DNA of 64,000 bases. It comes from Candidatus Nitrotoga arctica. GTDB lineage: Bacteria > Pseudomonadota > Gammaproteobacteria > Burkholderiales > Gallionellaceae. Shown here piece by piece: positions 1-64,000 of this stretch; the first letter of the stretch is position 1, and each line of letters starts with the position of its first letter. The translations under genes and the position numbers were made by a program. A model generated the notes under the pieces. That model was not told the DNA's origin. It saw nothing but the letters and a program-made list of their open reading frames with translations, and ran no database searches. Where the stretch lies: NCBI RefSeq assembly GCF_918378365.1, contig NZ_OU912926.1, forward strand, positions 2,232,001 to 2,296,000. The letters run 5' to 3'.

Positions 1-1
1 T

Positions 2-328
2 TGGTGGCGCGCTGCTCGTGCCTCAGGTTGGATGCTCAATGGGGGCTGGTTGTTTCCGGGCCAGGATCCCGCTGACCCGATCAGCACCCGTCAGCTCAAC
101 CGAGTCATCCATGAGGCGGCCAAGGTCGCCCAGATCGACAAACGCGTCTCGATGCACACCCTGCGTCACAGCTTCGCTACTCACTTGTTGGAACAGAAGG
201 TGGATATTCGGGTGATTCAGGTTTTGCTGGGGCATAAAAAACTGGAGACGACAGCACTCTATACGCAAGTGGCGACCAAGATTCTGCGCGAAGTGGTCAG
301 TCCGTTGGATAGCCTGAATTCCATGTAG
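2..328 (+). CDS. Tyrosine recombinase (phage-type integrase), C-terminal part only
   Basis: The reading frame is open at the left window edge, so the start is not visible. What is present is the second half of a tyrosine-recombinase catalytic domain: the HTLRHSFATHLLE block supplies a His and an Arg, LLGH supplies the next His, and the Tyr of ALYTQVA is the nucleophile that cuts DNA. The first catalytic Arg would lie upstream. It ends 20 bases before the transposase gene and is probably co-transcribed with it. In IS91-like elements such XerC/D-like proteins accompany the transposase; whether this one helps transposition is not known from the sequence. Confidence 0.8.
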   Translation, partial: WWRAARASGWMLNGGWLFPGQDPADPISTRQLNRVIHEAAKVAQIDKRVSMHTLRHSFATHLLEQKVDIRVIQVLLGHKKLETTALYTQVATKILREVVSPLDSLNSM

Positions 329-348
329 ACACCGTGTAACTCACCAGC

Positions 349-1536
349 ATGGTGCGTCCCGTACTGGAGGTCGCTGATATCTTCCGCGCCCAGGGTCCGG
401 CATGGCGAGCAGCTCAGCAAGGGCATTTGAGTTTAGGGCAACTGAAGGTCATGTCAGCCATCGAACAGTGCCGCAGCGCGGCGCTGGGAGGGCATGTGTT
501 GCATTGTCCAGCGTGTGCGCATGACGAAATCGCGTACAACTCCTGCCGTAACCGGCATTGCCCAAAGTGTCAGGCCAGCGCCGCCAAGCGTTGGCTCGAA
601 GCCCGTCAGACCGAGCTGTTGCCGGTGGACTATTACCATGTCGTATTCACCTTGCCCGCGCCGATCAGCGCCATCGCTTACACCAACAAGGCGGTGATCT
701 ATCGTTTACTGTTTGAGGTGGCGGCCGAGACGCTGCATACCATCGCCGCCGATCCCGAGCATCTGGGGGCACGCATTGGGGCAACGTTGGTGCTGCACAC
801 TTGGGGATCGGCGCTTACACATCATCCTCATGTGCATGGCATTGTTCCCGGCGGTGGGTTGTCATTGGATGGGGAGCGTTGGGTGGCGTGCAAGCCGGGC
901 TTCTTCTTGTCGGTGCGTGTGTTGTCGCGATTGTTTAGGCGGCGCTTCTTGGAAGAGCTGGCGCAGGTTCATCGTGCTGGTCAATTGCAGTTCTTCGGTG
1001 AGTATGCGCAGCTGAGTGAAGCGACTGCCTTCGCAGAGTGGCTTGCTCCGCTGCGCAAGTGCGAATGGGTGGTATATGCCAAACGCCCCTTTGCCGGACC
1101 TGCGGCAGTGTTGGTGTATCTGTCGCGTTACACCCATCGGGTGGCGATCGCCAATTCTCGCCTGATCGCGCTGGATGAGCGTGGTGTGACTTTTAAGTGG
1201 AAAGATTACCGAGAGACGGGGGGAACACGCCACAAGACGATGACGCTCAAGACCGACGAATTCATGCGGCGCTTTCTATTACATGTGCTGCCCAGTGGAT
1301 TTCACCGTATCCGTCACTACGGCCTGATCGCTAATTCCGGTCGGCGGGAGAATCTTGCACGAGCGCGCGAACTGTTGAATGTGGCACCGGTGGAGCCCAA
1401 AGAGATTGATGTGTCGAACGAAACGGTTACACCGACCTTCGTTTGCCGGGAATGTGGTGCGGCGATGATCGTGACTGGAATATTGGCACGCGCATCAAAC
1501 ATCCGAGCGCCACCACCGTGTCGAGGTGTGACATGA
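349..1536 (+). CDS. IS91-family HUH transposase
   Basis: This 395-residue protein is a rolling-circle (Y2) transposase that nicks one DNA strand at the element end. Visible features are an N-terminal zinc-binding region (CPAC near residue 53 and CRNRHCPKC at 66-74), the HUH metal site HPHVHG with His161 and His163, and paired candidate nucleophiles Tyr257 and Tyr261 in VYLSRYTHR. A single CxxC remains near the C-terminus. The length is normal for the family and no frameshift is seen, so the gene looks intact. The recombinase fragment lies just upstream. Confidence 0.9.
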   Translation: MVRPVLEVADIFRAQGPAWRAAQQGHLSLGQLKVMSAIEQCRSAALGGHVLHCPACAHDEIAYNSCRNRHCPKCQASAAKRWLEARQTELLPVDYYHVVFTLPAPISAIAYTNKAVIYRLLFEVAAETLHTIAADPEHLGARIGATLVLHTWGSALTHHPHVHGIVPGGGLSLDGERWVACKPGFFLSVRVLSRLFRRRFLEELAQVHRAGQLQFFGEYAQLSEATAFAEWLAPLRKCEWVVYAKRPFAGPAAVLVYLSRYTHRVAIANSRLIALDERGVTFKWKDYRETGGTRHKTMTLKTDEFMRRFLLHVLPSGFHRIRHYGLIANSGRRENLARARELLNVAPVEPKEIDVSNETVTPTFVCRECGAAMIVTGILARASNIRAPPPCRGVT

Positions 1537-1910
1537 GCATCAGCGGGTTTCGACAATCCAAACGACATCGGTCAATACCGATACGAGAAGGCGTTGCCTG
1601 GCGATGTAAAAACGCCATTCCTGGCGCACCGCCTCAATGTGAAATTGCAAATAGTCGCTCCGATACCGGATGCCTGGGTCAGCTGAGCCGTGTCATCGTT
1701 AGCTCAAACGATGGGATCTTCATCTTCAGCCGCAGCGTGATTCCTCAAATCCCCATAGGTCTTTGCCCACACTAACGCGCACCAGCAGCATCACCGCGGT
1801 TTCCTCCCTGAAGGCTTGTCAGACGCCTGCCCCACTGAGGGTCGTTGCATCTTGCTCGGGCTGCGACTAAGGGCAGGCATCTGACAACCCTAAACCACAG
1901 CGGACCTTTA
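1537..1910. other. Gene-free stretch at right end of the IS91-like element
   Basis: No convincing gene is present. The stretch should contain the non-coding right end of the IS91-like element, including the inverted repeat listed separately at 1816-1887. Short plus-strand frames run into it from the transposase but resemble nothing I know. Confidence 0.5.
1816..1887. repeat. 17-bp inverted repeat, probable element-end hairpin
   Basis: TTGTCAGACGCCTGCCC at 1816-1832 is repeated inverted at 1871-1887 with one mismatch (16 of 17 bases), separated by 38 bases. It lies between the transposase and the convergent glutathione transferase gene. IS91-type elements carry hairpins at their termini for initiation or termination of strand transfer; assigning this one to that role is inference. 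It could also act as a transcription barrier between convergent genes. Confidence 0.5.
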
Positions 1911-2564
1911 TCAGCCTGTCGGTGGCTTACCAGTGAACACCGCCAATTGAGCGTCGAAAGCACGCTTGAAGGCGGGTCGCGCTTCGCCACGGGCGACATA
2001 GGCGAGGAGGTTCGGATATTCGTCCAGCAAACACGATGCATTCAACCTAAGCAGTACCGCCACCATCAAAAGATCGCCCGCGCTGAACGCACCATCGAGC
2101 CAGTCGGCATCACCAAGACGAGCGGAAAGTTCGCCCAGCCGGTCACGGATGCGATCCTCGACGAGAGGCAGGCGCTGCTCGGACCAGGGCTTGTCACCCT
2201 CCAGGAGCTTGGCGGTATAGAGATCAAGGATCGGCGGCTCCACCGTGTTGAGCGCGGCAAACATCCACGCTATCGCGCGCGCCCGGGCATTTTCATCGTC
2301 TGGCAGCAGGCCTGCATGGTGCTCCGCGATATGGAACACGATGGCCCCCGACTCGAACAGGGCGAGATCGCCTTCTTCATAGGTGGGAATCTGCCCGAAA
2401 GGTTGAAGCGCTCGATGCGCGGGTTCCTTCATCGCACTGAACGAAACAAGACGAACTTCGTAAGGTTGACCGACTTCTTCGAGGGCCCAGCGAACCCGCA
2501 TGTCGCGCGCGAGTCCTTTACCGCGATCGGGCGATTGTTCAAAGGCGGTGATGGTGGGGGTCAT
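1911..2564 (-). CDS. Glutathione S-transferase family protein
   Basis: The 217-residue product has the two-domain layout of soluble bacterial glutathione transferases. The N-terminal thioredoxin-like half carries the cis-proline segment GQIPTYE and the glutathione-binding ES pair of LALFESGAI. The C-terminal half is helical, with the usual DWLDGAFSAGDLLM helix-cap region. Such enzymes conjugate or reduce electrophiles in the cytoplasm; the substrate cannot be read from sequence. Base composition is clearly more GC-rich than most of the window. Together with the adjoining IS91-like element, which is convergent with it, this suggests the gene was acquired or carried in. Confidence 0.85.
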   Translation of the reverse strand: MTPTITAFEQSPDRGKGLARDMRVRWALEEVGQPYEVRLVSFSAMKEPAHRALQPFGQIPTYEEGDLALFESGAIVFHIAEHHAGLLPDDENARARAIAWMFAALNTVEPPILDLYTAKLLEGDKPWSEQRLPLVEDRIRDRLGELSARLGDADWLDGAFSAGDLLMVAVLLRLNASCLLDEYPNLLAYVARGEARPAFKRAFDAQLAVFTGKPPTG

Positions 2565-2757
2565 TGGAAGACTCCAGTTGATTGCATGACGCCATCGTGC
2601 GTCATGTAATTGATTGCGAAGGTACTTCTCATAGTGCTTTCTCCTTCAGTTTAGTCTTTCACTTTACATGTGTTCTCTATCCGGTAGTCCGACCTGCGAA
2701 GCGGCTTCGGCGTGAAGAAATTGTTAGGCGTATGTGAAAACATAAAGATGGATTGAC

Positions 2758-3309
2758 CTAATCTACCGCTTTGGGCGCGCTGAAGGCTTTACTGTAGTAA
2801 CCCGACGGATCGAAACAGCAAACCCGACGCTTTCCAGAAGCGAGCATGTCACAAGCATTACTAATCCGCTGCGCACGAGTCTTGGGCTGTTTGGCTGAAG
2901 TGATCCAATGTATCCAGTCCACGCGTGCGATGGTGGTTGTATCGTTCCAAACGGCTCGAGCCTCGGGAGTGGTCGTCAGGGCTTCTTGTAGGTCAGGGGG
3001 AATCTCAGGTTCAGGCTCTTGCTCAACTGATTTGACCTCGAACGTGACAATGTCGCCAATGTTTACGTCTGCGGTTTCGAGTAGCTCCTTGTTTACGCGC
3101 AGCCAATGACTCAATTGGCCATCTGGCTCAAGCGTAGCCCGGAAGCCATGGCCGTTGATGGTACCCTCTATCGTCGTCCTTCCTCGTCTAGGAAGCTTTC
3201 CGCTCGCATCCCTGGGCAGAATCACAAAAGCCCACGAAGTATCACCGCAAGACTTTGCCGGACGAAGCAGTTTTGCTTTAAACCGAGATTTTGTGTCTTT
3301 TCGTGTCAT
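2758..3309 (-). CDS. YdeI/OmpD-associated family protein with DUF1905-like domain
   Basis: This 183-residue protein has an N-terminal DUF1905-like beta domain (about residues 8-95, with GTINGHGFRATLEPDG) followed by a helical YdeI/OmpD-associated region (about 105-175). The second region has the typical pattern of PDLQEAL, then ARVDWIHWITSAKQPKTRAQRI. Proteins of this build are annotated as bacteriocin-protection or OmpD-associated proteins, but their biochemical function is not established. It is monocistronic here, between the glutathione transferase and the REP island. The start codon is adjacent to the first REP element. Confidence 0.75.
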   Translation of the reverse strand: MTRKDTKSRFKAKLLRPAKSCGDTSWAFVILPRDASGKLPRRGRTTIEGTINGHGFRATLEPDGQLSHWLRVNKELLETADVNIGDIVTFEVKSVEQEPEPEIPPDLQEALTTTPEARAVWNDTTTIARVDWIHWITSAKQPKTRAQRISNACDMLASGKRRVCCFDPSGYYSKAFSAPKAVD

Positions 3310-3371
3310 TCCGAATCAGTCAAGTAGAGTGGGCACGTCTTTGCCTCGTAGAGGTTCTCGCACCCGGAGGG

Positions 3372-3461
3372 TGTGCCCAAGCGGGTAGCGTTAATCATAC
3401 CCAGCACCGCATTTACCATCGCAACAGCCCAGTCATGCGCATATACCCCATCACGCAAATA
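3372..3461 (-). pseudogene. Remnant of RAYT transposase C-terminus
   Basis: Read on the minus strand, this piece encodes RDGVYAHDWAVA followed by GMINATRLGT. It aligns with RDGRYAHDWAVA and GMINAARVGT in the complete transposase at 4093-4722. The rest of the gene, including the catalytic HUH and Tyr motifs, is missing. It has no function as a protein and marks the deletion derivative. Confidence 0.7.
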
Positions 3462-3468
3462 AACGAAT

Positions 3469-3499
3469 CCGCGTGGGCACAAAAACGTGCCCACCCTAC
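3469..3499 (-). repeat. REP sequence (right end of deletion derivative)
   Basis: Read on the minus strand it begins with GTAG, then GGTGGGCACG, a short loop, and the complement GTGCCCACGCGG. The GTAG-type tetranucleotide in front of an imperfect palindrome is the hallmark of REP elements recognised by RAYT transposases. It is inverted relative to the REP at 3324. Confidence 0.75.
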
Positions 3500-3588
3500 A
3501 TGGCTCCAGCGCACCGAACGTACCCCCTTGACGCGGCGTTTCTTTTGTGTTGAAATACAGACAACCAGACAGAAAGGAGTCCGCCCAT

Positions 3589-4071
3589 ATGAAAACCGCG
3601 CAAGAAGCCGCTCACACCATCCTTGGTGAACTGAAAGCACCCACAGCATCCAAGGACTTAGCACGGCTAGCGCTCGAGCGCGGGCTTCTCACGAGTAACG
3701 CGCAAAAACCGATCGATAGCCTCGCCCAAACAATCGAGAAGAACATTCGCGACAGGGTCTACAACAAGCCAGAACTCAAATTTGTGTACAGCCCCGCTGG
3801 TCGGCTGGTGGGTCTTCCAGATTGGGAATATTCCGAACCATCTGCCTCCACTTCTCTCGCTACACCCTCCACCCCCACAGCTCAGCTGAAGGAGTTGACT
3901 GTTCGGCTCCCGATCGATATCGCAGAACAGGTACAACTCGCTACATACGCGAAAGTAGCTGAAACCCTCGATGACACCGTTGCTTTGCTTCTGCAGAAGG
4001 GGCTGGCATCGGTCGCACCACACATAGAGCAGGCGCTAATGGCTCGGGTACGTAGGCTTGGCGAGGCATGA
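3589..4071 (+). CDS. Small protein with HARE-HTH-like N-terminal domain
   Basis: I choose the start at 3589 because AAGGAG lies at 3573-3578, a good distance ahead; an upstream in-frame ATG at 3547 has no such site. The 160-residue product starts with a winged-helix-like segment (residues 1-55, TAQEAAHTILGELKAPTASK...LAQTIEKNIRDR) resembling HARE-HTH domains, which are thought to link DNA-binding or modification machinery. A proline/serine-rich linker follows at about 80-105, and the C-terminal segment is ribbon-helix-helix-like (LKELTVRLPIDIAEQVQLAT...). Both ends suggest a DNA-binding role. The gene is wedged between two REP elements. No specific function is known. Confidence 0.6.
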   Translation: MKTAQEAAHTILGELKAPTASKDLARLALERGLLTSNAQKPIDSLAQTIEKNIRDRVYNKPELKFVYSPAGRLVGLPDWEYSEPSASTSLATPSTPTAQLKELTVRLPIDIAEQVQLATYAKVAETLDDTVALLLQKGLASVAPHIEQALMARVRRLGEA

Positions 4072-4092
4072 ACAGGAAGGCGGAGGGTAACT

Positions 4093-4722
4093 TTAGCTGC
4101 ACTGGACGCGCTGAAGCGCGCCGGTGAGCATGACGTTAGCCAAGTAGGGTAGGCACGTCTTTGTGCCCACGCGGGCAGCGTTAATCATACCCCAGGCCCG
4201 ACTTTCCGTCGCAACAGCCCAGTCATGCGCATATCTCCCATCACGCACATAGCGGTGAAATGTCGAATGAAGCCAATCAACTGCACGTTGTACATGCCCA
4301 TGTTTAACCGGATTGAAATGAATGTAATCGACATGGCGGGCAAAATCATTTTCATCATGAATTTGGTGTTCCCAGAATCGCCGTTGCCAGATAGTCGATT
4401 CGCGATGTTTGAGTTTTGAGGCAGTCACCCAGTCGGCACGACGATAATCTTCTCTGCAGGCCAAAGAAACCGCTCGCTTGATCCTCATCCAACGGGTGGA
4501 AAAATCGGCATCACCATCAGGTAATGTCCACACGCAATGTAAATGATCAGGCAACAATACCCATACATCAATGACGAAAGGACGCGCCACACGTATCGTT
4601 TCGATTGCGGCGCGCAAGGCGTTACGAATCGCTTCGTCACAAAGAATCGGCTGCCGCCGGTAAGCGACCACCGTAAAGAAATAGCTTGAACCTGCAGCCA
4701 TTGCGCGGCGATAACGTGACAT
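4093..4722 (-). CDS. REP-associated tyrosine transposase (RAYT, IS200-like Y1 family)
   Basis: This 209-residue protein has the single-domain fold pattern of RAYTs: the HUH metal site at His60-Leu-His62 (LLPDHLHCVW) and the nucleophile Tyr133 in VDYIHFNPVKHG. RAYTs cut single-stranded REP hairpins next to the GTAG-type tetranucleotide. The gene lies between two inverted REPs (4144-4174 and 4748-4778). The left REP lies inside the coding region, so the last roughly 25 residues (after INAARVGTK) are encoded by the REP and flanking DNA. That tail is probably not part of the ancestral protein. The catalytic residues look intact. Confidence 0.88.
   Translation of the reverse strand: MSRYRRAMAAGSSYFFTVVAYRRQPILCDEAIRNALRAAIETIRVARPFVIDVWVLLPDHLHCVWTLPDGDADFSTRWMRIKRAVSLACREDYRRADWVTASKLKHRESTIWQRRFWEHQIHDENDFARHVDYIHFNPVKHGHVQRAVDWLHSTFHRYVRDGRYAHDWAVATESRAWGMINAARVGTKTCLPYLANVMLTGALQRVQCS
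4144..4174 (+). repeat. REP sequence (left end of RAYT element)
   Basis: Begins with GTAGGGTAGGCACG, then TCTTT, then GTGCCCACGCGG, an imperfect hairpin. It is the inverted mate of 4748-4778 and overlaps the 3' end of the transposase gene. Confidence 0.8.
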
Positions 4723-4747
4723 AGCTGTCTACTCCAAAATGACGAAT

Positions 4748-4778
4748 CCGCGTGAGCACAAAGACGTGCCCACCCTAC
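4748..4778 (-). repeat. REP sequence (right end of RAYT element)
   Basis: On the minus strand it reads GTAGGGTGGGCACG, TCTTT, GTGCTCACGCGG. It differs from the left REP at two positions and faces it. It lies about 25 bases upstream of the transposase start, so it could also influence expression of that gene. Confidence 0.8.
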
Positions 4779-4814
4779 ATGGCTCGTTGGGTGTCACATG
4801 GTTGAGATATTTTG

Positions 4815-5240
4815 TCATTTATTCTTTTTAGTCCAATTGGATTCGTCACACGCGAAATAGATGGAGAGCAAGATGTTGTAACTAGGATGACCCCCACGGT
4901 CAAGCGGAACGCTTGTAACCATACCAGCCGTCCGCGCTGCGATTAGTCCGATTGAATTCCGCTTAGAGCATTCAACCAACTTGGGATACGCTGCCTGTAA
5001 ATCAAGTATTCCAGCTACGTAGCCGCGAAACTCAGCTGCTTTCATGGCAAGTTCGAGAAGTGCGGTAGGATCATTAGGGGTTTTGTCTTTGCTCAGCACT
5101 TGTTTAAGTGCAGCGGCGCGTTCATATATTTCCTCCATCGTATAGGAGGGCACGATGCCGTCATCAGCGGCTGTAGCATACGCCGTGGATATAACGCAAA
5201 GGGCACCGGCAAAAATGGACAAACGAAAAAAAGTACGCAT
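4815..5240 (-). CDS. Small secreted protein of unknown function
   Basis: I choose the ATG at 5240 (141 residues) over a GTG four codons upstream because AGGTG at 5253-5257 is better spaced for it. The first 23-25 residues (MRTFFRLSIFAGALCVISTAYATA) form a Sec signal peptide ending in a plausible signal peptidase I site. The mature part is about 115 residues, helical, with two cysteines (VECSK and YFACDES) that could pair in the periplasm. The pattern FRGYVAGILDL followed by a late Cys faintly recalls Rap1a/Tai-type small periplasmic proteins, but this is not a secure assignment. It stands alone next to the RAYT element. Confidence 0.6.
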   Translation of the reverse strand: MRTFFRLSIFAGALCVISTAYATAADDGIVPSYTMEEIYERAAALKQVLSKDKTPNDPTALLELAMKAAEFRGYVAGILDLQAAYPKLVECSKRNSIGLIAARTAGMVTSVPLDRGGHPSYNILLSIYFACDESNWTKKNK

Positions 5241-5574
5241 TGTATGTGACACCTAACGAATAGCGTTTATCTGCCGCCCTCCCCAAACTTGTTAAACCCG
5301 CAACCTTATTGGCGGCGGATAAACCTCGTTGGACTGAACCATAGGAGATCGGAACCTATGGGGATTGTAAGGTTTTGAAGTGTGGCGTCAACCCAATGTC
5401 ATGAGGGGACGGCAATGAGTGAAGAAGAACGGATATCCTGGAGAGCATTTATGTCCTGCACCGACACCAAAACGCCGCACAAACTGTCCGGTCAAAGTCA
5501 AGTAGGGTGGGCACGTCTTTGTGCCCACGGGCAGCTGAACAAAAACGAATCAATTTGCATTTTCTACCGGCACT
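5241..5574. other. Intergenic region with short hairpins and a solo REP
   Basis: No supported gene. It holds a 7-bp inverted repeat (CCATAGG 5339-5345 with CCTATGG 5355-5361) and the REP at 5502-5530. A plus-strand open frame from 5382 has no coding signal and runs through the REP. Confidence 0.5.
5502..5530 (+). repeat. Solo REP sequence
   Basis: GTAGGGTGGGCACGTCTTTG followed by TGCCCACGG. It matches the REP ends of the RAYT element about 0.7 kb away and has no partner nearby. It lies just beyond the 3' end of tex, a typical site for REPs. Confidence 0.75.
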
Positions 5575-7938
5575 TTACGTTTTAATTTTTGAAAAAGCGG
5601 CTGCCATAGCGCTTGGTACGGTTCGTGGAAGCTCTCGTTGCTTGTCTCCCACTGCGCTCTTTGTATGGCTCAGACTATCTTGCTGTCTCTGTGTGTTCCT
5701 TGGTTCTGGCTTACCGTTTGATTGCGGTGCAGCATCGGTCAAACGCATGGTGAGCGCGACACGCTTGCGTTTTTCGTCCACTTCCAGCACTTTCACCTTC
5801 ACCACCTGTCCCGTTTTAACGATCGTGTGCGGATCTCTAACGAAGCTATTCGATAAGGCTGAAATATGTACCAGTCCATCCTGATGCACACCAATATCCA
5901 CGAACGCACCAAAGGCAGCAACGTTGGTAATGACACCTTCAAGAATCATGTCTGGCTTCAAGTCAGACAATTGTTCTATGCCTTCCCTGAAAGTGGCTGT
6001 GGTAAATTCAGGACGCGGGTCGCGCCCTGGTTTCTCTAGCTCTTTCAGTATGTCGTAAATGGTCGGAAGTCCGAATTGCTCGTTCACATATTTGGCGGGA
6101 CTGAGCGCATTTAATAGCTGGCTATTGCCAATAACAGATTTAATATCTTGCTTGAGCTCCGCGAGGATACGCTGCACCAGCGGATAGGATTCAGGATGGA
6201 CGGCAGAGGCATCGAGCGGATTGTCGCCTCCCATGATGCGCAAGAAACCCGCTGCCTGCTCAAAGGTTTTTTCACCCAAACGCGGAACCTCGCGTAATTG
6301 AGCACGAGAGGTGAACATACCCTTGATGTCCCGGTAAGCCACAATTCCCTGCGCCACGCTACTGCTCAACCCGGAAACGCGCGCCAGCAAAGGAACGGAT
6401 GCGGTATTAACATCGACACCAACAGCATTAACACAGTCTTCAACTACGGCATCGAGTGAACGTGCCAATTGGGATTGACCGACATCGTGCTGGTATTGTC
6501 CGACTCCGATCGATTTAGGGTCAATCTTCACCAGCTCGGCCAACGGATCTTGCAACCGTCGTGCAATCGACACCGCGCCACGCAGTGATACATCCATATC
6601 AGGCAGCTCACGCGAGGCAATTTCGGATGCCGAATAAACCGACGCGCCCGCCTCGGACACCACGACATTGGTCAGTTTCAGCTCTGGATGGCGCTTGATC
6701 AGTTCCAGCGCCAATTTGTCTGTCTCCCGCGAGGCCGTGCCATTGCCGATAGCGATCACTGCTACGCGATGTTTTTCGGCTAATTTTGCCAGGGTATGCA
6801 AGGAACCATCCCAATCATTTCTCGGCTGATGCGGATAGATGATGGCGGTGTCCACTACTTTCCCCGTCTCATCCACTACCGCTACTTTGACTCCGGTGCG
6901 TATCCCCGGATCAAGTCCCATCGTGACGCGTGGGCCTGCTGGGGCGGCCAGCAACAAATCTTTCAAATTGCGCGCGAATACATTGATCGCTTCTTTTTCC
7001 GCACGAACCCGCAATGCGCCCATCAACTCCGATTCCAAATGCACAAAACTTTTCACACGCCATGTCCAGCGCACGGTATCGACCAGCCAATTGTCGGCAG
7101 GTCGATGTTGCTGAGAAATGCCAAAACGATTTGCAATACGTATTTCGCAAGTGTTATGCGGCGCACTCCAATTTGTTTTGTCTACCTCGCTGTCGAGGCG
7201 CAATCGCACATTCAGCATTTCCTCGCGACGGCCTCGCAATATGGCTAAGGTACGGTGTGAAGGAATGGTCTTGATCGATTCAGCGTAATCGAAATAGTCG
7301 GCATATTTCGCTGCAAGCTCTTCCTTGCCTTCAATCACTTTAGATTCCACGATGCCATGCTCTTGCACATATTCGCGCAGGGATTGAAGCAAAGTCGCGT
7401 CTTCCGCGAAACGTTCCAACAAGATTTGGCGTGCACCATCCAGTGCCGCCTTGATGTCTGGCACGCCGGGGTTGTCGCATTGCTCAACAGTAAATGGCGG
7501 TTTCAGGTATTTGGCCGCTTCCTCTTCCGGTTGGAGCATTGGGTTAGCCAGCAATGAATCGGCAAGCGGTGCCAGCCCCGCCTCTAGCGCAACTTGCGCC
7601 TTGGTGCGCCGTTTGGGTTTGTAGGGTAGATACAAATCTTCCAGATGCGTCTTGTCCTCGGCATGCGTGATTGCATTCAACAACCCCGGGGTCATCTTGC
7701 CCTGCTCAGTAATCGAGGTAATGATCGTAGCGCGACGTTCTTCGAGTTCACGCAGATAACGCAAGCGCTCTTCCAGCAGCCGCAATTGAATATCGTCCAA
7801 TCCACCAGTCGCCTCCTTGCGGTAGCGGGCGATGAAAGGGACCGTTGCACCCTCATCCAACAAGGCAATGGCTGATGCAATTTGTGCAGGCTTGGCAGCA
7901 ATTTCTACTGTGAGCCGTTGTTCAATAGATGGGAGCAT
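5575..7938 (-). CDS. tex: Tex-like S1 RNA-binding protein
   Basis: Tex is a conserved cytoplasmic nucleic-acid-binding protein that affects transcription in several bacteria. The 787-residue product shows the full family order: helical N-terminal domain, a YqgF/RNase-H-like domain starting near residue 337 ([17 protein letters not shown]), helix-hairpin-helix motifs at about 507-570 ([17 protein letters not shown], then [19 protein letters not shown]), and an S1 RNA-binding domain at about 664-735 ([17 protein letters not shown]). The C-terminal 50 residues are polar and low-complexity. It appears to be transcribed alone. Confidence 0.93.
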
Positions 7939-8048
7939 GGGTCGACTAACTTAGTGAATTGAATAAAACCCCATTCTGTTATTTCAGAGCTGAGGGTATG
8001 TGATTTATGCAGAACGTGCTTTATTCTGGCTGAAAAATATCTGCGAGG

Positions 8049-8435
8049 TCAGCTCTTCTTTTGAATAAACTCGATTTTGTATCCATCCGGATCGGATACG
8101 AAAGCAATAACAGTTGTGCCATGCTTCATTGGCCCCGCTTCTCTGATTACGCTCCCACCTTTTTGCTTAACGAGTTCACATGCCTGGCTAGCGTTATCGA
8201 CTTCAATTGCAACATGACCATAACCTGATCCAAGATCATATTCTTCGACGCCCCAATTGTAAGTGAGCTCTAAAACAGCACCCTCTTTTTCATCCTGGTA
8301 CCCCACAAATGCCAGTGTGAATTTTCCGTCTGGATAATCATTTCGACGCAGCAATTTCATGCCGAGCACTTCTGTATAAAAAGCAATTGAACGATCCAGG
8401 TTGCCCACTCTGAGCATGGTATGAAGAATTCGCAT
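8049..8435 (-). CDS. gloA: Lactoylglutathione lyase (glyoxalase I)
   Basis: It isomerises the glutathione-methylglyoxal hemithioacetal to S-lactoylglutathione, the first step of cytoplasmic methylglyoxal detoxification. I start at 8435, giving a 128-residue [10 protein letters not shown]... protein, because GGAG is placed six bases ahead; a longer frame starts at 8480 without support. All four metal ligands of the bacterial Ni/Zn enzyme are present: His5, Glu56 (VLELTYN), His74 (GYGHVAIEV) and Glu122 (KIEFIQ). The monooxygenase-like gene lies 69 bases upstream on the same strand, so the two may be co-transcribed. Confidence 0.93.
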
Positions 8436-8504
8436 AAGAGTCTCCAACTGATTAATCAAGCACCCCGCCGCAAGCAACAAAGAGCAGCAGTGGTATATTT
8501 TTAC

Positions 8505-8801
8505 TTAATATTCGAATAGAACGTTAAAAAGAGCCGGGGTCATTTCCACACCCATCTGATGTAACTTCTCTTTCATGGGTGCTGCGCTTTTTTCAAAGGC
8601 CTTCCAATATATCTCTTCATTTTCCCACACAGCCACGTTGATGAAATTGAATCGACTATCCGGCTTGAGGCTCTTATGAAACTTTCCACTGATGAATCCA
8701 GGCTGCTTGGTAATATCTACTTTGATAGCCTCCCAAAGCTTAACAAATTCATCTTCCTTACCATTCGGAACTGCAAACAAGTTAATCAGAGTCACGGACA
8801 T
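8505..8801 (-). CDS. Antibiotic biosynthesis monooxygenase (ABM) domain protein
   Basis: This 98-residue protein has the pattern of the dimeric ferredoxin-like ABM fold: VTLINLFAVPNGKEDEFVKLWEAI, then PGFISGKFHKSL, then FNFINVAVWENEEIYWKAFEKS. Family members include quinol monooxygenases, heme-degrading enzymes and stress proteins; catalytic residues are not distinctive, so the reaction is unknown. AGGAGG sits seven bases before the ATG, one of the strongest ribosome sites in the window. It is upstream of gloA and may share its transcript. Confidence 0.8.
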   Translation of the reverse strand: MSVTLINLFAVPNGKEDEFVKLWEAIKVDITKQPGFISGKFHKSLKPDSRFNFINVAVWENEEIYWKAFEKSAAPMKEKLHQMGVEMTPALFNVLFEY

Positions 8802-8911
8802 AAAACACCTCCTCTAAATTGAAATTCTTACAGGTTCCACCGTGCTTATCCGGTTAGCCCCCATAAATAAAACATTGTTCCACTGCAATTAGCGCAAGCT
8901 ATACTAGGTTT

Positions 8912-8993
8912 TCCCTCTTTGAACGTAAAATCTTAACCTCTCCCAATTAGTTAAGACATCTGCCCCTGTTCCAATTAGGTTCAGGGCTTTTTT
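8912..8993 (+). ncRNA. Candidate small RNA ending at an orphan terminator
   Basis: A terminator-like structure faces right at 8962-8993: GCCCCTG, 13-base loop, CAGGGC, then TTTTTT. There is no plus-strand gene upstream of it. TATACT at 8900-8905, with TTGTTC further up at a rather long 19-base spacing, could start a transcript near 8912, giving about 82 nucleotides. The RNA would carry two CCAATTAG copies and pyrimidine-rich single-stranded stretches (CCCTCTTT, CCTCTCCC) of the kind that pair with ribosome sites. The bottom of the hairpin has a bulged C. This is a structural guess only. Confidence 0.35.
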
Positions 8994-9061
8994 CAGGACG
9001 TGTGCCACCGGATTTGGCACCACCCAAGAAGCTAAAATGAGGATCGGAGTATTATTTCACG

Positions 9062-9090
9062 GGCGGATTTAAATCCGCCATAATTTTTTA
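9062..9090. terminator. Perfect palindrome with T-run
   Basis: GGCGGATTTAAATCCGCC is a perfect 18-base palindrome at 9062-9079, followed by ATAATTTTTTA. It has the layout of an intrinsic terminator on the plus strand but no plus-strand gene precedes it, and the central AT part would stay mostly in the loop. It may instead be a dispersed repeat or operator. Confidence 0.4.
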
Positions 9091-9193
9091 TGATCTTTTA
9101 TTGTGTGAACTTCAGCCACTTTAGGGTAAAACTGCACGGTAATTAAAACTCCACCCCATCCAGATAGCTTCCCCTTGCGACTCTTGACAACTC

Positions 9194-9237
9194 TACACCT
9201 CGAAATGGAGCCCGCTCTCAATCCGTAGAGGTGTAGT
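9194..9237. promoter_or_regulatory. Inverted repeat upstream of the secreted protease gene
   Basis: CTACACCTC (9194-9202) is repeated inverted as GAGGTGTAG (9229-9237). A perfect TTGACA lies just left of it at 9185-9190, without a well-spaced -10 box. A regulator-binding site controlling the protease is possible but unproven. Confidence 0.35.
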
Positions 9238-9278
9238 ATGTTGTAAAATCCAACGATACAAAGAACGCAAAATAAATC

Positions 9279-11462
9279 ATGCCAGGCAACTTAAACTCCA
9301 ATGTTGTAGCTGTTTTGTGGATATTGCTGACGATCATCTCAATCCCATCCCACGCACAGCCATTTGAATCCATTACTGGCCGGGTCGAATCTTTCACCCG
9401 ACCCGCTGACGATGGTGTCTCACCCTTAAAGCCCCGTCGCGCGAGCATCTCTCCCTCACCACATTCAATCTCGATTGGCACCCTTTCAAATGAAAAAAAA
9501 TCAGCCGAAACTAATGTCGATTCGCGCCCCGGTACGCCCCACAAAATTGGCTTCGGCCGCGAAATTCCCCAACTGAGAAATCTCACTGATACCGCTAGCC
9601 AATTAAAGTGGCAGAACACGCCCCAGGGCGGAAAGATTGCAGCGATCAGCATTACATCACCTCAGGCAACGGGAATCCGCATGGGCATTTTGGTGCGCCG
9701 CATGCTGACGAAAGCTACCTTCCGCTTCTATTCTCAGGGATCAGAAGTCTCCTACGAAATTGCCGGCAAAGAGATCATGGAGACCATCCAGCGAAATTTG
9801 GATGCAGGCGACAGTAGCGACGCGGCCCGTACCTATTGGTCGCCCTATGTCGAGGGCGAAGAAATGACCCTGGAAATCGAATTACCGTTGGGTATCAGCC
9901 CCGATACACTTGAAATTGCCATTCCCAGCGTTTCTCATTTTTTTTTTAGCATCCTCCGGGCTGCGGGAGAAAAGATTTCCAAGATTGGACAAGCCGCGAG
10001 CTGTGAAATCGATGTGTCGTGCTACAGCGAATGGAGTCCTGAAAGCAAATCCACAGCAAAAATAACCTTCGTCGATTCTGGCAGTAGTTATCTGTGCTCG
10101 GGAACACTGCTCAATGACGCAGCGTCAAGTGGGACGCCTTATTTTCTTAGCGCTAATCACTGCATCACCAGTCAGACGATTGCATCGACACTACAAACCT
10201 TCTGGTTTTATCGCTCTGCGGCCTGCAACAATGGCACGCTTAATTCAGAATTTCAGACACGCACCGGTGGAGCAACATTACTCTATGGCAGCCAGACAAC
10301 CGATACGTCCTTCATGCAGCTGAACAAACTCCCACCGGCCGGAGCGTTATATGCTGGATGGTCCCCGAATACACCTGAACTATATGCTTACGTGACGAGC
10401 ATCCATCATCCGCAAGGCGATTTGCAGAAAATAAGTTTCGGCAGGTTTCAATCTTTTCAGGACTGTACTGCTACAGATCCGTTCACGGACACTTATCAAT
10501 GCACATTCGCAAATAAAGACAACGGGAAATTTCTCGATGTTGCCTATACTTCTGGGATTACAGAAGGTGGCAGTAGCGGCGCCGGTTTATTCGAGACAAT
10601 TAATAGCGCCCATTATTTAATTGGTCAGTTGAGGGGAGGAAATCCAAGCTGTTTTGGAAGTGGAACAGATGAATATGGCCGCTTTGATATCGCATACAGC
10701 GATAGACTTCACCAATGGCTGAACGCGGGTCCGACGTTTTTACTATCTGTCAGCAAGCTTAATAACGGCAACGGCACTGTAATTTCATCCCCGGACGGAA
10801 TCAACTGCGGGACGAGATGCAACGCGCCTTTTACCCGCGGAACCAATGTCACACTTACAGCTACACCTGCTTCGGGTTTTATTTTTTCCGGGTGGAGCGG
10901 AGCATGCAGTGGCACCAGTGCTACCTGTTCCGTTGCCATGAATACGCCCCAAAGTGTAACCGCAACCTTCTCCCCCGTTGCCACCCCTGGCACCGTTGTC
11001 GAATATTACAATCCCGATCTGGATCATTACTTCATTGCGGCCGATCCCGGCGAGCAGGCTTTTGTTGACAGTGGCGCAGTTGGACGCTGGCAGCGTACGG
11101 GGGTCAGGTTCGCGTCTGGCGGAAATGTGCCTGTCTGCCGCTTCTACGGCAGCGTCTCGCCCGGGCCAAATTCTCATTTCTATACAGCCAGCGCAGATGA
11201 ATGCACGCAGCTTAAGCAATTGCAGGCGACAACGCCTGCAACACAAAAGCGCTGGAATTTCGAGAGTCTCGATTTCCTGACGATGATGCCCATGAATAAC
11301 ACATGTCCCGCCGACACCGCGCCGATATATCGCGCCTACAATAATGGATTTAGTAAAAACATCGACAGTAACCACCGGATCACCAGCGATCAGGCAGCGA
11401 TTCAGGAAGTGGTAGCTCGCGGCTGGATCAATGAAGGTATAGTGATGTGCGCACCGCAGTAA
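9279..11462 (+). CDS. Secreted trypsin-like serine protease with C-terminal repeat and DUF5648-like domains
   Basis: The 727-residue protein starts with a Sec signal peptide cleaved after SHA (residue 26). A propeptide-like region follows, with a proline/serine-rich stretch near 45-90. The protease domain spans about 240-480 with a full triad: His294 (LSANHC), Asp342 (DTSFMQL) and Ser433 (EGGSSGAG). Many cysteines suggest disulfides, and the style resembles lysyl-endopeptidase-like bacterial enzymes. At about 485-565 is a bacterial repeat domain (TLTATPASGFIFSGWSGACSG). The last about 150 residues resemble DUF5648 (VEYYNPDLDHYFIAADPGE and NSHFYTASADEC), common on extracellular proteins. It is probably exported and acts outside the cell or at its surface. 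Confidence 0.85.
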   Translation: MPGNLNSNVVAVLWILLTIISIPSHAQPFESITGRVESFTRPADDGVSPLKPRRASISPSPHSISIGTLSNEKKSAETNVDSRPGTPHKIGFGREIPQLRNLTDTASQLKWQNTPQGGKIAAISITSPQATGIRMGILVRRMLTKATFRFYSQGSEVSYEIAGKEIMETIQRNLDAGDSSDAARTYWSPYVEGEEMTLEIELPLGISPDTLEIAIPSVSHFFFSILRAAGEKISKIGQAASCEIDVSCYSEWSPESKSTAKITFVDSGSSYLCSGTLLNDAASSGTPYFLSANHCITSQTIASTLQTFWFYRSAACNNGTLNSEFQTRTGGATLLYGSQTTDTSFMQLNKLPPAGALYAGWSPNTPELYAYVTSIHHPQGDLQKISFGRFQSFQDCTATDPFTDTYQCTFANKDNGKFLDVAYTSGITEGGSSGAGLFETINSAHYLIGQLRGGNPSCFGSGTDEYGRFDIAYSDRLHQWLNAGPTFLLSVSKLNNGNGTVISSPDGINCGTRCNAPFTRGTNVTLTATPASGFIFSGWSGACSGTSATCSVAMNTPQSVTATFSPVATPGTVVEYYNPDLDHYFIAADPGEQAFVDSGAVGRWQRTGVRFASGGNVPVCRFYGSVSPGPNSHFYTASADECTQLKQLQATTPATQKRWNFESLDFLTMMPMNNTCPADTAPIYRAYNNGFSKNIDSNHRITSDQAAIQEVVARGWINEGIVMCAPQ

Positions 11463-11656
11463 GCTCTGCTTCGTTATCCTAAAAATCCCGATACGACGAT
11501 AGAGATGTCTTGATTGCTCGGATCGATAAAGCGCACTTTCAATTCGCAGAAATTGAAAAAGTACTTGGAATTCCCATCTATTTTTGCAGGCTAGGGTTAA
11601 TGGCATAATTTATAACATCATGATTTAAAAGATGGCATGAATTATATTGAACATCC

Positions 11657-13015
11657 CTAGCGCATTTTCGACACCGCATCCTCCACCCGCTCCACTGCAA
11701 TAATTTCCATACCTGCTATTTCTTGCTTCGGCTTGTTAGCCTTGGGAATAATGGCTAGGGTAAAACCTAGCTTGGCAGCCTCTCGTAAGCGTTCCTGACC
11801 ACGCTGCACCGGACGTATTTCGCCAGCCAGGCCGACTTCCCCAAACACTACCAATTTTTCTGGCAGAGGTTTATTGCGTAGCGAAGAGACGATGGCCAAC
11901 AATACGGGCAAGTCGGCACCCGGCTCGGTAATTTTCACTCCGCCCACCGCGTTGATAAACACATCTTGATCAAAACAGGCGATGCCTGCATGGCGGTGCA
12001 GTACGGCCAGCAACATGGCCAAACGATTTTGTTCCAGGCCCAATGAAAGGCGGCGCGGATTGGGCGAATGCGCCTCATCCAGCAGGGCCTGGATTTCGAC
12101 CAATAGCGGACGCGTACCTTCCTGCGTCACCATCACGCATGAACCAGCCACTTGCGCGCCATGCTGCGACAAAAACAACGCGGAGGGGTTACTCACTTCA
12201 CGCAAGCCTTTTTCGGTCATGGCGAACACACCTAGCTCGTTTACTGCACCGAAACGATTTTTGAACGCACGTATCATGCGAAAGCTGGAGTGGGTATCGC
12301 CTTCGAAATAAAGCACTGTATCCACGATATGTTCTAGCACACGCGGGCCGGCCAACGTGCCATCCTTGGTGACGTGGCCTACCAGAATCATGGTCACCGC
12401 TGTGCTCTTCGCCATGCGCGTGAGTTGTGCTGCAGATTCACGCACCTGCGCTACTGAGCCGGGAGCTGATGTGAGATGTTCAGAATACATGGTCTGGATG
12501 GAATCGATCACCACCACATCAGGTTTTTCCTGCTTGATAACAGACTGAATTTTTTCCAGCTGAATTTCAGCCAACAGGTACATTCCCCGCGCATCCAGCG
12601 ATAGTCGCCTGGCGCGCAAGGCAATTTGCTGCGCCGATTCCTCGCCACTGACATATAAAACTTTTTTATGTGTAGCGAGATGCGCCAGTGCTTGCAACAG
12701 CAGGGTAGATTTACCTATTCCAGGATCACCACCGATCAAAACCACACCACCACTCACTAACCCGCCACCCAACACGCGATCAAACTCGGCGATACCGGTT
12801 GGCGTGCGCGGGACTTCTTCCGCTCCTACTTCGGCCAGCGTCTGCATCATGCTCATTGTAGCCAGCGAGCTGTAGCGATTTTTTCCGCTAGTTTCCAATT
12901 CCGCCACACTTTCCACCAGCGTATTCCAAGCCGTGCAATGCGGGCACTGCCCCTGCCATTTTGAAACCTGCCCACCACATTCAGTGCAGCTATATATTAT
13001 TTTTGCTTTCGCCAT
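11657..13015 (-). CDS. radA: DNA repair protein RadA
   Basis: RadA is a RecA-related ATPase and helicase that promotes branch migration of recombination intermediates. The 452-residue protein has the N-terminal zinc finger (Cys10, Cys13, Cys24, Cys27), the Walker A motif GGDPGIGKST at 95-104, the RadA-specific KNRFG motif near 250, and a Lon-like C-terminal domain. A ribosome site AAGG precedes the ATG. It is a single gene here, with the protease gene convergent to it. Confidence 0.95.
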   Translation of the reverse strand: MAKAKIIYSCTECGGQVSKWQGQCPHCTAWNTLVESVAELETSGKNRYSSLATMSMMQTLAEVGAEEVPRTPTGIAEFDRVLGGGLVSGGVVLIGGDPGIGKSTLLLQALAHLATHKKVLYVSGEESAQQIALRARRLSLDARGMYLLAEIQLEKIQSVIKQEKPDVVVIDSIQTMYSEHLTSAPGSVAQVRESAAQLTRMAKSTAVTMILVGHVTKDGTLAGPRVLEHIVDTVLYFEGDTHSSFRMIRAFKNRFGAVNELGVFAMTEKGLREVSNPSALFLSQHGAQVAGSCVMVTQEGTRPLLVEIQALLDEAHSPNPRRLSLGLEQNRLAMLLAVLHRHAGIACFDQDVFINAVGGVKITEPGADLPVLLAIVSSLRNKPLPEKLVVFGEVGLAGEIRPVQRGQERLREAAKLGFTLAIIPKANKPKQEIAGMEIIAVERVEDAVSKMR

Positions 13016-13436
13016 AATTACCTTTTATTTGGAGCAAAACAGGAAAAATTGGCGCCGTCAAAAATTAAAATTTCTAAATAAGGCCAGGTTTAAACGAGGT
13101 TAGACATGAGAAATTTTTGCTGCGGGATAAATCGTCTTGAATAAACAAAAAGCTCAACGCATAGCCGGCACCATCAATAACCGGCATCTAGCTTGCATAA
13201 AAAAATCTGCCACACATATCACCCGTGCCTATAAGGCAAAAATTTGCTTCCTAGTGGCAGAGAATAAGCAGCAGGGCGCAATACTCCATGTCCCAAACTT
13301 CCCACCAAACTCAATTGGGTTCCGGCAAGCATTGTTCATGCGAATGTATGATGAGTATTGCTGCACTTTATACATTCTGGGCAGGCTCTTGCTTTTATAA
13401 AGCCTTCAATGTAATTCGTCCGTTGATCACCAATAC
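13016..13436. other. Gene-free stretch upstream of radA
   Basis: About 420 bases between radA and the Sel1 gene. Plus-strand open frames from 13137 (TTG start) and 13288 have no ribosome site and no recognisable protein pattern, and the second runs antisense into the Sel1 gene. The radA promoter should lie here; I could not pick one out with confidence. Confidence 0.5.
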
Positions 13437-14312
13437 CTATGAGTGGGATTTTTTCCAATCACTTGCCAGTTCCTTCGCTTCGGAAATTTGGGATGCTGTC
13501 ATAAACGATTCCGCAATCTTCAATCCATTTTTTGCACTTTCATCACCCGCCTCACTGGCAAGATTGAACCATTTATGTGCTTCGACATAGTCCTGTGTAA
13601 CACCATGGCCTTGCGCATACATGAGCCCCAAATTGTTTTGTGCGACCGGATGTCCACTCTCTGCGGCCTTACTCCACCAAGTCACAGCTTGCTTTTGATC
13701 CTGTTCTACCCCTTCACCCGTGTCGTACAGGCCGCCCAAGTTTAATTGAGCATCTGCACTTCCCTGCCCTGCAGCCATGCTGTATAAAAACACAGCCTGC
13801 TGGTAATCCTGTGTAACGCCTATGCCTTTCTCATACATAAAGGCCAGGTTGTATTGGGCCACTTCATCTCCCTGCTCTGCAGCCTTACGAAACCAAAACA
13901 CAGCCTGCTCGTCGTCCTGTGTAACACCTTGACCTTTTGCATACATAAATCCCAGATTATATTGTGCCTCTGAATTTCCCTGCTCTGCGGCTTTAAGCAA
14001 CCAGAACACAGCCTGCTGGTAATTCTGTGCAACACCTTCGCCTCTAGCATACATAAGCCCAAGATTGTTTTGGGCCAATGGCTCTCCCTGCTCTGCTGAC
14101 TTGCGAAACCAAGGCTCTGCTTTCTGAAACTCCTGAGTAACTCCCAGGCCTTTTGCGTATATTAGTCCCATATAGTTTTGTGCCAGTGCATGTCCCTGCT
14201 CTGCAGCTTTCTTAAATGATTTTATGGCTTTAGCGTAGTCTTTGCTGGCTATAAACTTTTCACCTTCTTCAAAGTCTTTAGTGACCGCCCCTGCGGGTGT
14301 TGATGGCTTCAT
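13437..14312 (-). CDS. Sel1-repeat (TPR-like) protein, cytoplasmic
   Basis: The 291-residue product is built from six consecutive 36-residue Sel1 repeats at residues 44-259, each beginning AQ-N-G-Y and ending with AEQG or a variant, after an N-terminal half-TPR (DYAKAIKSFKKAAEQG). A short charged helix closes the protein. Sel1 arrays form superhelical scaffolds for protein-protein contacts. Unlike most bacterial Sel1 proteins, no signal peptide is seen. The repeat spacing is perfectly regular (108 bases), pointing to recent expansion or strong constraint. GGAGAG precedes the ATG. The partner is unknown. Confidence 0.88.
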   Translation of the reverse strand: MKPSTPAGAVTKDFEEGEKFIASKDYAKAIKSFKKAAEQGHALAQNYMGLIYAKGLGVTQEFQKAEPWFRKSAEQGEPLAQNNLGLMYARGEGVAQNYQQAVFWLLKAAEQGNSEAQYNLGFMYAKGQGVTQDDEQAVFWFRKAAEQGDEVAQYNLAFMYEKGIGVTQDYQQAVFLYSMAAGQGSADAQLNLGGLYDTGEGVEQDQKQAVTWWSKAAESGHPVAQNNLGLMYAQGHGVTQDYVEAHKWFNLASEAGDESAKNGLKIAESFMTASQISEAKELASDWKKSHS

Positions 14313-14546
14313 AAATTTCTCTCCGTTATTTTAATCGTGGCTAGCGGCAAATCTAATTAACGCTGTGGGAATAAGTTTATAAGTCAGAATCATTGATCAC
14401 ACAATGGCTGGCATCTTCGAATGATGTCATCAATTGCGCGCCGATGTCGAGAATATATTTTGTTTTTTCTTCAAGCGGGAAGTAGCAATTTTCTATCGCA
14501 CAATTGGCCCCGTTTCTGACTAAAATGTAAATAGCCATTTAAGGCA

Positions 14547-15491
14547 TTAGCTCTCGCTTTGCGTTTCTGTTTGTTTTTTTTGCGTCACCCCAATGTGCGA
14601 ATCACCCCGTTTAAGCGCCAGTGCATTCTGTTTTTGCCGCTCAACAGCACGGGCGCGTGTTTTTTCCGGCAGGGTATCAAAACAATGCAGGCAAGATATG
14701 CCCGCTTGATAACTGGGTAACGCCTTATCATCCTGTGAAACGGGATGACGGCAGGCATAACATTGATCATGCGTCCCTATTTTCAGGCCCTGTCCAACAG
14801 AAATTCGCTGGTCGAATACAAAGCATTCACCCTCCCACATGCTTTTTTCAGCAGGAATATTTTCCAGATACTTGAGAATCCCGCCCTGCAAATGGTAAAC
14901 CTCCTTGAAACCCTGTTCGAGCATGAAAGAAGTGGCTTTCTCACACCGAATTCCGCCCGTGCAGAACATGGCAATTTTTTTATGCTTTGCGGGATCAAGA
15001 TTTTTGCTGATGTACGCGGGAAACTCGCGAAATGTAGTGGTGTGGGGGTCAATTGCACCTCGAAAAGTTCCTATGTCGTATTCATAGCCATTTCGTGTAT
15101 CAATTAGCACTACCTCTGGATCGGAAATTAGAGCATTCCAGTCTTTTGCGTCCACATAGGTTCCGACCTTTTCGTTCGGATCCACTCCTGGTACGCCTAG
15201 CGTGACAATCTCTTTTTTCAGGCGGACCTTCATTCTGTCAAAAGGCATTTCATCAGAATAGGACTCTTTATGTTCGATACCTCTTAATCGCGCATCAGTC
15301 CCGAGAAAATTGATCAATGCATCTACCCCTGCGCGCGTGCCAGCGACCGTTCCATTAATACCTTCCGCAGCCAGCAAAATTGTTCCATTGAGTCCTTGCG
15401 CAATGCAAAAATCGAGCAGACCGTTCTGTAACTCACGGTAGTCAGGCAGTTTGGCAAATTTATACAGCGCAGCAATAACAATATTAGCCAT
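14547..15491 (-). CDS. trhO: tRNA uridine(34) hydroxylase (rhodanese domain)
   Basis: TrhO (YceA) makes 5-hydroxyuridine at the wobble position of certain tRNAs using oxygen. The 314-residue protein has the N-terminal acylphosphatase-like domain with EGINGTVAG near 45-53, the rhodanese domain with the active-site loop [12 protein letters not shown] near 175-186, and a C-terminal Cys-rich tail (CYACRHPVS...CLHCF) usual for the family. It is not flanked by other tRNA genes and appears to be single. Confidence 0.93.
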
Positions 15492-15720
15492 GAATTATTT
15501 AACTCTATTAAAACTTATTATGATATTTCGTAAAGTTTCCAGCTATACAGCACGAAATTCGGGCGCGTATGGCACTAGCTCCGATTATATGCTGGCATTG
15601 ATTCCAATGTCGTTGTGTGCTGTGTGCCTCGTACTCAACATTGAATATTAAACCGGTTCGGAGCAGCTTTCCAGTCTTGGTACAAGGCAACCATATCGGA
15701 CTGCTGTTGTTTTTTCTGAA

Positions 15721-16293
15721 CTAGCCACCCCGCTCAGGGTTTGGATGTTTCTGCAACTTGCGTTGTAACGTGCGCCGATGCATATCAAGCATGCGTGCGG
15801 CAGCGGAAATGTTACCGCCACAGTCAGCAAGCACCTTTTGCAGATGCTCCCACTCCAGGCGATCCACTGACATTCTTTTCGTTTTAATCACAGCTTCAGC
15901 AATGCCTGGCTGATGGTCAAAAGCCGCGACAATTTCATCTGCATCCGCGGGCTTGGCCAGATAGTATGTCGCACCCAGCTTCACTGCCTCCACAGCAGTG
16001 GCTATGCTCGAATAGCCGGTCAGCACCACGATGCGCGCGTCAAAATTACGCTCCTTGAGATAGGCTACCAATGTCAAACCTGACGGCCCGGGCATTTTTA
16101 AATCAATCACCGCGTGAGTAGGAAGATTTTGTGCAATCATTTGAATGGCTTCATTCACATCTTTTGCCACACTTACCGCGAAACCGCGCCGGGAAAGAGC
16201 CTGCGCTAACACCCTGCAATAGGTGACATCATCGTCCACCAGCAACAGCTTGCGCGTGTGCGGTAACGAGTTTTTCAATTCTGGTAAGGTCAT
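15721..16293 (-). CDS. regA: Redox response regulator RegA (PrrA/ActR family)
   Basis: This 190-residue regulator has a receiver domain with phospho-acceptor Asp64 (VIDLKMPG; Asp63 in Rhodobacter RegA) and acidic pocket DDD at 20-22. A Fis-type helix-turn-helix lies at the C-terminus (GGNISAAARMLDMHRRTLQRKL). The family activates or represses energy and redox genes when its kinase signals reduced conditions. I use the ATG at 16293, which overlaps the regB stop as ATGA and gives translational coupling; a longer upstream frame is antisense-like read-through of regB. Gene order and both partners' motifs agree. Confidence 0.9.
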   Translation of the reverse strand: MTLPELKNSLPHTRKLLLVDDDVTYCRVLAQALSRRGFAVSVAKDVNEAIQMIAQNLPTHAVIDLKMPGPSGLTLVAYLKERNFDARIVVLTGYSSIATAVEAVKLGATYYLAKPADADEIVAAFDHQPGIAEAVIKTKRMSVDRLEWEHLQKVLADCGGNISAAARMLDMHRRTLQRKLQKHPNPERGG

Positions 16294-17558
16294 ATTGAAT
16301 TCGTCACACGCAAACGAGCCAAGGGCAATGTCACGCGGGTGCACACACCTCCGCCATCCCGATTCGACAATGACAGTGCACCCCCAAACCGGCGTAGTGT
16401 GGCATTGACCAGAAATAATCCAAGTCCCTGCCCGCTTTCTTTTGTAGTAAAAAATAATTTTCCGGCATGAGTTTCCGCAGTTGGGGTCAAACCTGTGCCA
16501 CGGTCGGAAACTTCGATCCTCAATTGCTCTGCATTGCAACTAACTTCCACCTCAACACTGTGCTCCGAAGCGTCGGCAGCATTGTTTAGAATATTGGTGA
16601 TAACTTGTCCCAGCACTTGTTCCGCTACAATCTGCGGTGCGGGGGATGGACCCATCCAGCGATAACTTACCTGCGCCGAGGGACGCATGCTGCGCCATTG
16701 CGCAAGTAAGTCTGCCAGATAACTGTCAAGCGCGATGCTGTAACCACTTTCCGCTCGCGCTTGTTCTGTCGACGAAAGCATGTGCGAAAGCGTGTTTTTA
16801 CAACGCGTAACTTGGTCACGCAACAAATGCAGCTCTTTTACCAATTCTGGCTGCATCGCATATTCATGTTCAAGTTCTTTAAGCACTACCGCCATCGTCC
16901 CCAGCGGCGTACCTAATTCATGCGCCGCACCCACTGCCAGTGCCCCGAGCGCCACCAGATGTTCATCACGCAGCGCGTTTTCACGCACTTCAGCCAGCAT
17001 GCGCTCGCGTTCGCGCAAGGTGCTGCCCATCTTCACCACATAATAGCCGATCAACCCCACGCCCAGCACGAACCCGAACCACATGATCCAGGCACTTGAG
17101 TCTAAGCGGGCAACGTGGTCAATATGAAAATGCGGCAGCGGAATGTATACGAACATCAAGAACGTATAACAGACCACGATTACCGCAGCCAACACCCAAG
17201 CATAGATAGCTAACAGCGTGGCGGAAGCTATCGTGAGCGGCAACAATAGCAGCAGCACAAACGGATTGGTGGCGCCTCCGGCCAGATAGAGCAACGCGCT
17301 CAGCAACAATACATCTAGCAGCAACTGCGCAAATACCTCAATCTCCCGCACCGGCCATGCGAATTTGAGCCGTATCCAGGTGAGTAAATTGAGTACCAGC
17401 AGCACGGTGCCTATCACCGCAAACGGCAACGGCATCCCCATGCCTTTTGCAACCACCAGCACCGCCAAGGTCAGACCGACCACGGCGATATTTTTGAGCA
17501 CCAACACACGCCGCAAATTCACTGGCGACGATGTTGAAAAAGAAACAAATGGTTTCAT
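16290..17558 (-). CDS. regB: Redox sensor histidine kinase RegB (PrrB family)
   Basis: This 422-residue membrane kinase has about six transmembrane segments (residues 22-175), then a histidine kinase core. It carries the ubiquinone-sensing motif GGATNPF at 94-100, the phospho-acceptor His213 in GAAHELGTP, and Cys253 in TRCKNTL. The 40-residue interval between His and Cys equals that of Rhodobacter RegB (His225/Cys265), whose Cys forms a redox-sensitive disulfide. The ATP-binding motifs N (NILNNAADA), DRGTGL and GQGLGLF are present. It should therefore read quinone and thiol redox state and signal to RegA, encoded next in the operon. Confidence 0.92.
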   Translation of the reverse strand: MKPFVSFSTSSPVNLRRVLVLKNIAVVGLTLAVLVVAKGMGMPLPFAVIGTVLLVLNLLTWIRLKFAWPVREIEVFAQLLLDVLLLSALLYLAGGATNPFVLLLLLPLTIASATLLAIYAWVLAAVIVVCYTFLMFVYIPLPHFHIDHVARLDSSAWIMWFGFVLGVGLIGYYVVKMGSTLRERERMLAEVRENALRDEHLVALGALAVGAAHELGTPLGTMAVVLKELEHEYAMQPELVKELHLLRDQVTRCKNTLSHMLSSTEQARAESGYSIALDSYLADLLAQWRSMRPSAQVSYRWMGPSPAPQIVAEQVLGQVITNILNNAADASEHSVEVEVSCNAEQLRIEVSDRGTGLTPTAETHAGKLFFTTKESGQGLGLFLVNATLRRFGGALSLSNRDGGGVCTRVTLPLARLRVTNSI

Positions 17559-17841
17559 TAATTAATCCGGCAATTCAATACTCTCTCGCTTTTAGAGGAG
17601 AGAAATGAAGTATAGCAGCACCTTGCTGACCTGCCGTCCGCACACCCACTCACTGACACACGTTATCGCGTGACTTTAGTTAATGGATTGGAATGACAGT
17701 AAATGCCCGTGCTTATTTGTAGCCTCCGCATGCGCCGAATGTAAGCTTAACAAGCATAGCTCGGATGGAATGGAATGAATCCGTAGATTAAATTTACACC
17801 CCAAATCTGGCTACGCTGCATACGGATTACTTATAGCTCTG

Positions 17842-18672
17842 CTATTCCGCCGCAACTGGTAAACGTATGGTGTATTGACCTGTTTTTTCATCACGCACCA
17901 TCATGAGCAGATTGTGCTTTTGTGCGTCCTCCACCAATTCTTTGAACGAACGATAGCCGTAAGCTGATTCAGCAAAGCCCGGCTTACGCCGTTGCATGGT
18001 TGGCTTGACCATGGAATACCATATTTTCTCCTCCCCCCGTTCAGCAATCAATGCTTCGATGGTTTCGACAATAAAATCGAGTGCTTCCTGCCGCTTGTCA
18101 TCTTCAGTCTTCAATAATATTGATTTTTTCGACGTGCCACCGGCAGGTGCTTTTGCCGGAGATTTATTTTCAGCACGTTTTTTCTGTGCTTCTTGCTCTC
18201 GTACCAGATCATCATAAAAAATGAATTCATCGCAATTGGCGCTGAGCAAATCAGAAGTCGAGTCCTTAACCCCAATCCCGATCACATATTTGTTGTTTTC
18301 TCGCAGCTTTGAAACCAATGGAGAAAAGTCTGAGTCGCCGCTGATGATGACGAAGGTATCGACATGGGATTTGGTATAGCAAAGATCCAGCGCATCGACG
18401 ACCATGCGGATATCGGCAGAATTTTTACCTGATTGACGCACATGCGGAATCTCAATCAATTCAAAAGCCGCTTCATGCATCGTCGCCTTAAATTCCTTGT
18501 AACGATCCCAGTCACAATAAGCTTTTTTGACGACAATGCTGCCCTTGAGCAGTAAGCGTTCAAGTACCTTCTTGATGTCAAACTGCGCATACTTGGCGTC
18601 GCGTACCCCTAGCGCAATGTTCTCGAAATCGCAAAACAAAGCCATGTTGGTAATTTCAGGTTGACCAGCCAT
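17842..18672 (-). CDS. NYN-domain (LabA-like) protein with C-terminal OST-HTH domain
   Basis: This 276-residue protein has an N-terminal NYN/PIN-like nuclease domain (residues 8-150) with the acidic residues expected at the metal site: CDFEN, KNSADIRMVVDAL and ISGDSDFSPL. A lysine/alanine-rich linker follows at about 165-190, and an OST-HTH/LOTUS-like winged helix at about 200-270 (SMVKPTMQRRKPGFAESAYGYRSFKELVEDA). OST-HTH domains bind RNA, so the pair suggests an RNA-directed endonuclease, though bacterial members are poorly characterised. AGGAG precedes the ATG. It is upstream of nothing obviously related; queF and smc follow on its 5' side. Confidence 0.82.
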   Translation of the reverse strand: MAGQPEITNMALFCDFENIALGVRDAKYAQFDIKKVLERLLLKGSIVVKKAYCDWDRYKEFKATMHEAAFELIEIPHVRQSGKNSADIRMVVDALDLCYTKSHVDTFVIISGDSDFSPLVSKLRENNKYVIGIGVKDSTSDLLSANCDEFIFYDDLVREQEAQKKRAENKSPAKAPAGGTSKKSILLKTEDDKRQEALDFIVETIEALIAERGEEKIWYSMVKPTMQRRKPGFAESAYGYRSFKELVEDAQKHNLLMMVRDEKTGQYTIRLPVAAE

Positions 18673-18756
18673 CTGTTACTCCTAAACTAAGTTTGTTAAT
18701 AGCTGTACCACACATATCAACTTACTGCTTGACCGGATGAACCCGATTATTACCGA

Positions 18757-19191
18757 CTAGCCTCGCGTATTTGATTGCGTCTCGAACTGCATCAGATCCA
18801 CTAGCGGCTGCGCTTGCCAGCCAAGCTTACGGTGTTCCGTCACAATATTAGTAAAAATGCCACCACGAACGTAAAATTTGGCGGTCAGGCGCATGAAACG
18901 CGGCTGGATGACGGCGACCAAATCATCCAGAATTCGATTGGTAACGTCTTCATGGAAATGCCCTTCATTACGGAATGACCAGATATAGAGCTTGAGACTT
19001 TTCAATTCGACGCAGGTCGTATCCGCGATGTAATCGAGGATCAACGTAGCAAAATCGGGCTGACCGGTCTTGGGACACAGACAGGTAAACTCAGGGATTT
19101 CCATGTGGATGTGGTAATCGCGCTGGGGATTGGGGTTGGCGAAGGTTTCCAGAAGTTTGCTGGCCACGGTTTTGCTGGGCAGAGCGCTCAT
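18757..19191 (-). CDS. queF: NADPH-dependent 7-cyano-7-deazaguanine reductase
   Basis: QueF reduces the nitrile preQ0 to the amine preQ1 in queuosine synthesis. I use the ATG at 19191, giving 144 residues, typical of the short single-domain type; an upstream frame to 19308 runs antisense into smc. The active-site segment [14 protein letters not shown] holds the nucleophile Cys39 and general acid Asp46, and GHFHEDVTN supplies the QueF signature His-Glu. The promoter region is shared with divergent smc. Confidence 0.93.
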
Positions 19192-19227
19192 TTTGATATG
19201 CCTTGTGGGTCGGTTAGAATACAGCGC

Positions 19228-19235
19228 ATTATAAT
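19228..19235. promoter_or_regulatory. Shared divergent -10 element of queF and smc
   Basis: The 8-base palindrome ATTATAAT gives a perfect TATAAT on both strands: 19230-19235 toward smc and 19228-19233 toward queF. No good -35 box accompanies either. A start driven by the smc-facing box would fall only a few bases before the smc TTG codon. Confidence 0.4.
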
Positions 19236-19245
19236 GTCCAACTGA

Positions 19246-22200
19246 TTGAAATTGCGTCTTTCTCACATCAAGATCGCTGGATTCAAATCTTTCGTTGATC
19301 CCACCCATATTGCTCTACCCGGGCAGATCGTCGGCATTGTCGGCCCGAATGGTTGCGGAAAATCGAACATCATTGACGCGCTACGCTGGGTACTGGGCGA
19401 ATCTCGCGCTTCAGCGCTACGCGGCGAATCGATGCAAGACGTAATTTTCAACGGCTCCGGTAAGCGTAAACCGGTCTCGCGCGCCAGCGTCGAGCTGATC
19501 TTCGATAACAGTTTGGGTAAGGCTGCCGGCCAATGGTCAAGCTACGCCGAAATTTCTATTAAGCGTGTGCTGCTGCGCGACGGTGATTCCAGTTACCACA
19601 TCAACAATCAGCATGTGCGACGCAAGGATATAACCGATATTTTTCTTGGCACTGGGCTAGGCGCACGGGCTTACGCCATTATCGAACAGGGCATGATTTC
19701 ACGCATCATCGAGGCTAAACCGGAAGAACTGCGCGTGTTTCTGGAGGAGGCTGCGGGGGTATCTAAATACCGTGACCGCCGTCGCGAAACTGAACTGCGC
19801 ATTGCCGATACGCACGACAATCTGCTACGCGTTGATGACATCTTGCTAGAGTTGACCAAACAACTTACCCATCTGACTGGACAAGCAGCGGTAGCCAGGC
19901 GTTACTGCGAATTAGAATCGAAGCGCGACACCACGCAACAATTGCTGTGGTTGATGAATAAACAGGAAGCCGAAACACGCCGGGTGCGTTTTACCCAAGG
20001 AATTGAGTTAACCAAAAACGAGCTAGAAGCTGAGACTGCGCATCTGCGTGGGATGGAAAGCCAGCTGGAATCCACGCGCAGTGAGCATTACGGGCAGGCT
20101 GATGCACTACATGCCAAGCAGGGCGAGCTGTATGCGGCTAATGCTGAGATTGCGCGACTAGAGCAACAGATTGCCCATCTCAACGATCAACGCAAGCGCT
20201 TAAACCAGCAGATGGCCAATAGTAAGCTACAGGTTGAACAACAACGCGTTCAGTTACAAGGTATAGAATCTTTACTGGCCCATTGGCAGCAACAACAACA
20301 AGAAGCAGACATTCGCGTTGAGAGCTGGGAAAACCGCGCAAACGCCGAAGCACTGCATCTGCCGCAAGCGGAAGAAGCAGCGCGCGCCGGACTGGAGCGC
20401 CACAACACCATGCAACGCGAACAGCTCATCTCACAGCAACAACTACAATTGGCCGATACGCAACGCGAACATATCCAACGCAATGTGCAACAACTAGAAA
20501 CACGCCGCTCACGTTTGCTGCTGGAACAGGACAATCTCCCGCAGGTGGATAGCGAAGCGCTGGCCCAAGCGCAGTGTCTATTACTCGATATGGAGATGAA
20601 ACACACAGCACAACAGCAGCAGTTGACGGAGTTTCAGGCGCAATTACCGGGGGCCGATACAACACGGCACGATCAACGCACCTCAATGCAGGAACTGGAA
20701 CGGCAACTGTCGCAGGTGGAGGCGAAACTTTCCGCGTTGCAACAGCTTCAAAATCAGGTCGATAACGACAAGAATCTGAAACAGTGGTTAACCAAACATC
20801 AATTAGACCCACTGCCGCGCCTGTGGCAATCCATCGGTATTGAGGCAGGCTGGGAAGATGCACTGGAAGCCGTTTTGCGCGAACGACTCAATGCGCTAGC
20901 CCTGCCCCACCTGAACGATGCTGCACATTGGAGTGATGCACCACCAGCCAGGCTAGCTATATTCGCAACGGACAGAGCATCAAATTTCGAAACCCAACAA
21001 AATATTGGGCTGACTCCGCTGGGGCAGTTCGTAACCTACCATGATCCACAGGCTGCGCCCGTAGTGACAGACTGGTTGTCTAGTGTGTATGTCACGGAAA
21101 CGCTGGCACTGGGCTTAAGCTTGCGTGAACGACTGCCTGCCGGTACCTGTTTAGTGACTCCGCAGGGACACCTAATTGGCGCGCATAGCGTGCTATTCCA
21201 TGCTCCGGACAACCAAGTGCATGGCGTCCTGGCGCGGCAACGCGAAATTGAGCATTTGCAGGAGGCAGCACAACAACAGGCAAAGTCATTGGATCAAGGC
21301 AAACACCAGGCAGCACTAGCTGAGGAAACCTATCACACTATCGAAAGCCGCATTGCGCTCTTGCGCGCGGCAAATAGCGAATTACAACAACGTCAACATG
21401 GAATACAAGTTCAGATTCTAAAATTAACTCAGGCCAACGAACGCAGCCACGAGCGCGCCGCGCAAATCACGCGCGAATTGCAAGAGCTGGCCGAACAGTC
21501 TGCTGGTGAACAATATCAGCATCAGGAAATCGCTGAGCGCATGCACATTCTGCGCGAAAACATTGCGACACAGCAGATAGAAGTGGAGCAGGTGAGGCTG
21601 CAAGCTACCGCTCAGGAATCTATGTTGCGTCAACAGCGTGAACGCTCACAAAAAGCGCATCACGAATTGCAGGAAGCTCGCTTTTTTGTTAAGACTTGCA
21701 CGGGGAAAATCGCCGATCTAAAACATAGTTTTAAACAAATCGAATTGACGCTGGCGCAGTTAGAACAAGCTTTGATACAAAACCATGCTGAGTTAGACCG
21801 AATAGAAGACGGCACTAGCAAGCAACAATTGCAGGAGGCACTGCAACAGCGTCAAGCGCGCGAACAGGCGCTGGCCGAGACGCGCAACTTGCTGGAACAA
21901 ACCACCAGTAATCTGAACAGACTGGAACAAGAGCGCCTGTTGTGCGAACAAAAATTACATCCTCTGCGTGAAAAACTCAGCGAGTTGTCGCTCAAGGAAC
22001 AGGAAGCACGTCTGCAATATGAACAATGGGCAGCGCAATTGCAAGATGTGGAGGAAACAACATTGCTCTCCCTGTTGGAAAGCGACAATATCAAGCTGAA
22101 TACGTTACAGAACGAATTAAATCGCCTGAACAGCGACATAAATGGGCTGGGTGCAGTAAATCTAGCGGCGCTCGAAGAATTAAATACGGCACAGGAACGC

Positions 22201-22776
22201 AAAACCTATCTGGATGTTCAAGCAAAAGATTTGACCGAGGCGATGGACACACTGAAAGGAGCAATCCGCCGCATTGATAAAGAATCACGTGACTTATTGA
22301 TGACCACTTACAATGAAGTAAATCGCCATTTAGCAGAAATGTTCCCCGTGCTGTTTGGAGGTGGCGAAGCACGCCTGGTGCTAACGGGCGATGAAATACT
22401 GGATAGCGGCGTGCAGGTGATGGCCCAACCACCGGGCAAAAAAAATGCCTCAATTCAGTTGTTATCAGGCGGCGAAAAAGCGTTAACTGCGATTGCGCTG
22501 GTATTCTCTATGTTCCAGCTTAACCCCGCGCCTTTCTGCCTGTTAGATGAGGTTGATGCACCACTGGATGACACTAATACCGAACGATTGTGCAAGCTGA
22601 TCCAGAAAATGGCACAGCACACCCAATTCATCTTCATCAGCCACAACAAGATCACTATGGAATTAGCGCAACAACTGGTCGGCGTAACGATGCAGGAACG
22701 CGGCGTATCGCATGTGGTGACAGTAGATATTGAGGAAGCCCTACGCCTGCGCGACGATAGCACAATAACCGCATAG
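19246..22776 (+). CDS. smc: Chromosome partition protein SMC
   Basis: SMC is the ATPase core of the SMC-ScpAB condensin that compacts and separates chromosomes. The 1176-residue protein begins [15 protein letters not shown] from a TTG codon at 19246; no ATG fits the conserved N-terminus. Walker A GPNGCGKS is at 33-40. Two long coiled coils rich in Gln/Glu flank the hinge at about 510-655. The C-terminal head has the ABC signature LLSGGEKA near 1072 and Walker [13 protein letters not shown] near 1098. There is no ribosome site before the TTG. Its presence rather than MukB fits a betaproteobacterium. Confidence 0.95.
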
Positions 22777-22864
22777 CGCTTAGCACGCTACCTGTCAACC
22801 TTACATATACATTAACTAATGTAGCCGTAAAACTTTTATCAAACTCTCTTTACGCACATTAAGG

Positions 22865-23764
22865 TTAACCACGCCGCGTATTTCGCCCACGACTAGCGGC
22901 GGCGCTTTCCATCCATTTCTTTATGCGGTTGGCATCACCAACGCGCGTATTCTTCCCTTGTGAATCCAAGAGCACAATGATCACCGGGCGGTGCATAATA
23001 TGAGCATGCATCACTAGACAGCGCCCTGCTTCATTGATGTAGCCAGTTTTACTCACACCGATATCCCAAGATGCATTTTTCACCAACGGATTGGTATTTC
23101 CAAACCGCAGTGGGGGAAATCCAGGTGCTGCAACCAAATGTGACGCCGTCGTGCTGTATTTATGAATAAGCTTATAGTGTTGTGCTGCAATCAACATTTT
23201 TACCAGATCCTGCGCAGTGGAAGTATTGCCACTGTTCAAACCAGTCGCATCATTAAAATGGGTTTTCATCATACCCAGTTCGAGCGCCTTTGCATTCATC
23301 ATTGCCACGGCTGCACTGGTACCGCCCGGATAAGTGCGCGCTAATGCAGCCGCTGCACGATTCTCAGAAGACATCAGCGCCAGATTGAGCAATTCGCCAC
23401 GTGTCAGCGTCATGCCAATACGCATACGCGAATGACTGCCCTTGAGAATATCGAAATCAAACACGCTGATGGTAATTTTTTCTTCCAACGGCAACTCTGC
23501 GTCCAGCACCACAATCGCAGTCATCAGCTTGGTAATGGACGCAATAGGTACGACGGCATTGGCATTTTTGCTATATAGGGGACGTTGCTCCTGCTCGTCG
23601 TAAATCAGTGCAATCGATGAACTTAATTTGGGCGAAGAAGTGTACTTCAGCACCGTCGAAGTCAGATCGTCGACCTGTTTTTGGGTAATTGCCTTATTAG
23701 GTGCCGCCTGCACTACCAGTGCTGGCGCTAGCAGCAGCACCAGCATCATGAATTTTTTGCACAT
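22865..23764 (-). CDS. pbpG: D-alanyl-D-alanine endopeptidase (PBP7-type)
   Basis: This 299-residue periplasmic serine enzyme cuts D-Ala-meso-DAP cross-links in peptidoglycan. The start at 23764 is supported by GGAGA six bases ahead. A signal peptide covers residues 1-20 (cleavage after VQA). The three penicillin-binding motifs are in order: SITK at 76-79, SEN at 133-135, KTG at 239-241. The length matches PbpG/PBP7 rather than DacA/C, which are longer. It is convergent with smc. Confidence 0.9.
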   Translation of the reverse strand: MCKKFMMLVLLLAPALVVQAAPNKAITQKQVDDLTSTVLKYTSSPKLSSSIALIYDEQEQRPLYSKNANAVVPIASITKLMTAIVVLDAELPLEEKITISVFDFDILKGSHSRMRIGMTLTRGELLNLALMSSENRAAAALARTYPGGTSAAVAMMNAKALELGMMKTHFNDATGLNSGNTSTAQDLVKMLIAAQHYKLIHKYSTTASHLVAAPGFPPLRFGNTNPLVKNASWDIGVSKTGYINEAGRCLVMHAHIMHRPVIIVLLDSQGKNTRVGDANRIKKWMESAAASRGRNTRRG

Positions 23765-24020
23765 ATCTTCTCCATCAGGGAAAACTACTAAGCGGAGCAT
23801 ACCGCAACATAACAATAAATCAAAGGGAAAGGCTCTTACAATCTCAAATGTGCCTGATGCTTGGCCATATGTCCAACAAGACCTAGACTTAAAAATATTA
23901 TGTTTTTAATCAAAAAACTTATGCATGGCATAGTGATCTACATAAACGAAGCATGGCTACAAACCTTAGCGTCAAGTTAAGCGTTCTCTGAAGGAAGCCG
24001 ATACCACACCTTGACACAAA

Positions 24021-25199
24021 TCAAAGAGTGGCATCCGACGGACTCCTAGGCAATACCACTATCCTCAATTTCCATAATATCAACAATAATCCAAGCAACG
24101 CCGCTACGGCACTAAAGGAGTACATCACGCTTGCACCCCAGTGCTCCCATAGCGGGCCACTCAATAATCCACCCACCATGCCGCCCGCACCGTAAGTAAT
24201 GCTACCAAACAGCGCCTGCCCCTTGGACTGATGCCGCCCGCGAAAAAATTGGTGTACCAGCGCCATAGCCACCGCATGAAAGGCACCAAAAGTAGCGGCA
24301 TGTAATACTTGCGCAAACAGCATCAGCGACAGCAAGTCCACTCCCCAACCAATCAATAAAAAACGTAGCACTGCACCAGCAAAACTTGCAATCATAATTT
24401 TCGACAGTGTGAAACGTGACATTAGCCACGGCATAGCGAAAAATACTGCAATCTCGCAGATTACACCCAGCGCCCACAGCCAACCGACCGCGCTTTTCGA
24501 ATAATCATTCTCCACCAGATAAATCGAATAAAAAATGTAATAAGGCCCATGCGCCAGAGCCATCAGGAAACATGCGCCAAACAATATCAACACTTGCGGC
24601 TGTAATACCAAACGCAGGATGGGCTGGCTGTCGGTGTGGTGCGCCAACACTTCGGTGGGTGGAATCTGACGCGCGAACAACAAAACGCCTAGTTTGATCG
24701 CCACACCTACCCACAATATCCATGCGATAGCGATGTAGTCAAACGCATAACCCAGCCCCAATACCGCCACAATAAAGCCAACAGAACCCCAAGAACGAAT
24801 ACGGCCGTAGCGCGCAGTGTGCTTGCCCAGATAGGTCAGCGTAGTTGCTTCCACCAGCGGCATGGAAGCACTCCAGAAAAAACTCATCACCATCATAACC
24901 AGCAACAAGCCCACAAATTCAGTCGTAAAGAATACCCCCAAGTAACTGAGAATACTGCACAGCGCCGCCAGTTGCACCACTAGCAAACGCTGTCCGGTAT
25001 GATCGGCCAGCCAACCCCATAGTGCAGGAGACAACATCCGCATCACTGGCTGAGCCGACATTAAAACGGCAATTTGCATTGCATTGAAATGGATGGATTG
25101 CAGATACAAACTCCAGTAAGGCGCAAACATGCCCACAAAAGCAAAGTAAAAGAAATAAAACCCAGCGATACGCCAGTGATAGTTTTTATGAAGGGTCAC
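24021..25199 (-). CDS. MFS transporter (MFS_1-like, HcaT-type)
   Basis: This 392-residue protein has about twelve hydrophobic segments and the layout of the HcaT/3-phenylpropionate-transporter-like branch of the major facilitator superfamily: [20 protein letters not shown] at the start, then [12 protein letters not shown] as the loop 2-3 motif. The substrate is unknown. It starts at a GTG with no clear ribosome site. The start lies about 150 bases from the divergent grpE, so its promoter region overlaps the heat-shock promoter region. Confidence 0.82.
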
Positions 25200-25283
25200 A
25201 GCAATGTAAATGGGTTAAAACTGGGGGGCAATGTCCGCGAAAACGTATTATCTCACGTCAATAAAATAATATTGCGCAATGCT

Positions 25284-25314
25284 CTTGAAATCAAAAAAGT
25301 CGACCCCATTTTTA
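25284..25314 (+). promoter_or_regulatory. Sigma-32 (RpoH) heat-shock promoter of grpE
   Basis: CTTGAAA at 25284-25290, a 13-base spacer, then CCCCATTTTTA at 25304-25314. This matches the RpoH consensus (CTTGAAA, 11-16 bases, CCCCATnTA) almost perfectly. A transcript would start near 25321, about 30 bases before the grpE ATG. No CIRCE element was seen. Confidence 0.85.
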
Positions 25315-25352
25315 TGCTACGCATTTTTGAAGAAATCATTTTGGAGAAGCAG

Positions 25353-25889
25353 ATGGAACCCACCGAATCCTCATCCCAACAGCCTGAACAGGCTACCCAA
25401 GCTGAAGATACGCTTAACCCAGAGGTTATGCCAAGCATCGAAGAGATGTTGCAGCAAGCAGAGCGCAAGGGGCAGGAACACTATGACGCTTGGATGTACG
25501 CCAAGGCAGAAGGCGAAAATATTCGTCGTCGCGCGCAAGAAGACGTTAGCAAAGCCAAAAAATTAGCGGTCGAGCATTTCTCCAATGAAATGCTGATGGT
25601 GAAAGATAGCCTGGAAGCGGGATTAGCTGTTGAAATCGCCACAGTAGAAAGCTTCAAGAGCGGCATGGAACTCACTCTCAAGCAGCTCACTGCTGTATTC
25701 ACTAAATTCAACATCAAAGAAATCAATCCGCTCGGTGAAAAATTCGATGCCCACAAGCACCAGGCCATCAGCATGGTAGATAGTGAGCAAGAGGCCAACA
25801 CGGTAGTGAGCGTAATGCAGAAAGGCTATCAACTGCACGACCGGGTGTTACGTCCTGCATTGGTGATGGTGGCCAAGGCGAAGGAATAG
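25353..25889 (+). CDS. grpE: Nucleotide exchange factor GrpE
   Basis: GrpE releases ADP from DnaK. The 178-residue start at 25353 ([10 protein letters not shown]...) is supported by GGAG eight bases ahead and by the sigma-32 promoter; a longer open frame reaching 25074 lies across that promoter and is not used. An acidic low-complexity N-terminus and a long helix ([20 protein letters not shown]) are followed by the beta-wing domain ([20 protein letters not shown], then [22 protein letters not shown]). It is first in the grpE-dnaK-dnaJ block. Confidence 0.95.
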
Positions 25890-25967
25890 CAACTCCATAA
25901 CCAAGCAGCAGTTCGCTTCTTAAATAAATTGCATGTTCGCGGAGTTTTGCGAAAAAGTATCGTAACA

Positions 25968-25997
25968 CTTGAAATACACATCTGCTGCCCACAGATT
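25968..25997 (+). promoter_or_regulatory. Possible second sigma-32 promoter before dnaK
   Basis: A perfect CTTGAAA at 25968-25974 is followed after 13 bases by CCCACAGATTA, a weaker match to the RpoH -10 region. It would start dnaK transcription about 45 bases before its ATG, in addition to read-through from grpE. Confidence 0.45.
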
Positions 25998-26049
25998 AAT
26001 GCAACACAGGCAGCAAAGACTTTCAACATTACAACGAAAAGGAAACGTT

Positions 26050-27993
26050 ATGGGCAAGATTATTGGTATTGACTTGGGCACCACGAACTCGTGCGTTGCT
26101 GTCATGGAAAACGGCAAACCTAAGGTGATTGAGAACGCCGAGGGTACGCGCACCACGCCTTCCATCATCGCTTACATGGAAGACGGCGAAGTGCTGGTGG
26201 GCGCGCCAGCCAAGCGGCAAGCAGTCACCAACCCAAAAAACACTCTCTATGGTGTCAAGCGGCTGATCGGACGCCGTTTTGAAGAGCCCATGGTGCAGAA
26301 GGACATGGGCATGGTGCCGTATGGCATCGTTAAGGCCAAGAACGGTGATGCATGGGTTAAAGTCCGTGACAAAGATATTTCCATTCCGGAAATTTCCGCA
26401 CAAATACTCATGAAAATGAAAAAGACCGCCGAGGATTATCTAGGTGAGTCGGTCAGTGAAGCTGTAATCACAGTACCTGCCTACTTCAACGATAGTCAAC
26501 GTCAGGCTACTAAAGACGCTGGCCGCATCGCTGGGTTGGAAGTAAAGCGCATTATTAACGAGCCAACTGCGGCTGCGCTGGCATTTGGTATGGATAAGCA
26601 GGAAGGCGACCGCAAGATCGCAGTCTATGACTTGGGCGGCGGCACTTTCGATATTTCCATTATCGACATCGCTGAAATTGACGGTGAACATCAGTTCGAA
26701 GTGCTGTCCACTAACGGCGACACCTTCCTCGGCGGCGAAGATTTCGACATGCGCGTAATTGAATTCCTGGTAGAGGAATTCAAGAAAGAAAGCGGCATCG
26801 ACCTAAAAAAGGATATGTTGGCTCTGCAACGCCTAAAAGACGCGGCTGAAAAAGCCAAAATTGAGCTGTCTTCCGCACAGCAAACTGAAGTGAACCTGCC
26901 TTACATCACAGCAGATGCCAGCGGCCCGAAACATCTGGCCATCAAAATTACCCGCGCCAAGCTTGAAAGCCTGGTGGAAGAATTGGTCGCGCGTACCATA
27001 GCCCCCTGTAAGATTGCCATGAAAGACGCGGGCGTTTCCAATGCCGATATCGCCGATGTAATTCTGGTGGGTGGACAAACACGGATGCCGATGGTGCAGG
27101 AAAAAGTCAAGGAATTCTTCGGTAAGGAAGCTCGGCGCGACGTTAACCCAGATGAAGCAGTGGCAGTGGGCGCGGCCATTCAGGGTGGCGTGCTGCAAGG
27201 TGAGGTTAAAGATGTTCTGCTGCTGGATGTAACCCCACTCAGCCTGGGTATTGAAACCTTGGGCGGCGTAATGACCAAACTGATCAAGAAAAACACCACC
27301 ATCCCGACCAAGGCCTCACAAATATTTTCTACCGCCGATGACAATCAGAGTGCAGTGACTATTCACGTGTTGCAAGGTGAGCGCGAAGTTGTTTCTGGAA
27401 ATAAGAGCTTGGGACAGTTCAACCTCTCCGACATTCCACCCTCACCGCGAGGCATGCCGCAAATTGAAGTGACATTCGACATTGACGCCAACGGAATCCT
27501 GCATGTAGGCGCAAAAGACAAAGCGACCGGTAAAGAATCCAAGATTACCATCAAGGCCAATTCCGGTTTGTCTGAAGCTGAAATTCAAAAAATGGTACAG
27601 GATGCGGAAACGTATGCCGACGACGACCGCAAAGCAATCGAATTGGTTACCTCGCGTAATCAGCTGGATGCATTGATTCACTCCACGCAAAAGTCTATGA
27701 AGGAATATGGCGAACAGCTGAGTGCGGATGAAAAAGCTGCAGTAGAATCCGCTTTGAAAGAAGCTCAAGATGTAGTGAAAGGCGACGACAAAGACGTTAT
27801 AGACGCCAAAGCTGAAGCACTTTCCACCGCTGCGCAAAAACTTTCAGAAAAGATGCACGCCGCTGAAGCTAGCCAGTCCCACCAGCCTGGTGAATCTGGG
27901 GCGCAAGGCGACAGCAAGAAAGATGACAGCGATGTCGTAGATGCCGAGTTCACCGAAGTAAAAGATGACAAAGCAAAAGACGAAAAGAAGTAA
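26050..27993 (+). CDS. dnaK: Molecular chaperone DnaK (Hsp70)
   Basis: The ATP-driven cytoplasmic chaperone. The 647-residue start at 26050 is the conserved [18 protein letters not shown], with AAGGAAA ahead; the open frame extends upstream to 25969 without homology. The phosphate-binding motif [12 protein letters not shown], the linker [15 protein letters not shown], the substrate-binding domain and the C-terminal [13 protein letters not shown] tail (co-chaperone contact) are all present. Length is normal. Confidence 0.97.
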
Positions 27994-28347
27994 ATATGAA
28001 ATAGGATGAGAGATGTCTGAAGCGCAATCATCGCAACTTCGAAACTAGTTAATTGGCATTTTGAATATGCAAATAAAAATTATCTAAGGGTCATCTCTTT
28101 TTTCCGTTCTAAAAATATAATTAATTTGGCCCGATACAGCGATATCTGCTCTTGGTTATCGCTGTTATTGGTTCTCTGCTGGAATTGAATACATCAACCG
28201 AGCTAACTCCAGCTTGGTCTATCGAAAAAACGAACAAAAATGGATGCTATTTCTGGATTTGTCATTAAGCTAATGACCTCAATATAGAGACCAATTACGT
28301 AAATCTTAAATCATTAACTCCTTAACCCCTTTTCGCTTCATGCAAAA
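27994..28347. other. dnaK-dnaJ intergenic region
   Basis: A 354-base AT-rich gap, long for this gene pair. It contains an 8-bp hairpin (CAGCGATA 28137-28144 with TATCGCTG 28157-28164) without a T-run. No gene and no clear RpoH promoter were found; dnaJ may depend on read-through or on a promoter I cannot recognise. Confidence 0.5.
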
Positions 28348-29478
28348 ATGAAAAAACGTGACTATTACGAAGTATTAGGCGTCAACCGCGACGCGTCAGA
28401 AGATGACATAAAAAAATCTTATCGCAAGCTGGCAATGAAGCATCATCCTGACCGTAATCCGGATAATCCCAAAGCTGAAGAGCACTTCAAAGAGGCCAAA
28501 GAAGCTTACGAGATCCTTTCCGATTCGCAGAAACGCGCGGGTTATGACCAATTTGGACACGCCGCTGCCGATGCCGGTATGGGTTCAGGAGGATTTAGCG
28601 GCGGTTCATCCAGCTCCCATTTCGGCGATATTTTTGGTGATATTTTTGGTGCCGGAATGAGCGGAGCAGGCTCACGCGGAAGCAACCAAATGCACCGTGG
28701 CGCCGACCTGAGCTACAATCTGGAAATCACGTTGGAACAGGCTGCACGCGGTACCGAAACGCAAATTCGCATACCCACCATGACCAAGTGCGATACCTGT
28801 CACGGCAGCGGTGCCAAGCCAGGTACGAGTACGACGACCTGTACCACTTGCGGCGGGCATGGGCAAGTACGCATGCAGCAGGGGGGATTCTTTTCTATCC
28901 AGCAAACTTGTCCGCGCTGCCATGGCAGCGGCAAATCCATTATATCGCCGTGTGGTTCTTGCCACGGCACAGGCCGCATCAAGCAACATAAAACACTGTC
29001 TATAAAAATTCCAGTCGGGGTTGACAACGATGACCGCATCCGTCTGTCCGGCGAAGGAGAACTCGGCAGCAACGGAGGTCCACCCGGCGATTTGTATGTG
29101 GTCATCCGCATCACGTCGCACTCGGTATTCCAGCGCGATCATAACGACCTGCATTGCGAAATGCCGATCAGCTTTGTTGTTGCGGCGCTGGGTGGCGAAA
29201 TCGAAATTCCTACGCTGGATGGTTCAGCACGCATCAAGATTCCAGCTGAATCGCAATCCGGCAAAGTCTTCCGTCTTCGCGGCAAGGGAATCAAAGGGGT
29301 ACGCAGTTCAACCTTTGGCGACCTGCACTGCCACGTGATGGTAGAAACCCCGGCCAATCTCACTGATCGGCAAAAGGAATTACTACGCGAATTTGAGCAG
29401 ATAAACGAAGAAGATAGCGCACGCCATAGCCCGCGCGCGAAATCTTGGATGAACAAAGTTAAAGAATTCTTCGGATAA
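28348..29478 (+). CDS. dnaJ: Chaperone protein DnaJ (Hsp40)
   Basis: DnaJ delivers substrates to DnaK and stimulates its ATPase. The 376-residue protein has the J domain with HPD at 33-35, a Gly/Phe-rich linker with a duplicated FGDIFGDIF, and four CxxCxGxG zinc motifs ([32 protein letters not shown]). The C-terminal substrate domains complete it. Class I DnaJ of normal length; no ribosome site is obvious. Confidence 0.97.
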
Positions 29479-29513
29479 TAAATATTGATCCGGCACGAAT
29501 TGAACTTGACTGC

Positions 29514-29577
29514 CGTTCGTGCTGAGCTTGTCGAAGCATAAGAAGCCATTCACATTTCGACAAGCTCAATGCGAACG
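29514..29577. repeat. Inverted repeat of dispersed type after dnaJ
   Basis: CGTTCGTGCTGAGCTTGTCG continues to 29535 and is repeated inverted at 29556-29577 (TTCGACAAGCTCAATGCGAA) with few mismatches. The GAGCTTGTCGAA core occurs as an abundant intergenic repeat in many proteobacterial genomes. It lies between convergent dnaJ and uup and may act as a bidirectional transcription stop. Confidence 0.6.
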
Positions 29578-29660
29578 ACTTCTTTGATAAACGGTTACGG
29601 ATCAATAAGTTGATTAGTTTTCATCAGGATATTTTAAATAGGTGATATTGCCGATAAATT

Positions 29661-31565
29661 TTATCGGCTCTCTAACTCTTCCCAGCGCGCCATCAGTTGC
29701 AACAACTCGTCCTCGATAATAGCGGTGCGTTCCTGTAGCTGCTTGGCGTGGGCAGGATTATCACGGTAGAGATTGCCCGCGCCCAAAGTGGCAGCAAGCT
29801 CTTCCTGCTCTTGTTCCAGAGATGCAATTCGCTGCGGAATCTGCTCTAGCTCACGCGCTTCTTTAAAGCTCAACTTGGTAACAGGTTTGGATTGAACTTC
29901 AGTCTGCGACGATGGCTTCGCGGGTACAGCGGCTACATTTACGAGCGTTCGCTGCCCGGCCTGCTGCTTCTTTACGCGTACCCAATCTTCATAGCCACCG
30001 ACGTATTCCATCAATTTGCCATCGCCCTCAAAGGCGATAACCTGAGTCACCACGTTGTCGAGGAAAGCACGATCGTGACTGACCAGAAACAGCGTGCCAT
30101 CGTAATCGGCGAGCAGGTCTTCCAGCAGCTCCATAGTTTCAATATCGAGATCATTGGTTGGCTCGTCCAGCACCAACACATTAGCCGGACGGCTGAACAG
30201 GCGCGCCAGCAGCAAGCGGTTGCGCTCGCCGCCGGACAAACTCTTTACCGGTGAGCGAGCACGTTCCGGCGCGAATAAAAAATCGCCGAGATAGCTAATG
30301 ATGTGCTTGCGTACGCCACCAATTTCAATGAAATCAGCGCCCTGGCTGATGGTATCGGCCAGCGTAGCCTCTTCATTCAGTTGCGCACGCAATTGATCGA
30401 AATATGCCACTGCCAGCTTGGTGCCCAGATGCACCTTACCGCTATCCGGGGCTAATTCGCCCAAGATAATTTTGAGCAGCGTGCTCTTACCAGAACCATT
30501 GGGGCCTAACAGACCAATCTTGTCGCCGCGTTGAATGCGGCAAGTGAACTCTTTAATGACTTGCCTGTCACCGAATGATTTGCTGATGTGCGACAGTTCC
30601 GCCACCAGCTTACCGGATCGGTCGCCCGCCTCCAGACTCATTTCAACTTTGCCCACACGCTCACGCCGCGCACTGCGCTCACGCCGCAACTGCTCCAGCC
30701 GCCGCACGCGCCCTTCATTGCGCACGCCTCGTGCTTTAATGCCCTGACGTATCCATACTTCCTCCTGCGCCAGCACTTTATCGAACTTGGCATTGAGCAC
30801 CGTTTCGTCCTGCAACATAAGCTCCTTGAAGCGCAGGTAAGCCGCGAAATTACCGGGGAAACTAGCAAGATTACCGCGATCTAATTCGATTATACGAGTA
30901 GTGACATTATCCAAGAAACGTCGGTCGTGGGTCACGAACAATACGCTGCCGCGAAAGTTGTTAAGCAAGCCTTCCAACCATTCAATGGACGAGAAATCAA
31001 GATGGTTGGTGGGTTCATCCAGAATCAAAACATCCGGCTCAGCCACCAATGCCTGCGCCAGTGCCACGCGCTTGCGCACGCCACCAGAAAGATCACCCAC
31101 ACGACTGTCGGCATTCAGCTCCAGACGTTGGATGGCAGTCTCAATGCGCGCCTGCACCGCCCACCCATTTTGCGCTTCAAGCTTTGTTTGCAGCGGTTGC
31201 ATTGCCTCCAGCAAACTTTCGTAATCGGCATCCGGTTCGGCAAGTTGATGCGACAAATGATGGTAATCGGTAATAATTTGTTGTAGCTCACCCAGCCCGC
31301 GCGCAACTTCGTCAAACACAGTCGCTTCAACGTTTAATTCTGGTTCCTGGCTCACATAACAGATACGCACACCGGGTGCGCGCCATACCAGGCCATCGTC
31401 TAACACAGCCTGTCCGGCCAGCACTTTTAACATACTGGACTTACCGCCGCCGTTGCGCCCGATCATGCCGGCGCGCTCACCTTCGTCCAGTTGGAAATTT
31501 ACATGATCAAGCAATGGTACATGGCCGTAAGCAAGCGCGGCCTTATCAAGAGTAATGTATGGCAT
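29661..31565 (-). CDS. uup: ABC-F family ATPase, Uup-type
   Basis: This 634-residue soluble protein has two ABC ATPase domains and no membrane segments. Domain 1 has Walker A GRNGGGKSS near 36 and signature LSGGVRKR; domain 2 has GPNGSGKST and LSGGERNR. The linker between them is arginine-rich and helical (VRRLEQLRRERSARRER), and a C-terminal coiled coil (after about 560) is typical of Uup. ABC-F proteins act on ribosomes or, for Uup, also on branched DNA. It is transcribed convergently with dnaJ. Confidence 0.88.
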   Translation of the reverse strand: MPYITLDKAALAYGHVPLLDHVNFQLDEGERAGMIGRNGGGKSSMLKVLAGQAVLDDGLVWRAPGVRICYVSQEPELNVEATVFDEVARGLGELQQIITDYHHLSHQLAEPDADYESLLEAMQPLQTKLEAQNGWAVQARIETAIQRLELNADSRVGDLSGGVRKRVALAQALVAEPDVLILDEPTNHLDFSSIEWLEGLLNNFRGSVLFVTHDRRFLDNVTTRIIELDRGNLASFPGNFAAYLRFKELMLQDETVLNAKFDKVLAQEEVWIRQGIKARGVRNEGRVRRLEQLRRERSARRERVGKVEMSLEAGDRSGKLVAELSHISKSFGDRQVIKEFTCRIQRGDKIGLLGPNGSGKSTLLKIILGELAPDSGKVHLGTKLAVAYFDQLRAQLNEEATLADTISQGADFIEIGGVRKHIISYLGDFLFAPERARSPVKSLSGGERNRLLLARLFSRPANVLVLDEPTNDLDIETMELLEDLLADYDGTLFLVSHDRAFLDNVVTQVIAFEGDGKLMEYVGGYEDWVRVKKQQAGQRTLVNVAAVPAKPSSQTEVQSKPVTKLSFKEARELEQIPQRIASLEQEQEELAATLGAGNLYRDNPAHAKQLQERTAIIEDELLQLMARWEELESR

Positions 31566-31734
31566 CAGGTATTATATTTTTGATTAGCGAAGAAGGATTA
31601 ATAGATAAACGAAGAACGCACCGGCCATAGCGCAATAGAAAAAAACATGAGCGCCACAACGAGGTTCGGCAACCGCGATAAAATTATGACAGAAACGAAT
31701 AACGTCGCAGCCAGAATGTTGCTGACAGGATTTC

Positions 31735-32280
31735 TCATCCCTTTCCAGCAGCCAATAATTTATTTAAATCCTCAATAATTTCTTTCGAATGACGCGACGT
31801 TTCTACCTTGTCATACACCTTGCTAATTTTACCTTGCGGGTCAATCAAAAAAGTATATCGACGCGCCACCTTGAATATCCCAAGATTCCGTAGCACGGCA
31901 TAACGCGTAGTCACCTCGGCGTTCTTGTCCGCCAGCAACGGAAAGGGAAGAGAGTATTTCTTGGCAAAATCGGCATGACTCTTGCTGTCGTCCACGCTGA
32001 TGCCTACCACCTGAGCACCGAGTCTAGTTAATTGATTCAGATCGTCACGAAAGTTGCATGCCTGCTCAGTGCAGCCTGGCGTATCATCCTTTGGGTAAAA
32101 ATACAGCACTAACCACTTGCCGTGAAAATCCGCCAAGGTATAAATCTTTCCATTCTGGTCGGGTAGATTGAAATTTGGTGCGGATTCTCCAATTTTCGGC
32201 AATTCGCCCGCACGTGCCAACTGGCTTGCTATCAGCAATGCTAATATGCTCAATATACCAAATATTATCAATATCTTAAT
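31735..32280 (-). CDS. bcp: Peroxiredoxin (Bcp/PrxQ type), exported or membrane-anchored, possible AUU start
   Basis: Bcp reduces peroxides with thioredoxin. From 32280 the product has 181 residues: a hydrophobic N-terminal segment (residues 3-19, then SQLARAGELPK) and the peroxiredoxin domain. The domain has peroxidatic Cys70 in DDTPGCT and resolving Cys75 (CxxxxC, the PrxQ pattern). The start is unusual: GAGGAG sits six bases ahead of an ATT codon at 32280-32278, and no ATG, GTG or TTG is properly spaced. The alternative in-frame ATG at 32340 gives 201 residues but lacks a ribosome site and would put polar residues before the signal. The hydrophobic N-terminus suggests a periplasmic location, unlike the cytoplasmic E. 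coli Bcp. Confidence 0.8.
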   Translation of the reverse strand: MKILIIFGILSILALLIASQLARAGELPKIGESAPNFNLPDQNGKIYTLADFHGKWLVLYFYPKDDTPGCTEQACNFRDDLNQLTRLGAQVVGISVDDSKSHADFAKKYSLPFPLLADKNAEVTTRYAVLRNLGIFKVARRYTFLIDPQGKISKVYDKVETSRHSKEIIEDLNKLLAAGKG

Positions 32281-32677
32281 GTTATTCTCCTCGTGTTTAT
32301 TTTCAGGCAAAACTCCGAAGCCACAGCAATTACCCACCATAGAGTCGGTATCTAGCCCAACACCGTAATGATACCAGCCGAACGCTATATCGCGCTTGTA
32401 CTCAATACAACAGAAGCCAACGTTTAAATATGTTGTAGGGGACAAATAAACTGTGCGGATTTGTAGCACATGATTTGTCCGAGTGAAATTGCTACAGAAA
32501 ATTCGAAAAATGAGCTTTCTGTACCCAGATTGAGTTCTCAAAATATGGAGGCCCAAAGTGCATGGGCACTTCCTTGACGGGATTTTAACCCGCTAACTAA
32601 CTTCTTTTACTGCAAACGTCTGGCCCTATTTATTCTTATTTGTTTTCGAAAGAAGGGCATATCTCAATCCCGGCAAG
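32281..32677. other. Intergenic region upstream of the peroxiredoxin gene
   Basis: Nearly 400 bases without a convincing gene. The peroxiredoxin frame stays open upstream to 32556 but shows no family similarity there. Two small hairpins are visible: GCCC/GGGC around 32551-32567 and CGGG/CCCG around 32577-32592. Confidence 0.5.
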
Positions 32678-33568
32678 CTAGGCTTCGGGAAGTTCAGTTA
32701 TCGAAACCTTCTGCCCGCCAGTATCATCCATAGTCGCGACGAGCAAGACAAGCCGACCGTGGGCAATTGTCTTTCCCCAGCTGACGTGAACACCTCCAAG
32801 CTTGGCACGGTGCATGGCGAAGGGAGCAATCTTGAATTCGCATTGGCCAATAATGCGGAACGACGAAATTGGCCGAAGAACAAGGGGATCAAGCTTCTTC
32901 ATGAAGAGTGGCCTCTTCAAAGCATCGTGCGGCGGCTCGCAACGAAATTCGAACCACGTGTGCTCCTCTTGTCCTTCAGCGAGGAGATAGTCACGGGCGG
33001 AGTTCGAATTTGCGACTGCTTGAACGTATTCGGTTGCTTGGCAGAGCTCGCTACCATCTTCAATATAAAGGAGGTTGTCCTGCAGGAGTACGACCGTCTC
33101 TTCGGGAAGACTGTCGGTCGCCAATACGGTGGCGGTGACCTTTGTCGGAGTAATTGAGACTGTCTTCGTCCAAAGCGTTCCATTGGCACCAATTAGTGAA
33201 GGAAAATCGATACTATCAACGTCTTCAAGGGAGAATGTCTCAATACCATATGCCTCTGCGACACGGCGAGCTTCCGGAGTGAATCCGGACTTGGAAGCAA
33301 GAATCAGTGCGTTTGTAGGGAGCCGCTCATGTTTCGTACACAATGCATCGACCCACTGTACATCGGCTGGCCGTTTGTGGTCACGGCACTCAACGCAAAC
33401 CATCACGGCCTGGCCGCCAACTCGCCCTTCGATGCAGACGTCAACTTCGCGTCGCTTCTGAGTAACGCGGTCTCGAAGCATCTTCGATTCGGTAACCATC
33501 GCCCCAGCCGCAAGATTTGTCCGTACGAGGTATACGAGCTTCTGGAATTCGTTTGTTCGCTTTGGCAT
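32678..33568 (-). CDS. Solitary PD-(D/E)XK-like nuclease protein (Mrr-like)
   Basis: The 296-residue product (from the ATG at 33568; a GTG at 33601 is the alternative, neither with a good ribosome site) has an N-terminal restriction-endonuclease-like core. REVDVCIEG supplies the Asp and VMVCVECRDHKRP the Glu and Lys/Arg of a PD-(D/E)XK site, followed by VQWVDALCTKHE and a Rossmann-like strand ALILASKSGFTPEARRVAEAYGI. This order matches Mrr_cat-type domains in which a protein handles DNA ends or modified DNA. The C-terminal 150 residues are unrecognised. There is no methylase beside it. It may be a stand-alone defence or repair nuclease. Confidence 0.6.
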   Translation of the reverse strand: MPKRTNEFQKLVYLVRTNLAAGAMVTESKMLRDRVTQKRREVDVCIEGRVGGQAVMVCVECRDHKRPADVQWVDALCTKHERLPTNALILASKSGFTPEARRVAEAYGIETFSLEDVDSIDFPSLIGANGTLWTKTVSITPTKVTATVLATDSLPEETVVLLQDNLLYIEDGSELCQATEYVQAVANSNSARDYLLAEGQEEHTWFEFRCEPPHDALKRPLFMKKLDPLVLRPISSFRIIGQCEFKIAPFAMHRAKLGGVHVSWGKTIAHGRLVLLVATMDDTGGQKVSITELPEA

Positions 33569-33585
33569 GAGAGATATTTTTAAAA

Positions 33586-34295
33586 TTAAAGGGGCAAACA
33601 CTGATCATTCATAGCGCTTAGCATCATAATCCCAATTCCTCTTGTCCTACGTCGTGCGCTGGAGCCAATGCATTTACCACTCCCAATGGCAATGGCAATG
33701 GCAACAATTGTCCTCCACATGCCATTGCCGCAATCAGTTCACCAGAATGCCCAGCAGTTATCAGGCCGCGAGTTCCATGCCCCGGCAATAATTCACCCAC
33801 TAACGGCATGGCCCCGGGAACCGAAGCTCTCACTGATGCGCGACCGTTCAGTTGCTCAACATTTAATGAATCAATATTCATCGATTTGGCTAGTGCGGGA
33901 GATATGCCTACCAGCATGGACAAATTCTCTGCATGATCGGATGCCCGCACATCCACTGCCTCATCGTTAAAACCATGCATCGCTCCCAGCACGTGCAGCT
34001 CTCCGGCGGATGGAGCAAGATATCCATTGGCAGATACAATCGTCCGCAAATTTTCGCTATGCGGTAGCAGGCAGCAAAGTGATCTGCCCACGCACCGGCG
34101 TCAGAGGAACGTGTGACAACGGCGCAAACGATTTCACTTGATAACCCGTACAAACCCCACCACTACTTGGGCCTCATCAGACCATGGTTGTTGGCGCTCG
34201 TCTTTCCCCTCTACCCGCCAGCCGGACTCTATCGCTGTCAAGGATTCTGCGTGACAACCGTTACACTGCACGATGGCTGGACTCTGCCAATGCTG
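33586..34295. repeat. Diverged direct repeat of the mnmC 3' region (copy 1)
   Basis: This segment repeats 35221-36020 in the same orientation, about nine bases in ten identical by eye. The match begins at AAAATTAAAGG in the non-coding DNA beyond the mnmC stop and ends inside the FAD domain. The two copies flank the acyltransferase gene. Confidence 0.8.
33624..34295 (-). pseudogene. mnmC: Truncated, frameshifted copy of mnmC C-terminal domain
   Basis: The first 155 codons of remaining frame match the end of the intact MnmC: SENLRTIVSANGY, HVLGAMHGFNDEA, LNGRASVRASVPGAMPLVGE and GTRGLITAG. Relative to the intact copy it lacks six residues (LYTSLG) and has a 2-base loss near 34071 that breaks the frame. 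Everything upstream of about 34295, including the methyltransferase domain and the FAD-binding glycines, is absent. It cannot make a working enzyme. Confidence 0.85.
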
Positions 34296-34329
34296 GGAAT
34301 AAGCGACAAAGTTGTCGTGCCCGCAATAA

Positions 34330-35139
34330 TCACACCAACACAGATGATTTTTTTTTGAAGCTGATGCTTTTTTCCATGCGCTGTGCCACGAATAAGCGAA
34401 ATTCCTCCATCACCATGACCAATTCTTCTGCCGATGCAGGGATAGGATGCGACGCTTCGACAAATTCGATCTCAATAATTCCGTCATATGCCAATGCTGC
34501 TCCTAAAAAGAGCAGAGGGATGGTTGCTTTGTACGCATATTCAAAAATATTAGGGGATAAGAACAAAAAGTCATTTTGAAAATTGTCATCTGTTGCATGG
34601 TCGCAATAAACCAGAACAATTTCATCTTTGGCTAGTGCTTTGCGGACTTTGATGAAGGATTTTGCATCAGATTTAATCAGGCGTAGGGGCTCAGTGCAGC
34701 CCCAATTCCAACCATAGGCTTTTTTTCTGGAACCGCCATTAGAGATACTCGTAATTGGTATTCCGTGTTTTTCTAGAAAACCAAATACAGCCATGGTTAG
34801 ACCAAAATGAGCGCTACATAGTATGAATCCACCGTATTTGCGGTGATATTCCAAGAGCGTCCGTTCGTTAGGGCTACGGAGGGGGATTTCGATATAAGCG
34901 TAGCGAGTTATGGCAGAAAGAATAAATTTTAAGAGCGCTGTTTTACTGAGGAGTGATTTTTGGGGTCGACGAAAAACCCAGCGATCAACAAAGACGGCAA
35001 AAGGGAAAAGCCATTTGACCCAAAGGAGTGCCGCCCAATAGCGCTGTTGAGGATTGCGCAGCTTGGCAATAATAAACCCTGAAACTGCGATGAAGAATTC
35101 AATGAGTTGCTTGAATAGTTTCTTTATTGTTTCCCGCAT
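34330..35139 (-). CDS. LpxL/HtrB-like acyltransferase family protein lacking the usual acidic residue
   Basis: The 269-residue protein resembles the lysophospholipid/lipid A acyltransferase superfamily: an N-terminal hydrophobic anchor (about 10-30), GGFILCSAHFG, then GGSRKKAYGWNWG and VLVYCDHAT further on. In active LpxL-type enzymes the His is followed four residues later by Glu or Asp; here the sequence is HFGLTM, so that residue is Met. The protein may be inactive, altered, or from a related clade. The gene is AT-rich compared with mnmC, lies between the two mnmC repeats, and was probably acquired. The start is uncertain (TTG at 35169 is the alternative). Confidence 0.55.
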   Translation of the reverse strand: MRETIKKLFKQLIEFFIAVSGFIIAKLRNPQQRYWAALLWVKWLFPFAVFVDRWVFRRPQKSLLSKTALLKFILSAITRYAYIEIPLRSPNERTLLEYHRKYGGFILCSAHFGLTMAVFGFLEKHGIPITSISNGGSRKKAYGWNWGCTEPLRLIKSDAKSFIKVRKALAKDEIVLVYCDHATDDNFQNDFLFLSPNIFEYAYKATIPLLFLGAALAYDGIIEIEFVEASHPIPASAEELVMVMEEFRLFVAQRMEKSISFKKKSSVLV

Positions 35140-35220
35140 TTGTATGGGACTTGTGTTTGGGTTAAACAAAAATGTTTGAGCATGAAGGCCCTTGCTTCAA
35201 TCATAAGCCTAAAGTCATAA

Positions 35221-36020
35221 AATTAAAGGCCAAGCATGAATTATTCATAGCGCTTGTCATCCTAACCCCAATTCCCCTTGCCCTACTTCGTGCGCTAACC
35301 ATGATTTTGATCTTTGCATAGAAGCGTGAATTCATCAATCGCTCGCCTACCCTACAAACCTCGGCACAGGAACCAATGCATTTACTACCGCCAATGGCAG
35401 TGGCGACAAATGTCCACATGCAATCGCCGCAATCAATTCACCGGAAAGCCCGGCAGTTATCAGACCGCGCGTGCCATGACCCAGACTGGTATACAAGCCC
35501 GGCAATAATTCGCCCACCAACGGCATGGCTCCGGGAACGGAAGCTCTCACTGATGCACGTCCATTTAGTTGCTCAACATCTAATGAACCAATATTCATCG
35601 ACTTGGCTAGTGCCGGGGATATGTCCGCCAGCGTGGACAAATTCTCTAAATGATCGGATGCCCGCAAATCCGCTGCCTCGTCATTGAAATCATGCGTCGC
35701 TCCCAGCACGTGCAGCTCTCCGTCTGATGGAGCGATATAGCCATTGGCAGATACAATCGTTCGCAGATTTTCGCTATGCGATGTAGCAGGCAGCAACGTG
35801 ATTTGCCCTCGCACCGGCGTTAGAGGTAAATGTGACAACGGCGCAAATGATTTCACCTGATAACCGGTACAAACCACCACTATCTGAGCCTCATAAGACC
35901 ATATCTGTTGGCGCTCGTCTTTTCCCTCTACCCGCCAGCCGGACTCTACCGCTGTCAAGGATTCCGCGCGATAGCCGGTACGCTGCACGATGGCTGGGTT
36001 CGCTGCCAATGCTGCGCACA
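35221..36020. repeat. Diverged direct repeat of the mnmC 3' region (copy 2, within intact mnmC)
   Basis: Parent-like copy of the repeat at 33586-34295, covering the 3' flank and the last third of mnmC. This copy keeps the open frame. Confidence 0.8.
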
Positions 36021-37173
36021 TCTGTGGCGGAACCAGCCAGCCACCGGCGGGAAACCACAGACCGCCATGTGCCAACTCGATACCAGCTAGCTTAGATGCT
36101 TCAGCCGCGTCCACGCGACGTAATACATGCGATGGCCAATCAAGTGCCGCCAGCCGGTCGATCCGTTTCGCTTCTTGTGCAGAAAATGCTAGCTGCAGTT
36201 CTCCGCATTCCGCACGAGCGATCCCGTTAATGGGAAGCTTTTCATCCAGCAAGGCGAGCGCATGCCCATAGGAGGCCAACAAAAATCGTTGCAACGGGTT
36301 CATGCCTGCGCTTAACCGGATATGCAATATTCCGCGCGAATTGCCCGATGCCGCCGCAGCCAATACCGGTGCACTTTCGATCAGGGTAACGGAGACTCCG
36401 CGCATCGCCAATGCTGAAGCAACCGCACAGCCGGCCACACCTCCGCCGATCACGATGGCTTTTGTTACAGTAGCCCGCACTGGTGGCGAACCGGGAAGGT
36501 GACCTTGCAGCATTTCACGTTTGCGTCCGAAGCCTGGAGATTTTCGGACCTGAAATCCCGCTTGTTCCAAACCACGCCGTACCCAGCCGGCACAAGTATA
36601 GGTGGCAAATGAGGCACCTGGCTGAGAAATTCTCACGATGCTCTCGAATACCTGCTGCGTCCACATTTCGGGATTACGTGCCGGTGAAAAACCATCCAGA
36701 AACCATGCATCAATGCCACCGCAGCTTTCCGTTAGCGCATCGACTACGTCACCTATCACCAGCGTAAGACGTATCTTTCCACCGGCAAAACACCACCGAT
36801 TCCAGCCGGGCACGCGGCGGCGCCAACGGGCAAGGAGTTCATTCGCATACTGCCGCAACATGGGCCACAGTGCCAAAACATCGGCCAGCTCTTTCTCATC
36901 AAGCGGATATTTTTCGACGCTAAAAAAATCCAGGCTACTATTGGATGGAGCGACCTCATCGAACAATTGCCAAGCACAAAAAAAATTCAACCCAGTGCCG
37001 AATCCTGTCTCGCCAATGGCAAAACACTCCCCGCTTGATAAAGATGCAAAACGTTCAGCCAGCCGATTGCCTTGTAGAAAAACGTGGCGTTTTTCTTCCA
37101 GTCCGGAATCATCTGAAAAATAGACATCGCTGAAACGGCGGGAAAAAGGCTGTCCGCCCTCCCAGTTAAGCAT
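35347..37173 (-). CDS. mnmC: Bifunctional tRNA mnm5s2U biosynthesis protein MnmC
   Basis: MnmC finishes the 5-methylaminomethyl-2-thiouridine modification at tRNA wobble position 34: the FAD domain removes carboxymethyl from cmnm5s2U and the methyltransferase domain methylates nm5s2U. The 608-residue protein has the N-terminal DUF752 methyltransferase (WEGGQPFSRRFSDVYFS, GETGFGTGLNFFCAW, WFLDGFSPARNP) and a C-terminal oxidoreductase whose FAD glycines are near 237 (VIGGGVAGCAVASAL). I use the ATG at 37173; a TTG six codons upstream is equally possible. Its 3' third is duplicated downstream as a pseudogene. Confidence 0.93.
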   Translation of the reverse strand: MLNWEGGQPFSRRFSDVYFSDDSGLEEKRHVFLQGNRLAERFASLSSGECFAIGETGFGTGLNFFCAWQLFDEVAPSNSSLDFFSVEKYPLDEKELADVLALWPMLRQYANELLARWRRRVPGWNRWCFAGGKIRLTLVIGDVVDALTESCGGIDAWFLDGFSPARNPEMWTQQVFESIVRISQPGASFATYTCAGWVRRGLEQAGFQVRKSPGFGRKREMLQGHLPGSPPVRATVTKAIVIGGGVAGCAVASALAMRGVSVTLIESAPVLAAAASGNSRGILHIRLSAGMNPLQRFLLASYGHALALLDEKLPINGIARAECGELQLAFSAQEAKRIDRLAALDWPSHVLRRVDAAEASKLAGIELAHGGLWFPAGGWLVPPQMCAALAANPAIVQRTGYRAESLTAVESGWRVEGKDERQQIWSYEAQIVVVCTGYQVKSFAPLSHLPLTPVRGQITLLPATSHSENLRTIVSANGYIAPSDGELHVLGATHDFNDEAADLRASDHLENLSTLADISPALAKSMNIGSLDVEQLNGRASVRASVPGAMPLVGELLPGLYTSLGHGTRGLITAGLSGELIAAIACGHLSPLPLAVVNALVPVPRFVG

Positions 37174-37408
37174 GGCAGAAGAATTCAACAATTGCTCGAA
37201 CTGGTTACAGGCAGCTTTAACGGCTCAACAAAAGTGGGGGTCATCTTGATGCTTGAGGAAATAAGGTAGTTGTCATGTACATGAAGATGTGTGCAAATGT
37301 TTGTTAAGGAAGTTTGCGGTATGAGATGAAGGTCATCTCTGAATATTCTGATCCATTAACTAAATTTCCAGCCTTCATAAAAAAGACAACTGCCTTGTTA
37401 AATAGAAT

Positions 37409-37699
37409 TTATTTCTCTGGTGGACACTCACGTATGCTAAGTAAATTAACTGGCTGCTCCCCATCGTGATCAGTTTTTAAATACTTTTGTCCAAGTGAAC
37501 TAATAGCGACAACTACCCAAAATGGATACCCCCCTACATGAGCATAAAATCGCCATTTACCAACTGCAATACCCTCAATTGCCTCCTCCACGGATATTTT
37601 CCAGCGAACTCCTTCAGCATCCACCCCACCTATAAATTGAATGCGCTCATGTGCAAGTTGACTGTTATTCTTTTTAATACAGGTAACTCGTAAGTCCAT
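37409..37699 (-). CDS. DUF3892 family small protein
   Basis: A 96-residue protein whose start at 37699 is fixed by AAGGAG seven bases ahead. The pattern LRVTCIKKNN, HERIQFIGGVDAEGVRW, EEAIEGIAVGKWRFYAHVGG and KYLKTDHDGEQPVNLLSIREC matches the DUF3892 family, which has no known function. It stands alone between mnmC and tyrA. Confidence 0.8.
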   Translation of the reverse strand: MDLRVTCIKKNNSQLAHERIQFIGGVDAEGVRWKISVEEAIEGIAVGKWRFYAHVGGYPFWVVVAISSLGQKYLKTDHDGEQPVNLLSIRECPPEK

Positions 37700-37857
37700 G
37701 CTTTTCTCCTTATAACCATCTTTTGAAACGGCATGAAAAATCACTCATACAGAAATTATTGTTCAATTCACACAACAGACTATTATTTACAATTTACAAA
37801 TTATTTCAAGTTGCCACTCGCATTACGATAGGGACTTTCTCAATAAATTTGGACGAT

Positions 37858-38742
37858 TTATTGCGAAGTCCAATTGCTGCGCACCGAACGGGCAATGCTG
37901 AATATTTCTTCCAGCTTGTTGCCATCGGCTTCGGCAAGCGCATTACGCAAAGTTTCTAGTTCACTCATGTAGCGGCCCATCTCTATCAACAACGCATCGC
38001 GGTTGGCCAAGCTGATATCACGCCACATTTCCGGCGAGCTTGCTGCAATGCGCGTGAAATCTCGGAAGCCACTAGCAGCAAAAGAAAGTAACAAATCGCG
38101 GTTTTCGCGCTGTGCCAAGTCGTGTACCAATGCAAATGAGAGCAGGTGCGGCAGATGACTGACAGCGGCAAACACTTCGTCATGCTGTTTCGGCGTTAAT
38201 TCGCTCACCAGCGCGCCACACAATTCCCAGGCTAATCTTACACGCGCCACAGTATCAGTGGAGTTTTCCGGCAGCGGAGTCAATATTACTTTTTTATTTT
38301 GATACAGATCAGCACGCGCCGAGGTAGCACCACTTTGCTCGCTACCTGCAATAGGGTGTGCCGGTATAAAGCGGGAAATATGCGCGGCCAAATGTTTATA
38401 AGCATCATTAACAACATCGCACTTGGTGCTGCCGCCATCAGTAATAAGTGTATGAGCACCCAGATGCGGCGCGATGCGAGCCATGATCTCGGCCATTTGA
38501 CCCACGGGCGTTGCCAGCAATACCAGATCGGCGTCGCCCAGCTCTGCCGCAAGATCAGAACCGCTGCGGTTGATAATACCGAGTTGTTGCGCTTGTACCA
38601 GCGTCTGCGCGCTGCGCCCGAAACCGACCACTTCATCCACCGCATTCATCCGCCGCAAAGCAAGCGCAAACGAGCCGCCGATCAGACCGACGCCGAAAAT
38701 AACAACCTTGCGAAACAATGGTTTTGTCACGACTTTCCCCAC
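37858..38742 (-). CDS. tyrA: Prephenate dehydrogenase
   Basis: TyrA oxidises prephenate (or arogenate) with NAD(P) toward tyrosine. The 294-residue protein has the dinucleotide motif GVGLIGGS at 17-24 and the HPIAGSEQSG segment that holds the catalytic His. It has no ACT or chorismate mutase domain. The start is GTG at 38742 with purine-rich GGGAGAGG very close; a second GTG four codons in is possible. It is the last gene of the gyrA-to-tyrA operon, 24 bases after aroF. Confidence 0.92.
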   Translation of the reverse strand: MGKVVTKPLFRKVVIFGVGLIGGSFALALRRMNAVDEVVGFGRSAQTLVQAQQLGIINRSGSDLAAELGDADLVLLATPVGQMAEIMARIAPHLGAHTLITDGGSTKCDVVNDAYKHLAAHISRFIPAHPIAGSEQSGATSARADLYQNKKVILTPLPENSTDTVARVRLAWELCGALVSELTPKQHDEVFAAVSHLPHLLSFALVHDLAQRENRDLLLSFAASGFRDFTRIAASSPEMWRDISLANRDALLIEMGRYMSELETLRNALAEADGNKLEEIFSIARSVRSNWTSQ

Positions 38743-38766
38743 CTCTCCCGCTAGCGTGAGATAGGA

Positions 38767-39783
38767 TTAGAGTGTGCGTCCAATCGCTGTAGCGATACCG
38801 CCCAACACGCCCATCAACTTCTTCAACTCTTGCGGAGTCAGCGCCTGATCGGCATCGCACCAAGCCTCACTCGGATTTGGATGCATCTCTACCAACAATC
38901 CATCCGCCCCCGCCGCAATCGCTGCCTGCGACAGCGCCGCGACCATCCATGCCTTGCCGCCGGCGTGTGAAGGATCGACTATTATCGGTAAATGGGTTTC
39001 TTTTTTCATTACCGGAATGGCGGTCACGTCAAGCACGTTGCGGTAATAAGTTTCAAAAGTACGGATACCACGCTCGCAGAATATGATGTTATGGTTGCCG
39101 CCGGCTGCAATGTATTCTGCCGCCATCAGCCACTCGGAAATGGTAGCCGACATGCCGCGTTTGAGAATGACTGGTTTGTTGATACGACCCACTTCTTTGA
39201 GCAGATCGAAATTCTGCATGTTACGAGTGCCGATCTGGATTACGTCGACGTCATTTTCAAGAAAGGTATCCAGCATGCGGACATCCATTAGCTCAGTCAC
39301 AATTGGCAGCTTGAATTTGCTGGCTGCCTGACGGAACATATCCAGCCCTTCAACACCCTTGCCCTGAAAAGTGTAAGGGCTGGTACGAGGCTTAAATGCG
39401 CCTCCACGCATCAAACGGCAGCCTGCCTCACTCACGTACTGGGCGGACAAGTCCATCTGCTGCTGAGTTTCTACTGAGCACGGGCCGGCAATAATCTGGA
39501 TTTGCTTGCCGCCCAGCTGGATGCCGCCGATATCAATCACTGTGTTTTCAGGATGAGATTCGCGCGATACGATCTTATATTGTTTGACTATGTGCATTGC
39601 CGACTCCACTCCAGGCAATGGGGTAAACATTTCTTCGGTCAACTTGCGCTCATCACCAATAGCACCAATCACTGTGCGTTCAATGCCTCGAGAAATATTG
39701 GCATCCAGCCCGGCATCCTTGAGCTTTTTTACCACCACGCTTATTTGATCGTCGGTAACATCCTTGTTCATTACAATAATCAC
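38767..39783 (-). CDS. aroF: 3-deoxy-7-phosphoheptulonate synthase, type I-beta
   Basis: It condenses phosphoenolpyruvate and erythrose 4-phosphate, the entry step of the shikimate pathway. The 338-residue protein has an N-terminal ferredoxin-like regulatory domain ([14 protein letters not shown]..., residues 1-70) of the kind that mediates feedback control in Thermotoga-type enzymes. The barrel follows with [41 protein letters not shown] and DPSHAGG. It starts with GTG and overlaps the hisC stop as GTGA, so the genes are translationally coupled. Confidence 0.93.
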
Positions 39784-40910
39784 GCTGCTTCTCCTAACGC
39801 CTGCGCCAGCGCAGACAGAAATTTCTCATTTTCACTTTCCAGACCAATGCTCACACGCAAATAATCCGGCATACCGTAGTTTGCAATCGGCCGCACAATC
39901 ACCCCCAATTCCAGCAGGCGACGATACATCTGGCCCGCCCCTTTTCCCCCACTCTCGGCGGGATTCGCAATACGGCAACAGACGAAATTTCCATAAGAGG
40001 GAATGAACTCGAGACCTAATCGCTTCAATCCTTGCGTAATCTGGTTCATGCCAGCCTGGTTCAATTCGCAAGTTTGCCTTACAAAATCCTCGTCCTGTAA
40101 CGCCGCTACAGCAGCAGCCTGCGCTACGCTGTTGACATTGAACGGTTGCCGCACCCGGTTCAACATGTCCGCTACCAACTCACCTGCCAATGCATAACCC
40201 ACGCGTAAACCGGCCAAACCATATGCCTTGGAGAAAGTGCGGGAAATGATCAAGTTGGGAAATTCGCGCAACCAGCTCACACTATCGTAACGCAAATTTT
40301 GCGGTAGATATTCGTTGTATGCCTCATCCAACACTACCAACACCTGCGGCGGCACTGCACGCAGAAAATCCAGCAATTCCACCGCACCGAGAAAAGTACC
40401 CGTGGGATTATTCGGATTTGCGATGAACACCATCTTCACCTTATGCTGCACCGCAGCTTGCAGCATTGCGGAAAGATCGTGGCCAAACCCTTTAGTAGCT
40501 GGCACGCTGATGCCGGTAGCGCCTGCGGCTTGCGTAGCCAGCGCATATACCGCGAAAGCATGATCAGCATAAACCACCTTGTCGCCCGGTGCGAGGAAAG
40601 CGCGTGCGGCCAATTCCAATAAATCATTGGAACCATTTCCCAACACAATGCATGCAAATTCAATCTGATATCGTTCAGACAATGCTGTCTTCAGATCGAA
40701 ACCACTGCCATCGGGATAACGCGCGATGTCGCTCATCGCCGCATGCATCGCGGCCATAGCTAGGGGGCTGGCACCGAGGGGATTCTCATTGGACGCCAAC
40801 TTGACGATGCCACTGATACCGAGCTCCCGCTCCAGCTCGGCAATCGGTTTGCCCGGCTGATAGGGCGCTATGGCGCGAATATAGGGAGGGGCTAGCTCAC
40901 TGTAGTTCAT
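39780..40910 (-). CDS. hisC: Histidinol-phosphate / aromatic aminotransferase
   Basis: This 376-residue class I/II PLP aminotransferase has the lysine-bearing motif [17 protein letters not shown], the NPNNPTGT segment and C-terminal RVSIG. It is HisC2-like. Its place between pheA and aroF-tyrA suggests that it transaminates aromatic keto acids or prephenate as well as, or instead of, imidazole acetol phosphate. Which substrate dominates cannot be told from sequence. Confidence 0.9.
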
Positions 40911-41027
40911 TTAATACCTTAATTAATTTCGTTTCTGTCATTACCAATAGAAGCAGGCACTCAGTCATTGATAGAACTAAATTTCGTCTTCACGGAATAA
41001 CGATATTTTTAAATTACACAAACGGTT

Positions 41028-42095
41028 TTATAGGGTAGCCGGGTAGGAACCTAGTGTTTTTACGAACGCGGCAACTTGCTTTAATTCAACCAGTGCGGCC
41101 GCCACTTTGGGTTCATGCTGATGCCCTTCAATATCCATATAAAACACATATTCCCACACGCCGGAACGCGCCGGGCGAGATTCCAGCTTGGTCATACTGA
41201 CGTCATTTTTGGCCAGCGGCGCTAGCAAATCGTAAACCGCGCCCGGACGATTAGGTGCGGACAGGACCAGTGAGGTTTTATCCTTGCCGGATGGCGCCAC
41301 CTCCTGATTTCCGATGACCAAAAAGCGCGTGGTATTGCGCGCGTCGTCCTCAATATTTTCAGCCAATAATGGAATGCCGTAACTTTTGGCTGCCTTTGCG
41401 CTTGCGATCGCCGCACTATCTTCCTGCTGTTCCAAAGCCAGAAGAATCGCCTTGGTATTGCTGCCAACTGGCACGCGCTCAACATTAGGCAAATTCGTAT
41501 TCAGCCAGACTTGGCACTGCCCCAAAGACTGTGAATGCGAAAACACACGCTTGATGGCAGAAAGGTCAGTTACCCGCGACATCAAGCATTGATGCACCGG
41601 CAACATTACTTCACCACACACCTTGAGCGGGCTTTGCAACAACAAATCCAGCGTACGCCCGATAGCACCCTCTGTGGAATTTTCCACCGGCACTACCCCA
41701 TAATGTGCCTTGCCGCTTTCTACAGTTTGAAAGACTTCATCTATCGAAACACACGGCTTACTCAGCACTGCGTGACCAAAACGTTTCTCTACTGCTTCCT
41801 GGCTGAAAGTTCCACTGGGTCCTAAATATGCAACACATAGCTGCGTTTCTAATGCACGGCAGTGAGACATGATCTCGGTAAATAATTGCGTGATACTCTG
41901 ATTCGGCAAAGGACCAAGATTGTTGCTAACCATACACTGCAATATCTGCGCCTCGCGCTCTGGCCGCAACACCGTATTTTCACCCTTAAGATGACCGATT
42001 TGACTTGCCAGCGCCGCGCGCTGGTTGAGCAACTTGAGCAAATCTTCGTCAATCCAGTCGATTTGATCGCGGTATTTCTTGAGTTCATCACTCAT
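41028..42095 (-). CDS. pheA: Bifunctional chorismate mutase / prephenate dehydratase
   Basis: It converts chorismate to prephenate and then to phenylpyruvate. The 355-residue protein has an AroQ-type mutase (residues 1-85, KYRDQIDWIDEDLLKLLNQRA), a dehydratase domain with YLGPSGTFS and the catalytic NTTRF, and a C-terminal ACT domain with PNRPGAVYDLL and LESRP, the phenylalanine-binding signatures. Feedback inhibition by phenylalanine is therefore expected. It follows serA by 19 bases. Confidence 0.95.
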   Translation of the reverse strand: MSDELKKYRDQIDWIDEDLLKLLNQRAALASQIGHLKGENTVLRPEREAQILQCMVSNNLGPLPNQSITQLFTEIMSHCRALETQLCVAYLGPSGTFSQEAVEKRFGHAVLSKPCVSIDEVFQTVESGKAHYGVVPVENSTEGAIGRTLDLLLQSPLKVCGEVMLPVHQCLMSRVTDLSAIKRVFSHSQSLGQCQVWLNTNLPNVERVPVGSNTKAILLALEQQEDSAAIASAKAAKSYGIPLLAENIEDDARNTTRFLVIGNQEVAPSGKDKTSLVLSAPNRPGAVYDLLAPLAKNDVSMTKLESRPARSGVWEYVFYMDIEGHQHEPKVAAALVELKQVAAFVKTLGSYPATL

Positions 42096-42114
42096 TACTC
42101 ATACATCCTATTGC

Positions 42115-43299
42115 TTAAGCATCCAAGGGCAAGTCGCGTACCATGAGCACACCCGGAATGGCGGCAAGCTGCGCGATCATCTCAGGAGGGGTGGCGATAT
42201 CTGTATCGACCAGGGTATAAGCCATCTCGCCACGCGACTTGTTTATCATATTGTGGATATTAATGCCGGCTCCGGCCAATGCAGTAGAAATCTGTCCGAG
42301 CATATTCGGCACGTTGGCGTTAGCGATGGCGATACGGAAAGACGATTCACGCGGCATATTTACAGTCGGGAAATTTACCGTATTGTTCAAGTTACCGTGC
42401 TCCAGATAGTCGCGCACTTGCTCCGCCACCATTACCGCACAATTGTCTTCAGCCTCTTGCGTGGACGCACCCAGATGAGGCAGCGCAATAACTGCCGGAT
42501 TGTCCTGCGTCTTCTGCATGGGAAAATCGCAAACATAATAGCGAATACGTTTGGCGGCGATACCCGCCAGCACTGCGTCTTCATCCACGATACCATCACG
42601 CGCAAAATTCAGCAGCACGCTTCCTGGTTTCATCGCTTGTACGCGCTGGTCATTAATCAAACCTCGTGTAGCATCCAACAAGGGAATGTGCAGAGTAACG
42701 AAATCGCTCTGCTTAAGCAGATCTTCTATGCTGTGCGCTTTCTTCACCTGCGAAGGCAGTCCCCAGGCTCCTTCCACGGTAATGTCAGGATCGTAACCCA
42801 CCACTTGCATGCCCAAGCCAATGGCGGCATCCGCCACCAGACGGCCAATGGCGCCCAAACCAATAATGCCCAAGGTACGACCACGCAATTCAATACCTGC
42901 ATAATGCTTTTTGCCATCCTCGACCAGCTTGTGCAGCGTAGCGTCATCACCCTTCAAATTGGCGGTGAAATGCAGCGCAGCAATCATATTGCGCGAAGCC
43001 AGCAACATACCCGCGATAACCAACTCCTTCACTGCGTTGGCATTAGCACCCGCAGCGTTAAAAACCGGTACGCCTCGCGCATTCATCTTTTTAACTGGCA
43101 CATTATTCGTACCAGCGCCCGCGCGGGCGATGGCTTTCACACTAGCCGGAATGTTCATCTCCAGCATATTGTGCGAGCGCACCAGAATCGCATCGGGTTC
43201 TGTAATATCGCTGTCAACGATATAATTTGCAGCGGGCAAGCGGTTTAGACCTACCGTTGAAATTTTATTTAACGTCAGTACCTTAAAAGTTTTAGCCAT
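42115..43299 (-). CDS. serA: D-3-phosphoglycerate dehydrogenase
   Basis: First enzyme of serine synthesis, oxidising 3-phosphoglycerate. I use the ATG at 43299 (394 residues), which overlaps the serC stop in ATGGCTAA. The NAD site GIIGLGAIGRLV, catalytic NFARDGIVDEDAVL and PHLGASTQEAEDN are present, followed by a C-terminal ACT domain (FRIAIANANVPNMLGQIS...), suggesting serine feedback. A serA inside the serC-pheA interval is an addition to the more usual gyrA-serC-pheA order and puts the two serine genes together. Confidence 0.94.
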   Translation of the reverse strand: MAKTFKVLTLNKISTVGLNRLPAANYIVDSDITEPDAILVRSHNMLEMNIPASVKAIARAGAGTNNVPVKKMNARGVPVFNAAGANANAVKELVIAGMLLASRNMIAALHFTANLKGDDATLHKLVEDGKKHYAGIELRGRTLGIIGLGAIGRLVADAAIGLGMQVVGYDPDITVEGAWGLPSQVKKAHSIEDLLKQSDFVTLHIPLLDATRGLINDQRVQAMKPGSVLLNFARDGIVDEDAVLAGIAAKRIRYYVCDFPMQKTQDNPAVIALPHLGASTQEAEDNCAVMVAEQVRDYLEHGNLNNTVNFPTVNMPRESSFRIAIANANVPNMLGQISTALAGAGINIHNMINKSRGEMAYTLVDTDIATPPEMIAQLAAIPGVLMVRDLPLDA

Positions 43300-44374
43300 G
43301 TTGCTTTGCAAAATGTGTTATGAAATCAACCAATGTCTGCACACCTTCCAGGGGCATCGCATTGTAAATGGAAGCGCGCATACCACCGACAGAGCGATGT
43401 CCCTTCAGTTGCAATAGACCGTGCGTATCTGCCTGTTTGAGAAACTCGCCATCCAGACTGGCATCTTTCAGGGTAAACGGCACGTTCATGCGTGAACGAT
43501 CCGACTTGACCACCGGGCAATTGTAAAAACCGTTGCTAGCGTCAATCGCCTGATACAGCAGGTTTGCTTTGCTGATGTTGGTCTGCTCCATCTGCGCTAA
43601 TCCGCCATTGCGCTTGAGCCACTGAAATACCAGCCCGGCCATGTAAATGCCGTAAGTGGGAGGCGTGTTATACATTGATTCATTGTCAGCATGGATCTTG
43701 TAATCCAGCATAGTAGGCGTGCTCGGTGACACATGACCAATCAGGTCTTCGCGTACGATAACAATACACAATCCAGCCGGACCAATGTTTTTCTGCGCTC
43801 CAGCATAAATCAGGCCATATTTAGATACATCAATCTGGCGCGATATAATGTTAGATGACATGTCTGCAACCAAAGGAATTCCACCGGTTTCCGGAACCCA
43901 ATTGAATTCGACTCCGCCTATCGTCTCATTCGACGTGTAATGCAAGTAGGCTGCATTTGGATCACATTGCCAAGTATCAAACGCCGGCACATTAATGAAA
44001 TTCTTGTCCGCGCCACTGGCCACTATATTTACATTGCTAAATTTTTTAGCCTCGGCTATCGCTTTCTTGGACCACTCACCAGTATTAACGTAATCAGCAG
44101 AAGACTTGCCACGCAACAGATTCAGCGGAATCATGGCGAATTGCAAATGCGCCCCGCCTTGCAGGAATAGCACCTTGTAATTAGTCGGGATAGCAAGCAA
44201 ACCACGTAGGTCACTTTCCGCCGCAGCTGCGATACCCATGAACTCTTTGCCGCGGTGGCTCATTTCCATAACTGACATGCCACTGCCATGCCAGTCCAGC
44301 AACTCCTCACGTGCCTGTTGCAATACCTCATGCGGTAATACTGCGGGACCTGCGCTGAAATTATAAATTGTCAT
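43292..44374 (-). CDS. serC: Phosphoserine aminotransferase
   Basis: A PLP enzyme making phosphoserine, also used in pyridoxine synthesis. The 360-residue protein begins MTIYNFSAGPAVLP and has the PLP lysine in YAGAQKNIGPAGL and the conserved GWHGSG-like region (LDWHGSGMSVMEMSHR). It lies 26 bases after gyrA and overlaps serA by 8 bases. Confidence 0.96.
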   Translation of the reverse strand: MTIYNFSAGPAVLPHEVLQQAREELLDWHGSGMSVMEMSHRGKEFMGIAAAAESDLRGLLAIPTNYKVLFLQGGAHLQFAMIPLNLLRGKSSADYVNTGEWSKKAIAEAKKFSNVNIVASGADKNFINVPAFDTWQCDPNAAYLHYTSNETIGGVEFNWVPETGGIPLVADMSSNIISRQIDVSKYGLIYAGAQKNIGPAGLCIVIVREDLIGHVSPSTPTMLDYKIHADNESMYNTPPTYGIYMAGLVFQWLKRNGGLAQMEQTNISKANLLYQAIDASNGFYNCPVVKSDRSRMNVPFTLKDASLDGEFLKQADTHGLLQLKGHRSVGGMRASIYNAMPLEGVQTLVDFITHFAKQHG

Positions 44375-44400
44375 AACTTGTTTATTCTTTAATCTGGTCT

Positions 44401-46980
44401 TTAATCTGGTTTGATTAAATGGGAAAGATCTTCCGGCTCAGGATCGGCAATGCGGCTCAAGCCCGCCAGTTTGTCGTCTTTGCCTAAATTAATTAATGTC
44501 ACGCCTTGCGTAGAACGGCTCATTTCACGGATTTCCTTGACGCGAGTGCGGATTAGTACGCCATTCGTACCAATCAACATGATTTCATCTTCCTCGTTTA
44601 CCAGTGTAGCCGCGACAACCTTGCCATTCCGGGCAGAAGTTTGAATCGCAATCATGCCCTGAGTACCACGACCATGGCGTGTATATTCTGAAATCGGCGT
44701 GCGCTTGCCGTAGCCGTTCTCGGTCGCAGTTAATACCGCCTGGCTTTCATCGCCCGCCACCAGGAGCGCAATTACATGGTGCTTCGCGGCCAGCTTCATG
44801 CCGCGCACACCGCGCGACACACGCCCCATGGAACGTACATCATTTTCGTCAAAACGTACCGCTTTGCCACCATTGGAAAATAGCATTACGTCATGCTTGC
44901 CATCAGTCAATGCCACGCCGATCAGATAATCGCCTTCATCCAGGTTGATGGCGATGATGCCAGCCTTGCGCGGGTTGGCGAAATCAGATAACGCGGTTTT
45001 TTTCACCGTGCCTTTGGCGGTGGCAAAAAATACATATTGATCGTCCGAGAATACTTTTACCGGCAGAATCGCGTTGATCTTCTCGCCACTTTCCAGCGGC
45101 AACAGATTAACAATTGGCCTGCCGCGGGCAGTACGGGCACCCTGCGGTACGTCGTATACCTTGATCCAATACACTCGGCCCCGGCTGGAGAAGCACAGAA
45201 TATAATCGTGCGTATTAGCGATAAACAGGTTATCTACAAAATCGTCCTCTTTAGGAGGAGCAGCCTGTTTGCCACGACCACCACGCTTCTGCGCCACATA
45301 TTCCGCTAACGGCTGTGCTTTCATGTAACCGCCATGCGACATCGTAACCACCACGTCTTCCGGCGTAATCAGGTCTTCCATACTCATATCTTGTGTATGG
45401 GTGACAATTTCGCTACGGCGCTTGTCGCCGTATTGCGCTTTAATCGCAACCAGCTCGTCAATGATAATTTGCGTTACGCGCTCTGGCTTGGCCAGGATAT
45501 CGAGCAAATCGATGATCTTATCCATCACTTCGCGATATTCGCTTACAATTTTATCTTGCTCCAGCCCGGTTAAACGCTGCAAGCGCAGCTCCAGAATAGC
45601 TTGCGCTTGCATGTCCGAAAGCCGATAGGCGCGCTGCTCACCCTGCCCTGACATACCGAATTCCGGCGCCAGACTTTCCGGACGCGATGCATCGCTAACC
45701 CGGCTTAGCAATTCCTCAACCAGTGTCGATCGCCATGATCGCGCCATCAAACCCTGCTTGGCAATCGCAGGCGTCGCGGCCGCTTTAATCAGCGCAATAA
45801 TTTCGTCGACGTTGGAGAGTGCAACTGCCAAACCTTCCAGAATATGGCCCCGATCCCGCGCCTTGCGCAAATCAAATATCGTACGCCGCGTTACCACTTC
45901 GCGCCGATGACGCAGGAAGGCATCCAGGAATTGCTTCAAGTTAAGCAGCTTGGGCTGGCCGTCGATCAAGGCCACCATATTCATGCCGAAACTGTCTTGC
46001 AGCTGGGTCATTTTAAACAATTGATTGAGTATTACTTCCGGCATTTCATTGCGCTTTAGTTCAATCACAGCACGCATTCCGGACTTATCCGATTCGTCGC
46101 GAATTTCGGAAATTCCCTCAATTTTCTTTTCGCGCACCAGCTCGCCTATCTTCATTAGCAAGGTGGCTTTATTCACTTGATAGGGCAATTCATCAATAAT
46201 GATGGCTTGGCGGTTATTCCCCTTTTCGATATCTTCGAAATGAGTGCGCGCGCGCATTACCACGCGTCCGCGACCAGTTCGGTAACCTTCTTTTACCCCG
46301 GCCAAACCATAAATAAAACCCGCTGTTGGAAAATCAGGTGCTGGAATAAATTCTATCAATTGCTCGATATCCAGATCAGGAGTTTTCAGTAGCGCCAGAC
46401 AGGCATCAATCACCTCGCCTAGATTGTGCGGTGGAATATTAGTCGCCATACCGACCGCAATACCGGTTGAACCATTGACCAAGAGATTAGGGAAACGCGC
46501 CGGGAACACCAGCGGCTCATGCTCGGAGCCATCGTAATTGGGTCCGAAATCCACGGTCTCCTTATCCAGATCTGCCAGCAACTCGTGGGCAATACGCGCC
46601 ATGCGAATTTCGGTATAACGCATCGCCGCTGCGTTATCACCGTCCACCGAACCAAAGTTACCCTGACCGTCCACCAAAGGATAACGTAGCGAAAAGGTCT
46701 GCGCCATACGAACGATAGTGTCATACACCGCCGTATCTCCATGCGGATGATATTTACCGATCACATCACCGACAATACGCGCCGATTTTTTGTAAGCCTT
46801 GTTCCAGTCGTTGGATAGTTCGTGCATGGAAAACAACGCGCGGCGATGTACCGGTTTAAGTCCATCACGCACATCGGGCAAGGCGCGCCCAACAATCACG
46901 CTCATTGCGTAATCGAGATACGACTTGCGCATCTCCCCTTCAAGACTGACTACCAGAATTTCTTTAGCGAATTGTTCCAT
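44401..46980 (-). CDS. gyrA: DNA gyrase subunit A
   Basis: The breakage-rejoining subunit of gyrase. The 859-residue protein has catalytic Tyr122 (AAMRYTE), the quinolone pocket with Thr83 and Asp87 ([10 protein letters not shown]; numbering equals E. coli), and C-terminal beta-propeller blades with the GyrA-box QKRGGRGKQ near 560. Thr at 83 is the normal residue in a number of bacteria. It heads the long operon that ends with tyrA. Confidence 0.97.
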
Positions 46981-47163
46981 AGGTATAGCGGATGCTCTAA
47001 AATTTCTTGTAAAACAATTCGTAAGTTTAACATGCCCATCTCAAGCGAGCCAAAACATAATTTCTTTGCTGCGCAGCACCTGAAATTAAGTCGCCTGATT
47101 GGCTGGCGGTTCAAGACAAGTTTTGTTACATTCTGCCCTTCATTCCGAATTTATGAGCACATC

Positions 47164-47859
47164 ATGACCAATGCTGATCCGCTTGAACTGGAAAAATTTA
47201 GTCAGCTTGCCCACCGCTGGTGGGATTCCAATAGTGAATTCAAACCACTACATGAAATCAACCCGCTGCGCCTGAACTATATCAACCGTATCGCGGCCCT
47301 GGCCGGCAAAACTGTGCTGGATGTCGGCTGCGGCGGCGGCATTCTGTCGGAAAGTATGGCCACACTTGGCGCGCAGGTGACGGGCATTGATCTGGGTGAG
47401 AAGGCACTGCAAGTTGCCAGACTGCACTTGCTGGAAAGTGGCCAACAGGTGAACTACCGCAACATCGCCGTGGAAGACCTGGCGGCAGAACAGCCAGGCC
47501 ACTACGATGTGGTCACTTGCATGGAATTGCTCGAACATGTACCCGATCCCTCCAGCACCGTGGCTGCTTGCGCGCAACTAACCAAGCCAGGTGGTCACGT
47601 ATTCTTTTCCACCCTCAACCGCAACCCAAAGTCCTACCTTTTCGCGGTAATCGGCGCGGAATATTTACTTCATTTGCTGCCGCGAGGCACGCACGATTAT
47701 GCTAAATTTATCAAACCGTCCGAACTCGCACAATCTTGCCGCAATGCAGGGCTTAACATAAGCGACATCAGCGGTATGAGTTACCACCCTCTTTATAAAA
47801 CCTACTCAATCGGCCAGAACACTGACGTCAACTACCTGCTCGCCTGTCGTCGTGACTAG
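47164..47859 (+). CDS. ubiG: Ubiquinone biosynthesis O-methyltransferase
   Basis: UbiG carries out both O-methylations in ubiquinone synthesis. The 231-residue start at 47164 gives the conserved [21 protein letters not shown]; the open frame extends upstream to 46822 over gyrA DNA without homology. The SAM site [13 protein letters not shown] and the membrane-contact segment ([22 protein letters not shown]) are typical. Its last 8 bases overlap the gph start. Confidence 0.95.
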
Positions 47860-48505
47860 TGCCGTACTGTTCGATCTCGACGGCACTTTTGCTGACACGG
47901 CACCCGACCTGGGCGCCGCCCTAAACCATCTGCTCAACCTGCATGGCAGGCCACCTTTGCCTTTGGAAACAATCCGCCCGCAAGCATCGCATGGCTCCCT
48001 TGGCTTGCTAAAACTGGGTTTTAACATTGAGCCAAACGCGCCAACTTTTACGAATTTACGCGATGGCTTCCTGGATTATTATGCCAGCCATATTTGTGTC
48101 CATACCACCCTGTTCCCAGGAATGGCGGAACTGATCGAAGTACTGGAACAACGTGGCTTGCCGTGGGGCATCGTCACCAACAAACCCCATCGCTTCACCC
48201 TACCGCTGATGCAAGCGCTGGGCTATGCACAGCGCGCTGCCTGCCTGATCAGCGGCGACACATGCGCACGTGCCAAGCCCTTCCCGGATTCGCTACTGAA
48301 GGCCAGTGAATTGCTGAAAATCGCACCAAAGCTCTGCCTGTATCTGGGTGATGACAAGCGCGATGCGGAAGCGGCGCAGGCTGCCGGAATGCGCTGCGTC
48401 ATCGCCCGCTATGGTTACAACAGTTCTCCGGAGGAATTATCCAATTGGCCGGCGCAAGGCGAAATTGATTTACCATCTCAACTATTACAGCATTTAAGAG
48501 ATTGA
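47852..48505 (+). CDS. gph: Phosphoglycolate phosphatase (HAD family)
   Basis: The 217-residue HAD hydrolase has the nucleophile motif [10 protein letters not shown] with Asp8 and Asp10, a helical cap, the motif II Thr (GIVTNK), Lys in ARAKPFP and [10 protein letters not shown]. It starts at a GTG that overlaps the ubiG stop (GTGACTAG). The ubiG-gph pairing is common in proteobacteria. Substrate preference for phosphoglycolate is inferred from this context; other small phosphates are possible. Confidence 0.88.
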
Positions 48506-48679
48506 AAAATCTGGTAATTTCATGAGGTGAATAGAGAAGACAAAATGATTGCTTTAGCAGGCTCTGCCACCTTTCACTGTATGGTACGAACGCGAGGAAA
48601 CTAATGTTGTCGGGTCGACGTTTGCATGTCAGTGCACTCAAATGTAAAGTGCATAATATGACCTTGCGCTGACTACATC

Positions 48680-49165
48680 ATGGCCAAAATTATCCTTAAG
48701 ATTTCCATCCTGCTATTCATCATTCTCCCGGTAGTTATCATCATTGCGGGACAGGCTGGCTTATTCAATGGAAAACGTCCAACCGATCTTGGCCTGCGTG
48801 ATGGCAAGCTAAAAGCACCTCTTGCAGAATCATCCAATAGTATTTCCAGCCAAGCGGCACTATACCCGCACAGCGACTACCACATCATTGCTCCGCTCAC
48901 ATATCAAGGTGACGGTAAAGCCGCCTTTGTCAAACTGACTAATATAGTGCGCAACATAAATAACACAACGGTGATTACCGCAGAACCAACTTATTTATAC
49001 GCCGAATTCCAGAGCCGTCTAATGAAATTCACCGATGACGTAGAATTTGCACTCGATGAACAGGCTGACGTTATTAACATGCGCTCTGCGTCACGCCTAG
49101 GCAAGAATGATTTTGGAACGAACAGGAAGAGACTAGAAGCTATTCGTGCAATATTTGGAAGTTGA
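48680..49165 (+). CDS. DUF1499 family protein with N-terminal membrane anchor
   Basis: The 161-residue protein starts with a hydrophobic segment (residues 5-27) and then follows the DUF1499 pattern: GLFNGKRPTDLGLRDGKLKA, an internal YLYAEFQSRLMKFTDDVEF, and RSASRLGKNDFGTNRKRLEAIR at the end. The family is widespread and of unknown function. It is probably held in the inner membrane facing the periplasm. Confidence 0.85.
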   Translation: MAKIILKISILLFIILPVVIIIAGQAGLFNGKRPTDLGLRDGKLKAPLAESSNSISSQAALYPHSDYHIIAPLTYQGDGKAAFVKLTNIVRNINNTTVITAEPTYLYAEFQSRLMKFTDDVEFALDEQADVINMRSASRLGKNDFGTNRKRLEAIRAIFGS

Positions 49166-49521
49166 CGAGGCGTAATCATGTCCACATCGCAGATAACGGA
49201 ATCCTCCCGACAACCATCGTTGCGCCAGCGTATGAGCGCTGGGTTAACTCTTCCGAGAAAAAATTACAACCGACAACCGTCGCACTGATGCATTCGGCCT
49301 GATATTCAACTCCGACTGTTCAACTCCGGCCCGCGCCATAACGGATCCACTTCCGCCACATCCATAACCACAAAACTAGCAAGCTCATTATCAAAGATGA
49401 AGTGAAAGTTGAAATTCTCGTTCGTACATCATCTTGATAATTTGTGTTGAGATAAGTAATTTGAGCCGCGCAATAATATGCGTTGTGGTAGGGTATGTAC
49501 CCTACTATAAAGGGTGACAAA
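49166..49521. other. Intergenic region before the lipoprotein gene
   Basis: No supported gene. A 36-codon frame starting at an ATG near 49178 (MSTSQITESSRQ...) has no clear ribosome site. The promoter-operator of the next gene is at the right end. Confidence 0.45.
49483..49511 (+). promoter_or_regulatory. Promoter with palindromic operator in the spacer
   Basis: TTGTGG (49483-49488) and TATAAA (49506-49511) are 17 bases apart. The space between them is filled by GTAGGGTA-TG-TACCCTAC (49488-49505), 8-base arms of perfect inverted symmetry. A repressor bound there would block the polymerase. The regulator is not identifiable. Confidence 0.5.
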
Positions 49522-50319
49522 GTGACAAGATTGTGGACACAGTCAGACAAACTATATAGCTTGCTCAAGACTTGGGCGGTACGAATGCTATGCGCAACAG
49601 TTATAACACTGTTAGGTTTAAACATTACGGGGTGCACCATCCCGAAACCGATCCCGGTTGTTGTAGCCGCCCCAATTCCGCCGCATGAACCCAACGAAGT
49701 ACTGCAACGTGAAATCGAACGTCTGCAGCAACAATTGGCGGAAAAAGAGGTGTTAATCCGAAACCTGAACGCTCGTCAGCAGGGCCAGGCCAAAGCGTTA
49801 CAGGAAACCACCAGTCAAGTCACTCGCGACCAGGTGAGGTTACGGCGGCTAGCCACACAGCCCGGTGCCGCCTCATCTATCGCGGAAGTAGAAGTAGCTC
49901 TGGCAAGTTTAAAGTTATCCCAGATCACAGCGCCCGAACAAACACTGCAAGCACAACGTCTCCTTGATGCCGCTACGGCGTCCTACGCCAAAGGAGACTA
50001 CGGCACAGCCATGGACCACACGGCGCAGACACGAGAATTTATCGACATGGTGATGGATAACCGCACCCGCAAGGCATCAGATCCACGCCTTGTAATGATA
50101 CCGTTCAATGTCCCCATTCCGTTACGCGCCAAGAGCAACATCAAGCTGCGCCGAGAGCCATTTGGCAGTGCAGTTAAGCTTGGTGCACTAAAAAAAGGTT
50201 CCGCGCTAACTGCGCACGCCTATCTGGGTGACTGGCTACACGTTCAGACCAGCAATGAGCGTTCTGGATGGGTACTAAATACTTTGGTAGAGGTACAAGT
50301 GGGCAACCTTAATCACTAA
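49522..50319 (+). CDS. Lipoprotein with coiled coil and C-terminal SH3-like domain
   Basis: From the GTG at 49522 (AGGGTG just ahead) the product has 265 residues. It begins with a charged n-region and hydrophobic core, then the lipobox ITGC with Cys38. A coiled coil (about 60-110, LQREIERLQQQLAEKEVLIRN) and a helical TPR-like stretch follow. The last 65 residues form an SH3b-like domain (IPLRAKSNIKLRREPFG...WLHVQTSNERSGWV), often peptidoglycan-binding. An ATG at 49585 is an alternative start, but its signal would lack positive charge. It is likely an outer- or inner-membrane lipoprotein contacting the cell wall; its role is unknown. Confidence 0.72.
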   Translation: MTRLWTQSDKLYSLLKTWAVRMLCATVITLLGLNITGCTIPKPIPVVVAAPIPPHEPNEVLQREIERLQQQLAEKEVLIRNLNARQQGQAKALQETTSQVTRDQVRLRRLATQPGAASSIAEVEVALASLKLSQITAPEQTLQAQRLLDAATASYAKGDYGTAMDHTAQTREFIDMVMDNRTRKASDPRLVMIPFNVPIPLRAKSNIKLRREPFGSAVKLGALKKGSALTAHAYLGDWLHVQTSNERSGWVLNTLVEVQVGNLNH

Positions 50320-50682
50320 TCTTACTATCTCACAAATGTAATATCGTACGTATCTAATTGTAATGAGAACATTGTCACGAAACACTTACGAGTGCGACAC
50401 TCAAGCCAGGCATAGTGTCATGATTGAGTCCTGTACCTGACACTGAGCGCTAAACTGCCCTTGGGGACGTAATCTTTGAACGTGGCTGACATTTGGCGTT
50501 GGCGGTTTCATTTCCATGACCTTCGTCTGCCAACACTACACTCATGAGCACACCTGCAACCATGGCCTAATGCATCTGCTCCAAGGTAATCTTGGACTTG
50601 ATCGCAACGCAATATCTTCTTCCTAAAGATTTACTCTGAAGAGCCGAGATATTCGATAGGTTAGTAATGGTAAGGAGATGTT
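50320..50682. other. Gene-free region between lipoprotein and HDOD genes
   Basis: No convincing gene. A 37-codon minus-strand frame beginning MVAGVLMSVVLADEG around 50565 looks like the end of a signal peptide and may be a decayed small secreted protein, but has no homology I can name. The HDOD gene's ribosome site AAGGAG lies at the right end. Confidence 0.4.
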
Positions 50683-51507
50683 ATGCAACATCAGAAAATG
50701 TGGGGACTGGCCGAGTGGGTAGACTTTTTCAGTCAAGTCGATATTCCGGTATTGAAACAAACCGCACGCAATCTGTCTGCATTGCGCCAACATGAAAAAA
50801 ACCTTAGTGCGCGGGGTGTTGCCTATATTATTAATTCTGACCCAATGATGACCGTCAAGCTGCTGCGCCATCTGCAGCAGCAAAAGCACGCCAGCCAAGA
50901 GCATGAAGTGATGCAGGTGGATCAAGCATTAATGATGTTGGGTCTCGATACGTTTTTTAAAAAAGTGCCGGCAGAACCGCTGGCGGAAACAGTTCTAAGC
51001 GGGCAGATGGATGCCTTAAGCTGCTTATTGCGAGTGATACACCGTTCAAACCGTGCATCCACTTTCGCTGTGGATTGGGCGGTGCGCTTGAGTGATATGC
51101 ATTTTGAAGAAGTTCGCATCGCTGCATTATTATTTGATATTACCGAACTGCTAATGTGGTGTTTTGCACCTGTAGATATGCTGAAAATCCGTGCCCTGCA
51201 ACAACAGGATAAAACATTGCGTAGTAATGTTGCGCAGGAACGGGTGTTGGGCTTTGCATTATTTAATTTGCAATCTGCATTGGCATCCAAATGGTCACTA
51301 CCCAAGCTGTTGATCACGCTGATGGATGGCGAATGTGCCAATCAGCAACGCGTGCGTAATGTCTTTCTCGCCGTCAATCTTGCGCGCCATTCTGCCAATG
51401 GCTGGAATGATGCAGCTCTGCCCGATGACTATACTGATATCGGCAAACTCCTGCACATGCAGCCAGAAGAAGTGAAGGTTATGATCGGTGCGCAAGAGAA
51501 AGACTAA
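50683..51507 (+). CDS. HDOD domain protein
   Basis: The 274-residue soluble protein follows the HDOD pattern: an N-terminal helix with IPVLKQTARNLSAL, INSDPMMTVKLLRHLQ, VDQALMMLGLDTF, and a central ASTFAVDWAVRL...EVRIAALLFDITELLM segment resembling the HD-phosphohydrolase core but without the catalytic His-Asp. HDOD proteins are regulatory and often linked to signal transduction. It is single here, convergent with miaA. AAGGAG precedes the ATG. Confidence 0.75.
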   Translation: MQHQKMWGLAEWVDFFSQVDIPVLKQTARNLSALRQHEKNLSARGVAYIINSDPMMTVKLLRHLQQQKHASQEHEVMQVDQALMMLGLDTFFKKVPAEPLAETVLSGQMDALSCLLRVIHRSNRASTFAVDWAVRLSDMHFEEVRIAALLFDITELLMWCFAPVDMLKIRALQQQDKTLRSNVAQERVLGFALFNLQSALASKWSLPKLLITLMDGECANQQRVRNVFLAVNLARHSANGWNDAALPDDYTDIGKLLHMQPEEVKVMIGAQEKD

Positions 51508-51570
51508 TACGCTCCCGATAAACTGAATTCCTGATTTTTTCAATACAAAATTCTTCACCCACGCAGCAGG

Positions 51571-52509
51571 TTAAATTTTATGTAGCTGCCGCACAGCGAC
51601 GAGTACTTGTTGCGCAAGATTGTGGGTTAAGCAATCAAATTCGATGATTTCCGGCATGCCGCGCAGCCAGGTAAGCTGACGTTTAGCCAGCTGACGTGTG
51701 GCGGCGATCCCTTTGTCCAATAACTCTGTTTCGTTTATTTCTCCGGCGAGGAATTGCCATGCCTGACGATAACCTACGCAGCGCATGGAGGGCATGTTGG
51801 AATGCAAAGAATATTTTTCTTTAAGTGCGAGCAATTCATCTACCAAGCCAAGTTTAAGCATGGCAACAAATCGTGTGGCGATACGTGCATGCAACTTGCT
51901 ACGTTCACTTGGAATGAGCGCAATCTGCATGACGTGATAAGGCAGCGGATATTTGTTTTGCTGCTTAAACAGCGTGGACATTGGTTGGCCGGAGAGTTGA
52001 TAAACCTCCAGCGCACGCTGGATACGCTGCGCGTCGTTTGGCTTTAGAAGTGCTGCCGTTTCCGGATCAACCTGGGCTAATTTGGCATGCAAGGCAGGCC
52101 AACCGAGACGGTCAGATTGCTCGTCCAAAGCAGCACGCACTTTAGAGTCGGCCTGCGGTAGTTCATTCAGACCAAAGCGCAAGGCGCGGAAATACAACAT
52201 GGTGCCGCCCACCAGCAAAGGAATGCGCCCGCGTTGCGTGATGTCCTTCATCAGACGTAGTGCGTCATGGCGAAAAGCGGCGGCGGAATAAGCATTGGTT
52301 GGATCAATTATATTGATCAGGTGGTGCGGCGCACGAGCGAGGACGGCAGCCTCGGGTTTGGCAGTACCGATATTCATATCCCGATACACCAGCGCGGAAT
52401 CAACGCTAATAATTTCTACTGGTAGCTGCTGGGCCAGTTCTACAGCCACCTGGGTCTTTCCGCTGGCGGTAGGACCCATAAGGAAAAGAGCGGGAGGCAG
52501 TGTGTTCAT
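51571..52509 (-). CDS. miaA: tRNA dimethylallyltransferase
   Basis: MiaA adds the isopentenyl group to A37 of tRNAs reading UNN codons. The 312-residue start at 52509 overlaps the mutL stop (ATGA); a longer frame upstream is inside mutL. The P-loop GPTASGKT is at 12-19, followed by [16 protein letters not shown], the [11 protein letters not shown] motif and the C-terminal [13 protein letters not shown]. The mutL-miaA pair is classic; hfq does not follow here. Confidence 0.96.
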
Positions 52510-54389
52510 TTTCCTCGCATGAACAGCGTATCCAATTCTGCAATACTCATTTGAAACCAAGTCGGACGACCGTGATTGCACTGGCCAGAGCGTTCTGTAC
52601 GTTCCATTTCACGCAGGATATTATTCATCTCAGGCACGGTAAGAATTTGATTGGCCCGCACAGCGGAATGGCAGGCCAGCGTAGACAACAGTTCATTACG
52701 TCGTTCGGTCAGCACCCGAGTGGCGCCGTATTCACGCATTTCATGCAATACATCACGTGCGGCAGCTTCGGCGTGAGTCTGTTTAAGCATAGCAGGCATG
52801 GCACGCACTGCCAGAGTTGTCGGCGACAATGGAGCGATATCAAAACCCAGTTGTGCAATAGCTGCGTGCTCTTCCTCGGCTGTGGCAATGTCCAATGCCT
52901 CGGCAGTAAAGCTCACCGGGATTAGTAACGGCTGCATGGGAATTTGTTGCCCGTCAAGTGCCGTTTTAAGTCTCTCGTATACGATACGCTCATGGGCGGC
53001 GTGCATGTCCACTACGACCAGCCCATGTATGTTTTGGGCCAAAATATAGATGCCAGCAAGTTGCGCTAGTGCAAAACCGAGTGGCGGAATTTCAGTTTCT
53101 GATGAGGAAGATTGGGAGTGAGTATTTAAAAAGGGCGCGTCATTGAATTTTTCCTCCTCCCCTCCCCTGCTTTCCTTCTTTCCAAAAAGAGCATCGTAAA
53201 AAGCCAGCGGCTGTGATGCCATGTGCAACCGCAAAGGCTGCTGCATTGGCTGTTGTATCGACGTGGTTCGTTGCACGGATGAAACCTGGGCTAGTTGATT
53301 TGATAGGTCAGACGAATTTTCTGTCAGAGCCACAGGCGTGCTCAACACCTGTTGAAGCGTATGAAACACGAATTGATGAATGGCCTGGCTCTCACGAAAG
53401 CGAACTTCGCTCTTGGCCGGATGCACATTCACGTCCACCAATTCTGGCGGCATATCTAGAAACAACACAAAGGCGGGATGACGCTGGTGATGAAGGATAT
53501 CCTGATAGGCTTGTCGGATGGCATGGGCGACTACCTTATCGCGGATAAAACGTCCATTCACAAAAAAATATTGAGCTTCGCGTGATGCTTTCGAATATGC
53601 AGGCAAAGAAGCCATGCCATATAAATGCAATCCAGCCGCCTTGCGTGAGACGGGCACCGCACTTTGCCCAAATTCTTTGCTTAACATGGCTTCGATGCGC
53701 TTTGGCAATGCATCTGCTTTTTCTTCCCAACTTACTTCAGGAAGCTGGGAGATCGACGTGAAAGGTACACAGCTTGAGCGTGGCAGCATGGGTAATTGCC
53801 ACATCATGCGGTTGTTGTGTTGCAGGCTGAAGGCGACATCCGGGCGTGACAGTGCGATGCGCTTGAAGGTTTCCTCACAATAAGCAAGCTCGGTGGCTTC
53901 GGACTTGAGAAATTTGCGTCGCGCCGGGGTATTAAAATACAGTTCGCGTATTTCCACGCTGGTGCCCTGAGCGTGCGCAGCAGGAATAACTTCGCTCTGT
54001 GTGCCATCCCCGGATTGAATCTGCCAAGCATGTGAGTTTTCCGTCTTGCGGCTGGTAAGCGTTACCTGCGCCACTGCCGCCATGCTGGCCAAAGCCTCGC
54101 CCCGAAAACCCATGCTGGCGACGCGCTGCAAGTCGGCTAATGAGGCAATCTTACTGGTCGCGTGACGCATCAGGGCGAACGGTAACTCTTCTGGCGCAAT
54201 ACCATTACCATTGTCGCGCACACGCAGCAGCTTTACGCCGCCGCCTTCCAGCTGCACGATGATTTCAGTGGCACCCGCATCCAGACTGTTTTCCAGCATC
54301 TCCTTAAGCGCGGCAGAAGGACGTTCGATAACTTCGCCAGCAGCGATTTGGTTGATGAGCAGATCAGGTAATAGCTGTATGGCGGACAT
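52506..54389 (-). CDS. mutL: DNA mismatch repair protein MutL (with endonuclease motif)
   Basis: The 627-residue protein has the GHKL ATPase motifs ENSLDAG, DNGNGI and GFRGEAL, a variable linker, and a C-terminal dimerisation domain. The metal-binding endonuclease motif [12 protein letters not shown] (DQHA-x2-E-x4-E type), with CHSAVRAN and CNHGRPTW, is intact. MutL here should therefore nick DNA itself rather than rely on MutH. It starts at 54389, divergent from the flavoprotein gene, and is coupled to miaA. Confidence 0.95.
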
Positions 54390-54456
54390 ATAAAATAATT
54401 CAGGTTGCGGACAATGAATTATAACTTTTTCACGCTATGGCAGTGCGGTGGCGAAG

Positions 54457-54495
54457 ATAAAATCGTATAATCTTATGCTAATAAAATCGTATAAT
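54457..54495 (+). promoter_or_regulatory. 15-bp direct repeat containing two TATAAT boxes
   Basis: ATAAAATCGTATAAT occurs at 54457-54471 and again at 54481-54495, 24 bases apart. Each copy ends in a perfect TATAAT. Twin promoters or a repeated operator for the flavoprotein-pnt cluster are both possible; no strong -35 box is seen. Confidence 0.4.
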
Positions 54496-54519
54496 TATAA
54501 GTTAATATAAATTATTATT

Positions 54520-54542
54520 GCCCGGTATAACCGGGCTTTTTT
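54520..54542 (+). terminator. Terminator-like hairpin in the leader of the flavoprotein gene
   Basis: GCCCGG, loop TATAA, CCGGGC, then TTTTTT (54537-54542). It faces right and no plus-strand gene lies upstream, so it may act as a leader attenuator or end a short RNA begun at the TATAAT boxes just before it. A start downstream of it would also allow the gene to be expressed without passing it. Confidence 0.6.
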
Positions 54543-54668
54543 AATATGCTTGGACTGGAGCACAGACGTTTTGTCCGCATGTAAGCAAGGTGTCTCGCTT
54601 GCAGCTGGGTGGATGACCTCCCCGCTTTAAAATTCACAGCGCATAATAAATTTAGGAGTTTGCACTGC

Positions 54669-57600
54669 ATGGAAAGCTTAAATTCTGAGCAAAGTAGCAC
54701 AGGTACTGATAGTGGAGTCGCTCCGCCCCCAGTTTTAAAACTGGGGTTCGGAATGAAATTTGAAGATCTCTACAGCTGCGATGGGCTACCCCGCATCGAC
54801 TCTTGTTTTCTGGCTGAACTTGCTGAAAGCGAACCATTACTGGCTGAAAGACTGGCGGCAGCGCGTAATGCACCGGACAATCTGACGCATCTGGAAGAAT
54901 CGCAGCTCATTATTAATCTGGCCCCACATCTGGAAGATTTTCTTGGTCAATTATTTGATATTCAGATTGCGGTACGCGAGTTGGCGGAACGACACCACGA
55001 GCTAGCGCCGCTGTTCCACTGCAAACGTATTTTTGTGCAGCGTAAAGCAATACACAAGTACAAGGCAGCTGATGCCGCGGCTTTCGATGGTGATATCCTT
55101 GCGGCAGCCTTGTTACAGGCTTTCGGCGATGCTACTGGTGAGATGAGTGAATTGCTTTTTGCCCGGCACGTTAATGGCTGGCTTGATGCCGAGGCAGAAA
55201 ATATCGACAAGCTTGATACCGCCATGCGTTACGCAGCTTGGGCGGCACTTACCACGGCGGGGAAAAAACGTCACGGGCATGGTGTGTTGTTCAAGCTTCC
55301 TGCCAAGCTCGACTTTCAGCGTCTGGTGCCTATCGTTCCCGTTGAAAATGTTTCATATACCGCGCATCGCCTTGCGGATAGCCATCTGCGCCAGCGCGAG
55401 GGTTTCGCCCTTACGGATAATGGTACGGACTTGGCGGGCGCCTTGGGTGAAGCTAATTACTGCATTTGGTGCCATGAACAAGGCAAGGACTCATGCTCGA
55501 TCGGGCTGCGAGAAAAAGAAAGCGTGGCGGGTGCTCCCCCTCCATTTAAGAAAAGTACTTTCGGCATTCCGCTCGCAGGTTGCCCTGTGGATGAGAAAAT
55601 CTCAGAATTCCATAAAGTTAAAGCTTCCGGTCTGGCATTGGGTGCTTTAGCTGTCATTGTTGTAGATAATCCGATGTGCGCCGCAACCGGTCATCGTATT
55701 TGCAATGACTGCATGAAATCCTGTATTTATCAAAAGCAGGAGCCGGTCAATATTCCACAGTCTGAGACGCGGTCATTGAAGGACGTTCTGGAACTGCCGT
55801 GGGGCTTTGAAATTTACAGCCTGCTCACCCGCTGGAATCCGCTCAATATTCGTCGCCCCTATCCGCGTGCTGCCACAGGTAAGCGTGTGCTTGTGGTCGG
55901 TATGGGTCCTGCCGGTTTTACGCTGGCACATCATTTAATGAACGACGGCCATATTGTTGCCGGTGTCGACGGGCTGAAAATCGAGCCCTTGCCGGGCGAT
56001 TTATCTGGCGTAGATGCTGGTGGTAATCGAGTGGCGTTTAGCCCGGTCTATGATGCAAGCGAATTGAGGGAGCCGCTGGATAACAGGGTCATGGCCGGTT
56101 TTGGCGGGGTGGCCGAGTATGGCATTACGGTCCGATGGGATAAGAATTTTCTTAAAATCATTCGCCTGCTGCTGGAGCGGCGCACACAGTTCGCGCTATT
56201 TGGCGGTGTGCGTTTTGGTGGAACAATCACTGCCCAAAGCGCTTTTGAGCTGGGCTTCGATCATATTGCACTGGCTGCTGGCGCTGGCCGTCCGACATTG
56301 CTCGATATACCAAACGGCATGGCATGCGGTGTTCGCACTGCATCGGATTTTCTTATGGCATTGCAATTGACGGGTGCCGCCAAGCCTGACTCCATCGCCA
56401 ACATGCAAGTTCGCTTGCCAGTTGTGGTAATCGGCGGTGGCTTGACCGCTATTGATACAGCCACTGAGTCTCTGGCCTATTACCCGGTGCAAGTTGAGAA
56501 ATTTCTTTGCCGCTACGAAATGCTGGTAGCAGAAAAGGGTGAAGCGGCACTGCGCCGCATGTGGTCGGCGGCTGAAGCAATTATAGGCGACGAGTTTTTG
56601 AGTCATGCTCGAGCTATACGCGCGGAGCGGACTCTGGCCTCGATCGAAGGACGTAACCCCAATATCCTTCAGCTTATCAAATCATGGGGGGGGGTCACTT
56701 TGGCCTATCGCAAGCGCCTGATCGACAGCCCATCATATACCCTCAATCATGAGGAAGTGGAAAAGGCTCTGGAGGAAGGAATTTATTTTGCCGAAGGTTT
56801 GACCCCGGTGCGTGTAGAGGTGGATGTGAATGGCGATGCGACTGCCATGGTGGTGATGAACCAGGTATTAGATGCCGAGGGAGCCTGGCAGAAAGCCGGG
56901 CAAATACATCTGCCGGCGCGCACCATCTTTGTAGCTGCGGGCACCCAACCGAACACAGTGCTGGCCCGCGAGTTTCCAGAATACTTCAAGCTTGATGGAC
57001 GTTACTTCCAGGCATGTGACGAACAAGGGGAACCGGTAAGACCAGAGCGTAGCAATGCCAAACCGGCCAAGGCACAAGTACTTCAATACAAGTACCATGA
57101 TGGCCGCTTCATCAGTTTTTTCGGTGACCTGCATCCTTCTTATTCCGGCAACGTGGTCAAAGCCATGGGCAGTGCGAAACAGGGTTATCCGGTATTGAGC
57201 AAGGTGCTGTCACAGGTGGCCGCTGCAGCAAAAGAGAATAATCAAGAATTTCTTGCACGCCTGGGCAACGATCTGCGCGCCACCATACATCAAGTGGTCC
57301 GTCTTACCCCCAATATTGTCGAAGTAATCGTCAAAGCCCCTGCCGCGGCGCGCAGCTTTCAACCAGGACAATTTTATCGCCTGCAGAATTACGAGACTCA
57401 TGCCGCACAAATTGATGGTACGCGCATGGTCATGGAAGGTTTAGCCCTGACCGGCGCTTGGGTTGATGCCGAGCAAGGCTTGCTCTCTACTATTGTGCTG
57501 GAAATGGGCGGCTCGTCGCAGTTATGTACAATGCTGAAGCCCGGTGAACCGGTAGTGCTTATGGGGCCAACTGGTACGCCCACTGAGATTGCTCCGGGGG

Positions 57601-58253
57601 AAATAGTGTTGCTGGCTGGTGGAGGCTTGGGCAACGCCGTACTATTTTCCATCGGCAAGGCATTCCGTAGCGCCGGCTCTAAAGTTCTTTACTTTGCCGG
57701 CTACAAAAAAATGATAGATCGTTACAAGGTGGAAGACATTGAAATGGCCGCTGATGTGGTGATTTGGTGCAGCGATGAAGCGCCCGGATTTATACCGAAT
57801 CGTCCCCAAGATCGAACTTATGTAGGCAACATCGTGCAAGCCATCAAAGCCTATGCCAGCGGCGAATTAGGGCAGCCAGACATCGCGGTGAATCAAGCCG
57901 ATCGCATCATTGCGATTGGTTCAGACAGGATGATGGCTGCGGTTGCGGCGGCCCGTCATAACGAGCTGAAACCCTATATGAAACCGGATCACCACGCCTT
58001 TGGTTCCATCAATTCACCCATGCAATGCATGATGAAAGAGATTTGCGGCCAGTGCATTCAGGAGCACTTCGATATATCGACCGGGGAAAAGACCTATGTA
58101 TTTTCCTGTTTCAACCAGGATCAGAGACTAGACTGTGTAAATTTCCCCGGGTTGAATGCCCGGCTCAAGCAAAATACCGTGCAGGAAAAACTTACCGCAC
58201 AATGGATAGCGCATTGCCTAGAACAAGATGACATATTGACAGGCACATCTTGA
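54669..58253 (+). CDS. Large Fe-S flavoprotein: GltD/NfnB-like core fused to a PyrK/NfnA-like C-terminus
   Basis: The 1194-residue start (MESLNSEQ) has AGGAG ten bases ahead. Residues 1-260 are helical and unrecognised. Two Cys groups follow: C265, C268, C276, C305 (CIWCHEQGKDSC) and C337, C345, C348, C352 (CNDCMKSC), fitting two [4Fe-4S] clusters. A GltD-like FAD/NAD(P) unit lies at about 405-880, with GMGPAGFTLAHHL near 407 and a second dinucleotide motif VVIGGGLTAIDTATES near 586. The rest is FNR/PyrK-like: FAD fold from about 868 (FQPGQFYRL), nucleotide site LLAGGGLGNAVLFSIG near 980, and a [2Fe-2S]-type group C1120, C1126, C1129, C1147. NfnAB has the same parts as two subunits, so a soluble, perhaps bifurcating, pyridine-nucleotide oxidoreductase is inferred. 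pntAA lies 70 bases downstream. Confidence 0.7.
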   Translation: MESLNSEQSSTGTDSGVAPPPVLKLGFGMKFEDLYSCDGLPRIDSCFLAELAESEPLLAERLAAARNAPDNLTHLEESQLIINLAPHLEDFLGQLFDIQIAVRELAERHHELAPLFHCKRIFVQRKAIHKYKAADAAAFDGDILAAALLQAFGDATGEMSELLFARHVNGWLDAEAENIDKLDTAMRYAAWAALTTAGKKRHGHGVLFKLPAKLDFQRLVPIVPVENVSYTAHRLADSHLRQREGFALTDNGTDLAGALGEANYCIWCHEQGKDSCSIGLREKESVAGAPPPFKKSTFGIPLAGCPVDEKISEFHKVKASGLALGALAVIVVDNPMCAATGHRICNDCMKSCIYQKQEPVNIPQSETRSLKDVLELPWGFEIYSLLTRWNPLNIRRPYPRAATGKRVLVVGMGPAGFTLAHHLMNDGHIVAGVDGLKIEPLPGDLSGVDAGGNRVAFSPVYDASELREPLDNRVMAGFGGVAEYGITVRWDKNFLKIIRLLLERRTQFALFGGVRFGGTITAQSAFELGFDHIALAAGAGRPTLLDIPNGMACGVRTASDFLMALQLTGAAKPDSIANMQVRLPVVVIGGGLTAIDTATESLAYYPVQVEKFLCRYEMLVAEKGEAALRRMWSAAEAIIGDEFLSHARAIRAERTLASIEGRNPNILQLIKSWGGVTLAYRKRLIDSPSYTLNHEEVEKALEEGIYFAEGLTPVRVEVDVNGDATAMVVMNQVLDAEGAWQKAGQIHLPARTIFVAAGTQPNTVLAREFPEYFKLDGRYFQACDEQGEPVRPERSNAKPAKAQVLQYKYHDGRFISFFGDLHPSYSGNVVKAMGSAKQGYPVLSKVLSQVAAAAKENNQEFLARLGNDLRATIHQVVRLTPNIVEVIVKAPAAARSFQPGQFYRLQNYETHAAQIDGTRMVMEGLALTGAWVDAEQGLLSTIVLEMGGSSQLCTMLKPGEPVVLMGPTGTPTEIAPGEIVLLAGGGLGNAVLFSIGKAFRSAGSKVLYFAGYKKMIDRYKVEDIEMAADVVIWCSDEAPGFIPNRPQDRTYVGNIVQAIKAYASGELGQPDIAVNQADRIIAIGSDRMMAAVAAARHNELKPYMKPDHHAFGSINSPMQCMMKEICGQCIQEHFDISTGEKTYVFSCFNQDQRLDCVNFPGLNARLKQNTVQEKLTAQWIAHCLEQDDILTGTS

Positions 58254-58282
58254 TGATAAAATTATTTAATTATGGGTTCATG

Positions 58283-58306
58283 TGCCCGGTATACCCGGGC
58301 ATTTTT
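58283..58306 (+). terminator. Intercistronic terminator-like hairpin before pntAA
   Basis: TGCCCGG, loop TATAC, CCGGGCA, then TTTTT. It is nearly the same as the hairpin at 54520-54542. It ends about 17 bases before the pntAA start, so it may partly uncouple pnt expression from the flavoprotein gene or protect the mRNA end. Confidence 0.6.
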
Positions 58307-58323
58307 AAAAGGGGAGATGTTTC

Positions 58324-59448
58324 ATGCGTATAGGCATTCCTACGGAAACGCACGCAGGTGAAACACGTGTCGCGGCAACACCCGAAACGGTAAAAAAGAT
58401 GCTGGCCGCTGGTCATGCGGTCATGGTGCAGCAGGGTGCCGGAGCAGGAGCGAGTATTCCCGATGCAGACTATCAGGCAGCAGGTGCCACCTTGGTCAGC
58501 GCCGCGGAAGTTTATGCTCAAGCGGAGATCATGCTTAAAGTGAAAGCTCCAACTGAAGACGAGCTGGCAAAGCTGGCCGCCAAAACCGTGCTGATCGGCT
58601 TACTTTCACCTTCTCAGGCGGACTTGGTTGCGGCCTACGCTAAGCAGGGAATCACCGCTTTTGCCATGGAAAAGCTGCCGCGCACGTCACGCGCGCAAGC
58701 TATGGATGTTCTGTCTTCGCAAGCTAATATTGCCGGATATAAGGCGGTACTAGTGGCGGCTAATTTATATAAACGGTTTATGCCGATGTTGATGACGGCT
58801 GCCGGAACTGTGAAGGCTGCGCGCGTGGTGATATTAGGCGTGGGTGTGGCTGGTTTGCAAGCTATCGCCACTGCCAAGCGCATGGGTGCGATAATCGAGG
58901 CTTCCGATGTGCGTCCTGCAGTGAAAGAACAAGTGGAGTCCCTGGGTGCCAAATTCATAGATGTGCCTTATGAAACTGACGAGGAGCGTGAAATTGCCCA
59001 AGGCGTTGGCGGTTATGCCCGCTCCATGCCCGCCAGTTGGATGGAACGTCAGAAGGGAGAGGTTGCCAAACGTGTGGCGCAAGCCGATATTGTCATTACC
59101 ACTGCATTGATTCCCGGTAAAACCGCACCAGTGCTGGTGACAGAGGATATGGTCAAATCCATGAAGCCAGGTTCCGTGATCGTGGATATGGCTGTTGAAG
59201 CAGGCGGCAATTGCCCATTGTCCGAGTTAGGGAAGACGGTGGTTAAGCATGGCATCACATTGGTGGGTGAAGACAACCTACCTGCTTTGGTTGCTGCAGA
59301 TGCCAGCGCTTTATATGCACGCAATCTATTCAATTTCCTCAATTTACTATGCGACCCCAAGAACGGCGGGAAGATGAACATCAATCGTACTGACGACATT
59401 ATCGCCGGATCGCTGCTGTGTATCGACGGAGAAGTAGTTATTAAATAA
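58324..59448 (+). CDS. pntAA: NAD(P) transhydrogenase subunit alpha part 1 (NAD-binding)
   Basis: This 374-residue domain I of the proton-translocating transhydrogenase binds NAD(H). It begins [23 protein letters not shown], has the dinucleotide loop [19 protein letters not shown] near 170 and the mobile loop [10 protein letters not shown]. It is soluble, without the membrane part, which is encoded separately in pntAB as in many bacteria with a split alpha chain. GGGGAG precedes the ATG. Confidence 0.94.
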
Positions 59449-59524
59449 ATACATTAACCCCTCCCTCTCAGAAAATGAGCTGGGAAAGGTTAAGACTTGC
59501 CAATCTCAACATAGGAGTTTTGAA

Positions 59525-59821
59525 ATGAGTAGTGCAATTGATCCTGTCATTATCAATCTGACCGTATTCGTATTGGCCGTGGTGGTTGGCTATCACGTGG
59601 TATGGAATGTCACGCCTGCGCTACATACACCGCTAATGGCAGTGACCAACGCAATTAGCGGCATTATCATCGTCGGTGCCATGTTGGCGGCGGGACCTGA
59701 GCAACTCGACGCTGGCACAGTAATGGGGTTAGTCGCAGTTATGCTGGCGGCAATTAATGTATTCGGGGGTTTTCTGGTAACACAGCGCATGCTGAGCATG
59801 TTCAAAAAGAAAAGTAAATAA
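59525..59821 (+). CDS. pntAB: NAD(P) transhydrogenase subunit alpha part 2 (membrane)
   Basis: A 98-residue membrane protein with three hydrophobic helices, beginning [51 protein letters not shown]. The [13 protein letters not shown] segment is the signature of this proton-channel half. AGGAG lies eight bases ahead of the ATG. It sits between pntAA and pntB, as expected for the split enzyme. Confidence 0.93.
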
Positions 59822-59972
59822 GCCGAGAACGTCGATGTTCAGACGCAAAAAGTACAGCGGAGCGATATCAGCCATTAATTTGTAATAGCTCCCTACTTTA
59901 TTTGTTGAGCATCACGATGCTTCACCTGATTTGCGAGGTAAAGCCGTTACAAAAAATAATCAAGGAAAAATT

Positions 59973-61352
59973 ATGTCGGCAAATTTTGTTGCATTAGCCT
60001 ATTTGATCGCCGCAGTTCTGTTTATCCTGGCGCTGAAAGGCTTGAGTTCTCCCATTTCCGCACGGCGCGGAAATATGTTTGGCATGATAGGCATGGCCAT
60101 TGCGGTGCTCACCACACTGACTATCACTCAGAACCTGATTTATATTGCGCTTGCCATCATCGTGGGCGGAGCGATAGGTGCGGTAGTCGCCCGGCGCATT
60201 CAAATGACTGCCATGCCGGAATTGGTAGCGGCAATGCACTCGCTGGTCGGTCTGGCGGCGGTGCTGGTCGCCATGTCCGCGTTTTATAATCCAGTCGCCT
60301 ATGGCATCTCACCGCTGCACGCCAGCAACCTGATTGAATTATTCATCGGTACGTTTGTTGGTGCGATTACATTCACCGGTTCCATTATCGCTTTCGGAAA
60401 ACTATCCGGCAAACTCGGCAGCAAGCCCTTGCATTTTGCTGGACAGCACTGGTTTAACCTGTTTCTGGGTGTTGTCATGATCGCCTTCGGCATCATGTTC
60501 ATTTTTACGGAAAGCTGGACGCCATTCCTGATCATGATTGCTTTAGCACTGTCGCTGGGAGTATTACTGATTTTGCCGATTGGTGGAGCGGACATGCCCG
60601 TCGTGGTATCCATGCTTAACTCTTATTCCGGGTGGGCCGCAGCAGGCATTGGCTTTACCCTAAATAATAATATGCTGATTATTGCCGGTTCGTTAGTCGG
60701 CAGCTCTGGCGCGATTCTTTCTTACATTATGTGTAAGGCAATGAACCGCTCCTTCTTCAATGTAATTCTTGGTGGCTTTGGTGGTGGTGATGGCGGAGTG
60801 GGGACTGGCGAGGTCGAGCAGCGGCCGGTACGTAGCGGTAGTGCGGATGACGCTGCGTTCCTGATGGGCAATGCGGATAGCGTCATCATCGTCCCGGGCT
60901 ATGGTCTGGCAGTGGCGCGGGCACAACATGCAATCAACGAAATGACTGAGCATTTAATCGAGAAGGGCGTCAAAGTGCGTTATGCCATCCACCCTGTGGC
61001 CGGACGCATGCCGGGGCATATGAACGTATTGCTGGCTGAGGCTGAAGTACCTTACGATCAAGTATTTGAAATGGACGAGATCAATAACGAATTTGCCGAT
61101 ACTGATGTGGTGCTGGTCATCGGTGCTAACGACGTGGTGAATCCTGCAGCCAAGACTGACCCGAACTGCCCTATTTATGGCATGCCGATCATTGATGCGC
61201 ACAAGGCGCGTACTATTCTGGTAGTCAAACGCAGTATGGCTGTCGGCTATGCTGGACTGGACAATGATTTGTTCTATTTAGACAAAACCATGATGGTGTT
61301 TGGCGATGCCAAAAAAGTAGTCGAGGATATAATCAAGGCGTTGCAGCACTAA
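59973..61352 (+). CDS. pntB: NAD(P) transhydrogenase subunit beta
   Basis: The 459-residue start at 59973 (MSANFVALAYLIAAVLFILALKG) has AAGGA ahead; a longer open frame from 59931 adds nothing conserved. About nine membrane helices form the proton path (residues 1-270, with PELVAAMHSLVGLAAV), and the C-terminal NADP(H)-binding domain has VIIVPGYGLAVARAQH and INNEFADTDVVLVIGANDVVNPAAK. Together with PntAA/AB it uses the proton gradient to make NADPH from NADH. Confidence 0.95.
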   Translation: MSANFVALAYLIAAVLFILALKGLSSPISARRGNMFGMIGMAIAVLTTLTITQNLIYIALAIIVGGAIGAVVARRIQMTAMPELVAAMHSLVGLAAVLVAMSAFYNPVAYGISPLHASNLIELFIGTFVGAITFTGSIIAFGKLSGKLGSKPLHFAGQHWFNLFLGVVMIAFGIMFIFTESWTPFLIMIALALSLGVLLILPIGGADMPVVVSMLNSYSGWAAAGIGFTLNNNMLIIAGSLVGSSGAILSYIMCKAMNRSFFNVILGGFGGGDGGVGTGEVEQRPVRSGSADDAAFLMGNADSVIIVPGYGLAVARAQHAINEMTEHLIEKGVKVRYAIHPVAGRMPGHMNVLLAEAEVPYDQVFEMDEINNEFADTDVVLVIGANDVVNPAAKTDPNCPIYGMPIIDAHKARTILVVKRSMAVGYAGLDNDLFYLDKTMMVFGDAKKVVEDIIKALQH

Positions 61353-61752
61353 GTTAATACTTGATTTCATTTCGAATAATATCCCGGTTTACCGGGATAT
61401 TTATTTTAGGCATCTAAAAATAGCGCAGAACTTTGCAAATACCTTCTGACCTAGTCAATATTTTAAACAATGCAATGCAGCAGAGAGGATAGAACCTGGA
61501 TTGTAGAGACACACTAAATTACATTGCGTTCCATAACCCATGCCACATAAAAAACCGAATCGCATATGCCTTCAGGAAACCATGGAGTGCCTTAAAGTAT
61601 TTCTACAGATTGTCGTAAGGTAATATTCAAAATGATTATTCATGAGATACAAAAAGTGATTTCTTAAAGACCCCTTAGAGTAACTATGTTCAGCGTTCAG
61701 CCACACTACAATTATGGAGTTTTCATACAAAATATGATGCTAAATTATTAAC
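61353..61752. other. AT-rich intergenic region after pntB
   Basis: A 400-base gap with the pntB terminator at its left end. The rest is AT-rich and should contain the sensor gene's promoter; no gene or clear promoter stands out. Confidence 0.5.
61379..61408 (+). terminator. Terminator of the pnt operon
   Basis: ATATCCCGGT, loop TT, ACCGGGATAT (61379-61400), then TTATTTTA. A strong 10-bp stem 27 bases past the pntB stop. It is the third hairpin with a CCGG-centred stem in this cluster. Confidence 0.75.
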
Positions 61753-64000
61753 GTGGTGAAACCATTGACTGCATCCCGCATTAATCCTATTCAACAGCTA
61801 TTATCATGGTCTCCTGCTATCCGATTTCTACCATGGTTGGTAGTAATTATTTCTTTAGCTGTAACCCATCAGTTGTGGAAAAATGCGCACTACGAAGCTG
61901 TACGGGAGTTGCAATATAATTTCAATTTCCGTTTACTTGATGTCAGCAACCGCATTGAACAACGCATGCAGTCTTATGAACAAGCGTTGCGGGGTACACA
62001 AGGTTTATTCGCAGCTTCCATCAGCGTAGAGCGGGACGAGTTCCATGCCTATATCGGTGCTCAACATATTGTGGAGAGCTTCCCTGGTATTCAAGGTGTG
62101 GGGTTTTCGCTGATCACCCCTACGACGAAGCAAAATAACCACATTGCCACCGTCTCCAAGGAAAGCTTCCCCGCATACCCCAGCCCTCCTAATGAGAAGC
62201 AAGACATCACCACCTCAGTCGTCTACATCGAGCCATTCTTAGAGGGTAATCGACGTACTTTGGGTTACGACATGTATTCCGATCCGGTGCGCCGTGCCGC
62301 AATGGAGCAAGCGCGTGACAACAATAAAGCCGTTATCACCGGCAAGACGAAACTGATACAGGAAAATAGCGAAAGCGCGCAGGCTGGTTTTGTGATGTAT
62401 CTGCCTATCTATAAAAACGGGACACCCTATGCAACCTTGGCTGAGCGTCGCGCCAATCTTGTTGGCTGGGTCTTTGCTCTGTTTCGGATGGATGATCTTA
62501 TACGTGGCATTCTCGGGGCGAGCAGTCCTGACATCGACATCAAAATCCACGACAGCGAGGAGATGTCGAGTAAGACGCTAATGCATGCAACAGACAACAC
62601 CAATAAAAACGACATCAAGATGGACTCGCTCTTTCATGCTTCGAAGCGCCTTGAAATTGCTGGCCACACCTGGACAATGGCTATTAGCTCTCTCCCCCGC
62701 TTTGAGGCACAGTTAGTCAAAGAAAAAGCACAATCCATTGTCGTGGTTGGCTTAGCTGTAAGTATATTGCTGGGCCTACTCACAGGATTGCTGGTGCAGG
62801 GCCGGGAACGCGCTCTTCGAACTGCGCGGAAGATGAATGAACGATTAATCGAGAGCGAGGAGCGCCTACGCCTTAGTCTGATGTATGGCGAGATCGGCAC
62901 TTGGGATTGGGATATTCGCACTAGCAAACTATATTGGTGCGATCATATTTCCGTCCTTATGGCCTGTCCTGCAAGAAAACAGAATGGTACTTATGACGAC
63001 TTCCTGAGCAGCATACATCCGGATGACCGTCAGTACATGATCGATTCCATGAATGGCTGTGTTGAAGAAAGCGCTAGATACAACATAGAGCACCGAGTTA
63101 TTTGGCCGGATGGCACGGTACGCTGGCTACATCAGCGCGGCGGTGTGATACGCGATACAGATGGAACGCCGCTGAAGATGCTGGGTGTGGTTCAGGATGT
63201 GACCAGCAAAAAGCTGGAGGAAATGGAGCTGGTCGAAATCGATACGAGATTGCGCACCATTATTGATGCTGCCCCGGACGCCGTGGTGTTAATGAATTCC
63301 GAGGGCATACTCACTGGCTGGAATGGCCAGGCAGAAAAAATTTTTGGCTGGGCCAGGGAAGAAGCCATCGGACACATGCTGCACGATCTGATCATCCCGC
63401 CGCAATATCGTAATGCGCATATTCAAGGCTTGAAACATTTTTTAGCTTCCGGCAAGGGAGCCGTCCTGAATAAGCGTATAGAGATAACAGGCTTGCATCG
63501 CGATGGCCATCAATTTGCCATCGAATTGGCAATATCTCCGGTCAAACAAAAGGGTAAATATGAGTTCTGCGCCTTCATCCACGACATCACAGCACGCAAG
63601 AAAACTCAAAGTTTGCTGTTGCGTGCCAAAGAAGACGCCGAGCGAAGTTCCGCAGAGTTAATCAGCTACATCCAGGCAATTGACCAGCACGCCCTCGTTT
63701 CCGTTGCCGACCCTTTCGGGCGCATCATCCAGGCCAATGACAAATTTTGTGAAGTCAGCGGCTACAGCCGGGAAGAGATGCTCGGCCATGACCACCGTAT
63801 CATTAATTCCGAGACGCATCCAAGCGCTTTTTTCGTCGAGATGTGGGTTACCATCGCCAGTGGTGACATCTGGCGCGGTGAAATTTGTAACCGCGCAAAA
63901 AACGGTGCACTCTATTGGGTGGATAGCACTATCGTGCCACTCAAAGATGCCAACGGACAAATTGTACGTTACATATCGGTCAGGGTTGACATTACCAAAC
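61753..64000 (+). CDS. Membrane sensor protein with CHASE and PAS domains (3' end outside window)
   Basis: A GTG-started frame (61753 or 61756) stays open to the window edge, giving at least 749 residues. It has a first membrane helix near 23-43 and an extracytoplasmic CHASE domain (about 75-290, with EQALRGTQGLFAAS and FPGIQGVGF). A second membrane helix lies near 328-350. Three PAS domains follow: about 370-480 (GEIGTWDWDI, HRVIWPDGTVRWLHQRG), 499-615 (IIDAAPDAVVLMN) and 643 to the edge (FCEVSGYSREEMLGHDHRIINS). CHASE-PAS proteins usually end in a histidine kinase or a GGDEF/EAL module; which applies lies beyond the window. No ribosome site is obvious. Confidence 0.85.
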   Translation, partial: MVKPLTASRINPIQQLLSWSPAIRFLPWLVVIISLAVTHQLWKNAHYEAVRELQYNFNFRLLDVSNRIEQRMQSYEQALRGTQGLFAASISVERDEFHAYIGAQHIVESFPGIQGVGFSLITPTTKQNNHIATVSKESFPAYPSPPNEKQDITTSVVYIEPFLEGNRRTLGYDMYSDPVRRAAMEQARDNNKAVITGKTKLIQENSESAQAGFVMYLPIYKNGTPYATLAERRANLVGWVFALFRMDDLIRGILGASSPDIDIKIHDSEEMSSKTLMHATDNTNKNDIKMDSLFHASKRLEIAGHTWTMAISSLPRFEAQLVKEKAQSIVVVGLAVSILLGLLTGLLVQGRERALRTARKMNERLIESEERLRLSLMYGEIGTWDWDIRTSKLYWCDHISVLMACPARKQNGTYDDFLSSIHPDDRQYMIDSMNGCVEESARYNIEHRVIWPDGTVRWLHQRGGVIRDTDGTPLKMLGVVQDVTSKKLEEMELVEIDTRLRTIIDAAPDAVVLMNSEGILTGWNGQAEKIFGWAREEAIGHMLHDLIIPPQYRNAHIQGLKHFLASGKGAVLNKRIEITGLHRDGHQFAIELAISPVKQKGKYEFCAFIHDITARKKTQSLLLRAKEDAERSSAELISYIQAIDQHALVSVADPFGRIIQANDKFCEVSGYSREEMLGHDHRIINSETHPSAFFVEMWVTIASGDIWRGEICNRAKNGALYWVDSTIVPLKDANGQIVRYISVRVDITK

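Follow-up and report, generated by a model that had tools for sequence, protein, structure and literature searches.

A large iron-sulfur flavoprotein encoded in the genome of Candidatus Nitrotoga, hereafter called F, probably passes electrons from NADPH to a ferredoxin. We propose, at a probability of roughly 0.6, that F works as an NAD(P)H:ferredoxin oxidoreductase, that it supplies siroheme sulfite reductase with electrons, and that the transhydrogenase Pnt keeps NADPH reduced. F is one 1194-residue chain encoded on the forward strand of the window, by which we mean the whole stretch of 64,000 nucleotides that was analyzed (Table 1), and its occurrence in the sulfate-to-sulfide operons of other bacteria suggests what it is for. 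An earlier, sequence-only reading of this DNA saw in F and Pnt a combined soluble-plus-membrane system for setting the supply of NADPH or low-potential electrons. The observation underlying that interpretation is confirmed and the interpretation itself is partly supported, and the cys operons and the ferredoxin FdxA supply a substrate-side clue that goes beyond it.

The chain of F starts with a helical N terminus of 260 residues, continues with an NfnB/GltD-like part, and ends with an NfnA/PyrK-like part. The two Nfn subunits are its top matches both by fold and by profile, and the predicted structure superposes on both of them, in agreement with the earlier view of F as NfnB-like and NfnA-like modules joined in this order; the expected C-terminal match to FNR/PyrK was likewise obtained, over residues 865-1183. 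The N terminus, described earlier as unrecognized, gave no convincing match in our fold and profile comparisons either, and its domain is kept in 22/22 aligned F members. Predicted secondary structure also suggests that a long helical segment is inserted at roughly residues 592-672. The hairpin in the F leader, which had no Rfam match up to an E value of 0.5, is a possible attenuator or terminator, and the one 3' of pntB is the probable end of the transcription unit; by consensus matching, 12 terminator-like sites were found in the region against 9.0 expected.

Table 1. Features of F and the adjoining pnt genes, in window positions
Feature	Position	Strand	Basis or remark
Hairpin and T-run in F leader, 126 nt 5' of start	54520..54542	+	consensus match only
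AGGAG, ribosome-binding-like, 5' of ATG 54669	54654..54658	+	read in sequence
F (1194 aa), iron-sulfur flavoprotein of the fused Nfn-like type	54669..58253	+	ORF, profile and structure matches
F N-terminal helical domain, residues 31-201, no recognized fold	54759..55271	+	predicted secondary structure
Ligand set of two [4Fe-4S] clusters: C265, C268, C276, C305, C345, C348, C352, E366	55461..55766	+	
NfnB/GltD-like module for FAD and NADP(H), about residues 406-850, containing Y680-R681-K682	55884..57218	+	
NfnA/PyrK-like FNR module (residues 865-1183) containing the [2Fe-2S] cysteines C1120, C1126, C1129, C1147	57261..58217	+	
pntAA, transhydrogenase alpha subunit 1	58324..59448	+	
pntAB, 4TM subunit	59525..59821	+	
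pntB, beta subunit	59973..61352	+	ATG 59973 preferred over TTG 59931 because relatives have 459 aa
Terminator-like hairpin 3' of pntB	61378..61410	+	consensus match only

The [4Fe-4S] ligands of F are seven cysteines and one glutamate in 61/61 homologs, the set demanded by the definition of Nfn. All 11 cluster cysteines and E366 are invariant in these homologs, at identities down to 38%, as anticipated if the cysteines are cluster sites. Ligand roles were set by order, by alignment, and by the ligand list for Thermotoga maritima NfnB in PMC7596348, whose C39/C42/C47/C100 and C51/C90/C96/E117 are matched in order; the spacing departs from the printed Nfn motifs, with x7 between C268 and C276, x28 between C276 and C305, and C-x2-C at 345-348. 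F also possesses the GltD-like FAD domain with an NADP-binding motif, in which YR is invariant and the third residue is K or R in 60/61 homologs (compare YRR in NfnB), as well as the FNR-type FAD/NAD module of NfnA. The [2Fe-2S] motif of Nfn is given as DGTGMCGxCRx10CV, with Asp as a ligand (PMC6405883); this motif is absent from F, whose cysteine pattern is C-x5-C-x2-C-x17-C and whose first ligand is Cys in 61/61 homologs.

The order of the modules had been taken as the reverse of that in known fusions, a claim contradicted by the fused Nfn type "Pattern C" (Liang et al. 2019, PMC6405883), which is described there as uncharacterized, with a C-terminal NfnA part and about 200 extra residues, is exemplified by Mobiluncus curtisii, and is known in Proteobacteria. 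The arrangement in F is thus not new. F corresponds to Pattern C as that type is described (single chain, C-terminal NfnA, about 200 extra residues), and in both the NfnB part comes first and the NfnA part (a-FAD, NAD, [2Fe-2S]) last.

Same-strand cys genes occur within 7 kb upstream of F in 24/160 F loci, and the other 136/160 have no cys gene within that distance upstream. Such genes are found in 13/14 loci of Nitrosomonadaceae, adjoining F directly in nine and separated from it by at least one gene in L073, L080, L081, and L139. Outside both nitrifier groups the count is 11/133, with at least 1.5 kb of upstream sequence available in 119 of these loci and at least 6 kb in 96. A 60-locus class sample, taken as Alphaproteobacteria, had matches to cysI, cysH, cysD, cysN, and DUF934 at nine loci, all upstream and on the same strand, and none in the other three position/strand classes; CysB matches at L194 and L230 were excluded from this count, the LysR family being generic. 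Three kinds of sulfite reductase lie beside F (DUF934-linked, a type of about 700 aa, and E. coli-like), and siroheme synthase-like genes are present at L130, L195, and L206. Sulfite reductase activity in Pseudomonas stutzeri requires DUF934 (PMC5554334). An FdxA ferredoxin gene stands directly 5' of F in 6/160 loci (three typed). At L114, FdxA precedes F, and cysH-DUF934-cysI follows it on the other strand; as FdxA is near-universal (38/41), only its adjacency to F counts. F is also found in small genomes, with a diverged C terminus in G380.

The Nitrotoga genome encodes one CysI-like sulfite reductase, closest to ferredoxin-dependent models and below their cut-offs, together with a NirB-like ORF, one FdxA, and no CysJ over the cut-off. 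Only two PF00175 FNR proteins were found, neither typed as a ferredoxin-NADP reductase, in a survey that covered the PF00175 fold only; this model overlooks the FNR module of F itself and so may overlook others. The Nitrotoga cys operon lies about 335 kb from F, with no F beside it, and hence the sulfite reductase role of F in this organism is one that we infer.

F precedes pntAA-pntAB-pntB by 70 nt, and the Pnt domain set is complete (PF05222, PF01262, PF12769, and PF02233, all over cut-off). This adjacency does recur, in 17/17 testable Nitrotoga genomes and 10/13 testable loci of Nitrosomonadaceae, possibly from a single origin, but it was seen in 0/133 F loci outside these groups (116 with at least 1.5 kb downstream) and is thus not the general context of the family. 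The mere co-occurrence of F and Pnt is uninformative because Pnt is found in 304/349 genomes of the phylum sample.

Taking together the architecture, the invariant ligands, the predicted fold, and the operon contexts, we infer an electron path, a ferredoxin partner, and sulfite reductase as the main consumer. F would act as a soluble single chain of the fused-Nfn (Pattern C) kind, in which NADPH would reduce the FAD of the NfnB-like module and electrons would pass singly via the two [4Fe-4S] clusters to an FdxA-type ferredoxin. The reduced ferredoxin would then pass six electrons per sulfide to the assimilatory siroheme sulfite reductase, F standing in for the flavoprotein CysJ of E. coli. The C-terminal FAD and [2Fe-2S] module would meet NAD(H), as either the high-potential branch of a bifurcation or a second entry. 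In Nitrotoga and Nitrosomonadaceae, the adjoining PntAA-AB-B would re-reduce NADPH from NADH by means of the proton gradient; nitrifiers of these groups obtain NADH through uphill electron flow. Against the model count the F loci that have no cys gene nearby, the distant cys operon of Nitrotoga, the presence of F in small genomes and beside korAB-like genes, and the missing Asp ligand of the [2Fe-2S] cluster. Electron bifurcation by F is a tentative prediction that we regard as somewhat doubtful. A putative two-step module of aerobic nitrifiers, in which the gradient would drive NADH to NADPH by Pnt and F would catalyze 2 NADPH + NAD+ + 2 oxidized ferredoxin -> 2 NADP+ + NADH + 2 reduced ferredoxin, thereby reducing ferredoxin at the expense of the gradient, is unlikely. 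If it did operate, Pnt and F would form a soluble-plus-membrane substitute for Rnf or Fix that supplies assimilatory sulfite reductase, and, across thousands of misannotated homologs, electron bifurcation would be an everyday part of aerobic biosynthesis.

Several other roles for F were weighed. By annotation it would be a glutamate synthase beta subunit or a 2-polyprenylphenol hydroxylase; a related reading makes it a GltD-like protein that serves some other synthase as donor. The family is large (at least 7999 database members scored) and its best model, PRK06567/NF005128, bears a glutamate-synthase name, but F reaches 748.8 bits where the curated cut-off is 1072, GltD models give 34-90 bits against cut-offs above 440 (47.9 versus 447.7 for TIGR01317), gltB was not noticed among the F neighbors read by eye, and the FNR half is foreign to GltD, all of which makes either role barely credible. 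That F alone exchanges NADPH and NADH by its flavins to balance Pnt, with cluster and ferredoxin chemistry secondary, would suit both the short distance to pntAA and the two nucleotide-binding modules, yet it would leave the cys and FdxA contexts unexplained and sits poorly with the invariance of all cluster ligands; we hold it to be very improbable.

As another possibility, F could hand electrons straight to sulfite reductase as its flavoprotein partner, with the N-terminal domain of F docking on CysI and no need for ferredoxin. In favor of docking, F follows cysI/cysG/cysH or cysDN at 9/60 loci of the alphaproteobacterial sample and at L130, the conserved N-terminal domain has no assigned role, and the GltD-like DsrL partners dissimilatory sulfite reductase (PMC7596348). 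The adjacency of FdxA in six loci and the many loci with no nearby cys gene argue against it, however, and the differing kinds of sulfite reductase render a single docking surface less likely, so that docking appears quite improbable. Operation mainly in the classical Nfn direction, from NADH and reduced ferredoxin to NADPH, with Pnt as a second source of NADPH, would follow the usual direction of Nfn in vivo (PMC6405883). Consistent with this, korAB-like genes for a 2-oxoacid:ferredoxin oxidoreductase adjoin F in G088 and G244, both of one genus, and there F may work in the opposite direction. No KorA/KorB-like gene was found, though, in the Nitrotoga and Nitrosomonadaceae loci (flanks of up to 10 kb, for Nitrotoga mostly 1.5 kb), and users of reduced ferredoxin recur beside F more often than makers, which leaves the classical direction rather improbable as the main one.

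The proposed transfer from NADPH through ferredoxin to sulfite reductase bears on a wider question. Many bacteria presumably lack CysJ while possessing a siroheme sulfite reductase, and the electron donor there consequently has no assignment; in the phylum sample, CysJ matched only 79/349 genomes. F is a concrete candidate donor in such CysJ-less bacteria, although the absence of CysJ does not track F across the sample (matches in 2/16 genomes with F versus 77/333 without, Fisher p 0.54; over the cut-off, 0/16 versus 47/333, p 0.14). If our model is true, Nfn-type chemistry extends to ammonia and nitrite oxidizers, with a route from scarce, uphill-made NADH to ferredoxin-level reductant in nitrifiers. 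In the open-license PMC literature we recognized no paper linking the F family to assimilatory sulfite reductase or Pnt, and the terms "sulfite" and "cysI" are absent from the main text of PMC5764234. The cys-operon context of F is new and, within the literature searched, would lead to the first proposed physiological role for Pattern C.

Among known systems, CysJ shares the role proposed for F, the transfer of NADPH electrons to sulfite reductase. It consists of flavodoxin plus FNR without Fe-S clusters, and the models that describe it (TIGR01931 and PF00258, flavodoxin domain plus FNR) are not among the matches of F, which places F outside CysJ. Unlike the hosts of NfnAB/NfnI, those of F presumably include aerobic lithoautotrophs. 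Structurally, F differs from NfnAB/NfnI (T. maritima 4YLF, Pyrococcus furiosus 5JCA) in being one chain with an extra N-terminal domain, the apparent helical insertion, and Cys in place of Asp at the [2Fe-2S] cluster. AadN of Rhodopseudomonas palustris, a fused Nfn of the different Pattern B, is a proposed ferredoxin supplier to an adjoining reductase, and it serves benzoyl-CoA reductase in anaerobic growth (PMC9973337). DsrL is likewise a GltD-like NAD(P)H flavoprotein working with a sulfite reductase, but its partner is DsrAB and it has a C-terminal ferredoxin domain and no FNR module (PMC7596348). Pattern C itself, for which the available text of PMC6405883 gives no cys, FdxA, or pnt context, is the known type that F resembles in its order of modules.

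The chain encoded at this locus (F) and the three genes of the proton-translocating transhydrogenase (Pnt) follow one another on one strand, confirming that a fused Nfn-like protein precedes pnt, as the sequence-only reading had proposed. The host genome is a single contig of 3.30 Mb, of which the window covers positions 2232001-2296000, and both F and the Pnt 4TM subunit have one match each in it. The closest named relatives of F (90-92% identity) belong to Candidatus Nitrotoga, which makes the host a nitrite oxidiser of the Gallionellaceae.

Coordinates of F, the pnt genes and the hairpin that follows them (window positions)
Feature	Position	Strand	Remark
F	54669-58253	+	ATG at 54669, AGGAG ahead of start
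pntAA	58324-59448	+	downstream of F, same strand
pntAB	59525-59821	+	after pntAA, same strand
pntB	59973-61352	+	after pntAB, same strand
Terminator-like hairpin	61378-61401		beyond pntB

Separate transcription of pnt from F is possible; the promoter-like match found at 58236-58265 belongs to a set of 10, against 10.3 expected by chance. A hairpin with a T-run (54520-54542) lies 126 nt ahead of F, with no plus-strand gene seen before it and mutL running in the opposite direction, and may act as an attenuator within the leader of F. Downstream of pntB, 61753-64000 holds the start of a large sensor-like protein that exceeds the window and contains PAS-like sequence by eye; at locus L049, a similar gene also follows pntB.

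The Nfn reading of F was largely right, and the cluster cysteines are kept in homologues. In an alignment of F with 60 homologues (38-77% identity to F), C265, C268, C276, C305, C345, C348, C352 and E366 are invariant, as are C1120, C1126, C1129 and C1147. The first set matches in order the ligands of Thermotoga maritima NfnB (C39, C42, C47, C51, C90, C96, C100 and E117; PMC7596348), and an HMM alignment gives the same match near E366. Y680-R681 is also invariant, with K or R at residue 682 in 60 of 61 sequences, resembling the NADP motif YRR of NfnB. The [2Fe-2S] site differs: the Asp ligand of the published Nfn motif, with which a potential of +80 mV is associated (PMC6405883), is a Cys in F, with spacing one residue longer, a change that bears directly on the question of bifurcation. 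PF27156, which is precomputed on nearly all F homologues listed and absent from the Pfam scan of F, may be a new family covering part of the protein.

F was found in all 19 genomes of the host genus (some as fragments), in 9 of 16 from other families of the host order and in 0 of 6 from other genera of the host family, although a contig under the name Candidatus Gallionella acididurans (L053) carries it. The phylum sample has it in 16 of 349 genomes and the class sample around genome G178 in 72 of 337; we take that class as Alphaproteobacteria because its F rows mix in the tree with contigs of Azospirillum, Reyranella, Rhodospirillales and Caulobacteraceae. A divergent F in genome G153 shares 48-53% identity with homologues named Acidithiobacillus, Nitrosococcus, Nitrococcus, Acidiferrobacter and Halorhodospira among its best 120 matches, and contigs titled Bryobacterales and Planctomycetota appear among the best 80 of at least 564 matches to F. 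Many of these organisms are aerobic or lithotrophic. Four environmental MAG contigs (L054, L067, L090 and L100) are titled Bordetella parapertussis or Rhizobium sp. Q54, names that look like placeholders.

The pnt adjacency held in two lineages. In Nitrotoga, all 17 genomes whose contig continues have PntAA as the same-strand neighbour of F; in the other two of 19, the contig breaks off within F or close to it. Of 14 Nitrosomonadaceae loci, 13 offer enough sequence downstream, and PntAA lies next to F in 10 of them; in G039, one of the three exceptions, Pnt is elsewhere in the genome. Outside these lineages, PntAA is adjacent in 0 of 133 F rows, with 1.5 kb or more of downstream sequence available in 116 of them. 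The two lineages form separate clades in the F trees; since a single joint clade was not rejected, the linkage may have had one origin.

A second linkage is with sulfate assimilation. The usual Nitrosomonadaceae order is cysB (opposite strand), sulfite reductase, sometimes DUF934, cysH, cysD, cysN, F, pntAA, pntAB and pntB. In 13 of 14 loci, the 7 kb upstream of F contain same-strand cys genes (the 14th has just 1.4 kb of upstream sequence), which immediately adjoin F in nine and are separated from it by other genes in L073, L080, L081 and L139. Two sulfite reductases alternate there: a form of about 580 aa accompanied by DUF934, and a form of about 700 aa that lacks it. Their sharing of one operon position is a natural exchange of one enzyme for the other beside F. 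The shorter form was seen in L056, L066, L073, L080 and L081, and the longer in L061, L065, L070, L072, L075, L077 and L078.

In the class sample, 9 of 60 loci have cysI, cysH, cysD, cysN or DUF934 matches (two generic CysB/LysR matches left out), all upstream of F on its strand and none downstream or on the other strand. Nine of nine in one of four equally likely positions has a chance of 4e-6, a guide value given shared ancestry and unequal flanks. A further locus, L130, has the complete series (cysI-cysG(N)-cysH-cysD-cysNC-F); there the cysNC stop (6718) is two bases ahead of the F start (6721) and the sulfite reductase is of the E. coli-like kind, above the PRK13504 cut-off; in L195 and L206, siroheme synthase-like genes lie between sulfite reductase and F. 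Altogether, cys linkage is present in 24 of 160 rows, including L100 (its F identical to that of L244), and requires at least eight changes on the FastTree tree of F. Outside this count, L114 has cysH-DUF934-cysI just downstream on the opposite strand, and L025 has a partial sulfite/nitrite reductase just upstream.

The host's own cluster lies near 2.63 Mb, apart from F, and comprises a CysI-like sulfite reductase, DUF934, cysH, cysD and cysN; a TauE-like gene opens the cluster, and cysB is divergent. As in part of the Nitrosomonadaceae, DUF934 sits between sulfite reductase and cysH. Pseudomonas stutzeri needs DUF934 for its sulfite reductase to be active (PMC5554334), which favours the view that such clusters are functional units of sulfite reduction. 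The TauE-like permease gene (L151, 9117-9899, by eye) shares the strand of the sulfite reductase gene, stops about 100 nt ahead of it and is possibly a sulfite or sulfate carrier. The models nearest to the CysI-like reductase are ferredoxin-dependent nitrite reductase and NirA, below their cut-offs, and a NirB-like ORF is the sole further PF01077 protein of the genome.

The ferredoxin FdxA is encoded at 2571770 in the host. Since the host has no CysJ above cut-off and two PF00175 proteins, a reductase nearest BenC (below cut-off) and a CysJ-like flavodoxin reductase, F is the best candidate found for FdxA reduction among the PF00175-type reductases and F. The CysJ-like protein, beside ApbE-like and PepSY-like genes by eye (L152, 4914-9464; host 2962.9-2967.5 kb), is perhaps an iron-uptake reductase, which automatic annotation could label as sulfite reductase alpha. 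Elsewhere, six loci (L087, L096, L110, L114, L141 and L142) have an FdxA gene whose end falls inside the 100 nt ahead of the F frame or reaches into the stop-free extension of that frame; three of these genes are typed as FdxA over cut-off. FdxA, 2-oxoacid:ferredoxin oxidoreductase and sulfite reductase, which neighbour F at one locus or another, each are, make or may use low-potential ferredoxin.

In nitrite oxidisers like the host, NADH is made uphill from nitrite. Probably, Pnt converts this NADH to NADPH, driven by the proton gradient, the NfnB-like FAD of F accepts hydride from NADPH, and F hands single electrons via two [4Fe-4S] clusters to FdxA, which once reduced serves sulfite reductase. 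Because the potential of sulfite reduction is not extremely low, a plain transfer from NADPH to ferredoxin would suffice; bifurcation, though possible, is not needed for the role proposed. In L137 and L233 (G380 and G578), from bacteria with small genomes in the class sample, F matches well only until about residue 970 and FdxA is in the same stretch; the diverged C-terminal NfnA part would suit a non-bifurcating reductase. The direction may be reversed in one genus, where F lies beside 2-oxoacid:ferredoxin oxidoreductase in two genomes (L132 and L145) and may oxidise ferredoxin instead.

The analysis thus yields a specific and testable proposal for F, that it provides ferredoxin for sulfite reductase, in partnership with Pnt in the nitrifiers; among the papers listed in our literature searches, none was recognised as tying Pattern C Nfn to Pnt or to assimilatory reduction of sulfite. 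The chain order, claimed at first as reversed, was already in print in 2019 as this Pattern C, its properties given there as uncharacterised (PMC6405883). Among related proteins, AadN, a Pattern B fusion in Rhodopseudomonas palustris, is proposed to supply ferredoxin to benzoyl-CoA reductase (PMC9973337), and DsrL, GltD-like as is F, serves dissimilatory sulfite reductase (PMC7596348).
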